From Gammaproteobacteria bacterium (GTDB lineage Bacteria; Pseudomonadota; Gammaproteobacteria; Steroidobacterales; PWYM01): 64,000 nucleotides of DNA. The DNA is taken from assembly GCA_007693855.1 (NCBI GenBank), contig RECU01000053.1, positions 124,001 through 188,000 on the forward strand, read 5' to 3'. Under the pieces are notes generated by a model, which saw only the letters and a program-made list of their open reading frames with translations, ran no database searches and had not been told where the DNA came from. This document shows positions 1-64,000 of this stretch, piece after piece; the stretch's first letter is position 1; each line of letters starts with the position of its first letter. The translations under genes were made by a program, and so were the position numbers.

Positions 1-131
1 ACAGCCTGCGCACGCCCATCCGGCGGGTGGCGGGCTACGACACCATCATGCCGCTGTTTCGCCTGGAATCCGAGTACATGCCGGGGGTTGCCCGGGTGAT
101 CGAGGGCATCCGCGAGACGCTGGAGGACTGA
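1..131 (+). CDS. 2-oxoacid dehydrogenase E1 beta subunit, C-terminal fragment (truncated by window edge)
   Basis: Open frame from base 3: SLRTPIRRVAGYDTIMPLFRLESEYMPGVARVIEGIRETLED*, the typical C-terminus of E1-beta, directly followed by an E2 gene. Confidence 0.75.
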   Translation, partial: SLRTPIRRVAGYDTIMPLFRLESEYMPGVARVIEGIRETLED

Positions 132-134
132 ATC

Positions 135-1340
135 ATGACCACGACATTCCGCCTTCCCGATCTTGGCGAGGGCCTGCCCGAAGCCGAGATCATCACCTGG
201 CACGTCGAGGAAGGCCAGCAGATCAAGACTGACGATCTGCTGGTCAGCGTCGAGACCGCGAAAGCGGTGGTGGAAGTCCCCTCGCCGGTCACCGGACGGA
301 TCAGTCGCCTGTACGCCAGCGAAGGCGACATGGTCGAGACGGGCGCACCCCTGGTCGACTTCGAGGAGACCGGGGAGACTGAGGAGACGGGGAAGACCGA
401 GGCGGCCGGCAACACAGCGGAAGACAGCCCACCGGCGCGGGACGACTCCGGCACCGTGGTCGGCAGCATGCCCTCGAGTGACGATGTCCTGGTCGAAACC
501 GCGCGCGCCGGCAGTCGCCGCGGCGGGCAGCGCGCGCCGAAAGCCGCGCCAGCCGCCAGGGCCCTGGCCGAAGAACTCGCCGTCACCCTCGATGACGTCG
601 CCGCTTCCGGCAGTGCCGGCCAGATCACACCCGAGGACGTCCGTGCCCATGCCGAAGCCCGCGATGCCGCGGCGGCCCGTGGCAAGGCGCCTGAGCGCGG
701 ACCGTGGCGCGGCGGCGTGCTGCGGGGTCCGCGCCGGGCGATGGCGAAGAGCATGAGCGCCTCGGGGGCGCAGGTGGTGCCGTGTACGGTGTTCGACGAC
801 GCCGACATCGAGCACTGGCGCGAACCGCGGGCCATCACCGAGCGTCTGCTGCGTGCGATGGTCGCGGGCTGCCGCGCCGAGCCCGCGCTCAACGGTTTCT
901 TCAACGCCGAAGACGAGCGACTGGAGGCTGCCGAGCGCATCGACATCGCCATGGCCGTCGATACACCGGACGGGCTGATCGTACCCGTGGTGCGCGATGC
1001 CGCCAACAAGTCGCTGATCGAGCTGCGCGCCGATGTCGACCACGTCAAGCAGGCGACCCGCACACGCAGCATCCGCCCCCAGGACATGCTGGACTACACC
1101 ATTACCCTCTCCAACTTCGGGATGCTCGCGGGCCGCTATGCCACGCCCGTCATCGTCCCGCCTACGGTGGCGATTCTGGGCTCAGGTATGCTGCAACGCG
1201 ATCTCGTACCGGTGCTCGGGGGTATCGAGGTCCACCGTCGAATCCCGCTGTCGCTCACCTTCGATCACCGCTGCATCACCGGAGGCGAGGCGTGTCGCTT
1301 CCTTGCCGCGGTCATCACCGACCTGTCGCAGCCGGAGTGA
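135..1340 (+). CDS. dihydrolipoamide acyltransferase (E2) of a 2-oxoacid dehydrogenase complex
   Basis: N-terminal lipoyl domain (LPDLGEGLPEAEIITWHVEEGQQIKTDDLLVSVETAKAVVEVPSPVTG) and C-terminal catalytic domain ending LSLTFDHRCITGGEACRFL. Confidence 0.93.
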   Translation: MTTTFRLPDLGEGLPEAEIITWHVEEGQQIKTDDLLVSVETAKAVVEVPSPVTGRISRLYASEGDMVETGAPLVDFEETGETEETGKTEAAGNTAEDSPPARDDSGTVVGSMPSSDDVLVETARAGSRRGGQRAPKAAPAARALAEELAVTLDDVAASGSAGQITPEDVRAHAEARDAAAARGKAPERGPWRGGVLRGPRRAMAKSMSASGAQVVPCTVFDDADIEHWREPRAITERLLRAMVAGCRAEPALNGFFNAEDERLEAAERIDIAMAVDTPDGLIVPVVRDAANKSLIELRADVDHVKQATRTRSIRPQDMLDYTITLSNFGMLAGRYATPVIVPPTVAILGSGMLQRDLVPVLGGIEVHRRIPLSLTFDHRCITGGEACRFLAAVITDLSQPE

Positions 1341-1407
1341 CCCGGCGCGGCGCACACGAGACAATAGACCGACCCTCACACATGAGCGCAAGACAGGAAG
1401 CTGCCGT

Positions 1408-4400
1408 ATGACCCCCGCGAAACCGAGCCGCCGCAAATCGACCGCAACGAAGTCGAACCGCTCGAAGTCTCCCGGACCCAGGTCCATGGCACAGGCCCCC
1501 GCGACCGCCGCCGAACTCCTCGAAGCGATCGCCCGCCGCGCCCGCCGGACGGCCACCCGCCTGCCCGCGCGCCTCGAGCTCGGGGAACTCGTGCGTCAGT
1601 ACTACCGTAACGTCGCCGAGGAAGATCTCAGCGCGCGCAGCGTGGAAAACCTCGCAGGTGCGGTCCTCGCTCACCTGGACCTCGGCCGACACCGGCGCGG
1701 GGCAGCCGCCTGCATCCGCGTGTACAACCCGACGACAGCGGAACACGGTTGGAGCTCGCCGCATACCATCGTCGAAATCATCCATGACGACATGCCTTTC
1801 CTGGTCGATTCGAGCACCATGACGCTGAACCGTCTCGGCCATGAGATCCACCTGACCATCCATCCGGTGCTGATGATCGAGCGCACCCCGCGCGGCCAAC
1901 TCAGTCGCCTGCACCCACGCGGCGCCGAACAACCGCGCACCCGCGCGGAATCGTTCATCCGCTTCGAGATCCTGCGGGAACCAGACGCCGCGCGCCACGA
2001 CGAAATCGTGGCAACGCTGGAAGCGACGCTCGCCGATGTCCGAGCGGCCGTCGAGGACTGGCCGGCGATGGTGGCAAAACTGCGCGTGGCCAGCGCGGAA
2101 CTGCCCGCCAACGCCGCAATGCTGCCCACAGAGACGGTACAGGAGAACTGTCGTCTGCTCGACTGGATGGCGGATGATCATTTCACCCTGCTCGGTTACC
2201 GTGAATACCGACTCGACCGGCGCGGGCGCGGCGCGCGGCTGGTGGCCGTGCCGGAGACGGGACTCGGCATCCTGCGCGACCGACCGGGCGAGCCACCCTC
2301 GCAGCAGGTCCTGAATCCACGGATGCAGCGGGTCGCCGACTCCCGCGATCCATTGGTCATCACCAAGGCCAACACCCGCGCGACGGTGCATCGGCCCGGC
2401 TATCTCGATTATGTCGGCGTCAAGGTCTTCGACCGGCAGGGCCGACCGGTGCGTGAGCGACGTTTCCTGGGCCTGTACACCTCCAGCGCCTATAGCCGCC
2501 AGGCGCGCGATATCCCGGTGCTGCGCGAGAAACTTCGGGAAGTCCTCGAGCGCTCCGGGGTGACGCCGGGCAGCCACCGCGCCAAGGCGCTGCAACACAC
2601 CCTCGACAGCTATCCCCGCGACGAGCTCTTCCAGATTTCCATCGAGGATCTGCTGCGAATCGCTCACGGCATCCTCAACCTGCAGGAGCGCCACCGGGTC
2701 CGCCTGCTGATCCGGCGTGAGGCCTTCCAGCGATTCTACTCCTGCCTGGTGTTCGTGCCACGCGACCGCTACCGCACCAGCGTCAGGCTGCGTATCGAGG
2801 ACATCCTGCGCGAGGAACTGCATGGCGAGCAGATCGACACCAACGTCGAAATCTCCGAGTCGGTACTCGCGCGCATGCACGTCATCGTACGCAGCCCCCC
2901 CGACAGCGAGCCACGGATCAGCTTCCAGGCGATCGAGCGGCGGATCGAGGAAACGGTGACGACCTGGCAGGACCGCCTGCGCGAGGAAATGCTCGAACGC
3001 TTCGACGAGGCCCACGGCAACGCGCTCTACCAGCGCTACTGCGATGCCTTCCCGGCAGCCTACCGCGAGGATGTCAGCCCGCGGGAAGCAGGCTTCGACA
3101 TCGAGCGCATAGACGACATTCTGGCCGGGCGCAGCAGCATGGCCACCAGCCTGTATCGTCCACCCCAAGCGGCTGACGAGCGGCTGCGTTTCAAGATCTG
3201 CCGGGCCGGTGCGCCCCTGCCGCTGTCGCAGGTGGTGCCGATGCTCGAGCACATGGGTGTGGACGTGGTCAGCGAGCGGCCCTACCGGCTGCGCCTGGAG
3301 GGCGATCTGCCAGTCTACATCCAGGACCTGGATCTGGTTGGCCAAGGGGGGCGGAGCTTCGATCCGCAGAACTGCGGTGAGCGTTTCCAGCACTGTTTCC
3401 GCGCCACGCTGGACGGTCACGCCGAAAGCGACGGACACAACCGCCTGGTCCTGCTGGCGCAGCTCGACTGGCGCCAGATCGTGGTGCTGCGCGCCTGTAC
3501 CAAGTATCTCGTACAGACCGGCATGCCGTTCAGCCAGGCCTACATGCAGGAGGTGCTGAGCGGCGCGCCGGCACTCGCCGCCGCGCTGGTGGACCTGTTC
3601 GCCGCCCAGTTCGACCCGGCGCTTGCCGAGCGCGCGCGCCAGCGTCTGCGCCACGACGCCGATGCACGCATCGAGGCGTGCCTGAACAGTGTCAGCAGCC
3701 TCGACGAAGACCGCATCCTGCGCGCCTACCATGATGTCGTGCGAGCGATGCTCCGGACCAATCACTTCCAGCGCGAAGCAGACGAGACGCCGAAGGCCTA
3801 CCTGGCCTTCAAGCTGGATCCGGCCCGGCTGCCGGAGCTCCCGCGGCCCAGGCCGCGCTACGAGATCTTCGTCTACTCACCGCGGATGGAGGGTGTGCAC
3901 CTGCGTGCCGCGGACATCGCCCGCGGTGGCCTGCGCTGGTCGGACCGCCGCGAGGATTTCCGCAGCGAGATTCTCGGCCTGATGAAAGCTCAGCAGGTCA
4001 AGAACACCGTCATCGTCCCCAACGGGGCCAAGGGCGGCTTCGTCTGCAAGCGACTGCCCGAGGGCGATCGGGCAGCCGTGCAGGCTGAGGTGCGGGCCTG
4101 TTACCGCATGCTCATTCGCGGCATGCTCGACATTACCGATAACATCGTCGGTGGCAACATCCAGCCGCCACCGCGGGTTCGCCGCCTCGACGGCGACGAC
4201 CCCTACCTGGTGGTCGCCGCCGACAAGGGCACAGCCACATTCTCGGATCTCGCCAACGATATCGCCGCCGAATACGGCTTCTGGCTGAGCGACGCCTTCG
4301 CCTCGGGCGGCAGCCATGGCTATGACCACAAGAAAATGGGGATCACGGCACGTGGTGCCTGGGAGGCGGTCAAGCGGCACTTCCGCGAACTCGGCATCGA

Positions 4401-6315
4401 TGTCGCCAACCAGACCTTCACCGTCGCCGGCATCGGCGACATGAGCGGTGATGTCTTCGGCAACGGTATGCTGCAGTCAGACCGTATTCGCCTGCTCGCC
4501 GCCTTCGACCATCGACATATCTTCATCGACCCGGATCCTGATCCGACGGTCGCCTGGGCGGAACGCAAGCGTCTGTTCGCACTCCCCACCTCGAGCTGGG
4601 AGGACTACCGGCCCGAAGCCATCTCGAGTGGCGGTGGCGTGTATTCGCGGGCAGCCAAGTCCATTGAGCTCTCGGCTGCTGCCGCACAGGCCATCGGGGT
4701 GCGCGAGCGGCGCATCACCCCGCCGCAGCTCATCCAGGCGATCCTGAGAATGCCTGTGGACCTGCTTTGGAACGGCGGTATCGGCACCTATGTGAAGGCC
4801 GCTGCAGAATCCCACGAAGATGTCGGCGACCGGGCCAACATCGCCGTACGGGTGAATGGTCGGGACCTGCGCTGCAAGATCCTGGGTGAAGGCGGCAACC
4901 TCGGCATCACCCAGCGTGGGCGCATCGAGTACGCGCAAACCGGCGGACGGCTGAACACCGACTTCATCGACAACTCGGGAGGGGTGGAATGTTCCGATCG
5001 TGAGGTCAACATCAAGATCCTGCTGCGCGACGCCGTCGACACCGGTGCCCTGCGCATGCCGGCACGCAACCGCCTGCTCGAGCGCATGACCGACGAGGTG
5101 GCGGCGCTCGTGCTGCGCACCAACTATCAGCAGACGCAGGCGATCAGCGTGCTTGCCGCACGGGCGGTGGAGCGCAGCAACGAGAACGCCAGCCTGCTGC
5201 GCTGGCTGGAACGCCGGGGCCTGCTGGACCGGGATCTCGAGTTCCTGCCCGACGACGAGGAAATTGCCGACCGCCGGACACGCGGGCGAGGACTCACACG
5301 ACCAGAGCTCGCGGTCATCCTCTCCTACGCCAAGATTGAATTCTACGACGCACTCTGCGCGTCGGACATCACGGCCGACCCCTACCTCTTCGAGGAACTC
5401 TCCCGCTATTTTCCCCAGCCGCTGCGCAAGCGCTTCGCCCAGCAGGTGCCTGGCCATCGGCTGGCCCGCCAGATCGTCGCCATGCTCATCACCAGCAGCA
5501 TGATCAACCGCATGGGCCCCACCTTCCCGATGCGCGCCCAGGAAGAGACCGGGGCGGACGCCGGCAGCGTCGCGCGCGCCTATACCATCGCGCGCGACGT
5601 CATTGGCATGCGCGATCTCTGGGACGGTATCGAGGCGCTCGACACCAAACTGCTGGCGCCGGTGCAGCTCGACATGCTCTTCGAGTCGGCCCGTCAGTTG
5701 CGCAATATCGTGTACTGGTTCCTGCGCCACCATGCCGGCGAGCTGGATGTCACGGCGCAGGTGCAGACCATGCGCGAGGCCGTCTCCGGGTTGATGCAGC
5801 GGCTGCCGGAGCTCATGCCGGCCGTCAGCGCCAGACGCCTCGAACGGGCCACCCAGGAGCACGCACAGCACGGCGTGCCGGAGGCGCTGGCGCGGCACAT
5901 GGCGTCTCTGCCATACGGTCTGGCCGCGCTCGACATCGTCGAGGTGGCCAGTCAGACGGAGCGCGACCCGGCCGATGCGGCACGGGCGTATTTCGAGCTC
6001 GGCCGCGCGCTCAAGCTCGACTGGCTGAAACAGGAAATCGAGAAGCTGGCTGTGGAAGGACGCTGGCAGGCACTGGGACGCGGCACCCTGCGGGGCTCGG
6101 TCCACGATCTCCAGCGACAGGTGCTGCAGCGCTGCCTTGGCGAGCGCAGCCGCGAAGATGCCGAGGCCGCTGTCTCGGCCTGGCTGAAGGCGCATCGCCC
6201 CGTGGTGGTCAAGACCTTGCATACGCTCACCGAAATGCAGGCGAGCAAGCGGGTGGACTTCGCGACCCTCTCCGTGGCCCTGGAGGAACTTCGCCGCCTG
6301 GCCGCGATGACCTGA
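1408..6315 (+). CDS. large NAD-specific glutamate dehydrogenase
   Basis: About 1635 aa from ATG 1408, in frame with the listed 1033..6315 ORF. Motifs ARGGLRWSDRREDFRSEILGLMKAQQVKNTVIVPNGAKGGFV and VAGIGDMSGDVFGNGML are typical of the ~180 kDa GDH family. The 1033-1407 extension overlaps the E2 gene and is unlikely to be used. Confidence 0.95.
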   Translation: MTPAKPSRRKSTATKSNRSKSPGPRSMAQAPATAAELLEAIARRARRTATRLPARLELGELVRQYYRNVAEEDLSARSVENLAGAVLAHLDLGRHRRGAAACIRVYNPTTAEHGWSSPHTIVEIIHDDMPFLVDSSTMTLNRLGHEIHLTIHPVLMIERTPRGQLSRLHPRGAEQPRTRAESFIRFEILREPDAARHDEIVATLEATLADVRAAVEDWPAMVAKLRVASAELPANAAMLPTETVQENCRLLDWMADDHFTLLGYREYRLDRRGRGARLVAVPETGLGILRDRPGEPPSQQVLNPRMQRVADSRDPLVITKANTRATVHRPGYLDYVGVKVFDRQGRPVRERRFLGLYTSSAYSRQARDIPVLREKLREVLERSGVTPGSHRAKALQHTLDSYPRDELFQISIEDLLRIAHGILNLQERHRVRLLIRREAFQRFYSCLVFVPRDRYRTSVRLRIEDILREELHGEQIDTNVEISESVLARMHVIVRSPPDSEPRISFQAIERRIEETVTTWQDRLREEMLERFDEAHGNALYQRYCDAFPAAYREDVSPREAGFDIERIDDILAGRSSMATSLYRPPQAADERLRFKICRAGAPLPLSQVVPMLEHMGVDVVSERPYRLRLEGDLPVYIQDLDLVGQGGRSFDPQNCGERFQHCFRATLDGHAESDGHNRLVLLAQLDWRQIVVLRACTKYLVQTGMPFSQAYMQEVLSGAPALAAALVDLFAAQFDPALAERARQRLRHDADARIEACLNSVSSLDEDRILRAYHDVVRAMLRTNHFQREADETPKAYLAFKLDPARLPELPRPRPRYEIFVYSPRMEGVHLRAADIARGGLRWSDRREDFRSEILGLMKAQQVKNTVIVPNGAKGGFVCKRLPEGDRAAVQAEVRACYRMLIRGMLDITDNIVGGNIQPPPRVRRLDGDDPYLVVAADKGTATFSDLANDIAAEYGFWLSDAFASGGSHGYDHKKMGITARGAWEAVKRHFRELGIDVANQTFTVAGIGDMSGDVFGNGMLQSDRIRLLAAFDHRHIFIDPDPDPTVAWAERKRLFALPTSSWEDYRPEAISSGGGVYSRAAKSIELSAAAAQAIGVRERRITPPQLIQAILRMPVDLLWNGGIGTYVKAAAESHEDVGDRANIAVRVNGRDLRCKILGEGGNLGITQRGRIEYAQTGGRLNTDFIDNSGGVECSDREVNIKILLRDAVDTGALRMPARNRLLERMTDEVAALVLRTNYQQTQAISVLAARAVERSNENASLLRWLERRGLLDRDLEFLPDDEEIADRRTRGRGLTRPELAVILSYAKIEFYDALCASDITADPYLFEELSRYFPQPLRKRFAQQVPGHRLARQIVAMLITSSMINRMGPTFPMRAQEETGADAGSVARAYTIARDVIGMRDLWDGIEALDTKLLAPVQLDMLFESARQLRNIVYWFLRHHAGELDVTAQVQTMREAVSGLMQRLPELMPAVSARRLERATQEHAQHGVPEALARHMASLPYGLAALDIVEVASQTERDPADAARAYFELGRALKLDWLKQEIEKLAVEGRWQALGRGTLRGSVHDLQRQVLQRCLGERSREDAEAAVSAWLKAHRPVVVKTLHTLTEMQASKRVDFATLSVALEELRRLAAMT

Positions 6316-6361
6316 GCGGCTGGTGTAGAATGCGCGGCAGGGTTAATTCTGGGAGTCCCGC

Positions 6362-7120
6362 TTGGCCACGGAACCGCTGATCGCCGTCTTCATCGACTTC
6401 GAGAATCTGGCGCTCGGCGTCGACCAGAGCAAGCAGAAGCACTTCGAGATTCAGCTGGTGCTCAAGCGCCTGCTGCAAAAGGGCCGCATCGTCTTCAAGC
6501 GTGCCTACTGCGACTGGTCGCGCTACCGACGCTACGTCAATGAATTTCACGCCGCCGGCATCGAGCTCGTTGACATCCCCCAGAGCAAGTTGAGCGGCAA
6601 GAACAGCGCGGACATCCGCATGGTCGTCGACGCGCTCGAGCTCTGCTATGTGAAGGAACATCTCGATATGTTCGCACTGGTCTCGGGCGACAGCGATTTC
6701 TCGCCGCTGGTCTCGAAATTGAAGGAAAACGACAAGCGCGTGATCGGCTGCGGCGTGCGTCGCTCATCCTCCGACCTGCTCATCAACAACTGCGACGAGT
6801 TCATTTTCTACGACGACCTCGAGAAGAAGGCGGCGCTGCCACCGCGCAAGCGCCGCGAGGGGGCCACCGAAAAGGAGTCCAAGCGGGACAAGGGACTCGA
6901 CATCCTGGTGTCAACGGTGCAATCGCTGCAATCGGATTACGACACGGTATGGGGCTCGATGATCAAGCAGGCCATCCGTCGTGTACATCCCGACTTCAGC
7001 GAAACCGCCTACGGCTTCGGCAATTTCACCGAACTGCTGGAAGCCGCCGCCAAGGAAAAGCGTCTAAGGCTCGACTACGACGAAAACCGCGGTAACTACA
7101 AGGTCAGCGCGAGCGAGTAA
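6362..7120 (+). CDS. NYN (PIN-like) domain protein, DUF88/LabA type
   Basis: [13 protein letters not shown]...[52 protein letters not shown] start. Confidence 0.88.
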
Positions 7121-7166
7121 GTGCGACGCGCCTCCAGGCACCGGGGAACAGAGACAAGGGACGGAC

Positions 7167-7913
7167 ATGACCGGAAAACTCGTGCTGCTGCGCCATGGCC
7201 AGAGCGAATGGAACCTGCAGAATCTCTTCACCGGCTGGAAGGATGTCGACCTCACGGCGCAGGGTCGCGAGGAAGCCCGTCGGGCCGGGCGGGAACTCCT
7301 GGCCGCAGGCCTGGACTTCGACGTGGCCCACACCTCGTTGCTCAAGCGCGCGATCCGGACGCTGTGGATCACGCTCGATGAGATGGACCGCATGTGGATC
7401 CCGGTGCGGCGGCACTGGCGACTGAACGAGCGCAGCTATGGCGACCTGCAGGGTCTGAACAAAGCCGAGACCGCCGCGAAGCACGGCGAGGACCAGGTCA
7501 AGATCTGGCGACGCAGCTACGATGTGCCACCTCCGGCACTGGCAGAAGACGACGAACGTCATCCCCGTCATGACCCCCGCTACCGCACCCTTGATCCAGG
7601 CACGCTGCCAGCCACCGAATCGCTGAAGACCACGCTCGAGCGTGTTCGACCCTACTGGCAGGATTACATCGCACCGCAGTTGCTGGCCGGCCAGAATGTC
7701 CTGGTTGCGGCACACGGCAACAGCCTGCGGGCGCTGGTGAAAATGCTCGAGGGAATGTCCGAGGAGACGATTGTCGGTTTCAACATCCCCACCGGCGTGC
7801 CACGCCTCTACGAACTCGATGGCGCGCTCACGCCCACCCGCGCGGAGTTCCTCGGCGATCCCGAGGCCATCGCGGCCGCCGCCCAGGCCGTCGCCAACCA
7901 GGCCAAGGGCTGA
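7167..7913 (+). CDS. gpmA: 2,3-bisphosphoglycerate-dependent phosphoglycerate mutase
   Basis: [29 protein letters not shown] ... [36 protein letters not shown]. Confidence 0.95.
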
Positions 7914-7918
7914 GCGCG

Positions 7919-8452
7919 ATGATCTACTCGCTCGGCCAACGCATGCTCCGTCCACACGGCGCGTTCTACATCGCACCCTCGGCGCAGGTGATCGGCGAGG
8001 TGGTGCTCGGTGAGAACGCGAGCATCTGGTTTGGAGCAGTGGTCCGTGGCGACTGCGAGACCATCAGCATCGGCGCCGGCACGAACATCCAGGATGGCGC
8101 GGTGCTGCACACCGATCCGGGTGCGCCGCTGGTCATCGGTGAACGCTGCACCGTGGGGCATCTGGTGATGCTGCATGGCTGCACGCTTGGGAATCACTGC
8201 CTGGTCGGCATCGGCTCGACCATTCTCAACCATGCCCGCATCGGCAACAACTGCATCGTCGGTGCCAACAGCCTGATCACTGAAGGCAAGACCTTCCCCG
8301 ACGGCTCCCTGATCATGGGCTCGCCCGCCAAGGTCGTGCGGGCGCTTGACGAGGCCCAGATCGCCAAGCTCGCCCAAGGCGCAGACCACTACATCGAAAA
8401 CGGCCGACGGTTCGCGCGCGAGCTGCGACCGGACCCACGCTACCCTGGCTGA
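7919..8452 (+). CDS. gamma-carbonic anhydrase-like hexapeptide-repeat protein
   Basis: Left-handed beta-helix repeats: ENASIWFGAVVRGDCETISIGAGTNIQDGAVLHTDPG...VGHLVMLHGCTLGNHCLVGIGSTILNHARIG. Confidence 0.9.
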   Translation: MIYSLGQRMLRPHGAFYIAPSAQVIGEVVLGENASIWFGAVVRGDCETISIGAGTNIQDGAVLHTDPGAPLVIGERCTVGHLVMLHGCTLGNHCLVGIGSTILNHARIGNNCIVGANSLITEGKTFPDGSLIMGSPAKVVRALDEAQIAKLAQGADHYIENGRRFARELRPDPRYPG

Positions 8453-8455
8453 GGC

Positions 8456-9100
8456 CTAGCGCGGCTGGCACAGGCGCCGAAAGCCTGCGGCCGTGTAGGG
8501 CACGAGGCGGGCATGCACGCTGTCCAGGTCGCTGGACCGGCAGACGCCACCAGACAGTTGATCGATCCTGCCGGTCTCGGCAAAGGTCAGGGTCAGCGCA
8601 CCCGAGAGAAAGTGGTAGCTCCAGAAGATATCCTCCTCGGCGGCCTCCGGCAGGGCCTCGCGCAGTGCCGCGATGAACTCCTGGACCAGCGGATCGAAAT
8701 ATTTGGTCATCCCGATGGGCGCGAGCTCGGGTGAGTTGTTCACCTGCGCCACCAGCGCGAAATAGCGCTTCCAGCCCGGGCCACCGTGCGCCGAGCGGTT
8801 CAGCAGCGGATGGGTGAAGGCGTCGATGATGTCCTCGAGCGCCGGCGGCGCCGGTGCGGCCGCGTCCCGGCAGGCCTTGAGCATGGCCAGGCGCTCGCTG
8901 TTCAGCGTTTCGGCCCGGCGCAGGAATACCGTCTCGAACAGATCGCTCTTGCGGCCACAGTGGTAGTTGACCAGCGCCACGTCGACGCCAGCCTCCCGGG
9001 CGATCTCGCGCACGGAGACCCCGTGGAACCCGCGGTCGGCGAACAGTTTTTCCGCCGCATCGAGGATGCGCTCGCGGGTGGTCTGGGTCGAGCGGCTCAT
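8456..9100 (-). CDS. TetR/AcrR family transcriptional regulator
   Basis: N-terminal HTH: TRERILDAAEKLFADRGFHGVSVREIAREAGVDVALVNYHCGRKSDLFE; divergent from a TonB receptor gene. Confidence 0.93.
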   Translation of the reverse strand: MSRSTQTTRERILDAAEKLFADRGFHGVSVREIAREAGVDVALVNYHCGRKSDLFETVFLRRAETLNSERLAMLKACRDAAAPAPPALEDIIDAFTHPLLNRSAHGGPGWKRYFALVAQVNNSPELAPIGMTKYFDPLVQEFIAALREALPEAAEEDIFWSYHFLSGALTLTFAETGRIDQLSGGVCRSSDLDSVHARLVPYTAAGFRRLCQPR

Positions 9101-9227
9101 GTCGTATCAACTCCCTGCATCGCAGCGCAGCGGCGCCCGCGCTATTGCACCGCAGCGCGACCGTCACGACAACGTCGACCGGTGCCGCGCGCCACCCCTC
9201 CGGAATGTCGCCGCCACCGGGTCTTGC

Positions 9228-9268
9228 GTTTCATCAAACGTTGAATTAATTTCAACACCTGTTGAACG
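9228..9268. promoter_or_regulatory. candidate TetR operator region with overlapping palindromes
   Basis: GTTGAA-TTAAT-TTCAAC (9240-9256) overlaps TTCAACA-CC-TGTTGAA (9251-9266); TCAA-ACG-TTGA (9234-9244) lies just upstream. Located between divergent TetR and TonB receptor genes. Confidence 0.55.
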
Positions 9269-9368
9269 CCGGTGCAAGCCGGGCGCGAGACTCTGGGGAC
9301 ACCACACACCGTACGCCACCCTCACCGGGGGCACGCGTTCGCCGCCAAGACACCGGGGGAGCATTGTC

Positions 9369-11624
9369 ATGAACCACGCGAATTCCGTCACCCGCAGCCT
9401 GCTGGCTGCGGCCATCACTGCCGCGCTGGCCCTGCCGGCAACCCAGGCGGCCCGCGCCCAGGGCGCGACCGGCCTGGAAGAAATCGTCGTCACCGCGCGC
9501 CGCGCCGAGGAGACCCTGCAGGACGTGCCGATCGCCGTCTCGGCCTTCTCCGCCGAGGACCTGCGCAACCTGCAGGCTGAGGATCTTTCGGCACTCCAGG
9601 GGGCAGTGCCGAACCTCAACCTGGTCCAGGGCCGGGGCTCGGCCTCCAGCGCCAACATCTTCATCCGCGGCATTGGCCAGCCCGACGCCCTGCAGACCTT
9701 CGATCCGGGCGTGGGCGTGTACCTGGACGACGTCTACATCTCGCGCATCCAGGGCGCGCTGTTCAACCTGCATGACGTGGAACGCATCGAGGTGCTGCGC
9801 GGCCCGCAGGGCACCCTCTACGGCAAGAACACCATTGCCGGCGCGATCAAGATCGTCACCCGCCGCCCAGGCCCGGAGACCGAAGCCGACATCGAGGTCG
9901 GTATCGGCCGCTACAACGCCCGCAACGCCAAGGCCTATTTCGCCGGCGAACTCACCGACACGCTCTACGGCAGTGTTTCCGGCCTGTGGTCCGAGCGCGA
10001 CGGCACGGTCACCGATTATCTTACCGGTCGCGAGTACAACGACCGCGACGAGCGCGCCGCGCGCGTGGCACTGCGCTGGGTGCCGACCGACACCCTGGAG
10101 GCGACGCTGGCCTTCGACACCACCCGCCAGCGCAACGCCTTGAACCTGGGCAAGGCGGAGGCGCCGCTGATCTCCGTGGATGTCTCGACCCTCCCGCCCA
10201 CTGTGGTACTTCGTCGCCTGCCGGATGCTGGCGAGTGGGACCGCACAGCCGCCTCCCTGCTGCCGAACGATCCGGGTCAGAAGCTCGATCACACGGGCGT
10301 ATCGCTGACCGTGGACTGGGACATCAATAGCGCCCTGCGCGCGAAATCCATCACCGCCTTCCGGAACCTGGAGACCGCGTTCTTCATCGACATTGATGGC
10401 ACCGAACTGGAACTCGGCGATGTGTTTGTCGGTGTCGATCAGGACCAGATCTCCCAGGAGTTCCAGCTGGCCTGGGACAATGGCGGTGACTTCCGCGCCA
10501 TCGGCGGCGTGTATGCCCTGCGCGAGACGATCGAGTCCGACCAGGCTGCGTTCGCCGATGACTTCCTGCTGTTCGGGCCCATCCCGATCGACTTCCTGCG
10601 CACCATCGAGGACGACCTGAAGACCACCAGCTATGCGATCTTCGGCCAAGGCACCTGGGCCTTCGCGCCGCAGTGGTCGGCCACCCTGGGCATGCGCTAT
10701 ACCTACGAAAAGAAGGACTACTTCCGCAGCACCAGCACGTTCTCCAGCATCCTGGGTAACGCCGATCCAGCCTTTGCTTTCGACGTCGACGACAGCTGGA
10801 ACGCATTCACCCCCAGCCTGACGCTGGACTACAAACCCAGCGACGACGTGCTGCTCTACGGCAGCATCGCCCGCGGCTTCAAGAGCGGCGGCTTCAACGG
10901 CCGCGCGAACGCAGCGGTCGACGTCAGCACCTTCGATCCCGAGTATGTCTGGACCTACGAACTCGGTGCCAAGAGCACGCTCGCCGACAACCGCGTGCGG
11001 CTGAACGCCGCTGCCTTCTTCAGCGACTACAAGGACTTCCAGGCACGCATCTCCGAGATCTCCAACCCCGACGACCCGATCCCGAATTTCGGTTTCCCGG
11101 TACTGAACGCCGGCAAGCTGGAGATCTGGGGCGCCGAGCTGGAGGCGGCCTGGGTCCCGGTCGACGCCTTGACGCTCGCCGCGCAGCTCGGCTATCTGAA
11201 AGCCGATTACAAGGAGTTCCGTGGCCGCGCGGCCGGCCCCGACGGTTCGGTCATCATCATCGACCGCTCCGGTGACGAACCGCCCTTCGCGCCCGAATGG
11301 ACCGCCAGGCTGGCGGCCAGCTATACCTTCGAGTTCGGCACCTCGGGATCGCTCACGCTGGGCGCCGATGGCGCCTACCGCAGCAAGGCCTGGCTGTCGG
11401 TCGACAACCAGGACGTGCTCACCCAGTCGGGCTACTGGCTGGCCAACGCCTTCGTCAGCTGGCTGAGCGATGACGCGCGCTGGCGGGTGACCGGCGGGGT
11501 GCGCAATCTCACCGACGAGGTCTACAAGGTGGATGCGCAGGAGTTCACCGCCGTCGGCAACATCCAGACCGCCTACTACGGTGACCCGCGCACCTGGACA
11601 CTGTCGCTGCGCTACAGCTTCTGA
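9369..11624 (+). CDS. TonB-dependent receptor
   Basis: Signal peptide, GLEEIVVTARRAEETLQDVPIAVSAFSAEDL plug, VERIEVLRGPQGTLYGKNTIAGAIKIVTRRP, terminal YSF. Start at ATG 9369 inside the longer ORF. Confidence 0.95.
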   Translation: MNHANSVTRSLLAAAITAALALPATQAARAQGATGLEEIVVTARRAEETLQDVPIAVSAFSAEDLRNLQAEDLSALQGAVPNLNLVQGRGSASSANIFIRGIGQPDALQTFDPGVGVYLDDVYISRIQGALFNLHDVERIEVLRGPQGTLYGKNTIAGAIKIVTRRPGPETEADIEVGIGRYNARNAKAYFAGELTDTLYGSVSGLWSERDGTVTDYLTGREYNDRDERAARVALRWVPTDTLEATLAFDTTRQRNALNLGKAEAPLISVDVSTLPPTVVLRRLPDAGEWDRTAASLLPNDPGQKLDHTGVSLTVDWDINSALRAKSITAFRNLETAFFIDIDGTELELGDVFVGVDQDQISQEFQLAWDNGGDFRAIGGVYALRETIESDQAAFADDFLLFGPIPIDFLRTIEDDLKTTSYAIFGQGTWAFAPQWSATLGMRYTYEKKDYFRSTSTFSSILGNADPAFAFDVDDSWNAFTPSLTLDYKPSDDVLLYGSIARGFKSGGFNGRANAAVDVSTFDPEYVWTYELGAKSTLADNRVRLNAAAFFSDYKDFQARISEISNPDDPIPNFGFPVLNAGKLEIWGAELEAAWVPVDALTLAAQLGYLKADYKEFRGRAAGPDGSVIIIDRSGDEPPFAPEWTARLAASYTFEFGTSGSLTLGADGAYRSKAWLSVDNQDVLTQSGYWLANAFVSWLSDDARWRVTGGVRNLTDEVYKVDAQEFTAVGNIQTAYYGDPRTWTLSLRYSF

Positions 11625-13186
11625 TGGCCTGGTTCGCGGCGCCGGCGCCGCTGCTGCCGGAGATCCTGGCACGCCATGGCCGGCAGCGGCCGCGGCGCCG
11701 GGCGCTGGTCTGCGGTGACCAGACGCTGGACTGGGCGGCGTTCAGCGCCGCCCTGGACCGCACGGCCAGCGCCTTCCATGCCCTCGGCCTGTCACCCGGC
11801 GAGCGAGTGGGCGTCCTGATGGACAACAGCATCGAGATGCCGCTGGCGATGTTCGGCGCGATGCGCGCCGGGCTGGTGGCGGTGCCGCTCAACACGTCGC
11901 TGGCCGATCCCGCCATCGCCGGCATGCTGCGCGACTGTGGCGCGCGGGCCATTGTCGTGACCCCGGCGCACCGGGCCCGGGTGGACGCGCTGCCAGCGGA
12001 GCTTCACGCGGCACTGCGCGGCCGGAAGATCTGCACCGGCACCGAGCCAACCCACGAGGACTGGCTGGCCTGGGCGCCCTGGGTGACGGCGGCGGACCGG
12101 CAGCCCCCTGACGTCCAGATCGACGACGAAGCCCCCTGCAACATCATCTACTCCTCGGGCACGACAGGACTGCCGAAAGGCATCGTGCATGGCCATCGGC
12201 GACGCCTTGACTGGGCCTACGATCTCGGCGTCGCGCTGCGCTACCACGGCGGCGCCGTCACGCTCTGCTCCCTGGGGCTGTACTCGAACATCAGCTGGGT
12301 GGCGATGCTGTGCACCTGGGTGGCCGGGGGCACGGTGATCGTGATGCCGGGCTTCGATGCCCGCAGCACGCTCGAGACCATCGCGCGCGAGCGCATCACG
12401 CACTTCGCCATGGTCCCGGTGCAGTTCCAGCGACTGGTGGACGATGAGGCCTACGCGACCAGCGACCGCAGCAGTCTCCAGGCGGTGATGTGTTGCGGCT
12501 CACCGCTGCCGTTCGGGCTCAAGCAGCAGCTGCTCGAGGATCTCGGCGGCGCCTTCATCGAGCTCTACGGACTCACCGAGGGCCTGATCACCACCCACGA
12601 CCCCGAGACCGCGTGCGACCGGCTGGGCTCGGTCGGCCAGGCGCTGACGGGCACCGAGGTGCGCATCATCGACGACGCGGGCCACGAGTGTGCGCCCGGC
12701 GAGCCCGGCGAGATCGTCGGGCGGGGCCGTATCCTGATGAGCGGCTATCTGAATCGTGATGATGCCAACGCCGAGTCGACGTGGACCGACATGGCCGGGG
12801 CGCGCTGGCTGCGCACCGGCGACATCGGTCGGATGGACGAGGACGGCCATCTCTGGATCGTGGACCGCAAGAAGGACATGATTGTCTCCGGCGGCCAGAA
12901 CATCTTCCCGGCCGACATCGAGGCGGTGATGCTGGCGCATCCGGACATCGCGGACGTGGCCGTGATTGGCGTGCCGAGCGAAAAATGGGGCGAGACGCCG
13001 CTCGCGCTGGTCGTGCCCCGGCGCGACGCGCCAGAGGCCGAGGTGCTGTGCGCCTGGGCCAATGCGCGGCTCGGCCGCCAGCAGCGTATCAGCGGCGTGC
13101 GCTTCCGCGAGAGCCTGCCACGCAACCCGAATGGCAAGGTGCTCAAGCGGGAGTTGCGCCGGGAATACACCGCGCTCGCGCACTGA
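11624..13186 (+). CDS. AMP-dependent acyl-CoA synthetase/ligase
   Basis: YSSGTTGLPKGIVHGHRR, ELYGLTEG, LRTGDIGRMDEDGHLWIVDRKKDMIVSGGQNIFPADIE, NPNGKVLKRELR. Start codon overlaps the receptor stop codon. Confidence 0.94.
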   Translation: MAWFAAPAPLLPEILARHGRQRPRRRALVCGDQTLDWAAFSAALDRTASAFHALGLSPGERVGVLMDNSIEMPLAMFGAMRAGLVAVPLNTSLADPAIAGMLRDCGARAIVVTPAHRARVDALPAELHAALRGRKICTGTEPTHEDWLAWAPWVTAADRQPPDVQIDDEAPCNIIYSSGTTGLPKGIVHGHRRRLDWAYDLGVALRYHGGAVTLCSLGLYSNISWVAMLCTWVAGGTVIVMPGFDARSTLETIARERITHFAMVPVQFQRLVDDEAYATSDRSSLQAVMCCGSPLPFGLKQQLLEDLGGAFIELYGLTEGLITTHDPETACDRLGSVGQALTGTEVRIIDDAGHECAPGEPGEIVGRGRILMSGYLNRDDANAESTWTDMAGARWLRTGDIGRMDEDGHLWIVDRKKDMIVSGGQNIFPADIEAVMLAHPDIADVAVIGVPSEKWGETPLALVVPRRDAPEAEVLCAWANARLGRQQRISGVRFRESLPRNPNGKVLKRELRREYTALAH

Positions 13187-13231
13187 GGCGCGGGGCGAGC
13201 CGCGCCCCCGGCGCCCGACGAAGGAGCCTGC

Positions 13232-14113
13232 ATGCACGACGACAGCCCGGATCACATGACGGCACACTGGCAGAGTGAGGATGGCCTGAGCCTCTTCTAT
13301 CGCGATTTCGGCGGGCCGGAGGCCGCCGGGCTGCCCGTGCTCTGCCTGCCGGGGCTGACCCGCAACAGCCGCGACTTCATCCCCCTGGCTCAACGCCTCG
13401 CGCCCCGGCACCGGGTGCTGTGCCCCGATCTGCGCGGCCGCGGCTATTCCGAGCCTGACCCGGACTGGCGCAATTACCAGCCCCCCACCTACGTCGCCGA
13501 CACCTGGCGGCTGCTCGATACGCTCGGGCTCGAGCGCGTCATCGTCGTCGGCACCTCGCTGGGCGGCCTGATGGCCATGATCATGGCCGCGCAGCAGCCG
13601 AACCGCCTGGCCGGCGTGGTGCTGAACGACATCGGCCCGGAAATCGCGCCGGAGGGACTTGCCCGCATCCGGGGGTATGCCGGGCTGCTGCCGCCGGTCA
13701 GCGACTGGGCGGCAGCGAGTGCCCAGATCCGCGAAGTCTACGAGATCGCGCTGCCCGACCTCGATGACGCCGCCTGGCTGGAATACGCCCGTCGCAGTTA
13801 CCGGGAGGACGCCCAGGGCCGACCCCGCCTGGACTACGATCCAGCCATCGGCCGCGCCGTCCAGGAAGTCAGTGGCGAGGCCCCCGATCCCTGGCCGTTG
13901 TTCAGGGCGCTGAGCATGCCGACGCTCGCGTTGCGAGGAGCGCTCTCGGACATTCTGAGCGCGGCGACGCTCGCCCGCATGCAGGCCGAGAAACCCGATC
14001 TCCGGGTGGCGGTGATTCCGGGCCGCGGCCACGTGCCGCTGCTCGACGAACCGGCGAGCGTGGCGGCCATCGACGACTTCCTCGCCTCGCTGGCCCATGG
14101 GGGTGGCGCGTGA
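13232..14113 (+). CDS. alpha/beta fold hydrolase
   Basis: VLCLPGLTRNSRDF, DLRGRGYSEPD, VVGTSLGGLMAM nucleophile elbow, GRGHVPLLDEP. Confidence 0.9.
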   Translation: MHDDSPDHMTAHWQSEDGLSLFYRDFGGPEAAGLPVLCLPGLTRNSRDFIPLAQRLAPRHRVLCPDLRGRGYSEPDPDWRNYQPPTYVADTWRLLDTLGLERVIVVGTSLGGLMAMIMAAQQPNRLAGVVLNDIGPEIAPEGLARIRGYAGLLPPVSDWAAASAQIREVYEIALPDLDDAAWLEYARRSYREDAQGRPRLDYDPAIGRAVQEVSGEAPDPWPLFRALSMPTLALRGALSDILSAATLARMQAEKPDLRVAVIPGRGHVPLLDEPASVAAIDDFLASLAHGGGA

Positions 14114-15204
14114 GCATGGCGCACATGCGCCAGAGACCGAGGCTCATGCTGGCGACGCTGGCGCTCCTGCTGGGCAGCGCCTGCAGCGGCAGCGGCGAGG
14201 CGCCGGCCCCGGCCAGCGCGGACGACGCAATGGCGGCGGACACTCAGCTCCCAGCACTCGGGCTGCCGCTGACCGGCATCACGGTCTCCGGGATTTCCGC
14301 CGGGGGCTACATGGCCACCCAGTTCCACCTGGCCCATGCCGAGTGGATCAACGGGGTGGCGGTCCTGGCGGCGGGTCCCTGGCGCTGCGCCGAGGGTCGC
14401 CTGCAACAGGCCCTGGGACGCTGCATCGATGGGGACGAGGCGAGCCTCGACGCCGGGCGCCTGGCTACCGAGGCCAGAGGTCTGGCGCGGGATGGCCGCC
14501 TGGCCCCCGCGTCGGCCGTCGCGGGGGATCGGGTGTGGCTGTTCCGCGGCACCCGCGACACGGTCATCAGTGCCGGGGTCATCCGTGCGCTCGCCGGGTT
14601 CTACCGCACCTATGCCCCGGAGGCGGACATCACCCTGCGCGAGGATATCGATGCGGTGCATGGCTGGCCGACCGTGGCCTTCGGCGCCGCCTGCGAGGGC
14701 TTCGAGCCGCCGTATCTGACCGCCTGTGGCGTGGACGTGGCCGGCACACTGCTGCGCGCACTGCTCGATGACCTGACGCCGCCCGAGGGTAACGGTACCG
14801 ACAACGGCCTGCACCGTTTCGATCAGCGCCCCTTCTGGCCGGCGCGCAGCGGACATTCCCTGCACGAATCCGGCTGGCTGTATCTCCCGCGGGCCTGCGG
14901 AGACGGGACGCGGGCCTGCCGGCTGCATGTGGTCTTCCACGGCTGTCGCCAGTCCGAGGATTTCATCGGCGAGGCCTTCGTGCGCCACACCGGGCTGAAC
15001 GCCTGGGCCGAGCGTAACGACATCGTGGTGCTGTACCCGCAGGTCAGCCCCAGCCGCCTGCGCCCGCTGAACCCGCAGGGCTGCTGGGACTGGTGGGGCT
15101 ACAGCGGCGGTGACTACGCCGAGCGCAGCGCCGCGCAGACCACCGCCGTGGCCGCCATGCTGACACGGCTCGCCGAGGCCCCCGGCGGCGCGCGACCGCG
15201 ATAG
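14110..15204 (+). CDS. PHB depolymerase-like secreted esterase / putative lipoprotein
   Basis: Hydrophobic N-terminus ending GSACSGSGE; GISAGGYMATQFHLAHAEWI lipase box; HVVFHGCRQS; CWDWWGYSGGDYA. Confidence 0.78.
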   Translation: MSMAHMRQRPRLMLATLALLLGSACSGSGEAPAPASADDAMAADTQLPALGLPLTGITVSGISAGGYMATQFHLAHAEWINGVAVLAAGPWRCAEGRLQQALGRCIDGDEASLDAGRLATEARGLARDGRLAPASAVAGDRVWLFRGTRDTVISAGVIRALAGFYRTYAPEADITLREDIDAVHGWPTVAFGAACEGFEPPYLTACGVDVAGTLLRALLDDLTPPEGNGTDNGLHRFDQRPFWPARSGHSLHESGWLYLPRACGDGTRACRLHVVFHGCRQSEDFIGEAFVRHTGLNAWAERNDIVVLYPQVSPSRLRPLNPQGCWDWWGYSGGDYAERSAAQTTAVAAMLTRLAEAPGGARPR

Positions 15205-15275
15205 GGAAATTCCACGACTGCGCGACCGATCGGGCTGGCCTACGCTCATGGGCTGACGGTTTTCGGAGCACATCC

Positions 15276-16667
15276 ATGAGCGAGGCTCTGCAGTTCGATG
15301 CGGCCCTGCTGGACAAGTACGACACGCGCGGGCCGCGCTACACCTCCTATCCCGCCGCGCCACAGTTCCGGCCGATGGGGGAGGAGGAATACCGGGCGCT
15401 GGTTCGCGAACACCGCGAGCACAACAGCGATCCGCTGTCGGTCTACGTGCACGTGCCGTTCTGTCGCACGGTCTGCTACTACTGCGGCTGCAACAAGGTC
15501 GTCACCGCCAACTACCGCCGCGCCGAGGAGTATCTCGAGGTGCTGGTGCAGGAACTCGCGCTGCAGAGCAGCCTGTTCGGGCTGCGCCCACGGGTCGACC
15601 AGCTGCACTTTGGCGGTGGCACCCCAACCTACCTGAACGACGCCGACCTGTCGCGTTTGATGCGCGCACTGGATACGGCGCTGGCGCTGGAGCGCAGCGA
15701 GGAGCGTGAGTTCTCGATCGAGATCGATCCACGGACCACCAATGCCGCGCGCATCCGCCATCTCGCCGGGCTCGGCTTCAACCGCCTGAGTATCGGCGTG
15801 CAGGATTTCGATCCTGAGGTACAGCAGGCGACCAACCGCCTCCAGGGTGTCGACCAGACCACCGAGGTCATCGAGGCTGCCCGCGCCGCCGGCTTCCGCT
15901 CGATCAACCTGGACCTGATTTACGGGCTGCCGCTGCAGACCCGTGAGCGCTTTGCCGAGACCCTCGAGACCGTCATCGCCCTGCGACCTGATCGGCTCGC
16001 CGTGTACAGCTACGCCCACCTGCCGGACCGCTTCAAGGTCCAGCGCCAGATCCGCACCGAGGACCTGCCCTCGGCCGGCGAAAAACTCGCACTGCTGGCG
16101 ATGACCATCGAGCGGCTCACCGAGGCCGGCTATGTGTACATCGGCATGGACCACTTCGCCCTGCCGGACGACGAACTCGCCGTGGCCTTGCGCGAGGGTA
16201 CGCTGCAGCGCAATTTCCAGGGGTACGCGACCGGCGCGGGCCGCGACCTGCTGGCGCTCGGGGTGTCGGCGATCGGCCGCATCGGGCCTGCGTTCGCACA
16301 GAACCACCGCGATATCGAGCGCTGGGCGGCCGAGGTGAGCCTCGGCCGTATCCCGGTGGCGCAGGGCCTGGTGCTGGACGATGAAGACCTGCTGCGCGGT
16401 GAAATCATCCAGGCGCTGATGTGCGGGCGCCGCCTGGACGTTCGCGACATCGAGCGACGCTACGCCATCGAGTTCGCCCGGCACTTCGCCCCCGAGCTTG
16501 AACGCCTGGTGCCGCTCGCCGACGACGGACTGGTCGCTGTGGCGACGGACACCATCGAGGTCAGTGATCGTGGTCGGCTGCTGCTGCGCCCGATCGCGAT
16601 GGCTTTCGACGCCTACCTGCACGCGGCGCGCAAGCCCACGGAACCCCGTTACTCCCGCGTGATCTAA
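15276..16667 (+). CDS. hemN: oxygen-independent coproporphyrinogen III oxidase (radical SAM)
   Basis: YVHVPFCRTVCYYCGCNKVVT radical-SAM CxxxCxxC motif; GGGTPTYL; IGMDHFALPDDELAVA; full-length HemN organisation. Confidence 0.95.
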   Translation: MSEALQFDAALLDKYDTRGPRYTSYPAAPQFRPMGEEEYRALVREHREHNSDPLSVYVHVPFCRTVCYYCGCNKVVTANYRRAEEYLEVLVQELALQSSLFGLRPRVDQLHFGGGTPTYLNDADLSRLMRALDTALALERSEEREFSIEIDPRTTNAARIRHLAGLGFNRLSIGVQDFDPEVQQATNRLQGVDQTTEVIEAARAAGFRSINLDLIYGLPLQTRERFAETLETVIALRPDRLAVYSYAHLPDRFKVQRQIRTEDLPSAGEKLALLAMTIERLTEAGYVYIGMDHFALPDDELAVALREGTLQRNFQGYATGAGRDLLALGVSAIGRIGPAFAQNHRDIERWAAEVSLGRIPVAQGLVLDDEDLLRGEIIQALMCGRRLDVRDIERRYAIEFARHFAPELERLVPLADDGLVAVATDTIEVSDRGRLLLRPIAMAFDAYLHAARKPTEPRYSRVI

Positions 16668-16743
16668 CCTCTGGTAGTCGACAAAAGACGGCGCAGCAAG
16701 GCCACCCCGGGTGGCCGGCGACCGTCTGAGAGAGAGATCCGAG

Positions 16744-17901
16744 GTGTTATTGCGTTCTGCCCTGGCGCTGGTGGCCGTCGTATCGATCGGCGCCTGCGCG
16801 TCCGCGCCACCGCTGCCGCGCAGCGGCGAGCTGCCTCAGGTATCCGAGCTGCTGGATGGCTCGGCGCTGCTCGGCGAATCGGTCGCGGCACAGTCACTGC
16901 CCGCCATCGACACGCGGGCGCTGACGCCGGAGATGCGGGAGTTCGTCTCGCACAGTGTGGCTGGGGTGTCTTCGGCCGAGGGACGGCTGCAGCGCTTGCT
17001 CTGGGAGATGCGCCGCAATGGCCTGTTGACGTTGCAGTATCAATCCACCACCACGGGTACGGCGACCGAGACCTTCGAGACCCGTATCGGCAACTGCCTG
17101 TCATTCACCAACCTGTTCGTCGCACTGGCTCGCGATGCCGGCCTGGAAGTCTCCTACCAGCAGGTGGACATCCCCCCGGTCTGGAGCAGTGGTGGCGAGC
17201 TGCTGATGCTGAACCAGCATGTCAACGTGCGGGTGCACCGCACGACCCGCCAGCGCGCAAGCGCCCACGACCATGTCGTCGACTTCAACGCGCCGCAGTA
17301 CGCCGGCAACTATCCGCAGCGGCCAGTCGACGATGCCGTGGTCGACGCCCTGTTTCACAACAACCTCGCAGTGGATGCACTGCTCGAGGACGACCCGCAC
17401 ACTGCCTTTCTGCATTTTCGCAGGGCGCTGCTGATCGATCCGCGCTCGACGCCCGCATGGACCAATCTCGGGGTGCTGTACCAGCGCAACGGCCTCGACA
17501 CGCACGCCGAAGCTGCCTTCCACCAGGCGCTGCTGCATGACCCCGGCCACAAGGTCGCCATGAGCAACCTGGCCCGCCTCTACGACCGCCTCGGTCATGG
17601 CGATCTGGCCACCGCCTATCGCGAGCGCATCCGCCGCCACCAGTTGCAGAATCCGTACTATCACTTCTTCCTGGCCGAACAGGCTGTGGCCCAGGCAGAC
17701 CTCGACTCCGCCCTGCGCGCCGTCGAGCGTGCGATCCGGCTGCGCGAGGAGGAACACCAGTTCCATTTCCTGCGCGCGCAGACCCTCGAGGCCCTCGGCC
17801 AGCGTGAGGCGGCGAGGGCCAGCCTGCTGCGCGCACAGGAACACGCCACCTTCACCGCGATCCGCAAGGAGTACCAGCGCAAACTCGAAACGCTGGACTG
17901 A
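16744..17901 (+). CDS. transglutaminase-like / TPR repeat lipoprotein
   Basis: Within ORF 16711..17901. The GTG at 16744 follows a GAGAGAGATCCGAG ribosome-binding-like sequence and gives lipobox VSIGAC. ETFETRIGNCLSFTNLFVALARDAGLEVSYQQV is transglutaminase-like; C-terminal TPRs (AWTNLGVLYQRNGLDTHAEAAFHQAL). Confidence 0.85.
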   Translation: MLLRSALALVAVVSIGACASAPPLPRSGELPQVSELLDGSALLGESVAAQSLPAIDTRALTPEMREFVSHSVAGVSSAEGRLQRLLWEMRRNGLLTLQYQSTTTGTATETFETRIGNCLSFTNLFVALARDAGLEVSYQQVDIPPVWSSGGELLMLNQHVNVRVHRTTRQRASAHDHVVDFNAPQYAGNYPQRPVDDAVVDALFHNNLAVDALLEDDPHTAFLHFRRALLIDPRSTPAWTNLGVLYQRNGLDTHAEAAFHQALLHDPGHKVAMSNLARLYDRLGHGDLATAYRERIRRHQLQNPYYHFFLAEQAVAQADLDSALRAVERAIRLREEEHQFHFLRAQTLEALGQREAARASLLRAQEHATFTAIRKEYQRKLETLD

Positions 17902-17938
17902 GCCGAGGCTGGACTGCGCCGGGCGACCGGTCGCGCCA

Positions 17939-18490
17939 TCATTCCCCGTAGTAGCGCTTCCAGCTCGGCAGCTTCTCGGGGAAATCCGCCTCCGCCGGCT
18001 CGGCGTAGGCACGCATGCGCTCGCGCCCAGCCATCGCCGAGGCGTATTCCTCGACCCGGACGTAATAGAGAAACGACAGCAAGCGGTCCGCGAAGCGCCA
18101 GCGTCCGTCCTCGCGACGGTATTCGTCCTCATAACGCAGCGCCGTCCACATGGCCTCCCCATGACGCACGACTTCGGCGTGAGAGGTCACCAGGCCGGTC
18201 GCACGGTCGGGATCCTCCGGATCGAACTCGATGATCTGATCGTGGGTGAAGTGATTGCTGGGACCGAGCACGGCAAAGCGCCCGTGGAACTGCGCCACCA
18301 CGGCCTCGCGGCCGCGGGCATCGAGCACCCCGTCGCGCGAGCGGAACGCGCCGTCCACGGTGAAACAGTCGGCGATCCCGTCGATCACCCGGTCGTCGAT
18401 GACGATCCCGTAGCGGGCGACCAGTTCGCGGATCTCCTCGCGATCCTCGAGTCGGCGGATCCGCTGCTCGAGCGTCAGGCTGTCGGACAT
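17939..18490 (-). CDS. SnoaL-like / nuclear transport factor 2 family protein
   Basis: LEQRIRRLEDREEIRELVARYGIVIDDRVIDGIADCFTVDGAFRS...GREAVVAQFHGRFA. Confidence 0.82.
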   Translation of the reverse strand: MSDSLTLEQRIRRLEDREEIRELVARYGIVIDDRVIDGIADCFTVDGAFRSRDGVLDARGREAVVAQFHGRFAVLGPSNHFTHDQIIEFDPEDPDRATGLVTSHAEVVRHGEAMWTALRYEDEYRREDGRWRFADRLLSFLYYVRVEEYASAMAGRERMRAYAEPAEADFPEKLPSWKRYYGE

Positions 18491-18538
18491 GGCGTGTGCT
18501 CCTGGCTCATCCTGGGATGGGTGCGGACCGGTGCGCCC

Positions 18539-19414
18539 TCACTCCGGCGAATCGTCGCGACGGTGTACACGGATCAGGCCTTCCTGGGCGGTACTGGCGA
18601 TCAGCGTGCCGTCGCGGCTGAAGAACATCCCGCGCGCAAGCCCCCGTCCGCCCTGGGCCGCCGGACTGTCGGACGTGTAGAGAAACCACTCGTCGACGCG
18701 CGGCTGGCGATGGAACCACATGGCGTGGTCCAGGCTCGCCATCTGCACGTCGTCGTGGCCGAAACGCAGGCCATGGGGCAACGCCGCCGTACCGAGCAGC
18801 TCGTAGTCAGAGACGTAGGCCAGCAGCACACGGTGCACCTGGTCCACATCAGGCAGGGCGTCAGTGGCCCGCAGCCAGACCGACTTCACCGGATCACGCT
18901 TCTCCGGGCGCAGAAAGTTGACCGGGTCGACCGGCCGAAACTCGAAGGGGCGCTTGCGCGTGAGAAAACGCTGGATCTTCTCGGGGATACCGGGCATCTC
19001 GCCCGAATACAGCGACTGGGCGTCGGCCAGCCCTTCCGGGTCGGGCACCTCGGGCATGGCGACCTGGTGCTCGAACCCCTCCTCGGGCACCTGGAACGAG
19101 CAGGACAGCGTGAAAATCGGGCGGCCATGCTGGATGGCCACGACGCGACGGGCACTGAAACTGCCGCCGTCCCGGGAGCGGTCGACATGAAAGACGATCG
19201 AAGCGTTGAAATCGCCGCGTCTCAGGAAGTAGGCGTGCAGCGAGTGCACGACGCGATCCTGGACCGTCTGGCTCGCCGCCGAGAGCGCCTGGCCCAGCAC
19301 CTGCCCGCCGAACACCTGCGGCGCGCCGATGTCGCGGCTCTCACCCCGGAAGATGTCCTGCTCGATACGCTCGAGTTCCAGCACATGCAGCAGGTCGGCA
19401 AGGATGGGATTCAT
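18539..19414 (-). CDS. tesB: acyl-CoA thioesterase II
   Basis: LELERIEQDIFRGESRDIGAPQVFGGQVLGQALSAASQTV; HSLHAYFLRRGD; second hotdog SLDHAMWFHRQPRVDEWFLYTSDSP. Confidence 0.93.
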   Translation of the reverse strand: MNPILADLLHVLELERIEQDIFRGESRDIGAPQVFGGQVLGQALSAASQTVQDRVVHSLHAYFLRRGDFNASIVFHVDRSRDGGSFSARRVVAIQHGRPIFTLSCSFQVPEEGFEHQVAMPEVPDPEGLADAQSLYSGEMPGIPEKIQRFLTRKRPFEFRPVDPVNFLRPEKRDPVKSVWLRATDALPDVDQVHRVLLAYVSDYELLGTAALPHGLRFGHDDVQMASLDHAMWFHRQPRVDEWFLYTSDSPAAQGGRGLARGMFFSRDGTLIASTAQEGLIRVHRRDDSPE

Positions 19415-20316
19415 GGGCTGTGGATCTCCTTCGAAGGCTCACCAGTGCGCCGGCGAAGGCGCGCGATCAGGCTGGAGGTGTCCCAGCGGGCACCGCCCAT
19501 GGCCATGACCTCGGCGTAGAACTGATCGACCAGTGCGGCGACGGGCAGTGCAGTGCCGGCATTGCGGGCCTCGTCGAGACAGATCCGCAGATCCTTGCGC
19601 ATCCACTCCACCGCAAAGCCGAAATCGAAGTCGCCGGCGGCCATGCTGCGATGCCGGTTGTCCATCTGCCAGGACTGCGCCGCCCCGGCGGAGAGCACCT
19701 CGACCACCGCCGCGAGATCCAGCCCGGCACGTTCGCCGAAATGCAGTCCTTCGGCCAGGCCCTGGAGCAGCCCGGCAATGCAGATCTGGTTCACCATCTT
19801 GGTCAGCTGCCCGGCACCGTGATCACCCAGCAGCCGCACCCGCTGCGCGTAGCTGCGCATCACCGGTTCGGCCCGTGCATAGGCGGCGTGCTTGCCGCCG
19901 ACCATGACCGTGAGGGCCGCGTTCTCGGCGCCGGCCTGGCCGCCGGAGACCGGCGCATCGAGCGCATGCACCCCCAGCGCGGAGGCTTCCGCGGCCAGCC
20001 GTCGCGCCAGCGTCGCAGAGCAGGTGGTGTGGTCGATCCACACGCCGCCGGGGGCGAGCCCGGCCAGCACGCCCTCCTCGCCGCAGACCACGGCCTCGAC
20101 GTCCGGATCATCGCCGACACAGGTGAACACGAACTCCGCGCCCTGGGCGGCCTCCCGGGGACTGGCGGTGGGCGCGCCGGCATGGCGCGCCAGCCAGGCG
20201 TCAAGCCGGCTGCGGCTGCGATTCCACACCCGCACGCTGTGCCCGGCCGCGGCCAGATGACCGGCCATGGGCGCACCCATGACCCCCAGGCCGATGAATG
20301 CCACTGTCGCCATCAC
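19411..20316 (-). CDS. NAD(P)-dependent oxidoreductase, 3-hydroxyisobutyrate dehydrogenase family
   Basis: VAFIGLGVMGAPMAGHLAAAGHSVRVWNR Rossmann motif; DAPVSGGQAGAENAALTVMVGG. Confidence 0.93.
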   Translation of the reverse strand: MMATVAFIGLGVMGAPMAGHLAAAGHSVRVWNRSRSRLDAWLARHAGAPTASPREAAQGAEFVFTCVGDDPDVEAVVCGEEGVLAGLAPGGVWIDHTTCSATLARRLAAEASALGVHALDAPVSGGQAGAENAALTVMVGGKHAAYARAEPVMRSYAQRVRLLGDHGAGQLTKMVNQICIAGLLQGLAEGLHFGERAGLDLAAVVEVLSAGAAQSWQMDNRHRSMAAGDFDFGFAVEWMRKDLRICLDEARNAGTALPVAALVDQFYAEVMAMGGARWDTSSLIARLRRRTGEPSKEIHSP

Positions 20317-20371
20317 ACTCCCTTGTGTCCGCGGTCGGTGTCCGCTTCGCAGTCACCATTGTAGCGTGGAC

Positions 20372-22150
20372 TTACAACGGGAAGATCAGCAGCAGCAGGG
20401 GCACCGAGACAATGACGATCATGATCTCCAGCGGCAGACCCATCCGCCAGTAGTCCCCGAAGCGATAGCCGCCAGGCTCGAACACCAGGGTGTTGGACTG
20501 ATGACCGATCGGCGTCAGGAAGGCGCAGGACGCGCCAATGGCCACGGCCATCAGCAGGGGATCGGCGTTGACCTCGAGACGGCCGGCAAGATCGAACGCC
20601 AGCGGCGCCATGAGCACAGCTGTGGCATTGTTGTTGATCACGTCCGAGAGCATCATCGTGACGACCATCAGCAGCACGATCACCCAGACCGGCCCGAAAT
20701 CACCGGTCAGGGCCAGCAGGCCGTCGGCCAGCAGAGCCGTGCCGCCGGTCAGTTCCAGCGCCGTGCCCACGGGAATCATCGCACCAAGCAGTACGATCAC
20801 CGGCCAGTCGATGGCCGTGTAGAGCTCGTCGCGACGGACCACGCTGAACAGCGCCAGTGCCGCGACCGCGGTGGCGAAGGCGATGTGCACCGGCAGCAGA
20901 CCGCTGACCACGGTCACGATCGCCGCGACGAAGATGCCGCTGGCCAGCAGCAGGTGCTGTGGCCGGCCGATGTTGACGTCGCGCTCGGCGAGCGGCAGCA
21001 GGCCGAACTCCGAGAGCGCCTCTTTCATCCGCTCTTCGCCGCCCTGCAGCAGCAGCACATCACCCGAACGCAGGCGGGTATGGCTCAGGCGCCGCTGGAT
21101 CCGGCGCCCCTGGCGGGCCACCGCCAGCAGGTTCAGGCCATGGCGATCGCGCAGGCGGATCGTGGCAGGGCTCTTGCCCACCAGTGCCGAGGCCGCGCCA
21201 ACAATGGCTTCGAACATCACCACCTCGTCGGAGCGCAGATCGCCATGTTCCAGTTCCCGCGCCTCCTCGAGCTCGAGATCGGTCGCACCGATCAGCTCCT
21301 TGAGACCCTCCGGATCGGCCTCGACCACCAGCAGATCCCCCGCGCGCACTTCGCTGTGCCCGCGTGGCGCGAGGCGCCGGGACTTGCCGCGGACCAGCCC
21401 GACGATGACCGCCTCGTCGTCGGCGAGTTTCTCGATCTCATCGATGCTCCGCCCGGCCACCTTGGAATCCTCGGGCACCCGCAGTTCGGTGATGTAGTCG
21501 CTGATGTCCAGCGGCGAATCACCCGTGTCCGCTTGCACCCGTTCTGCGGGAATCAGCCGCCAGCCCACCAGCGCGACGAACAGCACGCCAAGCAGCGCCA
21601 CCGTCCCGCCCACCGGCGCGAAGGCGAACATGGAGAAGCCCTCGCCCAGGCTCTCGGCCCGGAACGTGGAGATGATGATGTTCGGCGGCGTACCGATCAG
21701 CGTGGACATGCCGCCGAGGATCGACCCGAAGGCGAGCGGCATCAGCGCGATCGCCGGCGAATAGCCTTCGCGGTAGGCGTTGCGCAGGGCCACCGGCAGC
21801 ATCAGCGCCATCGCCCCGATGTTGTTCATGAAGGCCGAAAGCACGGCGACCGCCACCGTCTGCCCGACCAGCTGCAGGATCATCCGCCCGCGCAGCGGCG
21901 AGAGCAGCCTGATCACCACATCGACGATGCCGGCGTTCTGCAGCGCGCGGCTGATGACCAGCACAGCGGCGACGGTGATCACTGCCGGGTGGGCAAAGCC
22001 GGCGAAAGCCTGGTCCGCGGGCAGGACCCCTGTCAGCACCACCACCAGCAGCGCCAGCAGGGCGATGAGGTCGTACCGAAAGCGTCCCCAGATGAACATC
22101 GCCAGTGCCAGCGCCAGCACAGCGAAGACAATTCCCTGCTCCAAGGTCAT
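20372..22150 (-). CDS. SLC13-family permease with two TrkA-C (RCK_C) domains
   Basis: MTLEQGIVFAVLALALAMFIWGRFRYDLIALLALLVVVLTG... ; GTPPNIIIS; RCK_C-like LEHGDLRSDEVVMFEAIVGAASALVGKS. ATG at 22150 chosen over the upstream ORF extension. Confidence 0.9.
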   Translation of the reverse strand: MTLEQGIVFAVLALALAMFIWGRFRYDLIALLALLVVVLTGVLPADQAFAGFAHPAVITVAAVLVISRALQNAGIVDVVIRLLSPLRGRMILQLVGQTVAVAVLSAFMNNIGAMALMLPVALRNAYREGYSPAIALMPLAFGSILGGMSTLIGTPPNIIISTFRAESLGEGFSMFAFAPVGGTVALLGVLFVALVGWRLIPAERVQADTGDSPLDISDYITELRVPEDSKVAGRSIDEIEKLADDEAVIVGLVRGKSRRLAPRGHSEVRAGDLLVVEADPEGLKELIGATDLELEEARELEHGDLRSDEVVMFEAIVGAASALVGKSPATIRLRDRHGLNLLAVARQGRRIQRRLSHTRLRSGDVLLLQGGEERMKEALSEFGLLPLAERDVNIGRPQHLLLASGIFVAAIVTVVSGLLPVHIAFATAVAALALFSVVRRDELYTAIDWPVIVLLGAMIPVGTALELTGGTALLADGLLALTGDFGPVWVIVLLMVVTMMLSDVINNNATAVLMAPLAFDLAGRLEVNADPLLMAVAIGASCAFLTPIGHQSNTLVFEPGGYRFGDYWRMGLPLEIMIVIVSVPLLLLIFPL

Positions 22151-22266
22151 GGTCACTCCCGGCGGGTGGACGGCGACCACAGTGTAGCCGTTGCCCCGCC
22201 GGATTTGCCCCTGCCTGAAGCGCCGGGTATCTTCACACGCCCAGCCGCCCCTGTCGGAGCCTCTCG

Positions 22267-23052
22267 ATGTCCAGCGACCTGCAAACACCGCGACTGCCCT
22301 CCCGCTGGGCGCTGGCCTGCGGCTGGCTGGCCCTCGGGGCGCTGGTCTTCACCCTGCTGGTGCTGGCGTACACCGGGCCCGCCTACCGCGCCGAGTGGAT
22401 CGGCGTGCGCACGGCCATTTTCACGCTGCTGCGCTGGGCATTCTGGGGCGGCGTGGCCTGCATCGCACTGGGCGTAATCGCGGTGATCTGGAACCTGCGC
22501 TCAGGCAGCCGGCGCATGGCCGGGCTGGGGTTGGTGGTGCTGGTGGTCGGCGCAGCCCTCACAGTGAATTTCATCCACTGGCGCACGACGGCGCAGTCGG
22601 TCCCGCCGATCCATGACATCACCACCGACACCCAGGACCCACCGCCCTTCGTCGACGTGCTGGCGTTGCGGGCCGGCGCGCCCAATCCGCCTGAATACCC
22701 TGGCGAAGAGATCGCGACCCGCCAGCGCGAGGCCTATCCCGACCTCGAACCGATCCGGGTCGCCGCGCCGCCTGCCGCGGCCTTCGAGGCGGCGCTGGCT
22801 GTGGTGCAGCGGATGCGTTGGGCGCTGGTGGCCGAGGCCCCTGCCGAAGGGCGGATCGAGGCGACCGACACCACCCGCTATTTCGGTTTCAAGGACGACG
22901 TGGTGATCCGCGTGCGCGCGGACGGCGAGGGCAGCATCGTGGACATTCGCTCGAAATCACGCGTCGGCATGTCCGACGTCGGCACCAACGCACGACGCAT
23001 CCGCGACTTCCGGGATGCGCTGCTTGCGCGTGTCCCGGCCCAGGAGGACTGA
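22267..23052 (+). CDS. DUF1499 domain membrane protein (copy 1)
   Basis: N-terminal TM helices, then IHDITTDTQDPPPFVDVLALR...EATDTTRYFGFKDDVVIRVRADGEGSIVDIRSKSRVGMSDVGTNARRIRDF. Confidence 0.87.
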   Translation: MSSDLQTPRLPSRWALACGWLALGALVFTLLVLAYTGPAYRAEWIGVRTAIFTLLRWAFWGGVACIALGVIAVIWNLRSGSRRMAGLGLVVLVVGAALTVNFIHWRTTAQSVPPIHDITTDTQDPPPFVDVLALRAGAPNPPEYPGEEIATRQREAYPDLEPIRVAAPPAAAFEAALAVVQRMRWALVAEAPAEGRIEATDTTRYFGFKDDVVIRVRADGEGSIVDIRSKSRVGMSDVGTNARRIRDFRDALLARVPAQED

Positions 23053-23055
23053 CCC

Positions 23056-23811
23056 ATGGCAGCCTCCACACCCACCTCGCGCGGCGCACTCACCTGTGGC
23101 TGGACCGCGGTGTTCCTGCTGGTGCTGACCGCCGTGTTGTTCGCCGTGGCCGGGCCTGGGCACCGCACGGGCCTGCTGTCGCTGAACACCGCCTTTCTCG
23201 TGTTCACCGTTGGTGCCCTGGGTGCGGTGCTGTCGCTCGTGCTGGGCGTGATCGGTACGGTCTGGAATCTGCGCAGCGGCAGTCGCGCGCTCGCCGGTGG
23301 CAGCCTGCTCGCCACGATTGTCGGCCTCGGACTCACCATCAATCTCGTCAGCTGGTTCCTGGCCGCCCAGGCCGTGCCGGCGATCCACGACATCTCCACC
23401 GACACCGATGATCCGCCCGCCTTCGTCGCCCTGCTCGCCCTGCGCGCAGACGCCGACAATCCACCCGAGCACCCCGGCGTGGAAGTCGCGGCGCTGCAGC
23501 GCGAGGCCTATCCCGATCTGCGCAGCCTGCGCCTTGCAGCAACGCCCCAGACGGTATTCGCCGCCTCGCTGCAGGTGGCGCATGAGCTTGGCTGGGAGAT
23601 CGTCGCCGAGATGCCGACCGAGGGCCGGATCGAGGCCACCGACACCACCCGGTACTTCGGCTTCCGCGATGATGTCGTCATTCGCATCGAGGCGCAGAAT
23701 GGGGAGACCGTTCTCGATATCCGCTCCAAATCCCGGGTGGGGATGTCAGACGTCGGCGTCAATGCCGCACGCATCCGCGCTTTTCGCGAGCGGCTGCTGC
23801 AGCTGATCTGA
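23056..23811 (+). CDS. DUF1499 domain membrane protein (copy 2, tandem paralogue)
   Basis: IHDISTDTDDPPAFVALLALR...EATDTTRYFGFRDDVVIRIEAQNGETVLDIRSKSRVGMSDVGVNAARIRAF; begins 4 bp after copy 1. Confidence 0.87.
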   Translation: MAASTPTSRGALTCGWTAVFLLVLTAVLFAVAGPGHRTGLLSLNTAFLVFTVGALGAVLSLVLGVIGTVWNLRSGSRALAGGSLLATIVGLGLTINLVSWFLAAQAVPAIHDISTDTDDPPAFVALLALRADADNPPEHPGVEVAALQREAYPDLRSLRLAATPQTVFAASLQVAHELGWEIVAEMPTEGRIEATDTTRYFGFRDDVVIRIEAQNGETVLDIRSKSRVGMSDVGVNAARIRAFRERLLQLI

Positions 23812-23821
23812 CGCCTCGCGG

Positions 23822-24139
23822 TCAGAACGGAATGCGGCCGGTCAGCATCTGCCAGAACATGCGGTAATCTCCGACGAGGCTGTAGAGCGGGTGGCGAAAC
23901 GTGGCGGGGCGGTTCTTCTCAAAAAAGAAGTGGCCGGACCACGCAAAGCCGTAGCCCAGCAGCGGCACCAGCAGCAGCCACCATGGATTCAGGGTGAGCA
24001 GGGCGAAGGCCACTGCCAGCAGGCCCAGCGCCGTGCCGATGAAGTGCAGCCGCCTGGAGGTGCGGTGACGATGCTCGGCGAGATAAAACGGGTAGAACTC
24101 GGCGAAGCTGTCGAACCCTGACTGCTGTTGTCCGCTCAT
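23822..24139 (-). CDS. Mpo1-like / DUF962 family protein
   Basis: FAEFYPFYLAEHRHRTSRRLHFIGTALGL...LLGYGFAWSGHFFFEKNRPATFRHPLYSLVGDYRMFWQMLTG. Confidence 0.9.
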   Translation of the reverse strand: MSGQQQSGFDSFAEFYPFYLAEHRHRTSRRLHFIGTALGLLAVAFALLTLNPWWLLLVPLLGYGFAWSGHFFFEKNRPATFRHPLYSLVGDYRMFWQMLTGRIPF

Positions 24140-24303
24140 CGGACCCCCCCTCACCTGCCGTGGCCCCTGATGATGAAAGCCGCTGCTGACCGATGCAAGC
24201 GGCGGTGACCTGTGCGGGTGACAGGGCGGGTGCGCTCACGCAGAATGAAAACCCGATGCCGCGACACCGGTTGCGGTGAGCCCTGACCGAGGAGAACCGC
24301 GGC

Positions 24304-25455
24304 GTGTCCGAACAGTCTTCCCCGATTGATCCCGATGGCCTGCTCGAGTACTCGGTCGTCTTTACCGAGCGCTCGCTGAACCACATGTCGGCGGCCTTCC
24401 AGGCCGTCATGCGGGAGATCTCTGCCGGACTGCGCGAGGTCTACCAGGCCGACGGCGTCGCCGTCATCCCGGGCGGGGGCACGTTCGCCATGGAAGCCGT
24501 GGCCCGGCAGTTCGCCACCGATGCCCGCTGTCTGGTGATCCGCAACGGCTGGTTCAGCTATCGCTGGACCCAGATTCTCGAGACCGGCCGCATCACCGCA
24601 GACTGCGAGGTACTCAAGGCCCGCCGCCAGGGCCCGGCCACGGAGGCGGCGTTTGCGCCGGTCCCGATCGACGAGGCCGTGGCGCAGATCCGCAGCGCCC
24701 GGCCCGAGGTGGTCTTCGCCCCGCACGTCGAGACCTCCGCCGGCATCCTCCTGCCGGACGACTACGTGCAGGCGCTGGCCGAGGCCACACATGCGGTCGG
24801 CGGGCTGCTGGTGCTCGACTGTGTCGCCTCCGGCACCCTGTGGGTCGACATGCGCGCGCTGGGTGTCGACGTGCTGATCAGCGCGCCGCAGAAAGGCTGG
24901 AGTGCCTCGCCCTGCGCCGGTCTGGTGATGCTCGGCGAGCGCGCCCTGCGCCGCGTCGCCGAGACGCGCAGCAGCAGTTTCGCCTGCGATCTCGGGCGCT
25001 GGCTGGCCATCATGCGCGCCTATGAAGACGGTGGCCATGCCTATCACGCGACCCTGCCGACGGATGCGTTGCGGGTGTTTCGCGATGCGATGCACGAGAC
25101 CCGGCGCTTCGGTCTCGAACTCGCGCGCGAGCGGCTGATCACGCTGGGCCGCGCAGCACGCGGGCTGCTGGCGAAGTACGGCCATGCCAGCGTCGCGGCA
25201 CAGGGCTTCGAGGCCCCTGGGGTGATCGTCTGCCATACCCGCGATGAAGCCTTCTCCAGCGGTCGCGCCTTTGCCGGGCTGGGCCTGCAGATTGCCGCGG
25301 GCGTGCCGCTGATGTGCGACGAGCCGGCAGACTACCGGAGCTTCCGGATTGGCCTGTTCGGCCTCGACAAGCTGCAGCATCCGGAGCGCACCCTCGCACG
25401 CCTCGAGCATGCCCTCCAGACGCTTGCCCCCGCTGACGCCACCCCGATCGCGTGA
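24304..25455 (+). CDS. class V aminotransferase (alanine-glyoxylate aminotransferase-like)
   Basis: VIPGGGTFAMEAVARQFA; PHVETSAGILLPDDYV; LVLDCVASG; SAPQKGWSASPCAGLVML PLP-lysine region; GTG start. Confidence 0.88.
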   Translation: MSEQSSPIDPDGLLEYSVVFTERSLNHMSAAFQAVMREISAGLREVYQADGVAVIPGGGTFAMEAVARQFATDARCLVIRNGWFSYRWTQILETGRITADCEVLKARRQGPATEAAFAPVPIDEAVAQIRSARPEVVFAPHVETSAGILLPDDYVQALAEATHAVGGLLVLDCVASGTLWVDMRALGVDVLISAPQKGWSASPCAGLVMLGERALRRVAETRSSSFACDLGRWLAIMRAYEDGGHAYHATLPTDALRVFRDAMHETRRFGLELARERLITLGRAARGLLAKYGHASVAAQGFEAPGVIVCHTRDEAFSSGRAFAGLGLQIAAGVPLMCDEPADYRSFRIGLFGLDKLQHPERTLARLEHALQTLAPADATPIA

Positions 25456-26750
25456 ACACGCTGCGCGGCGCACTCGGGGTCACCAGCCTGGCAGGCGGTC
25501 TGTGGCTGGCCACGGCGATACCCGCTGCCGCCGAGACCGCGGCGCCGCCGGTGGTGGCGATCGAGTTCAGCGGCAACGAGCGCACCCGCGAACGGGTCAT
25601 GCGCCGTGAAATGGCGCTTGCGCCGGGTGACCCTGCCGAACCCGACGCCATCGAGCGCAGCCGCCAGGGCATCAGCGATCTTGGCCTGTTCCGCCAGGTG
25701 GAAATCACCGCGCGCGAGGCCGAACCTGGGGATCCGGAGGCCGGCACGGTCCTGGACGTGGCGGTTCGCGAAAAGCGCTTTCTGCTGCCCGTGCCCCGCA
25801 TCGACGCAAGCTCGGACCGCGACCGGAGCTTCGGGCTGCAGCTGCGCTGGAACAACGCCTTCGGCGAGAACCACACGCTCAATGCCTTTGTTGCGGACGG
25901 ACGCTACCCGGCGGATCGCCTGCGCGACCGCGAACAACGCGGACGGATCGCCTATGACGCGCCGCTGCTGGTCGGTGACTGGGGGCTGGCCGGCTCGCTG
26001 GAGCGCACCGAGCGGCGCGCCCGGTTGAGCGGCAGCGAGGCGCTGTTCGACGAGACCCTGCACCGCGCGGAACTGCGCGTCACCCACGACCTGCGCGACA
26101 CCCGGCCCCGGCGCGGCTGGGTCGCCCATGCGGGGCTGGCCTACGAGGGCCAGCGCGTGTCCGGCGAGGATGCCCCGGCCCCGGACGGCCACGCCACTGC
26201 CGTGCTGGTGGGTGCACGGCACGACAACCGGCGATTTCACCTCTACAGCGAGACCGGCCGCAGCGCCAGCCTGAGCGCCGAGGTCGCGCAGCGGGGCTGG
26301 GGGTCGGACTACGGCTACCGGCGCATCGATCTCGGCCACGAGGAGTACCTCGCCCTGCCCCAGGGGGAGCATCACAGCCTGTATCTGATCGCCCGCGGCG
26401 GCTGGTACGCCGGTGGACCCGGCAGGACCAACGTCCATGACCTCGGCGGCTCCGGGACGCTGCGCGGCTACGCCAATGACTATCTTGAAGGGCAACGCTA
26501 CGGCTACCTGGCCGCGGAGTACCTGCGTCCGCTGGGGCCGAACTGGTTACGCCTGCTGGTGGTGGCCGAAGCCGGGTTCGCCGGGGGCAGCGTCGATCCG
26601 AATGCACGCAGTGGCGGCGGGGTTCACGCCAGCATTGGGGTGGGTCTGAGACTGCGCTTCTCGTGGTTCGTCAACTTCGAACTCGAGGCAGGCGTCGCCC
26701 AGCCCCTGCGCCGCGGCGACGGCCGACGCTTCTTCGCCGGCGGCGTCTAG
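25452..26750 (+). CDS. BamA/TamA-type outer-membrane beta-barrel protein with POTRA domain
   Basis: Signal peptide; VVAIEFSGNERTRERVMRREMALAPGD...SRQGISDLGLFRQVEITAREAEPG (POTRA-like); barrel segment DLGGSGTLRGYANDYLEGQRYGYLAAEYLRPL. Confidence 0.8.
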   Translation: MNTLRGALGVTSLAGGLWLATAIPAAAETAAPPVVAIEFSGNERTRERVMRREMALAPGDPAEPDAIERSRQGISDLGLFRQVEITAREAEPGDPEAGTVLDVAVREKRFLLPVPRIDASSDRDRSFGLQLRWNNAFGENHTLNAFVADGRYPADRLRDREQRGRIAYDAPLLVGDWGLAGSLERTERRARLSGSEALFDETLHRAELRVTHDLRDTRPRRGWVAHAGLAYEGQRVSGEDAPAPDGHATAVLVGARHDNRRFHLYSETGRSASLSAEVAQRGWGSDYGYRRIDLGHEEYLALPQGEHHSLYLIARGGWYAGGPGRTNVHDLGGSGTLRGYANDYLEGQRYGYLAAEYLRPLGPNWLRLLVVAEAGFAGGSVDPNARSGGGVHASIGVGLRLRFSWFVNFELEAGVAQPLRRGDGRRFFAGGV

Positions 26751-26790
26751 ACGTCCAGACGCTCGGCCTTTCCCAAACTGTCGCCCCATG

Positions 26791-26823
26791 AAAAAGGCCG
26801 GGCCTCCCGCGGGAGGCCCGGCC
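26791..26823 (-). terminator. Rho-independent terminator for the minus-strand TonB receptor
   Basis: Perfect 14+14 bp inverted repeat GGCCGGGCCTCCCG/CGGGAGGCCCGGCC (26796-26823) followed on the minus strand by TTTTT (26795-26791), downstream of the stop at 26854. Confidence 0.85.
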
Positions 26824-26853
26824 CCGTCACACCCCTGCGGCTGTGCCGTCAGC

Positions 26854-29217
26854 TCAGAAGCGCCAGGTGGCCTGGATGCCGTAGCTCGGGCCGCGACGCA
26901 GCGTGGTGAAGAACGCCCGCGGACCGAGGAAACCACGGTCGACCGCCTCGCCATCGACTTCCGCCGGTGCGCGGTTGAAGATTCCCGGCGGCACCGGGAT
27001 GCCGTTGTAGCGGAGGTCGCCCCAGCGGGTCGCGTTGACCGGCGAGTCTGCGTCGAGCAGGTTGCGCCCGTAGATCGAGATGCGCAGCGTGTCGCTCTCG
27101 ATGCCAAGCTGCATCCCCAGCAGCGTGGCCGCACCGACCTTGGCGCGATTGTGGACCTGCACGAACTTGCTCGACTCGTAGGTCAGGTCACCACTGACGA
27201 ACCACTCGAACCCGCGACCCAGCTCCTGGGTGAAGCGGGCGTTCAGGGTCGCCTGGTGCTCGGAGCTCAGCGGCAGCCGGTTGCCCTTGATCGAGCACAG
27301 CGCCCGCTGCTCCGGCGTCAGCTGGTCGAGCGGCGGGATCAGGAAGCCGCCGGAGTTCAGCGTGTACTCGAAGTCATCACAGCCCTCGGTGAAGCGCGGC
27401 CGACTCCAGCCGTAAGAGGCCCCGACGATCAGGTTGTCGGTCACTGCGGCCTGCACCTCGAGCTCCAGGCCCCAGATGTCCGCCGACCCCTGGTTGGTGG
27501 CGATAGACGTGGTGCTGCTGCCGTCGGCCGACCCCACTGCGGTAGTCAGCTGCACATCCTTGGCGCGGGTGTAATACAGCGCGGCATTGGCCGTCATGCG
27601 CCCGTCGAGCCAGACGGACTTCGCGCCCAGTTCGAAGTTGGTCGAGGTCTCTTCCTCGTAAGTCGTGCGCCCGGAAGGTGCCCCCTGGGCGCCGTTCAGT
27701 CCACCCGGCTTGTTACCGCGGGCGATGATGCCGTAGAGGTTCAGGTCCGGATTGAGCTCCCAGGCCAGGGTCGCGCGCGGCGTGAACGAGTAGAAGGTCC
27801 GCTCACCCTGGAAGGCCGGGTCGATGCGGTCCTTGCGTTCCTCGGCATAGCGCGCCTCCAGCGTACCGGAGATGGCGTCGCTGAAGTCGTATTCCACCAG
27901 GCCGAACAGCGCCTGGTTGCGGGTACCGGTGATGATCTCGGGCTCGAGTCCGGCACCGAAGGGATTGGCGGCGGTAATGCGGATCTCGTCGTTGTCCTGG
28001 TCGTACAGGAACACCCCGGCCAGCCAGCGCAGGCGCTCGTCCTGGGGTGAGGCGAGACGCAGCTCGACCGAATAGTCGTCGACCAGGTTCTTCTGCTGGG
28101 TGGTGATGATGTTGATCGGTGCGCTCTGGAAATCGCTGTCGAACCCGTAGCGATCCCGCTCCGTGCGGTAGGCGCCCTGCGCGGTCAGCGTGTAGCCGCT
28201 GTCACCGAGGTCGATGTCCATGGCCAGCGAATTCAGCCACTGGTAACGCTCGAAGCCGACCAGTGGCACCTGGTTGGGATCCAGGTCGATCAGGTCCGGG
28301 CGTGCCGGGATGGTGCCGCAGAAGTACTGGTTCTCGTTGGTGCCGTACTGCAGGCCCTGGCCTGTCAGCAGTGCAGCCCAATCACGGTAGTAGAAATTCG
28401 ATCGGAAGCCAGGGGCGCAGTTGTTCTGGTCGGAATTCCACAGGAAGATCGGCGTGAAGCCATCCCGATCCTTGCCGAAGGCCGAGCGCAGGCGCACCTG
28501 CACGGCGTCGTTCGGCTGCCAGGTCAGCACCGCCGAAATCGCCTTGGTCCGCTCCTGGCCGACCTTGTCGCCGCTGGCCTGGTTGTAGTACTCGCCGCCG
28601 TACTCGAACAGCCGACCGTTGACGCTGAAGAACAGCTGGTCCTCGATCAGCGGTGCACTGAGCGACAGGGTGGCTTCGTACTCGTCATGGCGACCGGCGG
28701 TCGCACTGGCGCGACCCTCGAACTCGTTCGAGGGATCACGGCTGACGAAGTTGATGGCGCCGGCGTAGGTGTTACGGCCGTAGAGCGCGCTCTGCGGTCC
28801 CTTGATCACCTCGACGCGTGAAATGCTGTTCATGTCCAGCGAGGCGATGCTGCCCGGCCAGTAGACGCCGTCGACGAAGTAGGCGGTGCCGGACTCCACG
28901 CCGAACTGCACGCCGGCCAGCACGTTGGACTGCCCGCGGATCACCGGCCGGTCGCCCCGACGCCCGACATAGGCGCTGGTACTCAGGCCCGGGGTGAAGC
29001 GGGCAATGTCATCGACACTGAGGATGTTGAGGTTCTGGATTGCCAGCTCGCTGAACGCCGAGACGCTGACCGGCGCATCCTGCAGGGTCTCCTCGACCTT
29101 GCGCGCGGTAACGACGATTTCCTCGAGCCCCTGGGCACCGGCAGAGGACGACAGCGTCATCCCTGTCCCGGCAAATGCCGCCGCCACACTGGCGGCGATC
29201 AAACGATTCCTGATCAT
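26854..29217 (-). CDS. TonB-dependent receptor
   Basis: MIRNRLIAASVAAAFAGTGMTLSSSAGAQGLEEIVVTARKVEETLQDAPVSVSAFS; VEVIKGPQSALYGRNTYAGAINFVSR; C-terminal IQATWRF. Confidence 0.95.
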   Translation of the reverse strand: MIRNRLIAASVAAAFAGTGMTLSSSAGAQGLEEIVVTARKVEETLQDAPVSVSAFSELAIQNLNILSVDDIARFTPGLSTSAYVGRRGDRPVIRGQSNVLAGVQFGVESGTAYFVDGVYWPGSIASLDMNSISRVEVIKGPQSALYGRNTYAGAINFVSRDPSNEFEGRASATAGRHDEYEATLSLSAPLIEDQLFFSVNGRLFEYGGEYYNQASGDKVGQERTKAISAVLTWQPNDAVQVRLRSAFGKDRDGFTPIFLWNSDQNNCAPGFRSNFYYRDWAALLTGQGLQYGTNENQYFCGTIPARPDLIDLDPNQVPLVGFERYQWLNSLAMDIDLGDSGYTLTAQGAYRTERDRYGFDSDFQSAPINIITTQQKNLVDDYSVELRLASPQDERLRWLAGVFLYDQDNDEIRITAANPFGAGLEPEIITGTRNQALFGLVEYDFSDAISGTLEARYAEERKDRIDPAFQGERTFYSFTPRATLAWELNPDLNLYGIIARGNKPGGLNGAQGAPSGRTTYEEETSTNFELGAKSVWLDGRMTANAALYYTRAKDVQLTTAVGSADGSSTTSIATNQGSADIWGLELEVQAAVTDNLIVGASYGWSRPRFTEGCDDFEYTLNSGGFLIPPLDQLTPEQRALCSIKGNRLPLSSEHQATLNARFTQELGRGFEWFVSGDLTYESSKFVQVHNRAKVGAATLLGMQLGIESDTLRISIYGRNLLDADSPVNATRWGDLRYNGIPVPPGIFNRAPAEVDGEAVDRGFLGPRAFFTTLRRGPSYGIQATWRF

Positions 29218-29404
29218 GTGCGAGTCTCCTCCCGGATGTCTGGTTGTTGCACGCTGGCAACGCCGCACGCCCCCCCGATGTCATGCGCACGGCAGCCGGT
29301 ACGATTAAGACACAAAACGCGCTGGCGAATCCAGTATTGACGCAGGGGTATTGTAGCTATTTACCCACAGTTGCTGGACGAAGCGCCGCGGCGAGCGCCC
29401 GGAC

Positions 29405-30154
29405 TCACTTGGGACGCCGGTACCAGAACCAGCTCAGGCGCCGCGAGCGAAGCGCCAGAGGGAACAGCAGCAGCGTGAGCATCACCACCGCATGCTGCCA
29501 GGGCGAGAACCACTCGGCCTTGCGGCCCGAGGTGAGCACCGGTGGGCCATCGAGCACCTCGAAACGCTGGCCGTGCGCGCGCGCCCAGCGCCGCAGGCGC
29601 CGCGAGAGAAACACCTCCTCGCCCGCGTACAGCTGCGCGTTGAATCCCCCCACAGCCTCGAAGGCCTCGCGCGTGACGAACAGATAGCAGCCCGCCGCCA
29701 GCCCGGCAGCGCGTGACAGGCGGTTCCACAGGCGGGTACCAAGGCGATAGATGGGCGTGCCCAGTCCGTCGAAGTCCAGCACAGCGCCGCCTCCACACAG
29801 TGCACCGTCGGCCAGCGCCGCTTCGGTGCGCGCGAGCAGCGCCACCGGCGGGCGGGTGTCGGCATCGACGAACAGCAGCCATTGGCCGGCGGCGGCGGCG
29901 GCACCGGTGTTGCGCGCCCGTGCAATCCCCTGTTCGGCCTCATGGACGACCCGCGCCCCGGCGGTCGCGGCAAGCGCCGCAGTCTCATCGTCCGAGGCAT
30001 TGTCAACCACCAGCAGTTCCCAGGTACACGTCAGTCCGGCACAGGCTGCCTGCAGGTGGACCAGGGTCTCCGGCAGCCAGTCCGCCTCGTTCCAGGCGGG
30101 CACGATGATCGAGAGCCGCGGCGGCACCGCAGGCGGTATGGCGGCAGACATCAC
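29405..30154 (-). CDS. family 2 glycosyltransferase
   Basis: RLSIIVPAWNEADWLPETLVHLQ...ELLVVDNASDDETAALAATAGARVV...GQWLLFVDADTRP. Start could be GTG 30154 or ATG 30151. Confidence 0.9.
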   Translation of the reverse strand: MMSAAIPPAVPPRLSIIVPAWNEADWLPETLVHLQAACAGLTCTWELLVVDNASDDETAALAATAGARVVHEAEQGIARARNTGAAAAAGQWLLFVDADTRPPVALLARTEAALADGALCGGGAVLDFDGLGTPIYRLGTRLWNRLSRAAGLAAGCYLFVTREAFEAVGGFNAQLYAGEEVFLSRRLRRWARAHGQRFEVLDGPPVLTSGRKAEWFSPWQHAVVMLTLLLFPLALRSRRLSWFWYRRPK

Positions 30155-30198
30155 GCAATCCCTGCGACAAGTCCGATCCCCATGATAGCAGCGCTGAG

Positions 30199-31116
30199 TC
30201 AGTGCTCCGGCCCGGGTCCCTGTCGGTGTGCACGGTCATGGTCCAACAGTCTGGCCTCGATGGTGTCGAGCCAGGCCCGCGGGCGCGGATCCCCAGGGCG
30301 CGCAGCGGCCTCGGCACCCGCCCAGGCCCAGGCCAGCAGCGCAACCAGCTCCACCATCCGGGCAAAGGCGGGCGACTCTGCCACCGCCGGATCCATACCG
30401 GCGGCGGCAAGCAGACCACGCACGGCAGGCGGCGGGAGCGCATGCAGCGAGACGACAGTCGCCGGATCCCACCACGGGTGCGCGAGACCGGCATATTCCC
30501 AGTCGATCAGCTGCAGCCCGGTGGGCGTGCGCAACAGGTTGTTGGCGACCAGATCACCATGTGCCGGCCGCGCCTCATTCACCCTGGGTTGGCTGGCCTC
30601 CGCGAGGGCGGTGAGACGCGCCAGGCGGCGGTCGCGCGTCGCCGCAGCGACCCCGGGCACCCCCGCGGACTCGAGGCGCGCCGCATAGTCCCGCGCAGCC
30701 TGCTCCAGGTCCGGGCCGGGGGCGTCGATCGGCAGCGCCTGGAGCCTGCCGATCAGCGCCCCGACCTCGGCAGCCACCTCCGGCCGGCGCAGGGTCTCGG
30801 GCGTCAACGGCTCGCCTTCGCGCCAGGGGCTGAGCGAGGCGCCCGTGACCGGGTCGTCCCACAGGCGCGGCGGCGTGAGCCCCACAGCCGCCGCCACCTG
30901 CTGCACGGTGCTCTCCGCGGCCAGACGCCCGGCAGGGGCGCTGACCGCACCCGGCAACCTCGCCACCAGCAGACCCCGCGTCGTCGACAGCTGGAAGGTC
31001 AGGTGGTGCTGACCTGCGCCCAGCCGGGCGAGGACCGTGAAGTCGCCCTCGATCCCGGCGGCGTGCAACAGTGCGGCGAGACGCCGGTCGATCCCGCCGT
31101 CAGGCTCGGCGTTCAC
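30199..31116 (-). CDS. phosphotransferase of the choline/thiamine kinase (APH-fold) family; probable thiamine kinase by context
   Basis: ARPAHGDLVANNLLRTPTGLQLIDWEYAGLAHPWWD kinase motifs; third gene after the TPP riboswitch, overlapping the PnuC-type transporter gene. Confidence 0.75.
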   Translation of the reverse strand: MNAEPDGGIDRRLAALLHAAGIEGDFTVLARLGAGQHHLTFQLSTTRGLLVARLPGAVSAPAGRLAAESTVQQVAAAVGLTPPRLWDDPVTGASLSPWREGEPLTPETLRRPEVAAEVGALIGRLQALPIDAPGPDLEQAARDYAARLESAGVPGVAAATRDRRLARLTALAEASQPRVNEARPAHGDLVANNLLRTPTGLQLIDWEYAGLAHPWWDPATVVSLHALPPPAVRGLLAAAGMDPAVAESPAFARMVELVALLAWAWAGAEAAARPGDPRPRAWLDTIEARLLDHDRAHRQGPGPEH

Positions 31117-31721
31117 GCGGCCGCCGTGGCGCCGCGACGCCAGTCGCGCCGCCAGGCGAGAAACCCGAACACGATGATCACCAGGTAGGCGACGAACAGC
31201 AGCGCCGTCAGGTAGAGCTCACGGCTGAGATAGAGATAGATGTTGACCGCATCGATGACGAACCAGTACACCCAGTTCTCCAGCAGCTTGCGCGCCACCA
31301 TCCAGGTGGCCACCAGGCTGGCCCAGGTGGTGAAGGCATCCACATAGGGCAGCTCCGCCGCCGTGTAGCGCGTCAGCAGCCAACCGCTGAGCCACGCCAG
31401 CACCAGGACGCAGGCGATGGCGGTGCCATGCGCCCACGCCGGCCACAGGCCAACCTGGCGACCGGTGCCGCGCGGCCCGCCATGGCGCCACTGGACCCAG
31501 CCATACACCGCCATGGCCATGTAGAACAGCTGCAGGGCCGATTCCATGTACAGCCGCGCGTCAGCGAACACAAACAGGTAAATCAGGGTACTGCCGAGCG
31601 CGGCATACCAGCACCACAGGCTCTGGCGCACCGCCAGCAGCAGGTAGGCGATGGCCAGCACCACGCCTGCGACCTCCCAGAGGGAGGTCGCAGCCAGCCA
31701 GCCGGCAAGTGCCTCGGTCAC
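31113..31721 (-). CDS. PnuC/PnuT-family vitamin transporter, probable thiamine transporter by context
   Basis: EVAGVVLAIAYLLLAVRQSLWCWYAALGSTLIYLFVFADARLYMESALQLFYMAMAVYGWVQW...ENWVYWFVIDAVNIYLYLSRELYLTALLFVAYLVI. Confidence 0.9.
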   Translation of the reverse strand: MTEALAGWLAATSLWEVAGVVLAIAYLLLAVRQSLWCWYAALGSTLIYLFVFADARLYMESALQLFYMAMAVYGWVQWRHGGPRGTGRQVGLWPAWAHGTAIACVLVLAWLSGWLLTRYTAAELPYVDAFTTWASLVATWMVARKLLENWVYWFVIDAVNIYLYLSRELYLTALLFVAYLVIIVFGFLAWRRDWRRGATAAA

Positions 31722-31724
31722 TGT

Positions 31725-33788
31725 CTAGAAGCCGTAGCGCAGCGTGACCCCGACATGGCGTGGATCGCCGCGGCGGATGTAAAGCGTGTCGGCGAAGTCC
31801 GGGGGCTCGTTGCCGAAGAAAAAGCCCCGTACCGCGTAGGTCTGGTTGCCCAGGTTGCGCCCCCAGGCAGACACCTGCCAGCGCGCGTTCTCCCAGCCCA
31901 GGCGCGCATTCACGAGATCGTAGGCACGCGAGCGCTGGTCATGACTGTCGGAAAAATAGAACGCGTCGCGCCCGGTGACTTCGAGACGCGCAAACCAGCC
32001 CCGGGGGTGGCGCCAGTCGAGGCCCGCCGCGTACTGGTAACTCGGCGCGTGTGCCTGCTCGCGGTCGACCGGGCCTCCCGGGAACTCACGGTATTTCGAC
32101 TCGAGCAGACCGAGGGTCGCGAACAGCGCGAAATCACGCGCGAACTGCCAGGTGACGTCGACCTCGGCCCCAAGGTTGTAGCCGCGGGCAGCGTTATCCG
32201 TGAAGAAAATGAAGGTCAGCGGGTCCGTCGGATCGAGCTGGAAGGACGTGCTGACCTGCTGGTCGCGGCGCAGCATGTAGAACACGGACAGGTTGGTGGC
32301 GAGCCGACCATCGAGGAAGCGTCCGCGCAGCCCGGACTCGATATTCCACAGGTACTCGGTATCGAAACCGCGACGCTCCTCCGGGATGTTCAGGCCGATG
32401 TTGAAGCCGCCGGCCTTGTAGCCGCGGGACACCGCACCGTAAAGCGAAAGCGTGTCGTTCGCCTGCCAGCTGAGCGTGACCGCCCCGCCGAGCATGGTCT
32501 CCGTCGGGTCAAACTCGATCCCGGCACTGTCGCTGTACTCGGCGCTGCGCCGCTCGACGCGAAGCCCCGTCTTGAGCTGCCAGCCATCGCCCAGCGCGAT
32601 ATCGAGCTCGCCAAAGGCGGCCAGGTTGCGGGCTTCATAGCGGCTGTCGAGCTCACGGAACACCTCGCCATTGAACAGGTCGAGGTTGTCATTGTCCTCC
32701 TTCAGCGAGAGCCCATAGACACCGAACACCCACGCGGCGCGCCCGGCGAACAGCTCGGACCCGGGTTCGGACAACAGCCGCAGTTCCTGGCTGACCGTGC
32801 GCCGGCGGCGCTCGGTGCGCGAGAAGAAGTCGTACGGCGCAAATTCGCCCCAGAAGGCGTCGTTGCCCCAGTCCCCGTCGAAGCTGGTCTCGATGTCGGA
32901 GTTCGCCGCGGAGGTGATGCTCTGCAGCCGCGCCGCGCCGCCCAGCCAGTCGAGCCGCAGCGAGGCGGCGCGCGAACGCTGGGCGTCGCGTCCCGGACGG
33001 TCGGATTGCGTCACCAGGCTGTTGTCGATGGCGAAGGCGTCGTAGCCGTTGTCGAGATCGATGTAGAGCGCTGTCAGATCGGCCTGGAAGCGGTCGTCCG
33101 GCGCATAGCGCAGCCGCCCACGGGTGGTGAGTTCGTCGCGGCGGTTGGTGTCGGAGCGACCGAGGAAGACGTTGTCGCGAAACCCGTCACTGCGCCAGCG
33201 CTGGGCCGACACCCGATAGCTCCAGGCCTCGTCCAGCGGCCCGCCGAAAGCGAGCCCCGCTGCACGGGCATTGTCGTTGCCGACAGTTAGCTCGCTGTCC
33301 AGCTCGAAACGCTCGCCCGGCTCACGGCTTTTCACATACACCAGGCCGGCCAGCGCATTCGCACCATAGCGCGTGCCCTGCGGACCACGCAGGACCTCCA
33401 GCTGCTCGATATCGAACAGCGTCGCCACCATGCCGATGCCGCTGAAATCGATGTCATCGACGATGAAGCCCACCGAGGGGTTGGGCGCGCCCTGGTACTG
33501 GCTGCGCTCGCCGATACCACGCAGCTGCAGATAGCGTGGCCGCGAACTCTCACCGGAGAAGTTGCTGTTTGGCACCAGCGCGAGCACGTCCTCGAAATGC
33601 TGGACGCCGGCATCACGCAGGGTGGCCGCATCGAGCACCGTGACGCTGGCCGGCACGCGGGCCAGCGCGTCACCACGGAAGTCCGCGGTGACAATGATCT
33701 CGTCGATGCGGGGTGCGTCCTGCCCGGCAGCGAGCGCGGGCAGCGTGGCAACAATGAACGCCGCGGGAAGGCTACGGACTACGGACAT
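31725..33788 (-). CDS. TonB-dependent receptor, probable thiamine/thiamine-precursor receptor by riboswitch context
   Basis: RIDEIIVTADFRGDALARVPASVTVLDAATL; IEQLEVLRGPQGTRYGANALAGLVYVKSR; GVTLRYGF terminus. ATG 33788 preceded by AGGAGAG. Confidence 0.92.
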   Translation of the reverse strand: MSVVRSLPAAFIVATLPALAAGQDAPRIDEIIVTADFRGDALARVPASVTVLDAATLRDAGVQHFEDVLALVPNSNFSGESSRPRYLQLRGIGERSQYQGAPNPSVGFIVDDIDFSGIGMVATLFDIEQLEVLRGPQGTRYGANALAGLVYVKSREPGERFELDSELTVGNDNARAAGLAFGGPLDEAWSYRVSAQRWRSDGFRDNVFLGRSDTNRRDELTTRGRLRYAPDDRFQADLTALYIDLDNGYDAFAIDNSLVTQSDRPGRDAQRSRAASLRLDWLGGAARLQSITSAANSDIETSFDGDWGNDAFWGEFAPYDFFSRTERRRRTVSQELRLLSEPGSELFAGRAAWVFGVYGLSLKEDNDNLDLFNGEVFRELDSRYEARNLAAFGELDIALGDGWQLKTGLRVERRSAEYSDSAGIEFDPTETMLGGAVTLSWQANDTLSLYGAVSRGYKAGGFNIGLNIPEERRGFDTEYLWNIESGLRGRFLDGRLATNLSVFYMLRRDQQVSTSFQLDPTDPLTFIFFTDNAARGYNLGAEVDVTWQFARDFALFATLGLLESKYREFPGGPVDREQAHAPSYQYAAGLDWRHPRGWFARLEVTGRDAFYFSDSHDQRSRAYDLVNARLGWENARWQVSAWGRNLGNQTYAVRGFFFGNEPPDFADTLYIRRGDPRHVGVTLRYGF

Positions 33789-33852
33789 GGATCTCTCCTG
33801 CAAGCTGCAAAGGAGATCCGGCTTCGCGGTGCGAGGGAAAAAACGGCAGGCC

Positions 33853-33950
33853 CCGTCCCTACGCCGGTACTAACCGGATCAGGTTCAACGGGTTGGCGGC
33901 TGTGCCTTGCGGCAGGCCACCTCTCAGGTCTGCAAGACCACCCCGGAGGT
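33853..33950 (-). ncRNA. TPP (THI-element) riboswitch
   Basis: Minus strand reads ACCTCCGGGGTGGTCTTGCAGACCTGAGAGGTGGCCTGCCGCAAGGCACAGCCGCCAACCCGTTGAACCTGATCCGGTTAGTACCGGCGTAGGGACGG, with hallmark CTGAGA, ACCC-TTGAACCTGATC, TTAGTACCGGCGTAGGGA. Just upstream of the TonB receptor at 33788. Confidence 0.97.
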
Positions 33951-34010
33951 CAGGTGAGTGTAGAAAACGCCTGGCACAAACACAAGCTGGGAAGGCTGCC
34001 GGAAACCGAC

Positions 34011-34544
34011 TTACTCGCCCAGGCGCGGAATCAGGTCGGCCAGGTTGCAGGGTTTGTTGCGGCTGTCGAGCTGCTGGGAGATGAGCTTGTCCCAACCGGT
34101 CTCGCAGGCGTTGGCGGAGCCTGGCAGGCAGAACACCACCGTGCCGTTGGCCACGCCGGCCATGCAGCGGGACTGGATGGTCGAGGTACCGATCTCCTCA
34201 TAGGAGAGCCAGCGAAAGATTTCCGCGAAACCATCGATGATCTTGTCGAGCAGCGGCTCGATGGCCTCGGGCGTACCGTCTCGGCCGGTCACGCCAGTGC
34301 CGCCGGTGGTGATGATCACCTGGATATCGGGATCGGCAATCCACGCCGAGACCACCGCGCGGATCTGGTAGATGTCATCCGGGACGATACGCCGCTCGGC
34401 CAGGGAGTGGCCGGTGCGGATCAGCCGGTCGGCAAGCAGTGCGCCCGATTTGTCCGTCGACTCCGTGCGGGTGTCGGAGATGGTCAGCACCGCGATCGAC
34501 AGCGGCGTCGCAGGGGTGTCTTGCTGGGTGGCTTTGCGGCTCAC
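34011..34544 (-). CDS. moaB: molybdenum cofactor biosynthesis protein B
   Basis: [27 protein letters not shown]...[76 protein letters not shown] start at 34544. Confidence 0.93.
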
Positions 34545-34588
34545 GGTGTCCTCGCTCGAACCTGGCGCCACGCGCCCGGCCCCCAAGC

Positions 34589-35707
34589 TTACCCCAGGTG
34601 CTCCTGGAGCAGGCGGTTGACCTGTCCGGCCGCCTCCATGTGCGGCATGTGCCCGACGCTGTCGAGCACCTCGACACGCACATGTGCAGGCAGACCGTCA
34701 GCGTCGGCCGGGCTGGCAATCGCATCCTCGCGGCCCCAGATGACCAGCACCGGACGCGCCGGATCTTCCAGCACGCCGCGCAGCGCCGCCGCCTGCCGCC
34801 CGGCGGGGAAAATGCCGGCACTCAGGGTCTCGAGCGCTTCGGTGACGCCGTCCAGACGCTTGTACTTGAGGATATCCTCGATCATGTCCCGCGACACCAG
34901 CGCCTGGTCGCAGAACAGCTGGGCCAGCACGGGTTTCATGTCACGCCGGCTCTGGGCCGCGATGAACCCCTGGAGATAGCCCCCATTGATGCGTTCACCG
35001 AGACCTGCCGGGGCAAGCAGCGCGAGCGAGGCCACCCGCTCTGGCGCGCGCCGCGTCGCCTCCAGCGCGACCGCGCCGCCCAGCGAGTGTCCGGCCAGGT
35101 GTACCCGCGGGAGTTTCAGCGCAGCCAGAAAGCCCAGCAATGCCTCCGCAAGCGCGGCGACACTGCCCTCGCCTACCGCCTTGGTCGAGGCGCCATGGCC
35201 CGGCAGGTCGAGCGCAAACACCGGCCGCGAGACCGCCAGCTCGGTGAGATTGAAGAGCCAGTTGTTGGCGTCGCCACCGAAGCCATGCACCAGCACCAGA
35301 GGTGTCGCCTCACCGCCGCCGGCCGTGAGATAGCTGATCCGCGCGCCGTCAATCTCCAGCGTCTGCGGCCCCGAGGAGCCCGCCCCCTCGTCATCGCCAC
35401 CGGGCACGAAACTCGCCTGGAAATCAGCCACGAAGGCGTCGATCTCGGCGGCGTCGGGCGAGGCTCCGGCCTGCGCAATCACCGCCAGCAGCCCGCCGAC
35501 GGCCAGCGTCTCGCCGGGCTGAGCGACGATGCGCACCACGCGCCCGGCCACGGGAGATTCGACCGCGTTGGCGATCTTGCTGGTTTCGACTTCGAGCAAC
35601 TCGTCACCGACGCCAACCTCAGCGCCTTCGGCAACATGCCACTCGACCACCGCCCCCTCTTCCATCGACAGGCCCCACTTCGGGACCTTGAGTGCCTGCA
35701 GGCTCAC
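34589..35707 (-). CDS. acoC: acetoin dehydrogenase E2-like protein (lipoyl domain fused to alpha/beta hydrolase fold)
   Basis: KVPKWGLSMEEGAVVEWHVAEGAEVGVGDELLEVETSKIANAVESPVAG lipoyl domain; then LVLVHGFGGDANNWLFNL...HLAGHSLGGAVALEATRR. Confidence 0.85.
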   Translation of the reverse strand: MSLQALKVPKWGLSMEEGAVVEWHVAEGAEVGVGDELLEVETSKIANAVESPVAGRVVRIVAQPGETLAVGGLLAVIAQAGASPDAAEIDAFVADFQASFVPGGDDEGAGSSGPQTLEIDGARISYLTAGGGEATPLVLVHGFGGDANNWLFNLTELAVSRPVFALDLPGHGASTKAVGEGSVAALAEALLGFLAALKLPRVHLAGHSLGGAVALEATRRAPERVASLALLAPAGLGERINGGYLQGFIAAQSRRDMKPVLAQLFCDQALVSRDMIEDILKYKRLDGVTEALETLSAGIFPAGRQAAALRGVLEDPARPVLVIWGREDAIASPADADGLPAHVRVEVLDSVGHMPHMEAAGQVNRLLQEHLG

Positions 35708-36732
35708 GCGGACATCCGTCGGCGCTTGCTGTCCAGCAGCTGACGCACGGCCGCCTCGACCTTGGCCGGCGAGGGGATGTAGGCGTCTTCCAGCGTCGGC
35801 GCAAACGGCACGGGCGTATGCGGCACGGTGACCTGCCGGATCGGTCCACGCAGGAACTCGAAGCCCTCCTGGGCCACCATGCCCGCGATGTCGCCGGCCA
35901 GGCCACAGCGTGCCGCGGACTCGTCCACGATCACCAGCCGGCCGGTCTTCTCGACGCTCTCGAGGATGGAATCGCTGTCGAGCGGCGAGCTGGTACGCGG
36001 ATCGAGCACCTCCACGGACACCCCTTCACGGGCAAGCTTGTCCGCCACCTCGTTGGCGATATGCACCATCCGCGAGAACGCCACGATGGTCACGTCGTCG
36101 CCTTCGCGCGTGAAGTTCGCCTCACCGAAGGGAATCGTGTAGGCCTCGTCCGGCACCTCGTCGGCGATGTCATACAACGCCTTGTGTTCGAAGAAGATCA
36201 CCGGGTCATCGTCGCGGATCGCCTGGATCATCAGGCCCTTCGCGTCGTAGGCGTTGGAGGGCATGACGCACTTGAGCCCCGGCACCGCCGTGAACAGGTG
36301 ATACAGCGACTGCGAGTGCTGCGCGGCGGCGCGAAACCCGGCGCCGATCATCGTGCGCAGCACCATCGGCGTGCGCGCCTTGCCACCGAACATGTACCGG
36401 AACTTGGCGGCCTGGTTCATGATCTGGTCGAAGCACACGCCGACGAAGTCGACGAACATGAGCTCCGCCACCGGGCGCAGCCCGGTGGTCGCGGCCCCCG
36501 CCGCCGCGCCCATGATCGCGGACTCGGAGATGGGCGTGTCGATCACCCGCTCCCGACCGAACTCGCCGATCAGCCCCTTGGTGACGCCCATCACACCGCC
36601 GTAGGCATCTTCCTCGCCGCTGCCGCCGGCGCCGCCGGAGACGTCCTCGCCAATGATGATGATGTCCGGATCCCGAGCCATCTCCTGGCGCAGGGCCTCG
36701 TTGATCGCCTCGCGTATCGTCTTCTTCGCCAT
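35704..36732 (-). CDS. TPP-dependent 2-oxoacid/acetoin dehydrogenase E1 beta subunit
   Basis: MAKKTIREAINEALRQEMARDPDIIIIGEDVSGGAGG...RVIDTPISESAIMGAAAGAATTGLRPVAELMFVDF. Confidence 0.93.
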   Translation of the reverse strand: MAKKTIREAINEALRQEMARDPDIIIIGEDVSGGAGGSGEEDAYGGVMGVTKGLIGEFGRERVIDTPISESAIMGAAAGAATTGLRPVAELMFVDFVGVCFDQIMNQAAKFRYMFGGKARTPMVLRTMIGAGFRAAAQHSQSLYHLFTAVPGLKCVMPSNAYDAKGLMIQAIRDDDPVIFFEHKALYDIADEVPDEAYTIPFGEANFTREGDDVTIVAFSRMVHIANEVADKLAREGVSVEVLDPRTSSPLDSDSILESVEKTGRLVIVDESAARCGLAGDIAGMVAQEGFEFLRGPIRQVTVPHTPVPFAPTLEDAYIPSPAKVEAAVRQLLDSKRRRMSA

Positions 36733-36745
36733 GACGCAGTCCCCC

Positions 36746-37714
36746 TCAGTAAGACACGTAGACGTCGGTGGTCAGCTCGCTCACCGGCGGGTAGTCGGCC
36801 GCGCGCGCCTCGGCGACGGCCTCGTCGATCAGCTCGGCGACCTCGGCGTCGATGGCGTCGAGCTGGGCCTCGCGCAACATACCCTCGGCAGTGACGCGGG
36901 CCCGGAAAATCCGCAGGCAGTCGCTGTCTTCGCGGATACGCTTGAGCTCCTCGGCTGATCGGTAGCTCTGCGGATCGCCCTCGTAATGGCCGTAGAAGCG
37001 CATCGCCACCGCTTCGATCGCGCTCGGTCCACCGCCGTTGCGGGCGCGCTCGATCGCCTCACCCGCCGCCTCGGCCACGGCGAAGAAATCCGTGCCGTCG
37101 ACCCGCACCGCGGGCATGCCGAAGCCTGCCGCGCGCCCGGCGATGTCCTTCGAGCCCACGGCGTAGTCCGCACCGGTGCCCTCACCGTAGCCGTTGTTCT
37201 CGATCATGAACAGCACGGGCAACTGCAGCACGACGGCCAGATTCATGGCCTCGAAGGTCGTGCCCTGGTTGGAGCCGCCGTCGCCGGTGAAGGACACGGC
37301 GCAGTGGCGCGTCTTCTTGGTCTTGGCGGTCAGTGCCGCGCCGACCGCCAGCGGCGGATTACCGCCGACGATGGCGTTGGCGCCGAGCATGCCCTGGGAC
37401 AGGTCGGCAATGTGCATCGAGCCGCCCTTGCCGGCACACAGCCCGCCCTGCTTGCCGAAGATCTCTTTCATCATCCCCTTCACGTCGCAGAGCTTGGCGA
37501 TGCAGTGCCCGTGCCCTCGATGCGTCGAGCCGATGTAATCCTTCTCGCTCAGGTGGATGCAGACACCGGTGGCGATCGCCTCCTGGCCCGCGTAGAGGTG
37601 CACGAAACCGGGAATGTCACCGGTGGTGTTTTCGGTGTGAATACGCTCTTCGAAATCGCGGATGGTGCGCATCCGCCGATAGGCGTCGAGCAGCTGGGAC
37701 TCGCTGAAAGTCAT
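36746..37714 (-). CDS. TPP-dependent 2-oxoacid/acetoin dehydrogenase E1 alpha subunit
   Basis: YRRMRTIRDFEERIHTENTTGDIPGFVHLYAGQEAIATGV...HRGHGHCIAKL...SFTGDGGSNQGTTFEAMNLA (TPP-binding GDG). ATG 37714 chosen. Confidence 0.93.
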   Translation of the reverse strand: MTFSESQLLDAYRRMRTIRDFEERIHTENTTGDIPGFVHLYAGQEAIATGVCIHLSEKDYIGSTHRGHGHCIAKLCDVKGMMKEIFGKQGGLCAGKGGSMHIADLSQGMLGANAIVGGNPPLAVGAALTAKTKKTRHCAVSFTGDGGSNQGTTFEAMNLAVVLQLPVLFMIENNGYGEGTGADYAVGSKDIAGRAAGFGMPAVRVDGTDFFAVAEAAGEAIERARNGGGPSAIEAVAMRFYGHYEGDPQSYRSAEELKRIREDSDCLRIFRARVTAEGMLREAQLDAIDAEVAELIDEAVAEARAADYPPVSELTTDVYVSY

Positions 37715-37762
37715 CTGTGGCTCCCCCATGAGGCGTCCCGGCGTGTGTCCGGGGCGCGCGCT

Positions 37763-37788
37763 AAAAACAGACTGACTCGTCTGTTTTT
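37763..37788. promoter_or_regulatory. perfect 10-bp inverted repeat upstream of the E1-alpha gene (operator or intercistronic hairpin)
   Basis: AAAAACAGAC-TGACTC-GTCTGTTTTT at 37763-37788, between the hydrolase stop (37795) and E1-alpha start (37714) on the minus strand. Confidence 0.5.
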
Positions 37789-37794
37789 TCGATT

Positions 37795-38700
37795 TCAACC
37801 GCCGCCCGGACGGCTTGTCAAGGCGCCGTCGACAAACTCCCTGGCCAACCAGTCCAGCGTCGTGGCATTGACCCGCGCCCAGGCCTCCTCCTGCACCCAA
37901 TGCGCGGCACCCGGCACGGTCACCAGCGTCAGCGGCGCGGCGACATGGCGCCAGGTGTCGTTCAGAGTGTCCGGCAACAGCGCGGGATCGTCCAGGCCAT
38001 GGAACATCAGCACCGGGCAGGTCACCGGGGCCGGCGCGCCGGCCGGGAGTGCATAGGGCTCGCGGGCAAAGTTCTCGCGATAGTAGTGCATCATCGCGGC
38101 CAGGTCGGAGCGCTCGAAGGCCTCGCGGTAGGCCTCCCGGGGGGCGGCTGCCGGCAGGATCCCGAGCAGTGTCTCGACATCGAGCCGGCGATGGGAATCA
38201 GCTCCCTGGAAGCGCCGGGCATAGGCACTGGCGGCATGCTGCGGCCCACCGCGCGCGAGTTCGCGCACCAGACACCAGGGATGCGGCAGGTTGCAGATCA
38301 CCAGTCCGGCGACCCGCGCCGGACGGTGCATCGCCAGCATCCAGGCAATCATGCCCCCCCAGTCGTGCGCCATGATGATCGCGCGCTCGGCCCCCTGGTC
38401 GGCGATCACCGCCTCGACATCCCCGAGCAGGGTGCGCATCCGGTAGGCCTCGCCGCCCTGCGGCTGGTCGCTCAGGTTGTAGCCGCGCAGGTCCATCGCG
38501 GCGACCCGATAGCGGGTGGCCAGCACCGGCATCTGGCGTCGCCAGGTGTACCAGCAGTCCGGCCAGCCGTGGATCATCACCAGCAGCGGGCCCTCGCCCA
38601 GGGTCGCGTAATGAATGCCGACGCCGTCATGCACGGCACGGTGGTGGGTGACGCGGTCGAGCAGCGCGGCAAATTCCGTATCCATGGTCTCCCCTGTCAT
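37795..38700 (-). CDS. alpha/beta hydrolase (epoxide hydrolase-like)
   Basis: LLVMIHGWPDCWYTWRRQMPVLATRYRVAAMDLRGYNLSDQPQ; IIMAHDWGGMIAWMLAM; PGAAHWVQEEA. Start may be the inner ATG at 38685. Confidence 0.9.
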   Translation of the reverse strand: MTGETMDTEFAALLDRVTHHRAVHDGVGIHYATLGEGPLLVMIHGWPDCWYTWRRQMPVLATRYRVAAMDLRGYNLSDQPQGGEAYRMRTLLGDVEAVIADQGAERAIIMAHDWGGMIAWMLAMHRPARVAGLVICNLPHPWCLVRELARGGPQHAASAYARRFQGADSHRRLDVETLLGILPAAAPREAYREAFERSDLAAMMHYYRENFAREPYALPAGAPAPVTCPVLMFHGLDDPALLPDTLNDTWRHVAAPLTLVTVPGAAHWVQEEAWARVNATTLDWLAREFVDGALTSRPGGG

Positions 38701-38726
38701 CCAGGCTTCTCCAGCCGCGCGAGCAG

Positions 38727-40169
38727 TCAGTCCAGCGGCGGCGGCAGCCCGCCCCCCAGCAACGCATGCACCCGCGCCGCCACGGCCAGCACGCGATAGT
38801 CGCCATACCGCGGTCCGATCAGCTGCAGGCCGACGGGCAGACCGCTGACGTCATCGATACCGGCCGGCAGCACAGTGGCCGGCAGGCCGAGCAGCGAGGG
38901 CAGCGCGATCCAGAAAGCCTGCGCCATCCAGGGGTGGTTCTGGCCACCCAGGGTCACCTGCCGCCTGGCCACCGGCACGACATCATGCGGCCAGGCCGGG
39001 CGATGCAGCACGGGGCAGACCAGCACATCGTGATGCTCGAACAGCGGCGCCAGCCGATCACCGAGCGCCCGGCGTTCCTCCTCAAGCTCGAGCCAGCCGC
39101 GGTGGTCCAGCGTGGCGCCGAGGGCCATCGCGCCCGGCAACCCGCGGCTGTCCGCGGGCAGGTCACGCGTCTGCTCGGCCAGGCGGGCGATCAGCGAGTC
39201 GGGATACTCGACGCTCATCGCCGCATACATCAGCCGCAGAAAGAGCTCGAACATGCGCCCGGCATCCTCCAGAGGCTGACAGGGCGCGACGGCCACACCC
39301 GCGTCCGCCAGCCGGGTGACGGCCTGCCCGAGCACACCGGCCACCGCCGGCTCGAGCGGGCACTCGGCCGCCTCCAGCCACAGCCCGAACCGCAGCGACG
39401 TGGCGGCCGGCACGGCTTGCGGGCGGCCGAGACGCGCGGCCTGCGGCGGCGCGACCAGCACCTCGAGGGCCAGCGCGAGATCCGCCGGGTCACGCGCCAA
39501 GGGCCCCGCCACCAGCATGTCCATGGGCGAGCGCCGGTTCGGCCGCCCGGCGAGCTGGCCCAGCGCACTCACCACGCCCGTGGAGGGACGATGCGCAAGA
39601 ATGCCGCAGGCGTGGGCCGGAATACGCAGCGACCCGGCGAGGTCGGTGCCGAGCTCCAGCGGCACCAGCCCGGCGGCCACGGCGGCCGCCGCCCCCCCGC
39701 TGGAGCCGCCGGCGTTGTGGCCGACACGCCATGGCGTGCTGGTTGGCCCGAACACGGGGTTGTCGGTCTGGATGTCGCCCCCGAACTGCGGCGCGTTGGT
39801 CTTGCCGAGCACGATGGCGCCGGCCTCGACCAGGCGGCGTACGGCCGGCGCATGCCGGGCGGGGCGATAGTCACGGTATTTCTCGGCCCCGGAGGTGCAG
39901 ACCAGACCAGCAACTTCCAGGGTGTCCTTGATGGTCATCGGCAGGCCATGCAGGGGACCGAGCTCGGCGTTGTGGGCACGCGCAAGATCCGCGCGGTCGG
40001 CGGCTGCCCGCGCAGCCTGCGCATCCAGGGTGACCACCGCGTTCAACGCCCGATTATGCCGGTCGATGCGCGCGAGACAGAGCTCGACCAGCGCGCGGCT
40101 GGTCACTTCCCCGGAGGCCATCAACGTCAGCCACTCGCTGGCCGAGCGGTAGTGTAACGCGCGGTTCAT
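38727..40169 (-). CDS. amidase signature family protein
   Basis: LHGLPMTIKDTLEVAGLVCTSGAEKYRDY; GHNAGGSSGGAAAAVAAGLVPLELGTDLAGSLRIPAHACGI, the Ser-cis-Ser-Lys amidase signature. Confidence 0.93.
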   Translation of the reverse strand: MNRALHYRSASEWLTLMASGEVTSRALVELCLARIDRHNRALNAVVTLDAQAARAAADRADLARAHNAELGPLHGLPMTIKDTLEVAGLVCTSGAEKYRDYRPARHAPAVRRLVEAGAIVLGKTNAPQFGGDIQTDNPVFGPTSTPWRVGHNAGGSSGGAAAAVAAGLVPLELGTDLAGSLRIPAHACGILAHRPSTGVVSALGQLAGRPNRRSPMDMLVAGPLARDPADLALALEVLVAPPQAARLGRPQAVPAATSLRFGLWLEAAECPLEPAVAGVLGQAVTRLADAGVAVAPCQPLEDAGRMFELFLRLMYAAMSVEYPDSLIARLAEQTRDLPADSRGLPGAMALGATLDHRGWLELEEERRALGDRLAPLFEHHDVLVCPVLHRPAWPHDVVPVARRQVTLGGQNHPWMAQAFWIALPSLLGLPATVLPAGIDDVSGLPVGLQLIGPRYGDYRVLAVAARVHALLGGGLPPPLD

Positions 40170-40322
40170 GGCGCAACGATAGCACCCTGGCAGGCGCTTG
40201 CGCGGCGCGGGGCTTTGCACGGGCTGGCCGCGCGCCGGCACCCCCGCCGACGGTAGAATGGTGGCTGACGTCATCGGGCCCGACGCGGCCCGCCTGCAAG
40301 CCCGCCCACCCCAGGTCACGCC

Positions 40323-42005
40323 TTGTCCCTTCGCCCCGAGCCTCCTGTCCCGCCGAGTGCCCCTCCGGATACCGCGATCGCCGAAACGACGGCGACTGGC
40401 GCAGGCGCCAGCGCCCTGGCGCCGCTGCGCCGCCCCATCTTCCGTGCCTTCTGGATTGCCATCTTCATCTCCACGCTGGGCGGCTGGATGCATGAGGTCG
40501 GCGCCGGATGGCTGATGGCCTCGCTGGAGCCCGATCCGTTCATGGTGGCGCTGGTGCAGGCCGCAGTGGTGCTGCCCGGTTTCCTGCTGGCGCTGCCGGC
40601 CGGGGCGCTGGCCGATATCATCGATCGGCGGATCTACCTGCTGGCCGTGATGAGCTGGCTGGTGCTGGTCACCGGCACCCTCGGGGTCCTGACGCTGCTC
40701 GACCTGGTGGACGCCCGCCTGCTGCTGCTGCTCACCTTCGGCATGGGCATCGGGATCGCCATGATGCTGCCGGCATTCAATGCCGTGATCCCGGATCTGG
40801 TGCCCCGCGAAGAACTGACCGCGGCGCTGACCCTCAACAATATCGCCGCGAACTCCACCCGCGCCCTCGGCCCCATGCTGGCGGGCTTCCTGATCGCCCT
40901 CGCGGGGCCGGCCGTGGTGTTCCTCTACAACTCGGTGAGCTACTTCGCGCTCATGGCCGTGCTTGTCCCCTGGCGCAACACCCAGCCGCGCAGCGCCCTG
41001 CCCAGCGAGCGGTTCTTCGGCGCCATGCGTACCGGGCTCAAGTTCGCCGCCCAGTCACCGGCGCTGCAGGTGGTGATGCTCAAGGCTGCGGCGTTTTTCC
41101 TCATGGCCAGCCCGTTGTGGGCGTTCCTGCCGCTGATCGTCAAGGAGCAGCTCGGCGCCGGGCCGCAGACCTTCGGGGCGCTGTTCGGCGCGGCCGGCCT
41201 AGGCGCGGTGATCGGCGGACTCAATCTCGCGCGGCTGCGGCGACGCTTCAACGGCGACCAGATCGTCGCGGCCGCGACCTTCGCGATGATTCTCGGGCTG
41301 CTGGGACTCGCACTCCTGCCCAACGCGCTGAGCCTCGGCATGGCCATGCTGATCGCCGGCGCCGCCTGGGTCTGCGTGGTCTCGACGCTGCAGGTCTCCG
41401 CCCAGCTGGCACTGCCCCACTGGGTGCGCGCGCGCGGCATCGCGCTGTTCCTGACCACCTTCATGGGCTCGATGGCGCTGGGCGCGACCGCCTGGGGCCG
41501 CCTGGCCTCGACCACCAGCATCGCCACGGCGCTCTACGGTGCCTGCGCCTTCGGGCTGGTCGCCTGGCTGCTGACCGCGCGCCTGACACTGACACGTCAC
41601 GCCGGCGAGGACCGGTCGCCGACCGCACCCACGCCCGACCCGCTGCTCGATGCCCCCGTGGCGCTGGACCGCGGCCCGGTGATGGTCGAGGTGAGCTACC
41701 AGGTCGATCCGCAGCGCGCGCGGGATTTTCAACGGGCCATGCGCGACATGCGGCGCATGCGCTTGCGTAATGGGGCGCTCAGCTGGAATCTCTTCCAGGA
41801 TGCAGCCGACCATCATCGCTGGCTGGAAGTGTTCGTCGACGAGACCTGGCTGTCGCATCTGCGCCAGCACCATCGCCTGACCGTCGAGGACCGGGCCATC
41901 AAAGCCCTCGCCGAGAGTTTCCACGCGGGTGCGAGTCCCCCACCGGTGCGACACATGGTCGCGCGCAACCCCTCCAAGCGCCGGCGCCGCTGGCAGCTGT
42001 TCTGA
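40323..42005 (+). CDS. MFS transporter (EntS/MFS_3 type) with C-terminal soluble domain
   Basis: FRAFWIAIFISTLGGWMHEVGAGWLMASLEPDPFMVALVQAAVVLPGFLLALPAGALADIIDRR; ~100-aa soluble C-terminus VMVEVSYQVDPQRARDFQRAMRDMRRMRLRNGALSWNLFQD. TTG start. Confidence 0.88.
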   Translation: MSLRPEPPVPPSAPPDTAIAETTATGAGASALAPLRRPIFRAFWIAIFISTLGGWMHEVGAGWLMASLEPDPFMVALVQAAVVLPGFLLALPAGALADIIDRRIYLLAVMSWLVLVTGTLGVLTLLDLVDARLLLLLTFGMGIGIAMMLPAFNAVIPDLVPREELTAALTLNNIAANSTRALGPMLAGFLIALAGPAVVFLYNSVSYFALMAVLVPWRNTQPRSALPSERFFGAMRTGLKFAAQSPALQVVMLKAAAFFLMASPLWAFLPLIVKEQLGAGPQTFGALFGAAGLGAVIGGLNLARLRRRFNGDQIVAAATFAMILGLLGLALLPNALSLGMAMLIAGAAWVCVVSTLQVSAQLALPHWVRARGIALFLTTFMGSMALGATAWGRLASTTSIATALYGACAFGLVAWLLTARLTLTRHAGEDRSPTAPTPDPLLDAPVALDRGPVMVEVSYQVDPQRARDFQRAMRDMRRMRLRNGALSWNLFQDAADHHRWLEVFVDETWLSHLRQHHRLTVEDRAIKALAESFHAGASPPPVRHMVARNPSKRRRRWQLF

Positions 42006-42008
42006 GGC

Positions 42009-42647
42009 ATGGCACGGCGCCCGAACCCGCCCGCCCGGTGTGGTGCGCCTGCGGCGGTGCTGCTGGCGGCCGGTGCCTCTCGCCGCCTCGGACGTCCGAA
42101 ACAGTTCCTGCGTCGCGGCGGCCTGCCGCTGCTGCTGCACCAGCTGCGGCTTGCCGCCGGCGCGACGCGCGCAGGCTCGGCGCGCGATCTCGTGGTGGTG
42201 ACCGGGGCGCGTCGTTTCGCCGTGGCGCGCGCGGCCAGCCTCGCCGGCGCCCAGGTCGTGCATGCCGCCGACTGGCAGCAGGGCATGGGTCGATCGCTGG
42301 CTCGCGGCGTGGCGACCGTGGCACCGGGTCAGGCGGTGCTGGTGCTGACCGTGGACCAGCACCGCGTGGTGCTGCGTGATCTCGCACGGCTGCTGGCGCG
42401 CTGGCGCCGCGCGCCCTGGCGCCCGGCGGCGGCGGTGTATGCCGGCGGGCCGGGCGTCCCGGCCATCCTGCCGGGCGGCTGGCGCGCGCGGCTGCTGCGC
42501 CTGTCCGGGGATCGCGGCGCCGGGACATTGCTGCGCGCCGCGGGGCGGCGCCTGACCCGGGTGGCGATGCCGCGTGCGGCAGTGGATGTCGACCGGCCGG
42601 AAGACTGGCCCGGCACCCGCGCCGCGCCCTGGCCACGGCGCGGCTGA
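42009..42647 (+). CDS. MobA/MocA-like nucleotidyltransferase
   Basis: AAVLLAAGASRRLGRPKQFLRRGGLPLLLHQLRLA (NTP-transferase signature); QGMGRSLARGVATVAPGQAVLVLTVDQHRV; PRAAVDVDRPEDW. Confidence 0.9.
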   Translation: MARRPNPPARCGAPAAVLLAAGASRRLGRPKQFLRRGGLPLLLHQLRLAAGATRAGSARDLVVVTGARRFAVARAASLAGAQVVHAADWQQGMGRSLARGVATVAPGQAVLVLTVDQHRVVLRDLARLLARWRRAPWRPAAAVYAGGPGVPAILPGGWRARLLRLSGDRGAGTLLRAAGRRLTRVAMPRAAVDVDRPEDWPGTRAAPWPRRG

Positions 42648-42654
42648 GCGGCGC

Positions 42655-43137
42655 CTAGGCCTGCTCGTGAGCGTGGGTGTGGCCGTGCGCCCCGTGGGCC
42701 GCCGCGCAGCCCGCACAGTTCACCCAGCCGGAATCCCCGTCCACGTAGAACTCCTTTTTCCAGATCGGCAGACGGGTCTTGACCTCGTCGATGATGTAGC
42801 GGCACGCCTCGAAGGCCGCGGCACGATGGCGCGACACCACGCCGACCCAGACGGCCACCTCGCCGAGCGCAAGATCCCCTGCACGATGATGGCAGGCCGC
42901 CTCCAGGATCTCGTAACGCGCCCGAGCCTCCTCGAGGATCCGCTCACCCTCCCTGATGGCGAGCCGTTCGTGGACCTCATAGTGCAGGGCGGTCACCGCC
43001 CGGCCTTCGTTGTGATCGCGCACCCAGCCTTCGAACGCGACGAAGGCGCCGGCGCGGACATCACCCAGGCTGCGCTTGAGGGCTTCCGGATCGATGGGCG
43101 AGGTCTCGATACGACACTGCATGGCCGTCTCCTGCAA
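42655..43137 (-). CDS. moaE: molybdopterin synthase catalytic subunit with His/Cys-rich C-terminal tail
   Basis: GAFVAFEGWVRDHNEGRAVTALHYEVHERLAIREGERILEEA...VWVGVVSRHRAAAFEACRYIIDEVKTRLPIWKKEFY; tail CAGCAAAHGAHGHTHAHEQA. Start may be inner ATG 43122. Confidence 0.94.
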   Translation of the reverse strand: MQETAMQCRIETSPIDPEALKRSLGDVRAGAFVAFEGWVRDHNEGRAVTALHYEVHERLAIREGERILEEARARYEILEAACHHRAGDLALGEVAVWVGVVSRHRAAAFEACRYIIDEVKTRLPIWKKEFYVDGDSGWVNCAGCAAAHGAHGHTHAHEQA

Positions 43138-43176
43138 AGTGATGCGCCGGACCGGGCGCGAGGTGGTTGCGGCCCC

Positions 43177-43419
43177 TCAGCCGCCGGCCACGGGTGGAAA
43201 GAACAGCACCTGGTCGCCGTCGGCCAGGGCCACCTCCCACGGTGCGAGTTCGTCGTTCACGGCCACCTTGCAGCGCTCGCGCGGATCGGCAAAGCCGTGA
43301 CGGCGGGCGCACTCGACGAACAGATCACCGGCTGTGGCAGCCTCGGTGTCGAGCTGCTCGCCTGCGGTCCCGGCCTGCTCGCGGAACACCGCGAAGTACT
43401 CGACCGCGACTCTTTTCAT
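43177..43419 (-). CDS. moaD: molybdopterin synthase sulfur carrier subunit
   Basis: 80 aa, [28 protein letters not shown]...[27 protein letters not shown] with C-terminal GG. Confidence 0.93.
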
Positions 43420-43946
43420 GGGCCCGACTCCGCGGCGGCATGCGCCGGACCACGGTCGAAATCACGCCGCCCGCCACGCTTGGCGAGCAGACGCGTGGCC
43501 CGGATCTCGATGTCATGTGACAGCGCCTTGCACATGTCATACACCGTGAGAGCCGCAACACTGGCGCCGGTGAGCGCCTCCATCTCCACCCCCGTGCGGT
43601 GGGTCACCGCCACGGTACAGCGGATCGCGAGCGTCGTCTCGTCGTGCCAGTCCAGCGTGACACGACAGTCCTCCAGCGGCAGCGGATGACAGAACGGGAT
43701 GAGCTCGTGGGTGCGCTTGGCAGCCATCACCCCGGCGATGATCGCCGTGTGCACCACCGGGCCCTTGCGGGTCACCGGTTCGGCACCCTCGCGCAACGCC
43801 TGCGCGACCGCGGCAGGGAACACCACGAGCGCCTCGGCGGTGGCTTCACGCCGCGTCACGGCCTTGGCGCCGACGTCCACCATGCTCGGGCGGCCCTGCG
43901 CATCCACGTGCGTGAGACCACTGCCACCTGCCCTGGATACCGTCAT
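43416..43946 (-). CDS. moaC: cyclic pyranopterin monophosphate synthase
   Basis: [29 protein letters not shown]...[20 protein letters not shown]...[31 protein letters not shown]. Confidence 0.95.
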
Positions 43947-44052
43947 ATCACTCCTTTCCAACGTCAGCGCCGTGCGCGCCCGCAAAGTCGGTGGTGTAGA
44001 CTACCTCAACGGTTGACTCCTGCGAATTCGACAGCACAGGGAAGGCATCGAG

Positions 44053-45258
44053 ATGGACCTCAACTTCAGTGACGCCGACCTCGCGTTCCGCGAGGAAGTC
44101 CGCGAATTTCTCCGCAACGAATACCCTGCGGACATCCGCGAGAAGATGGACCGGGGCATCCGCCTGGCGCGCGATGACTTCATGCGCTGGCAACAGACCC
44201 TGCATGCCCGGGGCTGGGCCGCGCCAAACTGGCCGGTAGAACATGGCGGCACCGGCTGGAGCGCCACGCAGAAATACATCTTCACCACCGAACTTGCGCT
44301 GGCCAACACGCCGACCATCATGCCCTTCGGGCTGTCGATGGTCGGTCCGGTGATCTACACCTACGGCAATGAAGAACAGAAGGCGCGGTTTCTGCCCGAC
44401 ATCCTCGCCAGCCGCGCCTGGTGGTGCCAGGGCTACTCCGAGCCCGGCGCGGGCTCCGATCTGGCGAGCCTCAAGACCCGCGCCGAACGCGACGGCGACC
44501 ACTACGTCATCAACGGCACCAAGACCTGGACCACACTCGGTCAGTTCGCCGACTGGATTTTCCTGCTGGCGCGCACGTCCACTGACGTCAGCCGCAAGCA
44601 GGAGGGCATCAGTTTCATCCTTGCCGACATGCGCACCCCGGGCATCAGCCTCCGGCCGATCATCACCATCGACGGCGAGCATGAGGTCAACGAGGTGCAC
44701 TTCGAGAATGTCCGGGTCCCGGTCGAGAATCTCGTTGGCGAGGAAGGCCGCGGCTGGACCTACGGCAAGGTGCTGCTGCAGCACGAACGCGCCGGCATCG
44801 CCGCGGTCGCGCGCTCGAAGTACCGTCTCGACACCCTCAAGCGCCTGGCCGCCGAAGCACCGCCCGGCGGGACGCCGCTGATGGACGACCCGGTGTTCCG
44901 GCGCAAGGTGGCCGCCGTCGAGATCGAGCTGCTGGCCCTGGAGTACACCGATCTGCGCACGCTGGCGGCCGTGGCCACGGGCGGAGCACCGGGTCCGGAA
45001 TCCTCGATCCTCAAGATCAAGGGCACAGAGGTGCAGCAGGCCATCGACGAACTCTACGTCGAGGCGGCCGGCTGTTACGCCTTCGCGTTCACCCCCGAGC
45101 TGTTCGCCTCACCGGACATCCCGGACGCCACCCGCATCGGCCCACCCTGGGCGGCCGACACCGCCCCGCACTATTTCAACGGGCGCAAGGTGTCGATCTA
45201 CGGCGGCACCAACGAAATCCAGAAGAACATCATCGCCAAGGCCGTGCTCGGCCTCTGA
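44053..45258 (+). CDS. acyl-CoA dehydrogenase family protein
   Basis: WAAPNWPVEHGGTGWS; WCQGYSEPGAGSDLASLKTRAERDGDHYVINGTKTWTTLGQFADWIFLLART; YGGTNEIQKNIIAKAVLGL. Confidence 0.95.
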   Translation: MDLNFSDADLAFREEVREFLRNEYPADIREKMDRGIRLARDDFMRWQQTLHARGWAAPNWPVEHGGTGWSATQKYIFTTELALANTPTIMPFGLSMVGPVIYTYGNEEQKARFLPDILASRAWWCQGYSEPGAGSDLASLKTRAERDGDHYVINGTKTWTTLGQFADWIFLLARTSTDVSRKQEGISFILADMRTPGISLRPIITIDGEHEVNEVHFENVRVPVENLVGEEGRGWTYGKVLLQHERAGIAAVARSKYRLDTLKRLAAEAPPGGTPLMDDPVFRRKVAAVEIELLALEYTDLRTLAAVATGGAPGPESSILKIKGTEVQQAIDELYVEAAGCYAFAFTPELFASPDIPDATRIGPPWAADTAPHYFNGRKVSIYGGTNEIQKNIIAKAVLGL

Positions 45259-45286
45259 GGCAGGACGCCGACAGGAGACATGCCCC

Positions 45287-46411
45287 ATGGATTTTTCCCT
45301 GAACGAGGACCAGGCGCTGCTGAAGGATTCGCTGGAGCGGTTCATCCAGGGCAGCTACGACTTCGACACCCGTCGGGCGAATGTGGCCAGCGAGCTCGGG
45401 TACAGCCGCGAGACCTATGCCCAGTTCGCCGAACTGGGCTGGACGGCCGTGCCGTTCAGCGAGGCGGACGGCGGCCTGGACGGCGGGCCGATCGAGCTGA
45501 TGGTGATGATGGAGCAGTTCGGCCGGGGTCTGGTGATCGAGCCCTACTTCGCATCCATCGTGCTCGCCGGCGCCGCACTGCGCCATGCCGGCGACGACGA
45601 CGCCAAGGCCCGCTGGCTGGCCGGCCTGATCGACGGTTCACTGACCGGCGCGCTGGCGCTGCAGGAGCCACAGTCACGTTTCGATCTCGCCAACGTGCGT
45701 ACCCGGGCCGAGCGCAGTGATGAGGGCTGGCGCCTGACCGGGCACAAGGCGGTGGTGCTGAATGCCCGCGATGCGGATGTCATCCTGGTGCCGGCACGGA
45801 CCCGCGGCCGGGACCGGGACCGTGACGGCATCACGCTGTTTGCGCTGGCCGCCGGCACCCCTGGAATGACCACGCGCGCCTACCCCACGGTCGACGGCAT
45901 GCAGGCCGCCGAAGTCATCCTCGAAGATGTCCAGCTGCCCGCCGATGCCGTGCTCGGCCACGAGGATGGCGCGCTTGCGGTGCTGGAGGCCGTCACCCGT
46001 GAGGCCCTGCTGGCCGTTTGTGCCGAAGCGGTCGGCATCATGGCGGTACTGGTCGAGAAGACCGTCGACTACAGCAAGAACCGCAAACAGTTCGGCCTGC
46101 CGATCGGCGCGTTCCAGGCGCTCCAGCACCGCATGGTCGAGATGTTCATGGAGCATGAGCAGACCCGTTCGCTGCTCTACATGGCCGCGATGAAGCTCGC
46201 GGCCGGCGCACCGGATGTCGACCGCGCGCTCTCGGCGCTGAAATACCAGGTCGGCCGGTCCGGCCGGCGCATCGGCCAGGAAGCGGTGCAGCTGCATGGC
46301 GGCATGGGGGTGACCCACGAGCTCGACGTGGCGCACTACTTCAAGCGCCTGACCATGATCGACCTGGCCTACGGCAATGCCGACCACCACCTGAGCCGTT
46401 TCGCGGCCTGA
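45287..46411 (+). CDS. acyl-CoA dehydrogenase family protein (second subunit/paralogue)
   Basis: MDFSLNEDQALLKDSLERFI; FAELGWTAVPFSEADGGLDGGPIELMVMMEQFGRGLVIEPYF; VDYSKNRKQFGLPIGAFQALQHRMVEMFM; QLHGGMGVTHELDVAHYFKRL. Confidence 0.95.
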   Translation: MDFSLNEDQALLKDSLERFIQGSYDFDTRRANVASELGYSRETYAQFAELGWTAVPFSEADGGLDGGPIELMVMMEQFGRGLVIEPYFASIVLAGAALRHAGDDDAKARWLAGLIDGSLTGALALQEPQSRFDLANVRTRAERSDEGWRLTGHKAVVLNARDADVILVPARTRGRDRDRDGITLFALAAGTPGMTTRAYPTVDGMQAAEVILEDVQLPADAVLGHEDGALAVLEAVTREALLAVCAEAVGIMAVLVEKTVDYSKNRKQFGLPIGAFQALQHRMVEMFMEHEQTRSLLYMAAMKLAAGAPDVDRALSALKYQVGRSGRRIGQEAVQLHGGMGVTHELDVAHYFKRLTMIDLAYGNADHHLSRFAA

Positions 46412-46429
46412 CCCCCGGAGACTCCCGCC

Positions 46430-47344
46430 ATGCCCCGATCCATCGTCACCCTCACCACCGACTTCGGCACGGCTCAGCCCTACGCCGCGATGATGAAGGG
46501 TGTGATCCTGCAACGCGCGCCGGGCACCGAGGTGATCGACCTGACCCACGACATCCCGGCCTGGCAGCCCGAACTGGCGGGCTTCTGGCTGCAGCACTGC
46601 CAGCCGTGGTTCCCGAGCGGCACGGTACACCTGGCAGTGGTCGACCCGGGGGTGGGCACGGCGCGGCGCCTGCTGGCCGCGGAGTTCGGCGACCAGGTCG
46701 TCATCGCCCCCGACAACGGCCTGCTTGGCGCCCTGATCGCGCGCTATCCACGCACGCGGGTGCGCGAAGTGGCGCTCGACGCCCTTGGCGGGCTGTTGCC
46801 GGCCCGCCGCAGCGAAACCTTCCACGGCCGGGACATCTTCGCACCGATCGCCGGCGAGATGGCCGCCGGGCGACTCTCGGTGATCGGACTCGGGGACACC
46901 ACCGAGGACTATGTGCGGGGGGGCTTCACGCTGCCGGAAGTTCGTGAGGGCGTGATCCATGGCCAGGTGGTGCTGGCTGACCGCTGGGGCAACCTGGTGA
47001 CCAACGTGGAGGCGCCGCGACCGGCCGCCGAGGGCAGCCTCAAGCTGAGGCTCGCCGGGCGGGAGTTACCGATCACCCGGATCAGCTACGCCGGCCTGCC
47101 AGAGGGCCAGCCCGGGGCGCTGATCAACGCGCTGGGCCTGGTCGAGATTGCCGTCAACCAGGGCAGCGCCGCCGAGCTGCTGGACGCGGGCCCTGGGATG
47201 GGCGTGGAAATTCTCGGCGCCGAGATTCCTGCGCCGCGACCGATGCGCCCCGGCGGCCCGGGCGGTCGTCCTGGCGGCCGACCCGCCAGCGCCACTGGCG
47301 AGGCGTCAGGCCGGCCCGGCGCCGCCGGTCAGGGTCGCCCCTGA
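46430..47344 (+). CDS. S-adenosyl-L-methionine hydrolase (adenosine-forming)/DUF62 family
   Basis: IVTLTTDFGTAQPYAAMMKGVILQRAPGTEVIDLTHDIPAW; HLAVVDPGVGTARRLLAAEFGDQVVIAPDNGLLG; HGRDIFAPIAGEMAAG. C-terminal P/G/R-rich tail. Confidence 0.92.
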   Translation: MPRSIVTLTTDFGTAQPYAAMMKGVILQRAPGTEVIDLTHDIPAWQPELAGFWLQHCQPWFPSGTVHLAVVDPGVGTARRLLAAEFGDQVVIAPDNGLLGALIARYPRTRVREVALDALGGLLPARRSETFHGRDIFAPIAGEMAAGRLSVIGLGDTTEDYVRGGFTLPEVREGVIHGQVVLADRWGNLVTNVEAPRPAAEGSLKLRLAGRELPITRISYAGLPEGQPGALINALGLVEIAVNQGSAAELLDAGPGMGVEILGAEIPAPRPMRPGGPGGRPGGRPASATGEASGRPGAAGQGRP

Positions 47345-49038
47345 TCTGCCGAGGACGCCGCTTCGAGCTTCGCCCAGGAATCGCGCAGACTGACCGTACG
47401 GTTCAGTATCAGCCGAGCCTCCCCATCGGCCGCATCGCGGGTGAAATACCCGCTGCGCTCAAGCTGCACCGTCTCCCCGGGTGCGAGCCCGGCCAGTGCC
47501 GGCTCAGCCAGCGCCTCGCTGATCACCACGAGCGACTCCGGATTCAGGGCCTGCAGGTAGTCCCCGCCCGCCTCGGGATCGGCTACCGCAAACAGGCGGT
47601 CATACAGGCGCAGCTCCACCGGCACCGCAGTGTCGGCATGCACCCAGTGGATCGTGCCCTTGACCTTGCGCTCGGCGCCGCTCCCGCCACTGCGGGTCTC
47701 CAGATCGACGCTGCAGCGTAGCGCCACCAGCTGGCCTCCAGCGTCGCGCTCCAGGCCTTCGCAGCGGATGATGTAGGCCCCGCGCAGGCGGACTTCGCCG
47801 CCCGGCTTCAGCCGGTGGAACTTCCGGGGTGGATCCTCCATGAAATCCTCGGCCTCGATGTAGAGCTCGCGACCGAAACTGACTTCGCGGGTGCCGCGCG
47901 AGGCGTCCGCCGGATGATTGGGCAGCGTGACGGTCTCCACCTGCCCTTCCGGCCAGTTCTCGAGAATGACTTTCAGCGGACGCTGGACCGCCAGCCGACG
48001 CTCGGCGTGGGTATTGAGGTGCTCGCGCACGGCACTCTCAAGGGCGCCCATCTCGATGGTGTTTTCCTTCTTGGTGACGCCGACCCTGCGGATGAACTCG
48101 CGCACCGCCTCCGCGGGATAGCCGCGCCGGCGCATGCCGGCCAGCGTCGGCATCCTGGGATCGTCCCAACCGGCGACGATCCCCTTGTCGACCAGCTGGC
48201 TCAGCTTGCGCTTGCTGGTGACCGTGAAGGCAAGATTCAGCCGCGAGAACTCGATCTGCTGGGGACGATGCGGCAAGGCCAGCTGATCCAGCAGCCAGTC
48301 GTACAGTGGCCGGTGATCCTCGAACTCCAGGGTGCACAGCGAGTGGGTGATGCCCTCGAAGGCATCCGAGAGCGTATGCGCGAAGTCGTACATGGGGTAG
48401 ATGCACCAGGCATCGCCGGTGCGCTGATGGGCGACCTTGCGGACCCGGTAGAGCGTTGGATCCCGCAAGTTGATATTGCCCGAAGCCATGTCGATACGGG
48501 CCCGCAGCACGCACTCGCCCTCGGCGAACTCGCCACGACGCATGCGCTCGAACAGCGCGAGATTCTCCTCCACAGTGCGATCGCGGAAGGGACTGGGCCG
48601 GCCCGGCGCGGTCAGAGTGCCCCGATACTCGCGGATCTGCTCGGCGGTCAGGTGATCGACGTAGGCCTTGCCCTGGCGGATCAGGGTCACGGCGCAGTCA
48701 TGCAGGCGCTCGAAGTAGTCCGACGCGTGGGTCAGCCGGTCCTGCCAGTCAAAGCCCAGCCAGGCCACATCCTCGCGGATGGCCTGCGCGTAGGTCTCAT
48801 CCTCGCGCAGCGGGTTGGTGTCATCGAAACGCAGGAAGCAGCGCCCGCCGAACTCCTCCGCCACCCCGAAATTCAGGCAGATCGACTTGGCATGGCCGAT
48901 ATGCAGGTAGCCGTTGGGCTCCGGCGGAAAGCGCGTGACCACGGCGCCCGCGTGCCGGCCCGCGGCCCGGTCGGCCGTAATCCGCTGGCGGATGAAATCA
49001 GCTGGGCTGGCGGCTGGGGCGGGCGGTTGGCTGGACAT
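47329..49038 (-). CDS. glnS: glutaminyl-tRNA synthetase
   Basis: VVTRFPPEPNGYLHIGHAKSICLNFGVAEEFGGRCFLRFDDTNP; LSKRKL-type motif TSKRKLSQLVDKGIVAGWDDPRMPTLAGMRRRGYPAEAVREFI; ATG 49038. Confidence 0.96.
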   Translation of the reverse strand: MSSQPPAPAASPADFIRQRITADRAAGRHAGAVVTRFPPEPNGYLHIGHAKSICLNFGVAEEFGGRCFLRFDDTNPLREDETYAQAIREDVAWLGFDWQDRLTHASDYFERLHDCAVTLIRQGKAYVDHLTAEQIREYRGTLTAPGRPSPFRDRTVEENLALFERMRRGEFAEGECVLRARIDMASGNINLRDPTLYRVRKVAHQRTGDAWCIYPMYDFAHTLSDAFEGITHSLCTLEFEDHRPLYDWLLDQLALPHRPQQIEFSRLNLAFTVTSKRKLSQLVDKGIVAGWDDPRMPTLAGMRRRGYPAEAVREFIRRVGVTKKENTIEMGALESAVREHLNTHAERRLAVQRPLKVILENWPEGQVETVTLPNHPADASRGTREVSFGRELYIEAEDFMEDPPRKFHRLKPGGEVRLRGAYIIRCEGLERDAGGQLVALRCSVDLETRSGGSGAERKVKGTIHWVHADTAVPVELRLYDRLFAVADPEAGGDYLQALNPESLVVISEALAEPALAGLAPGETVQLERSGYFTRDAADGEARLILNRTVSLRDSWAKLEAASSADQGRP

Positions 49039-49286
49039 GATGAACGTCGGTGCTCGGCAGTGGCTGTGGAGTGCTGCGCGGATTGTAATGGATGTCAGCC
49101 CGCCGCACTCCACAGCCGCTACCGTAGCACGCAGACCTGAGCCTGTAGAGCCACGCGTGAATCCAGCCCATCGGTACAGGCGTAGGTGTTGCGCGACAGA
49201 CACAAAACGACACTTGTCGCGCGGTTGGGCTGATGAAGGTGTTGGCGGCGCGCACCCCTGTGGCATTGACCTGTCCCGACAGGCGT

Positions 49287-49300
49287 GATTGTATACAGCC
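49287..49300. promoter_or_regulatory. GntR/FCD-like palindromic site, GATTGTATACAGCC
   Basis: TTGTATACAg core 119 bp upstream of a TonB receptor start; the exact reverse complement of the 14-mer occurs at 53883-53896 upstream of another TonB receptor. Confidence 0.5.
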
Positions 49301-49418
49301 TGACCGGCAGGCTGGGGGGCCGCCGTCAGCACGCGCCAGACAGGGACAAGACTTCGGGGATCGTGCCGCCAGACGTCGAATCAAACCAGCGAATCAAAAA
49401 TCATTTAGAGGACTCGCC

Positions 49419-51899
49419 GTGAGCAAAACCACCGCTACACCGCTTCGTACCGCCGTCCGGCGGGCCATGTTGTTGTCGGGCGTCGGACTCGTGATGGGCA
49501 CGCCCGCCTACGCCCAGATCGACGAAATCGTCGTTACCGCCCGTCAGCGCGCCGAACTGCTGCAGGACGTCCCGGCGTCCGTCACGGCCTTCACCGCCGC
49601 GGACATCACTGACGCGGGTATCGTCCGTCCCGAAGATTTCATCGCGCTGACGCCCGGCGTCACCATGATCAACAGCACCGAAGCCGGTGACCTGCAGGTC
49701 AACATCCGCGGCATCAACACCTCGCGCGACGCTGAAACCAACTTCGCGCTGATCGTCGACGGCGTGCTGCTGACCAATCCGAACGCCTTCAACCAGGAGT
49801 TCGCCAACATCTCGCAGATCGAAGTGGTGAAGGGTCCCCAAGGCGCGCTGTACGGCCGCAATGCCGCGGCCGGCGCCATCATCATCACCACCGAGCAGCC
49901 GGGCAACGAGCTGCTGGGTAACGTCAAGGTCGGCGTGGGCAACAACAACACCTTCACCGGCAGCGGCTCGGTCAGCGGCCCGCTGATCGCCGACACCCTC
50001 TACGGTGGGCTGAATTTCGCCTATCGTGATTCCGACGGCCATTTCACCAATGCGTTCACCGAGCGCAAGGAAGTCGACGACTACAACGAATGGGTGGTCG
50101 GCGGGCGCCTGGTGTGGGACGTGTCCGACGCGCTGACCGTTGACATGAAGGCGCGTTACAGCGAGATCGACTCGGCGGCAATCGGCTTCAACGCCTCCTT
50201 CGCACTGCCGTTCCTGGTCGACGCCTTCGGCAACCCCGATTTCGCGCCGGACGTGAACGACCACCGTTTCGTCTACCAGAACAACGTGGTGCCGCAGAAC
50301 GAGCAGGAGAACCTGAACATCTCGATCAAGGCGGACTGGGATCTCGGCTTCGCCACGCTGACCGGCATCGCCGCGTTCAACGACCAGGAGCAGTACTTCC
50401 TGACGGATGGCACCAGCGCCGCGTTCGGCATCTACTTCGCCGAACCGACCTGTCTGGCCTCGCTGGCCGATCGTGCGGTGGACTTCCCGCAGCCTTCGCC
50501 GTTCTTCAACTTCGGCTCACCGGCAGCGAGCCTGTTGCCTCCCTACTCGGCCACCACCTGTGACGGCTACCAGTACCAGGTGCGCAACCAGGAAGATCTG
50601 TCGTTCGAGCTGCGCCTGACCTCGCCTGGCGATGCCCCCCTGCGCTGGATCGCCGGCGTGAACTACGTCGACATCGACCGCACGGTCATCGTCTCCCAGG
50701 GCGCTGACCTCAACCGCGGCTTCCTGCTCGAGCCCTACGTGCCGCCGACCGGTCCGAACCCGACTGACCTGCTGTTTTTCGATGATTACTCGAACAAGGT
50801 GTTCGCCCTGTTCGGCAACATCGGCTATGACCTGAGAGATGACCTCGAGCTCTCGGTCGCGCTGCGCTATGACCGCGAGCGCCGGCGGGTGCAGAACCGC
50901 GTGCCCACGGATGCCGTGGCACCGTTCATCAACCCCCTTGGGCTGGACGCACCGCCGATCAACCCGGCCCTGCTGTTCGCCGACACCATCCCCGCGCGCT
51001 CTGAGACCTTCAGCCAGCTGCAGCCCAAGCTCAGCCTGACCTGGTCGATCAACGACGAGTGGAGTGTGTACGGCAGTTATGGGGTCGGCTTCCGCAGCGG
51101 CGGCTTCAACTCCCAGGGCGTCGAGGCGACCATCGAAGTGTTCTATACCGACGCCTTCAACGCCCAGCTGTTCAATGCCCGCGACGAGTTCGACAAGGAA
51201 GTCTCCAAGTCTTTCGAGGCGGGCGTGAAGAGCACACTGCTTGATCGGAGATTGTCGCTCAATGCCGCCGTGTTCCACACCAGGGTCGACGACATGCAGT
51301 TCTTCAACTTCTTCGCTGGGCCGTTCGGCCTGCTGCGCGTCGTAACGAATATCGATGAGGTCGACCTGACCGGCGCCGAGGCCGATTTCCGCTTCCGCAT
51401 CAACGACAATTTCACCCTGTACGGTGGCGGCTCGGTGCTGGACAGCGAGATCAAGCGCAACTCCAACCGGCCTTACACGGTCGGTAACAAGGTGCCGATG
51501 GCGCCAACCTACACCTGGAACGTGGGCGGTCAGTTCACCACGCCCATCACACCCGCACTCGACCTCGTGGCGCGCGTAGACGTGAATGGGGTGGGCCCGA
51601 CCTGGTTCGGCGAGGTGCAGGACGGCCCCGACCAGGTGGTCCCGACCCTGTTCAGCTTCTTCTCGGGTGATCCGACGCTGCCGACCGGGGATTTCTCGCG
51701 TACCCGCCGCGATTCCTACGAGCTGGTCAACGCGCGCCTCGGTGTGCGCGCCGACAACTGGAGTGCGACGCTCTGGGCGCGGAACCTGTTCGACAAGAAG
51801 TACCTGCAGGAGATCATTCCCGCGCCGGAGTTCGGTGGCTCGTTCATCCACGACTCGCCGCGCCGGAGCTTCGGTGTGGAGCTGAACTACCTGTTCTGA
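49419..51899 (+). CDS. TonB-dependent receptor
   Basis: GTG 49419: VSKTTATPLRTAVRRAMLLSGVGLVMGTPAYAQIDEIVVTARQRAELLQDVPASVTAFTAADI; IEVVKGPQGALYGRNAAAGAIIITTEQP; GVELNYLF. Confidence 0.95.
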   Translation: MSKTTATPLRTAVRRAMLLSGVGLVMGTPAYAQIDEIVVTARQRAELLQDVPASVTAFTAADITDAGIVRPEDFIALTPGVTMINSTEAGDLQVNIRGINTSRDAETNFALIVDGVLLTNPNAFNQEFANISQIEVVKGPQGALYGRNAAAGAIIITTEQPGNELLGNVKVGVGNNNTFTGSGSVSGPLIADTLYGGLNFAYRDSDGHFTNAFTERKEVDDYNEWVVGGRLVWDVSDALTVDMKARYSEIDSAAIGFNASFALPFLVDAFGNPDFAPDVNDHRFVYQNNVVPQNEQENLNISIKADWDLGFATLTGIAAFNDQEQYFLTDGTSAAFGIYFAEPTCLASLADRAVDFPQPSPFFNFGSPAASLLPPYSATTCDGYQYQVRNQEDLSFELRLTSPGDAPLRWIAGVNYVDIDRTVIVSQGADLNRGFLLEPYVPPTGPNPTDLLFFDDYSNKVFALFGNIGYDLRDDLELSVALRYDRERRRVQNRVPTDAVAPFINPLGLDAPPINPALLFADTIPARSETFSQLQPKLSLTWSINDEWSVYGSYGVGFRSGGFNSQGVEATIEVFYTDAFNAQLFNARDEFDKEVSKSFEAGVKSTLLDRRLSLNAAVFHTRVDDMQFFNFFAGPFGLLRVVTNIDEVDLTGAEADFRFRINDNFTLYGGGSVLDSEIKRNSNRPYTVGNKVPMAPTYTWNVGGQFTTPITPALDLVARVDVNGVGPTWFGEVQDGPDQVVPTLFSFFSGDPTLPTGDFSRTRRDSYELVNARLGVRADNWSATLWARNLFDKKYLQEIIPAPEFGGSFIHDSPRRSFGVELNYLF

Positions 51900-51922
51900 T
51901 CCACCCAGCGGGTCGACCCCAC

Positions 51923-51957
51923 ACACCCGGATGTCCGCAGGGGCATCCGGGTGTTTT
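51923..51957 (+). terminator. Rho-independent terminator downstream of TonB receptor
   Basis: ACACCCGGATG-tccgcagggg-CATCCGGGTGT followed by TTT, 24 bp after the stop codon. Confidence 0.85.
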
Positions 51958-52031
51958 CGTCTGGGGACCGGACGACTCGGGGGCGTCGGCGATAACGCGG
52001 CCACGGCGTACAGCAGACAGGCGGAGTCCGC

Positions 52032-52607
52032 TCAGAGTGCGAACGGCGGCTGAAGCCACAGCGCCGTCTGCGCCATCGACCACCCGAGCAGGCCACCCGC
52101 GAGCACGTCCGTCGGGTAATGCAGGCCAAGGATGACCCGCGAGGCGGCGACCAGCAGCGCAAACGGCACCAGGACGAGGGCGAGCAGCGGGAACCACGCG
52201 ATCGCCAGCGTGGTGAACAGCACCGCATGCAGGGTATGCCCACTTGGAAAACTGTAGCGATCGAGCGGTGGCGCGGCACAGACAATGCCCGCGTGCGACA
52301 CGAAGGGTCGCTCGCGCACCAGACGCCGCTTGAGCACGCCGTAGACAGCCACACCGCACAATGCCGCGATGGCCATCTGCAGGGCGGCGATCCGACCGGC
52401 GGGGCCGAGACCCAGTGCGCAGACCGCCATCAGGACATACCAGAACACGCCGTCGCCCAACCGGCTGACCACGGCGAACAGCCGTCTGACGCCCGGCTGC
52501 CGCGCCAGGGCGTTGATGCGCAGACACAGCTGCTGCTCGAGGAGGTCGCAGACCGCCAGCACGCGTGGCGGACGGCTGCGGGACGGTGTGGCGACCACGG
52601 TTTTCAT
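52032..52607 (-). CDS. PAP2-family membrane phosphatase
   Basis: KRRLVRERPFVSHAG (KxxxxxxRP); DRYSFPSGHTLHAVLFTTL (PSGH); SRVILGLHYPTDVLAGGLLGW (SRxxxxxHxxxD). Confidence 0.93.
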   Translation of the reverse strand: MKTVVATPSRSRPPRVLAVCDLLEQQLCLRINALARQPGVRRLFAVVSRLGDGVFWYVLMAVCALGLGPAGRIAALQMAIAALCGVAVYGVLKRRLVRERPFVSHAGIVCAAPPLDRYSFPSGHTLHAVLFTTLAIAWFPLLALVLVPFALLVAASRVILGLHYPTDVLAGGLLGWSMAQTALWLQPPFAL

Positions 52608-52630
52608 GGCCTGCAGTGTCGCCGCGCGTC

Positions 52631-52659
52631 AAGACAGCACGATGGCAGTTCGCTGACAG
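52631..52659 (-). promoter_or_regulatory. Pho-box-like array of three 11-bp-phased repeats, oriented toward the PAP2 gene
   Basis: Minus strand CTGTCAG-CGAA-CTGCCAT-CGTG-CTGTCTT; each 7-mer has one mismatch to CTGTCAT and exact 11-bp phasing. Confidence 0.55.
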
Positions 52660-52703
52660 TTGCATGAAATCTCGCGCAGCGTCGCGACCGCTGCCCCCGT
52701 GCC

Positions 52704-52732
52704 CCGTCACCTGCCTGTCACGGCGCTGAAAG
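52704..52732 (+). promoter_or_regulatory. Pho-box-like array oriented toward the GT4 gene
   Basis: CCGTCAC-CTGC-CTGTCAC-GGCG-CTGAAAG with 11-bp phasing; first two units close to CTGTCAT/C, third degenerate. Confidence 0.5.
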
Positions 52733-52766
52733 GTGTCGGTAACCTACGGCAGGCTCAATACGGGGC

Positions 52767-53828
52767 ATGCGAATCGCGATCTGTACCGACGCCTGGCAGC
52801 CTCAGATCAACGGCGTCGTCACCACCCTCGGCCATACCCGGAGCCAGCTGGAGACGTTCGGACACGACGTCGAGGTGTTCTCCCCGGCCAGCGGTTTCCG
52901 GACGGTCCCCCTGCCCGGCTATCCGGAGATTCGCCTGCCGGTGAGTCCCGGCGGGCGGCTGGGACGAGTGCTGGCCGCCTTCGCACCCGAGTGCGTGCAC
53001 ATCGCCACGGAAGGTCCCATCGGCTGGTCGGCCCGGCGCTGGTGCCTGCGCCAGGGACAGCCGTTTACGACCTCCTATCACACCCAGTTTCCCGAGTACC
53101 TGCGGGCGCGGCTGCCGGTGCCGGAGCGGTTCAGCTACGCGCTGCTGCGACGATTCCACGCACCCGCCGTGCGCACGCTGGTGCCCACCGCGCAGGTCAG
53201 GGACACGCTTGCCGCGCACGGCTTCGAGCGTCTGGTGCTGTGGACACGGGGCGTGGATACAACCCTGTTCCGTCACGATCGCCCGCCACCACCCGAGCTC
53301 GATCTGCCACGCCCCCTGTGGGTCTACGCGGGGCGGGTGGCGGTGGAGAAGAATCTCGAGGCCTTCCTGGGGCTGGACCTGCCAGGCAGCAAGCTGGTGA
53401 TCGGGGACGGCCCCGCGCGCGCCAGCCTGCAGAAACGCTACCCTGCAGCCCACTTTGCCGGCTACCGCTTTGGCGAAGAGCTCTCCAGCTGGCTGGCGGC
53501 CTGCGATGTCTTCGTGTTCCCAAGTCGCACCGATACCTTCGGGCTGGTCATGCTCGAAGCCATGGCCTGCGGTTTGCCGGTGGCAGCCTACCCGGTGAAC
53601 GGTCCGATCGACGTGGTCCGGCCCGGAATCAGCGGCGTGCTCGACGAGGACCTTGGCCGTGCCTGCACGGGTGCCCTTGCGCTGGAGCGCAACACGGTGC
53701 GTACGGAGGCCTGCCGGCACAGCTGGGGGACTGCCGCGCGCCAGTTCGAAGCTGCCCTGGTCTCAGGAGACGGCCCGGAAGCGAACGCCGAGCGCTCACC
53801 GGGCCCGGCGGACAGCGCCCTGCGCTAA
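52767..53828 (+). CDS. family 4 glycosyltransferase, resembling diacylglycerol glycosyltransferases (SqdX/Agt/MgtA-type)
   Basis: MRIAICTDAWQPQINGVVTTLGHTRSQLETFGHDVEVFSP; FAPECVHIATEGPIGWSARRWCLRQGQPFTTSYHTQFPEYLRARL; LWTRGVDTTLF; VFPSRTDTFGLVMLEAMACGLPVAAYPVNGPIDVV. Confidence 0.88.
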   Translation: MRIAICTDAWQPQINGVVTTLGHTRSQLETFGHDVEVFSPASGFRTVPLPGYPEIRLPVSPGGRLGRVLAAFAPECVHIATEGPIGWSARRWCLRQGQPFTTSYHTQFPEYLRARLPVPERFSYALLRRFHAPAVRTLVPTAQVRDTLAAHGFERLVLWTRGVDTTLFRHDRPPPPELDLPRPLWVYAGRVAVEKNLEAFLGLDLPGSKLVIGDGPARASLQKRYPAAHFAGYRFGEELSSWLAACDVFVFPSRTDTFGLVMLEAMACGLPVAAYPVNGPIDVVRPGISGVLDEDLGRACTGALALERNTVRTEACRHSWGTAARQFEAALVSGDGPEANAERSPGPADSALR

Positions 53829-53882
53829 ACCCGCCGCTGCATCCGCGGCAAAAAAACAACACCATCACCCCGTTGGCCCCGC

Positions 53883-53896
53883 GGCTGTATACAATC
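53883..53896. promoter_or_regulatory. GntR/FCD-like palindromic site, GGCTGTATACAATC
   Basis: Exact reverse complement of the 14-mer at 49287-49300; about 200 bp upstream of the TonB receptor at 54098. Confidence 0.5.
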
Positions 53897-54097
53897 GTCG
53901 GGAAAGCGGGCAGAATCCCGAGATGGGGGTTCGAAGAGGGTGACTTCGGTCGTGGCTCGCGGCCCACTCTCCCGCGAACATCTACGGTGAGCGTCGGTTA
54001 GATGCAACACGCCACGGGATCGCGGACGAACCGCAGGCCCCCGTGGTCGCCGACGCCCACGCAGCCGTTCAATCTCGAATTCAGAGGGAATACCGAC

Positions 54098-56335
54098 ATG
54101 AAATTGCGCAGCATCACGCCCGTGGCCATGGCCGTCACCCTGGCCCTCGGTGCACCCGCCATCGCCCAGGACGCGCCGACCGGCGCCCGGACCCTCGACG
54201 AGGTGGTGGTCACCGCACAGCGTCGCCAGGAAACGGTGCAGGACATCCCGATCGCCGTCTCGGCCTTCGATGCCGGACAACTGCAGCGCGTCGGGGTGCA
54301 GAACACGCTGGACATCAGCCGCCTGATCCCGAACATGACCGGCGGCAACAACACCGGACTGGGCTCGGCGAACGTCTACACCATTCGCGGCCTGAACAAC
54401 ACCGAGTCCATCGCCACCTTCGACCCGCCGGTCGGCAGCTATGTGGATGATGTCTACATCAGCCGGCAGAATGCCAACAACCTCACGCTCTTCGATGTCG
54501 AGCGCATCGAGGTGCTGCGCGGCCCCCAGGGCACGCTGTTCGGTCGTAACACCACCGGTGGCGCGGTCAACGTCATCATGCGCCGGCCGGGCGAGGAGTT
54601 CGGCGGCTATGTGGAAGTCGGCTACGGCCGCTTCAACCGCAAGATCGCCCGCGGCAGCGTCGACCTCCCGGTCAACGATCAGGTGCTGACCAAGTTCAGC
54701 GCCTTCTGGATCGAGGACGACGGCTACGTCGACAACCTCACCACCGGACAGACCATCAACAGCGACGACAACAAGGGTGCACGACTGGATGTGCGTCTGC
54801 TGCCGAACGACGCGATCGTCTGGGACCTGTCGATGGACTACATCGACCAGGATTTCGCCAACCAGGTCAACACTCCGGACGGCAGTCGGCGCATCGCCAA
54901 CAGCGGCCTGCGCACCGACCGCAGCCTGGCCGACCTGGGCCTGACCATCGCCGGTGACAAGCAGTTCATCACCTCCGGCAACGTCACCCGCTCCTGGTCT
55001 GTGACTTCGAACTTCACCTGGGACACGCCCATCGGTGAGGTACAGTCCATCACCGGCTACCGTGACCTGAACCAGCGCTTCCTGCTGGACTTCCTGGATA
55101 TCGGGGTGCCGCCCGGTGGCTTCTCGATCGTCAACAACAGCACCCACCAGCAGTTCACCCAGGAACTGAAGCTGGCTGCCACGACGATGGACGGTGCGCT
55201 GGATTACGTGGTCGGTGTGTTCTACATCGACGAGGACAACCGCACCGACTTCGCAGACCTCATCTTCGGCACGGTGTTCGCCGATCGCATCCTCGACAAC
55301 ACTACCGAAGCCTGGGCCGTCTATGGCCAGGCCGACTACGCGATCACCGATCGCCTCACCGGCACCCTCGGCCTGCGTTACACAGACGAGAAGAAAGACG
55401 CCGACTTCAACCCCAACCCCAATCCGACGGCGGTATTCCGGTTCGCCTCCTCGGATATTGCCGAACTCGGCATTCCGCTGTCCCAGAGCACCAAGATCTG
55501 GACGCCACGGCTGGCCCTGCGCTACGACATCAACGACGAGATGAACGTGTACGCCTCGGCCACCCGCGGGTTCAAGTCCGGCGGCTGGAATGCGCGCGGC
55601 AACACCGCGGTCGAGACCCAGCCCTTCGGCCCGGAGAAAGTCTGGTCGTACGAACTCGGCATGCGCTCGGAGCTGATGGACCGCCGACTGCGCCTGAACG
55701 CCACGGCGTTCTGGACGGATGTCACCGACTACCAGCTGCCCTCGGCATTCAACTTCCCGACGGATGCCGGTGATCGTATCGTCTTCATCACCGGTAACTT
55801 CGCCGGCATGGAGATCAAGGGCCTGGAACTCGAGGCCCTGGCGCTGGCCACCGAGCGGCTGACCGTGTTCGCCAACATCGGCATCATGGATGGCAAGTAC
55901 ACCAAGCTCTCACCGGAAGTTCAGGCCCAGCAGGCGGACTGCATCGCAACCGGCAGTCCTGACAGCTGCAACCGCGGCATCATCCGCGGCGATGGCAGCC
56001 TGGCGCGGCCGCAGCGCCAGCCGGACTACACGGCGGTGATCGGCTTCGACTATGCCTGGCCGATCGCACCGAACCTCGAGCTGATTCCCTCGGCGGCATT
56101 CACCCGCTACGGCAGCCACACGGTCGGGACCAACGACGATGCGGTCTCGAACGTCAGCGGCGGCTACAGCAACCTGATCGCCGCGGTCACCCTGGAGGAG
56201 ACCAGCGGGCTGTGGAGCCTGCGCCTGGAGTGCAAGAACTGCCAGAACCGCGACCAGCTGGTCTCGACGCTGGCCGGGCAGCAGTACTACAACCTGCCGC
56301 GGACCTGGCAGGCGAGCTTCCGCTACAACTTCTGA
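54098..56335 (+). CDS. TonB-dependent receptor
   Basis: MKLRSITPVAMAVTLALGAPAIAQDAPTGARTLDEVVVTAQRRQETVQDIPIAVSAFDAGQL; VERIEVLRGPQGTLFGRNTTGGAVNVIMRRP; QASFRYNF terminus. Confidence 0.95.
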   Translation: MKLRSITPVAMAVTLALGAPAIAQDAPTGARTLDEVVVTAQRRQETVQDIPIAVSAFDAGQLQRVGVQNTLDISRLIPNMTGGNNTGLGSANVYTIRGLNNTESIATFDPPVGSYVDDVYISRQNANNLTLFDVERIEVLRGPQGTLFGRNTTGGAVNVIMRRPGEEFGGYVEVGYGRFNRKIARGSVDLPVNDQVLTKFSAFWIEDDGYVDNLTTGQTINSDDNKGARLDVRLLPNDAIVWDLSMDYIDQDFANQVNTPDGSRRIANSGLRTDRSLADLGLTIAGDKQFITSGNVTRSWSVTSNFTWDTPIGEVQSITGYRDLNQRFLLDFLDIGVPPGGFSIVNNSTHQQFTQELKLAATTMDGALDYVVGVFYIDEDNRTDFADLIFGTVFADRILDNTTEAWAVYGQADYAITDRLTGTLGLRYTDEKKDADFNPNPNPTAVFRFASSDIAELGIPLSQSTKIWTPRLALRYDINDEMNVYASATRGFKSGGWNARGNTAVETQPFGPEKVWSYELGMRSELMDRRLRLNATAFWTDVTDYQLPSAFNFPTDAGDRIVFITGNFAGMEIKGLELEALALATERLTVFANIGIMDGKYTKLSPEVQAQQADCIATGSPDSCNRGIIRGDGSLARPQRQPDYTAVIGFDYAWPIAPNLELIPSAAFTRYGSHTVGTNDDAVSNVSGGYSNLIAAVTLEETSGLWSLRLECKNCQNRDQLVSTLAGQQYYNLPRTWQASFRYNF

Positions 56336-56366
56336 TCGCATTGCCTGACGCGGGGCGATGCCCCGG

Positions 56367-56401
56367 AACCGGCAGCCAGCAGTGGCTGCCGGTTTTTTTT
56401 T
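56367..56401 (+). terminator. Rho-independent terminator downstream of TonB receptor
   Basis: AACCGGCAGCCA-gcag-TGGCTGCCGGTT followed by a T run, 31 bp after the stop. Confidence 0.93.
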
Positions 56402-56551
56402 GCGCGCGGCCCTCTGAAACAATCAAACGAGACTGTTTTTTCCTGCGAAAAATATGTCACCATCGAAGGGTGAGCGCTGCGGTCGCACCGCAGCCACCGA
56501 CGGATGTCCTGCTGGGGGCAGGACGCGACTGCAGACCAGGAGGGGGAGACG

Positions 56552-57943
56552 ATGAGCGCATCGGCACGCGAACTGCCACCACAACAGGGCGGCGACGCCC
56601 GCTCGGAGGGGGTGGCCTACCAGGGCCTGCTCGATCGCGACACCCGCGAAGTGCCGGAAGTGCTGCGCGAAGTGCACTGTCCGGAACTCGGCTCGGCGGA
56701 CATTCCGGCCGAGTTGTTCACCTCACAGGCGGTGCACGATCTTGAAATGGACCGGATGTGGCGTCGCGTCTGGCAGATGGCCTGCCGCGAGGAGGAGATT
56801 CCAGAAGTCGGCGATCACGTCGTCTACGAGATCGGCCACCTGTCCTTCATCGTGGTGCGCACCGACGCCGGCTACCGCGCGTTCTACAACAGCTGCCTGC
56901 ACCGCGGCCGCCAGCTGCGTGACGAAGACGGATCGGTCAGCGAGTTCCGCTGCCCCTTCCACGGCTTCACCTGGAACCTCGACGGCACCCTGAAAGAGAT
57001 CCCCTGCCGTTGGGATTTTCCGCACCTGAACGAAGACAACACGCGCCTGCCCGAGGTGCGCGTCGACACCTGGGGCGGTTTCGTATTCATCAACCTGGAT
57101 GAGCAGGCACCACCGCTCCACGAGTACCTCGGCATCCTGCCGCAGCACTTCGAGCGCTGGCCGCTGGAACAGACCTGGAAAGCCGTGCATGTGCAGAAGA
57201 TCGTACGCGCCAACTGGAAAGTGGTGATGGAAGCCTTCATCGAGTCCTGGCACTCGGTGGAGACGCATCCGCAGATCCTGCCCTATACGGCCGATTCGAA
57301 CTCACAATACGACTGGTGGGGCGACAATATCAGCCGCACGATCACGGCCATGGGCTCACCCAGCCCGCACCTGCGCGATGTCGCCGAGCAGGAAATCATG
57401 ACCGCGCTGGCACGGACTTCGGGGCGCATGTCCGGTACCGAGGAAGACGATTCCCTCAAGGTCCCCGAGGGCAAGAGCGCCCGCGAACACATGGCCGATG
57501 TCAACCGCGCCGAGTTCGGTCGGCTGTTCGGCATCGACCTCACCGACGCCTCCGACGCCGAGGTCCTGGACGCCATCCTCTACAGCGTGTTCCCGAACTT
57601 CATCCCGTGGGCAGGCTACAACCCGAATATCGTCTATCGCTTCCGACCCAACGGCAGCGACTGCCATTCATCGATCATGGACGTCATCATCCTGATGCGC
57701 TTCGCCGAGGGGGCCGAAAAGCCCGAGCCTGTGCCCGTGCACAAGCTCGGTGCCGACGACCCCTGGCAGGATGCCCCGGAGCTCGGGGCGCTCGGCTATA
57801 TCTTCGACCAGGACATGGGCAACCTGCCCTATGTGCAGAAGGGGCTCATGTCCTCGCGCAAGGGCGCGATCAGTCTGGCGAACTACCAGGAAGCGCGGCT
57901 GCGCCACCTGCACCGGACGCTGGATGGTTACCTGGCGGACTGA
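56552..57943 (+). CDS. Rieske [2Fe-2S] aromatic-ring-hydroxylating dioxygenase alpha subunit
   Basis: AFYNSCLHRGRQLRDEDGSVSEFRCPFHGFTWNLDG (CxH...CxxH Rieske motif); EAFIESWHSVETHPQILPYTAD catalytic region. ATG 56552 after AGGAGGGGGAGACG. Confidence 0.94.
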   Translation: MSASARELPPQQGGDARSEGVAYQGLLDRDTREVPEVLREVHCPELGSADIPAELFTSQAVHDLEMDRMWRRVWQMACREEEIPEVGDHVVYEIGHLSFIVVRTDAGYRAFYNSCLHRGRQLRDEDGSVSEFRCPFHGFTWNLDGTLKEIPCRWDFPHLNEDNTRLPEVRVDTWGGFVFINLDEQAPPLHEYLGILPQHFERWPLEQTWKAVHVQKIVRANWKVVMEAFIESWHSVETHPQILPYTADSNSQYDWWGDNISRTITAMGSPSPHLRDVAEQEIMTALARTSGRMSGTEEDDSLKVPEGKSAREHMADVNRAEFGRLFGIDLTDASDAEVLDAILYSVFPNFIPWAGYNPNIVYRFRPNGSDCHSSIMDVIILMRFAEGAEKPEPVPVHKLGADDPWQDAPELGALGYIFDQDMGNLPYVQKGLMSSRKGAISLANYQEARLRHLHRTLDGYLAD

Positions 57944-58803
57944 GCCGCCTGGGCGAGGATGCGCTGCGCCTGTTTCAGGTGGGGCGCGTCGAGCAGCTTG
58001 CCGTGCAACGACAGCGCCCCGTCGCCGGAGCCTTCGGCGAAGACTGCGATCACGGCACGCGCCCACTCGACCTCGTCGTCACCCGGCGTAAAGGCCTCGT
58101 TGATCACCGACACCTGGTCGGGGTGGATGGCGAGCTTCCCGGCGAAACCATCCGCCCGGGCGCGACGGCAGCTCTCACGCAGCCCCTCACGGTCGCGAAA
58201 ATCGGTATAGACGGTATCGATGGCCTGAATGCCCGCCGCCGCCGCACCGGCCAGCACCAGCGAACGAGCCAGCTGATAGGTCGGCAGCCACTCGCCCTTG
58301 CTGTCGCGGTTGCGAGCGGCCCCAAGATCGACCGCGAGGTCTTCGGCGCCCCAGGTCAGGCCCTGCAGGCGCGGGCCCGCCGCGTCGAGCGTGCCCAGCT
58401 CGAACAGCGAGCGCGCCGTCTCTGTTCCGACCGCCACCATCGGAATACTGTTCTCGGCCAGCCCCTCGCGCGCTTCCAGCGCCGCGAGTGCGGCGTCCAG
58501 GCGCTGCAGGTCGGCCACCGTACGGAATTTCGGCAGCATGATCCCATCCGGGCGCCCGCCCACCACGGCGGCAAGATCCGCCAGGGCCAACGGACCGTCC
58601 AGCGGGTTGATGCGCACCCACACCGGGGCCGCCCGCGGTGTCGGGCGGGCATCCAGCGCCTCGCGGACGCGCTTGCGGGCCACAGTCTTGGCCTCCGGGA
58701 GCACCGCATCCTCCAGGTCGAGGATGACCGCGTCGGATTCGAGCGCATCGAGCTTGGCGAGCTTGCGCTCGCTGTCTCCCGGAATGAACAGCCACGACCT
58801 CAT
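57928..58803 (-). CDS. CoA ester lyase, HpcH/HpaI - citrate lyase beta family
   Basis: RSWLFIPGDSERKLAKLDALESDAVILDLEDAVLPEAK; VWVRINPLDG; DGIMLPKF; GLTWGAEDLAVDLGA; KLAIHPDQVSVINEAFTP. ATG 58803. Confidence 0.93.
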   Translation of the reverse strand: MRSWLFIPGDSERKLAKLDALESDAVILDLEDAVLPEAKTVARKRVREALDARPTPRAAPVWVRINPLDGPLALADLAAVVGGRPDGIMLPKFRTVADLQRLDAALAALEAREGLAENSIPMVAVGTETARSLFELGTLDAAGPRLQGLTWGAEDLAVDLGAARNRDSKGEWLPTYQLARSLVLAGAAAAGIQAIDTVYTDFRDREGLRESCRRARADGFAGKLAIHPDQVSVINEAFTPGDDEVEWARAVIAVFAEGSGDGALSLHGKLLDAPHLKQAQRILAQAAQSAR

Positions 58804-58892
58804 CGCCTTCTCCTGTATCGGACCCGGCGGATGGTACCACCGTCCATCCAGAGGTTCTGGTAGCCTTGCGGTCCGTGAACAGCGGTCAGCCC

Positions 58893-59381
58893 ATGAGTCC
58901 AGCGCAGACCAGAGACATGCAGCGACGGTACGAAGACCTGCATCCGGGTGAGGTGCGCGAATCATCTACCCATGTGGTCGACAAGGATCACATGCTGGCC
59001 TTTGCCCGCCAGTTCGATCCACAGTATTTCCATGCCGACGAGGTCGCGGCGCGCGACTCGACGTTCGGCGAGGTCATCGCGTCAGGCATCTATACGATGG
59101 CGCTGTGGCGGCGGCTGGACCACGAAATCGCCGGCGACATCGACTGGATCTGCGGCATCGCCTGGGACGATGTCAGGTTTCCGGTGGCCGTACGCGCAGG
59201 CGATCGGCTTCGGGCACGCGCGCGGGTGCTGGAAAAACGCCTCTCGCGCACGCGGCCGGAACGCGGGGTGGTCGTCATGCTCTATGAGCTGTTCAATCAG
59301 CGTGACGAGACGGTATTCACCTGCCGCAGCACCAACCTCGTCCACCGCCACGGCGCGGCGGATGCCGGGCCGGAGGCGTGA
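58893..59381 (+). CDS. MaoC-family (R)-enoyl-CoA hydratase-like protein
   Basis: YEDLHPGEVRESSTHVVDKDHMLAFARQFDPQYFHADEVAARDSTFGEVIASGIYTMALWRRL. Inner ATG 58893 preferred over 58866. Confidence 0.9.
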   Translation: MSPAQTRDMQRRYEDLHPGEVRESSTHVVDKDHMLAFARQFDPQYFHADEVAARDSTFGEVIASGIYTMALWRRLDHEIAGDIDWICGIAWDDVRFPVAVRAGDRLRARARVLEKRLSRTRPERGVVVMLYELFNQRDETVFTCRSTNLVHRHGAADAGPEA

Positions 59382-59384
59382 GGG

Positions 59385-61187
59385 TCAGCGGATCTCGAAG
59401 CGCAGCCGCACGAATGCCGGCTGCTCGATGATTTCACCTTCCACCTGGACCGGACGGTAACGCCAGCGCGCGAGCGCCGCAGCAGCACTGTCCTCGAACA
59501 CCCCCGGGGGCTCTGCCTCGATGACCCGAATGGCATCGGGATAGCCATCCCTGCCTACCACGAAGGCAAGTTCCACCCAACCCTCCTGGTTGGCCCGATA
59601 CGCGCGCCGCGGATATTCCGGCGCCCGGTAGTCCAGACGCTCCAGCTCGCTCTCGGGCACTACACGGGTCCGCGCGTCGGCCAGCCGCTCGGCCCGGGAC
59701 AGGACCCGTTCGGCCGCGCCGACTTCCAGGGGGACCACGCCGAGGTCCCGGGCATACGCCAGCGCCGTCCGGGCACCAGCGAGATCGTCAGTGGCCACCG
59801 CTGCGGCACTCTGCGCGAGCAGTGCCCGGGCAAGCTGCTGTTCGGCGACGAACAGCATCGCAGGGCCGGCACCGGTTTCACGCAGCGCCTCGAGGTAATC
59901 CGCCGCGCTGTCTCCCCTGGGCGCCAGCAGCCAGCCGCGCGCCAACCGCTCCTGCACCAGTGCCAGAATGCCGCGTTGCGCGCGGGCCTGCGCGAGGGCC
60001 TCATCGGTGGTGTTCTCAGCAGTGTCGGTGATCTCCACAGCTGCCTCGATCTCGGTGGTTTCCGCTGTCTCTGCCGCCGTCGGCGCGGGCTCGGCTACAG
60101 GCGTCGGCGTGGCGGGCACGATGACGACGGCGGGCGCGGTCGCCTCGGCCGTCTGCCGCCGTAACCGGTCCTGCAGCATGGCGAGGCGCGGATGGCCGGG
60201 GGTGCGTGCAGCCACCGCTTGCAGTCGCTGCTCGGCCGAGGCTGCGTCGCCGGCCGCAAGCGCCTGCTCGGCCAGACCGAGTTCGGCCAGCCACACGCGT
60301 TCGAGACCCAGTCGGGCCCGGCCGTTCGCCGGATCGGCCTCGAGCACCCGCCGCAGCAGCATCTCCGCACTGTCAGGCGCCGGGCCGAGCACGCGCCCGG
60401 CCATCAGCGCCGCCTCCGCCTGCTCGAGCAGCACCGGGGGGGCCTCCGCTGCACGCTGCGGCGGGACGCTGTCGCTGACGTTTTCAGCACGGGCGGCCGA
60501 AGAGCGACTGGTGTCGCTTGCAGGCGGGGCTGATCGCTCCCGGTCCAGCATCACCCACGCGCCCGCGGCAGCCAGGACCACCAGGGCAACGGCGCTCCCG
60601 GCCAGCAAGGCACCGCGCGCCACCCGCGCTGGCGGCACGGCGGCCGCCTCCATGGCTGGGACCTGCGCGCCCTGGTCTGGTGCGACGGCCGCCAGCGCCA
60701 GATGACGACGGACCGCCGCCTCCAGGGCCAACCGCGCTTGACCCATCGACAGCGGCGCGGGCAGCACCCGCAGGACACCTTCGCCGCCGACCAGGCCCAT
60801 CAACTCACTCGCCGCCTCGCGCGCGGCCACCACGATACTGACCAGCCCCGGCTGGTGTCGCTGCATGCGCGCGCACAGCGCTGCCACATCGGTGCAGGCC
60901 GCCGCATCGACGACGAGCACTCCGGGATCCAGCCTTGCCAGCAAGGCCATCGCCGCCGCCTCGTCCGCGGTGGCATGCACCGGGTGCTGGCCGCCACTGA
61001 CGCCAGACAGGGTCGCCAGCAGCGCATCGTCTTCGGTAAACACCAGCACCGCGACGCTGCTTTCGGTCAGCAGGGCATCGACATCACCCGCGCCCAGGGG
61101 CGCCTCCGGACGAGGGTCAGGCGACCCCGTCAGGTCGCGCGAGGCCAGATCATCAGCCGGCATCACCGTTGCTGGTTCACGCTCCAT
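59385..61187 (-). CDS. TonB-family protein: degenerate receiver-like domain, TM helix, periplasmic region, TonB C-terminal domain
   Basis: N-terminus AVLVFTEDDALLATLSGV...PGVLVVDAAACTDVAALCARMQRHQPGLVSIVVAAREA...VLRVLPAPLSMGQARLALEAAV; TM ALLAGSAVALVVLAAAGAWVML; C-terminus YRAPEYPRRAYRANQEGWVELAFVVGRDGYPDAIRVIEAEPPGVFEDSAAAALARWRYRP. Confidence 0.82.
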   Translation of the reverse strand: MEREPATVMPADDLASRDLTGSPDPRPEAPLGAGDVDALLTESSVAVLVFTEDDALLATLSGVSGGQHPVHATADEAAAMALLARLDPGVLVVDAAACTDVAALCARMQRHQPGLVSIVVAAREAASELMGLVGGEGVLRVLPAPLSMGQARLALEAAVRRHLALAAVAPDQGAQVPAMEAAAVPPARVARGALLAGSAVALVVLAAAGAWVMLDRERSAPPASDTSRSSAARAENVSDSVPPQRAAEAPPVLLEQAEAALMAGRVLGPAPDSAEMLLRRVLEADPANGRARLGLERVWLAELGLAEQALAAGDAASAEQRLQAVAARTPGHPRLAMLQDRLRRQTAEATAPAVVIVPATPTPVAEPAPTAAETAETTEIEAAVEITDTAENTTDEALAQARAQRGILALVQERLARGWLLAPRGDSAADYLEALRETGAGPAMLFVAEQQLARALLAQSAAAVATDDLAGARTALAYARDLGVVPLEVGAAERVLSRAERLADARTRVVPESELERLDYRAPEYPRRAYRANQEGWVELAFVVGRDGYPDAIRVIEAEPPGVFEDSAAAALARWRYRPVQVEGEIIEQPAFVRLRFEIR

Positions 61188-61305
61188 CCCGCTCCCGATC
61201 CGACAGACGCCCGCGCGCGAAGGGTCGCACGCCTGGCAGGGTCCTCAGTATAGGAAGGCTCACCCGCAGGGCGCGCAGCCGGAACGCGATTCTGTGAAGC
61301 CAGTC

Positions 61306-62634
61306 TCAGGCTGGCGGGCGCGACTGCGGCGGATGGTCGGATTCTGCGGCCTCGGCGGCCTCCACCTGGGCTTCGGCCGCCATCTCCACGGCCACCGGGG
61401 ACACGGCCGGACGGGTCGCCACCCAGGGGCGCTTGCTGTCCTCGTCCGGGCCCACGTGCAGGAAGATGCGCCAGACGGAGAACACCAGCAGCAGGAGACT
61501 GACCAGCAGGAAGAACCAGAGGAATCCGGCCCCGCCAAGCGTCCCCATCAACAGCGCCACCAGCAGCGGCCCCGCAGCTGCACCTGCACCGGACAGCAGA
61601 ATCAGCGTACTGCTCGCCGCGACCATTTGATCCAGCGCCAGCTGATCATTCAGGTGCGAGGCGGCGATCCCGTGGACTGGCAGTGTGGCCCCGCCGAGCA
61701 GGAGCATCGCCAGGTAGAACAGCGGTGAGCCGACCGCGACCCACAGGGTGGCCAGCGCCGCCAGCAATGCCAGCCCCGCCGCCAGGCTGACCACCCGCCG
61801 GCGATCAATCCGATCCGACAGCAGACCGAGCGGCCACTGCAGCAGCATCGCCCCGAGAATGGGCATCGCCACAAGACTGGCCGTCTGTGCGACCGACAGC
61901 CCGGCGGTGGCGGCATACACGGCGGTCATGCCGAAGATCGCGCCTGAAGCAAGCCCCGCGGCGATCACACCGACGACGGCCATCGGCGAGCGCTGGTAGA
62001 TCGCCGGCAACGGCAGCGCGGAGGCACGCGCGAAGCTCGGCCCCTGGCGGGAACTCAGCACCAGCGGTACTGCGGCCAGCGACACCAGCACCGACACCAG
62101 CATGAACAGGGCAGGCAGCTGCGGATCGGCGAGGTTGAGCAGAAACTGCCCCGCCGCGAGGCCGCCAAAGTTGATCATCATGTAGACGGCGAAAATGCGC
62201 CCGCGCGTCTGGTTGCTCGCACGGTCGTTGAGCCAGCTCTCGGCGACGATGTAGATGCCGGCGAAACATATCCCCGAGAGCACTCGCAGCACCACCCAGG
62301 CATAGACATCGACCGCCACCGAGTGCACGAGGATCGTCATCGAGGCGAGCGAGGCGAGCGCGGCGAACACGCGGATATGGCCAACTTTCGCCACCAGGCG
62401 GCTGGTGGTCAGCGAACCGACGAGAAACCCCAGATAGTAGGCCGACATCATCAGGCCGGTAGCGATGGTCGGAAAACCCTCGAGGGTAGCCCTGAGGCCC
62501 AACAGGGTGCCCTGCAGCCCCGCCCCCAGCATGATCAGCGCGAGGCCCAGCAGCAACGGCCAGGTGCTGCGCAGTGCGGCGCCGAGACTGGCCTCGGGCA
62601 ACGCCGGAAGCGGAGATGCGGGGGAAGCGGTCAT
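61306..62634 (-). CDS. MFS transporter (YcaD-like)
   Basis: LGLALIMLGAGLQGTLLGLRATLEGFPTIATGLMMSAYYLGFLVGSLTTSRLVAKVGHIRVFAALASLASMTIL; WLNDRASNQTRGRIFAVYMMINFGGLAAGQFLLNLAD. Confidence 0.92.
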   Translation of the reverse strand: MTASPASPLPALPEASLGAALRSTWPLLLGLALIMLGAGLQGTLLGLRATLEGFPTIATGLMMSAYYLGFLVGSLTTSRLVAKVGHIRVFAALASLASMTILVHSVAVDVYAWVVLRVLSGICFAGIYIVAESWLNDRASNQTRGRIFAVYMMINFGGLAAGQFLLNLADPQLPALFMLVSVLVSLAAVPLVLSSRQGPSFARASALPLPAIYQRSPMAVVGVIAAGLASGAIFGMTAVYAATAGLSVAQTASLVAMPILGAMLLQWPLGLLSDRIDRRRVVSLAAGLALLAALATLWVAVGSPLFYLAMLLLGGATLPVHGIAASHLNDQLALDQMVAASSTLILLSGAGAAAGPLLVALLMGTLGGAGFLWFFLLVSLLLLVFSVWRIFLHVGPDEDSKRPWVATRPAVSPVAVEMAAEAQVEAAEAAESDHPPQSRPPA

Positions 62635-62766
62635 GGATCTGACACCAGCGGCCCGGCAGGAGGCCGGCCGCGAAACGATGAGTGGGTGATTCTAGCGCAG
62701 GCATTCCGGCACTGCAGGCGGATGTCCAGTCGTGAACCTGTCATCCGGATCTGCGATCATCAGAGG

Positions 62767-64000
62767 ATGTCAGTTCGTCACCTTGATCGGCTATTCCGCC
62801 CGCGCTCGGTCGCGGTTTTCGGCGCCTCCGACCGCGCCGGCAGCGTCGGCGCCGCGGTCATGCACAACCTGCTTGCCGGCGGCTTTGCCGGCGCCCTGTA
62901 TCCGGTGAACCCGAAGCACCGGCAGATCCAGGGCCTGCAGGCGTTCCGGAACACCCAGGCGCTGCCCGAAACGCCTGATCTCGCCGTGCTGTGTACGCCG
63001 CCCGCCTCCATCCCCGGCCTGATCGAAGACCTGGGGGCGCGCGGCACGCGCGCCGCCATCGTCATCACCGCCGGTTTCAAGCAGGCGAGCCAGGCTGCGG
63101 GACGGGACCTCGAAGCGCAGATGCTGGCCGCTGCCGGACGTCATGGCCTGCGCATTCTCGGCCCGAACTGCGTCGGCCTCATCGTCCCGGCCCTTGGCCT
63201 GAATGCCAGTTTCGCCCCGGACGGTGCCAGCCCCGGCAGCATCGCCTTCGTCACCCAGTCAGGCGCGCTTGCCACCACGGTGCTGGACTGGGCCAGCGAG
63301 CGACGCATCGGCTTCTCCTGTTTCGTCTCCATGGGCAACTGCCTGGACGTCGACATCGGCGATGTCATCGATTATCTCGGCAGTGACGCCGACACCCGCG
63401 CGATCCTCCTGTACATGGAATCCTTGCGCGAGGCGCGCAAGTTCATGTCGGCGGCCCGGGCGGCAGCGCGCAACAAGCCACTGATCATCGTCAAGGCGGG
63501 CCGGGTTCCGGAGGGCGCCAAGGCCGCCGCCTCGCATACCGGCGCGCTCGCGGGCAGCGACGTGGTCTACGATGCCGCCATCCGCCGGGCCGGCGCCCTG
63601 CGCGTCTACGGTATCGAGGACCTGTTCACCACCGCCGAGGTACTCGGCCGCAGCCGACGGGTGCGGGGCGCGCGCCTGGCCATTCTGACCAACGGTGGCG
63701 GCCCCGGCATCCTGGCCACCGATGCGCTCATCGAGCGGGGAGGGGAACTGGCTGAACTCTCGCCGGCAACACTCGAGGCGCTGGATAGCCTGCTGCCCGG
63801 CAACTGGTCACGCGGCAATCCTCTGGACATCATCGGCGACGCCTCGCCGCAGCGCTATCGTGATGCCCTCGGCGTCCTGCTGGAGGACCGCGCCTGCGAT
63901 GCGGTGCTCATCGTGCATGCACCGACTGCACTTGCGGCCAGCCCGGACATCGCCGATGCACTGGCCGAGGCTGCGGCGGCCAGCCGCAAGCCGGTGCTCG
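62767..64000 (+). CDS. acetate-CoA ligase family (NDP-forming acyl-CoA synthetase), truncated by window end
   Basis: Read directly from sequence; absent from ORF track because no stop lies in the window: MSVRHLDRLFRPRSVAVFGASDRAGSVGAAVMHNLLAGGFAGALYPVNPKHRQIQG...GPNCVGLI...FVTQSGALATTVLDWA...ASHTGALAGSDVVYDAAIRRAGALRV. Confidence 0.92.
   Translation, partial: MSVRHLDRLFRPRSVAVFGASDRAGSVGAAVMHNLLAGGFAGALYPVNPKHRQIQGLQAFRNTQALPETPDLAVLCTPPASIPGLIEDLGARGTRAAIVITAGFKQASQAAGRDLEAQMLAAAGRHGLRILGPNCVGLIVPALGLNASFAPDGASPGSIAFVTQSGALATTVLDWASERRIGFSCFVSMGNCLDVDIGDVIDYLGSDADTRAILLYMESLREARKFMSAARAAARNKPLIIVKAGRVPEGAKAAASHTGALAGSDVVYDAAIRRAGALRVYGIEDLFTTAEVLGRSRRVRGARLAILTNGGGPGILATDALIERGGELAELSPATLEALDSLLPGNWSRGNPLDIIGDASPQRYRDALGVLLEDRACDAVLIVHAPTALAASPDIADALAEAAAASRKPVL

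Follow-up and report, generated by a model that had tools for sequence, protein, structure and literature searches.

We found that a gene for a PAP2 lipid phosphatase and a gene for a GT4 glycosyltransferase of the Agt type diverge, within the window (the whole 64-kb stretch of DNA that was analysed), from a short intergenic region with two oppositely oriented Pho arrays, and we think it likely that these arrays form divergent PhoB-activated promoters for two phosphate-starvation lipid-remodelling genes, diacylglycerol (DAG) being supplied by PlcP and by PAP2 and converted by Agt into a glycolipid. In this genome the PlcP-Agt pathway is split and has gained PAP2, which probably supplements PlcP. 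The locus is laid out as follows:

52032..52607, minus strand: PAP2 lipid phosphatase, 191 aa, with motifs KX6RP / PSGH / SRX5HX3D; Pfam PAP2, 71 bits
52608-52766: intergenic region between the divergent PAP2 and GT4 genes, 159 bp
52615..52620, minus strand: -10-like hexamer GACACT, 10 bp past the last Pho unit, with the PAP2 ATG 7 nt further on
52631..52670, minus strand: Pho array toward PAP2, four 7-mers at 11-bp phasing, four-unit score 28.2
52704..52743, plus strand: Pho array toward GT4, four 7-mers at 11-bp phasing, four-unit score 25.4
52754..52759, plus strand: -10-like hexamer CTCAAT, 10 bp past the last Pho unit, with the GT4 ATG 7 nt further on
52767..53828, plus strand: GT4 glycosyltransferase, Agt type, 353 aa, with GRVAVEKN, FPSRTDTFG and His105-Asp256

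The pair is flanked by two TonB-dependent receptor genes (49233-51899 and 54098-56335).

Two four-unit Pho arrays, conserved in relatives

Both arrays were scored with a generic PhoB 7-mer matrix derived from the known consensus, these loci not having been used in its training. The units read ATTTCAT-gcaa-CTGTCAG-cgaa-CTGCCAT-cgtg-CTGTCTT on the minus strand (from 52670 to 52631) and CCGTCAC-ctgc-CTGTCAC-ggcg-CTGAAAG-gtgt-CGGTAAC on the plus strand (from 52704 to 52743). Elsewhere in the window, or in another register, four-unit scores did not exceed 10.4 (a value reached by the minus array displaced by one unit), and 20 Markov-shuffled windows gave maxima of 7-16. Matrix scoring was restricted to regions, and the genome-wide search used a consensus pattern (three units, up to three mismatches) that matched 6 sites in the 3.28-Mb genome, 3 of them in the PAP2/GT4 intergenic region and the minus array the best of all, against 2 sites for a reversed-pattern control. 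The PAP2/GT4 arrays stand far above chance in both the window and the genome. The first-pass annotation had described divergent arrays at exact 11-bp phasing, and the sequence scan bore out their positions and orientations; its count of three units per array, however, has to be raised to four, and the third plus-strand unit that it called poor, CTGAAAG, is nevertheless kept in the alignment by two congeners.

Loss of the 11-bp repeats in orthologous intergenic regions would have spoken against Pho boxes, and the repeats proved to be conserved in G001-G004 and G012. The complete arrangement of divergent PAP2 and GT4 genes with arrays is kept in the congeners G001, G003 and G004 and in G012, which belongs to another family and has the strongest arrays among these orthologues; G002 keeps the arrays and the GT4 gene on a contig that ends before PAP2. 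Invariant columns in the alignment of the orthologous intergenic regions fall mostly inside the repeat units.

A fixed -10 register and short start gaps

A -10 element lies in fixed register, 10 bp downstream of the repeats, in 12/12 orthologous PAP2/GT4 promoters, where offset 10 alone gives a positive mean -10 score (+2.0) and every other offset a negative one. Because this offset was first spotted by eye in these same promoters, a second test was made on 42 independent arrays taken from other genomes; the mean there was +2.5 at offset 10, with negative values elsewhere. The gap from hexamer to start codon is 6-8 nt in all 12 (7 nt for both window genes, at 52608-52614 and 52760-52766; for two PAP2 promoters the automatic listing hit an out-of-frame codon, and the sequence places the ATG at 7 nt). 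Start codons so close to the hexamer suggest leaderless transcripts, and those of PAP2 and GT4 are probably of this kind; as a gap of 5-8 nt recurs in 16/42 of the distant promoters, leaderless Pho transcripts are possibly a conserved trait. The same layout deals with an objection raised earlier, that the minus array lies only 23 bp from the PAP2 start: the distance is correct, and it is short because in this promoter plan the -10 hexamer follows the array after 10 bp and the ATG comes only 7 nt later.

Elsewhere in the same genome, pstS and a porin gene next to phoU have an identical plan of four units at 11 bp, and an xAxxxT hexamer stands exactly 10 bp past the last unit in pstS, the porin gene, plcP and both window promoters. 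To gauge spacing more broadly, we used a scan of GTDB genomes that gave 80 PAP2 relatives, mostly from Gamma- and Betaproteobacteria, 71 of which were long enough to test (locus about 20 kb, promoter region 460 bp). At 11-bp spacing the best four-unit site fell in the PAP2/GT4 operon promoter in 50/71 loci, compared with only 2-7 of the loci at 8, 9, 10, 12, 13 or 14 bp. That the repeats arose by chance, or are sites of another regulator rather than Pho boxes, is scarcely credible: their GC-rich spacers and several degenerate units would fit such a reading, but the genome-wide rank, the specificity for 11 bp, the -10 register and a pstS promoter built alike all go against it, and on rank, spacing control and register together we rejected chance repeats. 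The array scores, their conservation and the promoter layout instead favour the Pho-box control of both genes that had been proposed; PhoB would bind at both arrays, and PhoB-activated co-expression of PAP2 and GT4 is, as a prediction from sequence, well supported.

Several further candidates for Pho control were seen along the way. The porin gene, which closes the pst cluster on the downstream side of phoU (L072:3-8000, G000:C6), has an array that scores 30.9, above that of pstS and one of the best that turned up in this genome. The regular phoBR-phoU genes are on C107 (L073), and a second PhoB-like response regulator (L076:6166-6936, G000:C39; 235 bits to TIGR02154, under the cut-off of 296) is divergent from plcP and is preceded by a Pho-like array of its own, with no sensor kinase noticed among its neighbours. 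Pho-like arrays also occur in L085 (G000:C99, about 35.5-38.6 kb) near mechanosensitive-channel-like and TonB-dependent-receptor-like genes, and these are possible further members of the Pho regulon.

The glycosyltransferase and PlcP

All 11 catalytic and donor-site residues that were checked against GTcp, the characterised DAG glycosyltransferase of SAR11 from whose mutagenesis the reference residues come (PMC8231724), are present in GT4 (GRVAxEKN, FPSxTDTFG and the His-Asp dyad). In several relatives from the same order its orthologues, 51-58% identical, immediately follow PlcP and form PlcP-GT4 operons with it. With motifs, dyad and donor-site residues all in place, the earlier assignment of GT4 to the Agt-type lipid glycosyltransferases holds; a DAG glycosyltransferase of that type is a well-supported prediction, and its product would be a DAG-linked glycolipid.

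The first-pass annotation suggested that PAP2 may stand in for PlcP, and proposed a look for PlcP elsewhere in the genome. That search found PlcP on another contig, at G000:C39:19088-19897, with 47-66% identity to the PlcPs that are encoded beside GT4 in relatives. Its promoter holds a four-unit Pho array that is conserved in G001, G003 and G004, and the plan of 4 x 11 bp, 10 bp and hexamer recurs at plcP of these three congeners too, so plcP would likewise be under Pho control. PlcP and agt are not adjacent in this genome (agt is on C18); such adjacency is common, not universal. A divergent, co-regulated pair with plcP lying apart from it had made PAP2 attractive as the replacement DAG source in this organism, but PlcP with its conserved Pho promoter, here and in the three congeners, makes that reading highly improbable, and with PlcP found we rejected it for this genome.

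The PAP2 phosphatase and its substrate

The PAP2 gene is the only one in the genome (the sole PF01569 match in a profile search), and its motif columns are invariant or nearly so in 44 relatives. The AF2 model has a pLDDT of 94, and the nearest folds are LpxE (6ebu, 2.3 A) and Bacillus subtilis PgpB (5jki). By motifs and modelled fold PAP2 is an integral-membrane lipid phosphatase. Among the named NCBIfam equivalogs it falls under every cut-off (SepP 58.8/250, PgpB 40.8/261, UppP 38.7/229; a match to LpxE is not listed), its best match being undecaprenyl diphosphatase, at 58.8 against a cut-off of 250. PAP2 folds serve several substrates, and the enzymes with the nearest ones, LpxE and PgpB of B. 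subtilis, have lipid A, C55-PP and PGP as theirs, so that the substrate of PAP2 is not readable from its sequence.

An alternative therefore has to be weighed, in which PAP2 is a Pho-controlled phosphatase of some other envelope lipid (lipid A 1-phosphate as for LpxE, C55-PP or PGP) that recovers phosphate and has no more than its regulation in common with GT4, all DAG coming from PlcP. The two nearest solved structures, the multifunctional and broad activity of LpxE enzymes on lipids (PMC6581854), the undecaprenyl diphosphatase match, far under its cut-off as it is, and the presence of PlcP in this very genome all fit it. What fits DAG supply better is the company that PAP2 keeps in other genomes.

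PAP2-GT4 pairs across Gamma- and Betaproteobacteria

A GT4 gene lies within 350 bp of PAP2 in 62/80 of the loci scanned, so the pairing, once thought a variant without a described match, is common in Gamma- and Betaproteobacteria. The PAP2-linked GT4 proteins fall in three deep clades with strong support in the tree. With presence set at above 250 bits, PlcP was found in 32/50 PAP2-locus genomes and was absent from 18/50. Most of the records are drafts, and in one of the 18 genomes, that of L086, a fragment resembling PlcP lies where a contig ends; single absences are therefore uncertain. In the 18 genomes without a recognisable PlcP the best array was in the PAP2/GT4 promoter in 16 and a GT4 gene was adjacent in 15; the isolates among them include Marinobacter vulgaris, M. 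fuscus, Tamilnaduibacter salinus, Luteimonas sp., Acinetobacter qingfengensis and Stenotrophomonas daejeonensis.

The order relative G012 has an identical divergent module in a genome that is 99% complete in about 10 contigs, and no PlcP was found in it. Across 61 genomes of the order, PAP2 goes with Agt-type GT4 (11/17 vs. 7/44, Fisher p = 0.0004, uncorrected for relatedness). The lone PAP2 genes of G015, G028, G037 and G051 carry Pho arrays as well. That of G037 (L185), a complete genome with neither Agt-type GT4 nor PlcP, has a strong one, and a second array lies about 0.5 kb downstream in front of another gene. G011 (L188) and G024 (L190) combine PAP2 with an Agt-type GT4 (GT4a) but have no PlcP and no Pho array at PAP2, so Pho control does not always go with the combination.

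The recurrent pairing with three deep GT4 clades and the retention of the Pho-controlled pair in genomes without PlcP make the other-lipid phosphatase an unlikely explanation, though one to be taken seriously. Returning to PAP2 as a supplier of DAG, we infer from its family, its repeated coupling to GT4 genes and its retention without PlcP that it makes DAG from phosphatidic acid. The substitution for PlcP that fails in this genome is thus viable for PlcP-less relatives (G012 and the 18/50 genomes), in which PAP2 is a plausible replacement DAG source. On a wider view, we tentatively propose that many Gamma- and Betaproteobacteria use the PAP2-GT4 pair, under Pho control, to remodel their membranes in phosphate starvation by a route that does not depend on PlcP and runs from phosphatidic acid through DAG to glycolipid, working beside PlcP here and replacing it elsewhere; this may hold, and we advance it with more reserve than the reading of the window itself.

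Discussion

In the model that we favour, phosphorylated PhoB would, as phosphate falls, bind each array of four 11-bp direct repeats, which would stand in for a -35 element, and RNA polymerase would use the -10 element 10 bp downstream to give GT4/Agt and PAP2 transcripts, probably leaderless. Agt would then glycosylate DAG to a phosphate-free glycolipid, with PlcP, from its promoter of the same build on the other contig, as a DAG source and PAP2, acting on phosphatidic acid with release of phosphate, as a probable extra one. Several points count against the model. Besides the nearest folds, which belong to enzymes of other lipids, and the PAP2 genes of G011 and G024, which have no Pho arrays, there is the matter of sidedness: GT4 enzymes draw on cytoplasmic UDP-sugars, whereas LpxE, the nearest fold to PAP2, has its active site on the periplasmic side, so with an LpxE-like active site the DAG would have to be moved across the membrane.

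PlcP is taken as the main DAG source for phosphate-free lipids in heterotrophic bacteria (PMC4796936). In a Pseudomonas aeruginosa plcP mutant, however, some glycolipid persists from an unexplained DAG source, so that a PlcP-independent source is needed (PMC8528852). PAP2 is a testable alternative supplier of DAG, the precursor that it would share with the PlcP route, and its coupling to lipid-type GT4 genes and Pho promoters, kept without PlcP, means that the question can be put to specific genes in cultured organisms. No paper that we found in the open-access literature of PubMed Central describes PAP2 and GT4 as a pair under Pho control.

With LpxE and PgpB (6ebu, 5jki) our PAP2 shares the fold and the tripartite motif, but it is only about 24-25% identical to them, forms a separate sequence subfamily of its own and is set apart by Pho control and linkage to GT4. 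A phosphatidate phosphatase has been proposed as a DAG source for cyanobacteria, as related in PMC4796936 with citation of Nakamura 2007, and the likeness lies in a membrane lipid phosphatase that supplies DAG for phosphate-free lipids; here, by contrast, the organisms are heterotrophic proteobacteria and the phosphatase is directly coupled to PhoB arrays and to GT4 genes, whether Agt-type or other. The PlcP-Agt pathway is already known, as are its Pho boxes (PMC4796936, PMC8528852), and the remodelling of Sinorhizobium, Phaeobacter, SAR11 and P. aeruginosa resembles the present system in the Agt-type GT4 motifs and dyad, in a PlcP in the genome and in Pho promoters on both plcP and agt. It differs in that here plcP and agt are split, agt being paired instead with a divergent, Pho-controlled PAP2 gene, and in that many relatives hold the PAP2-GT4 pair without PlcP.
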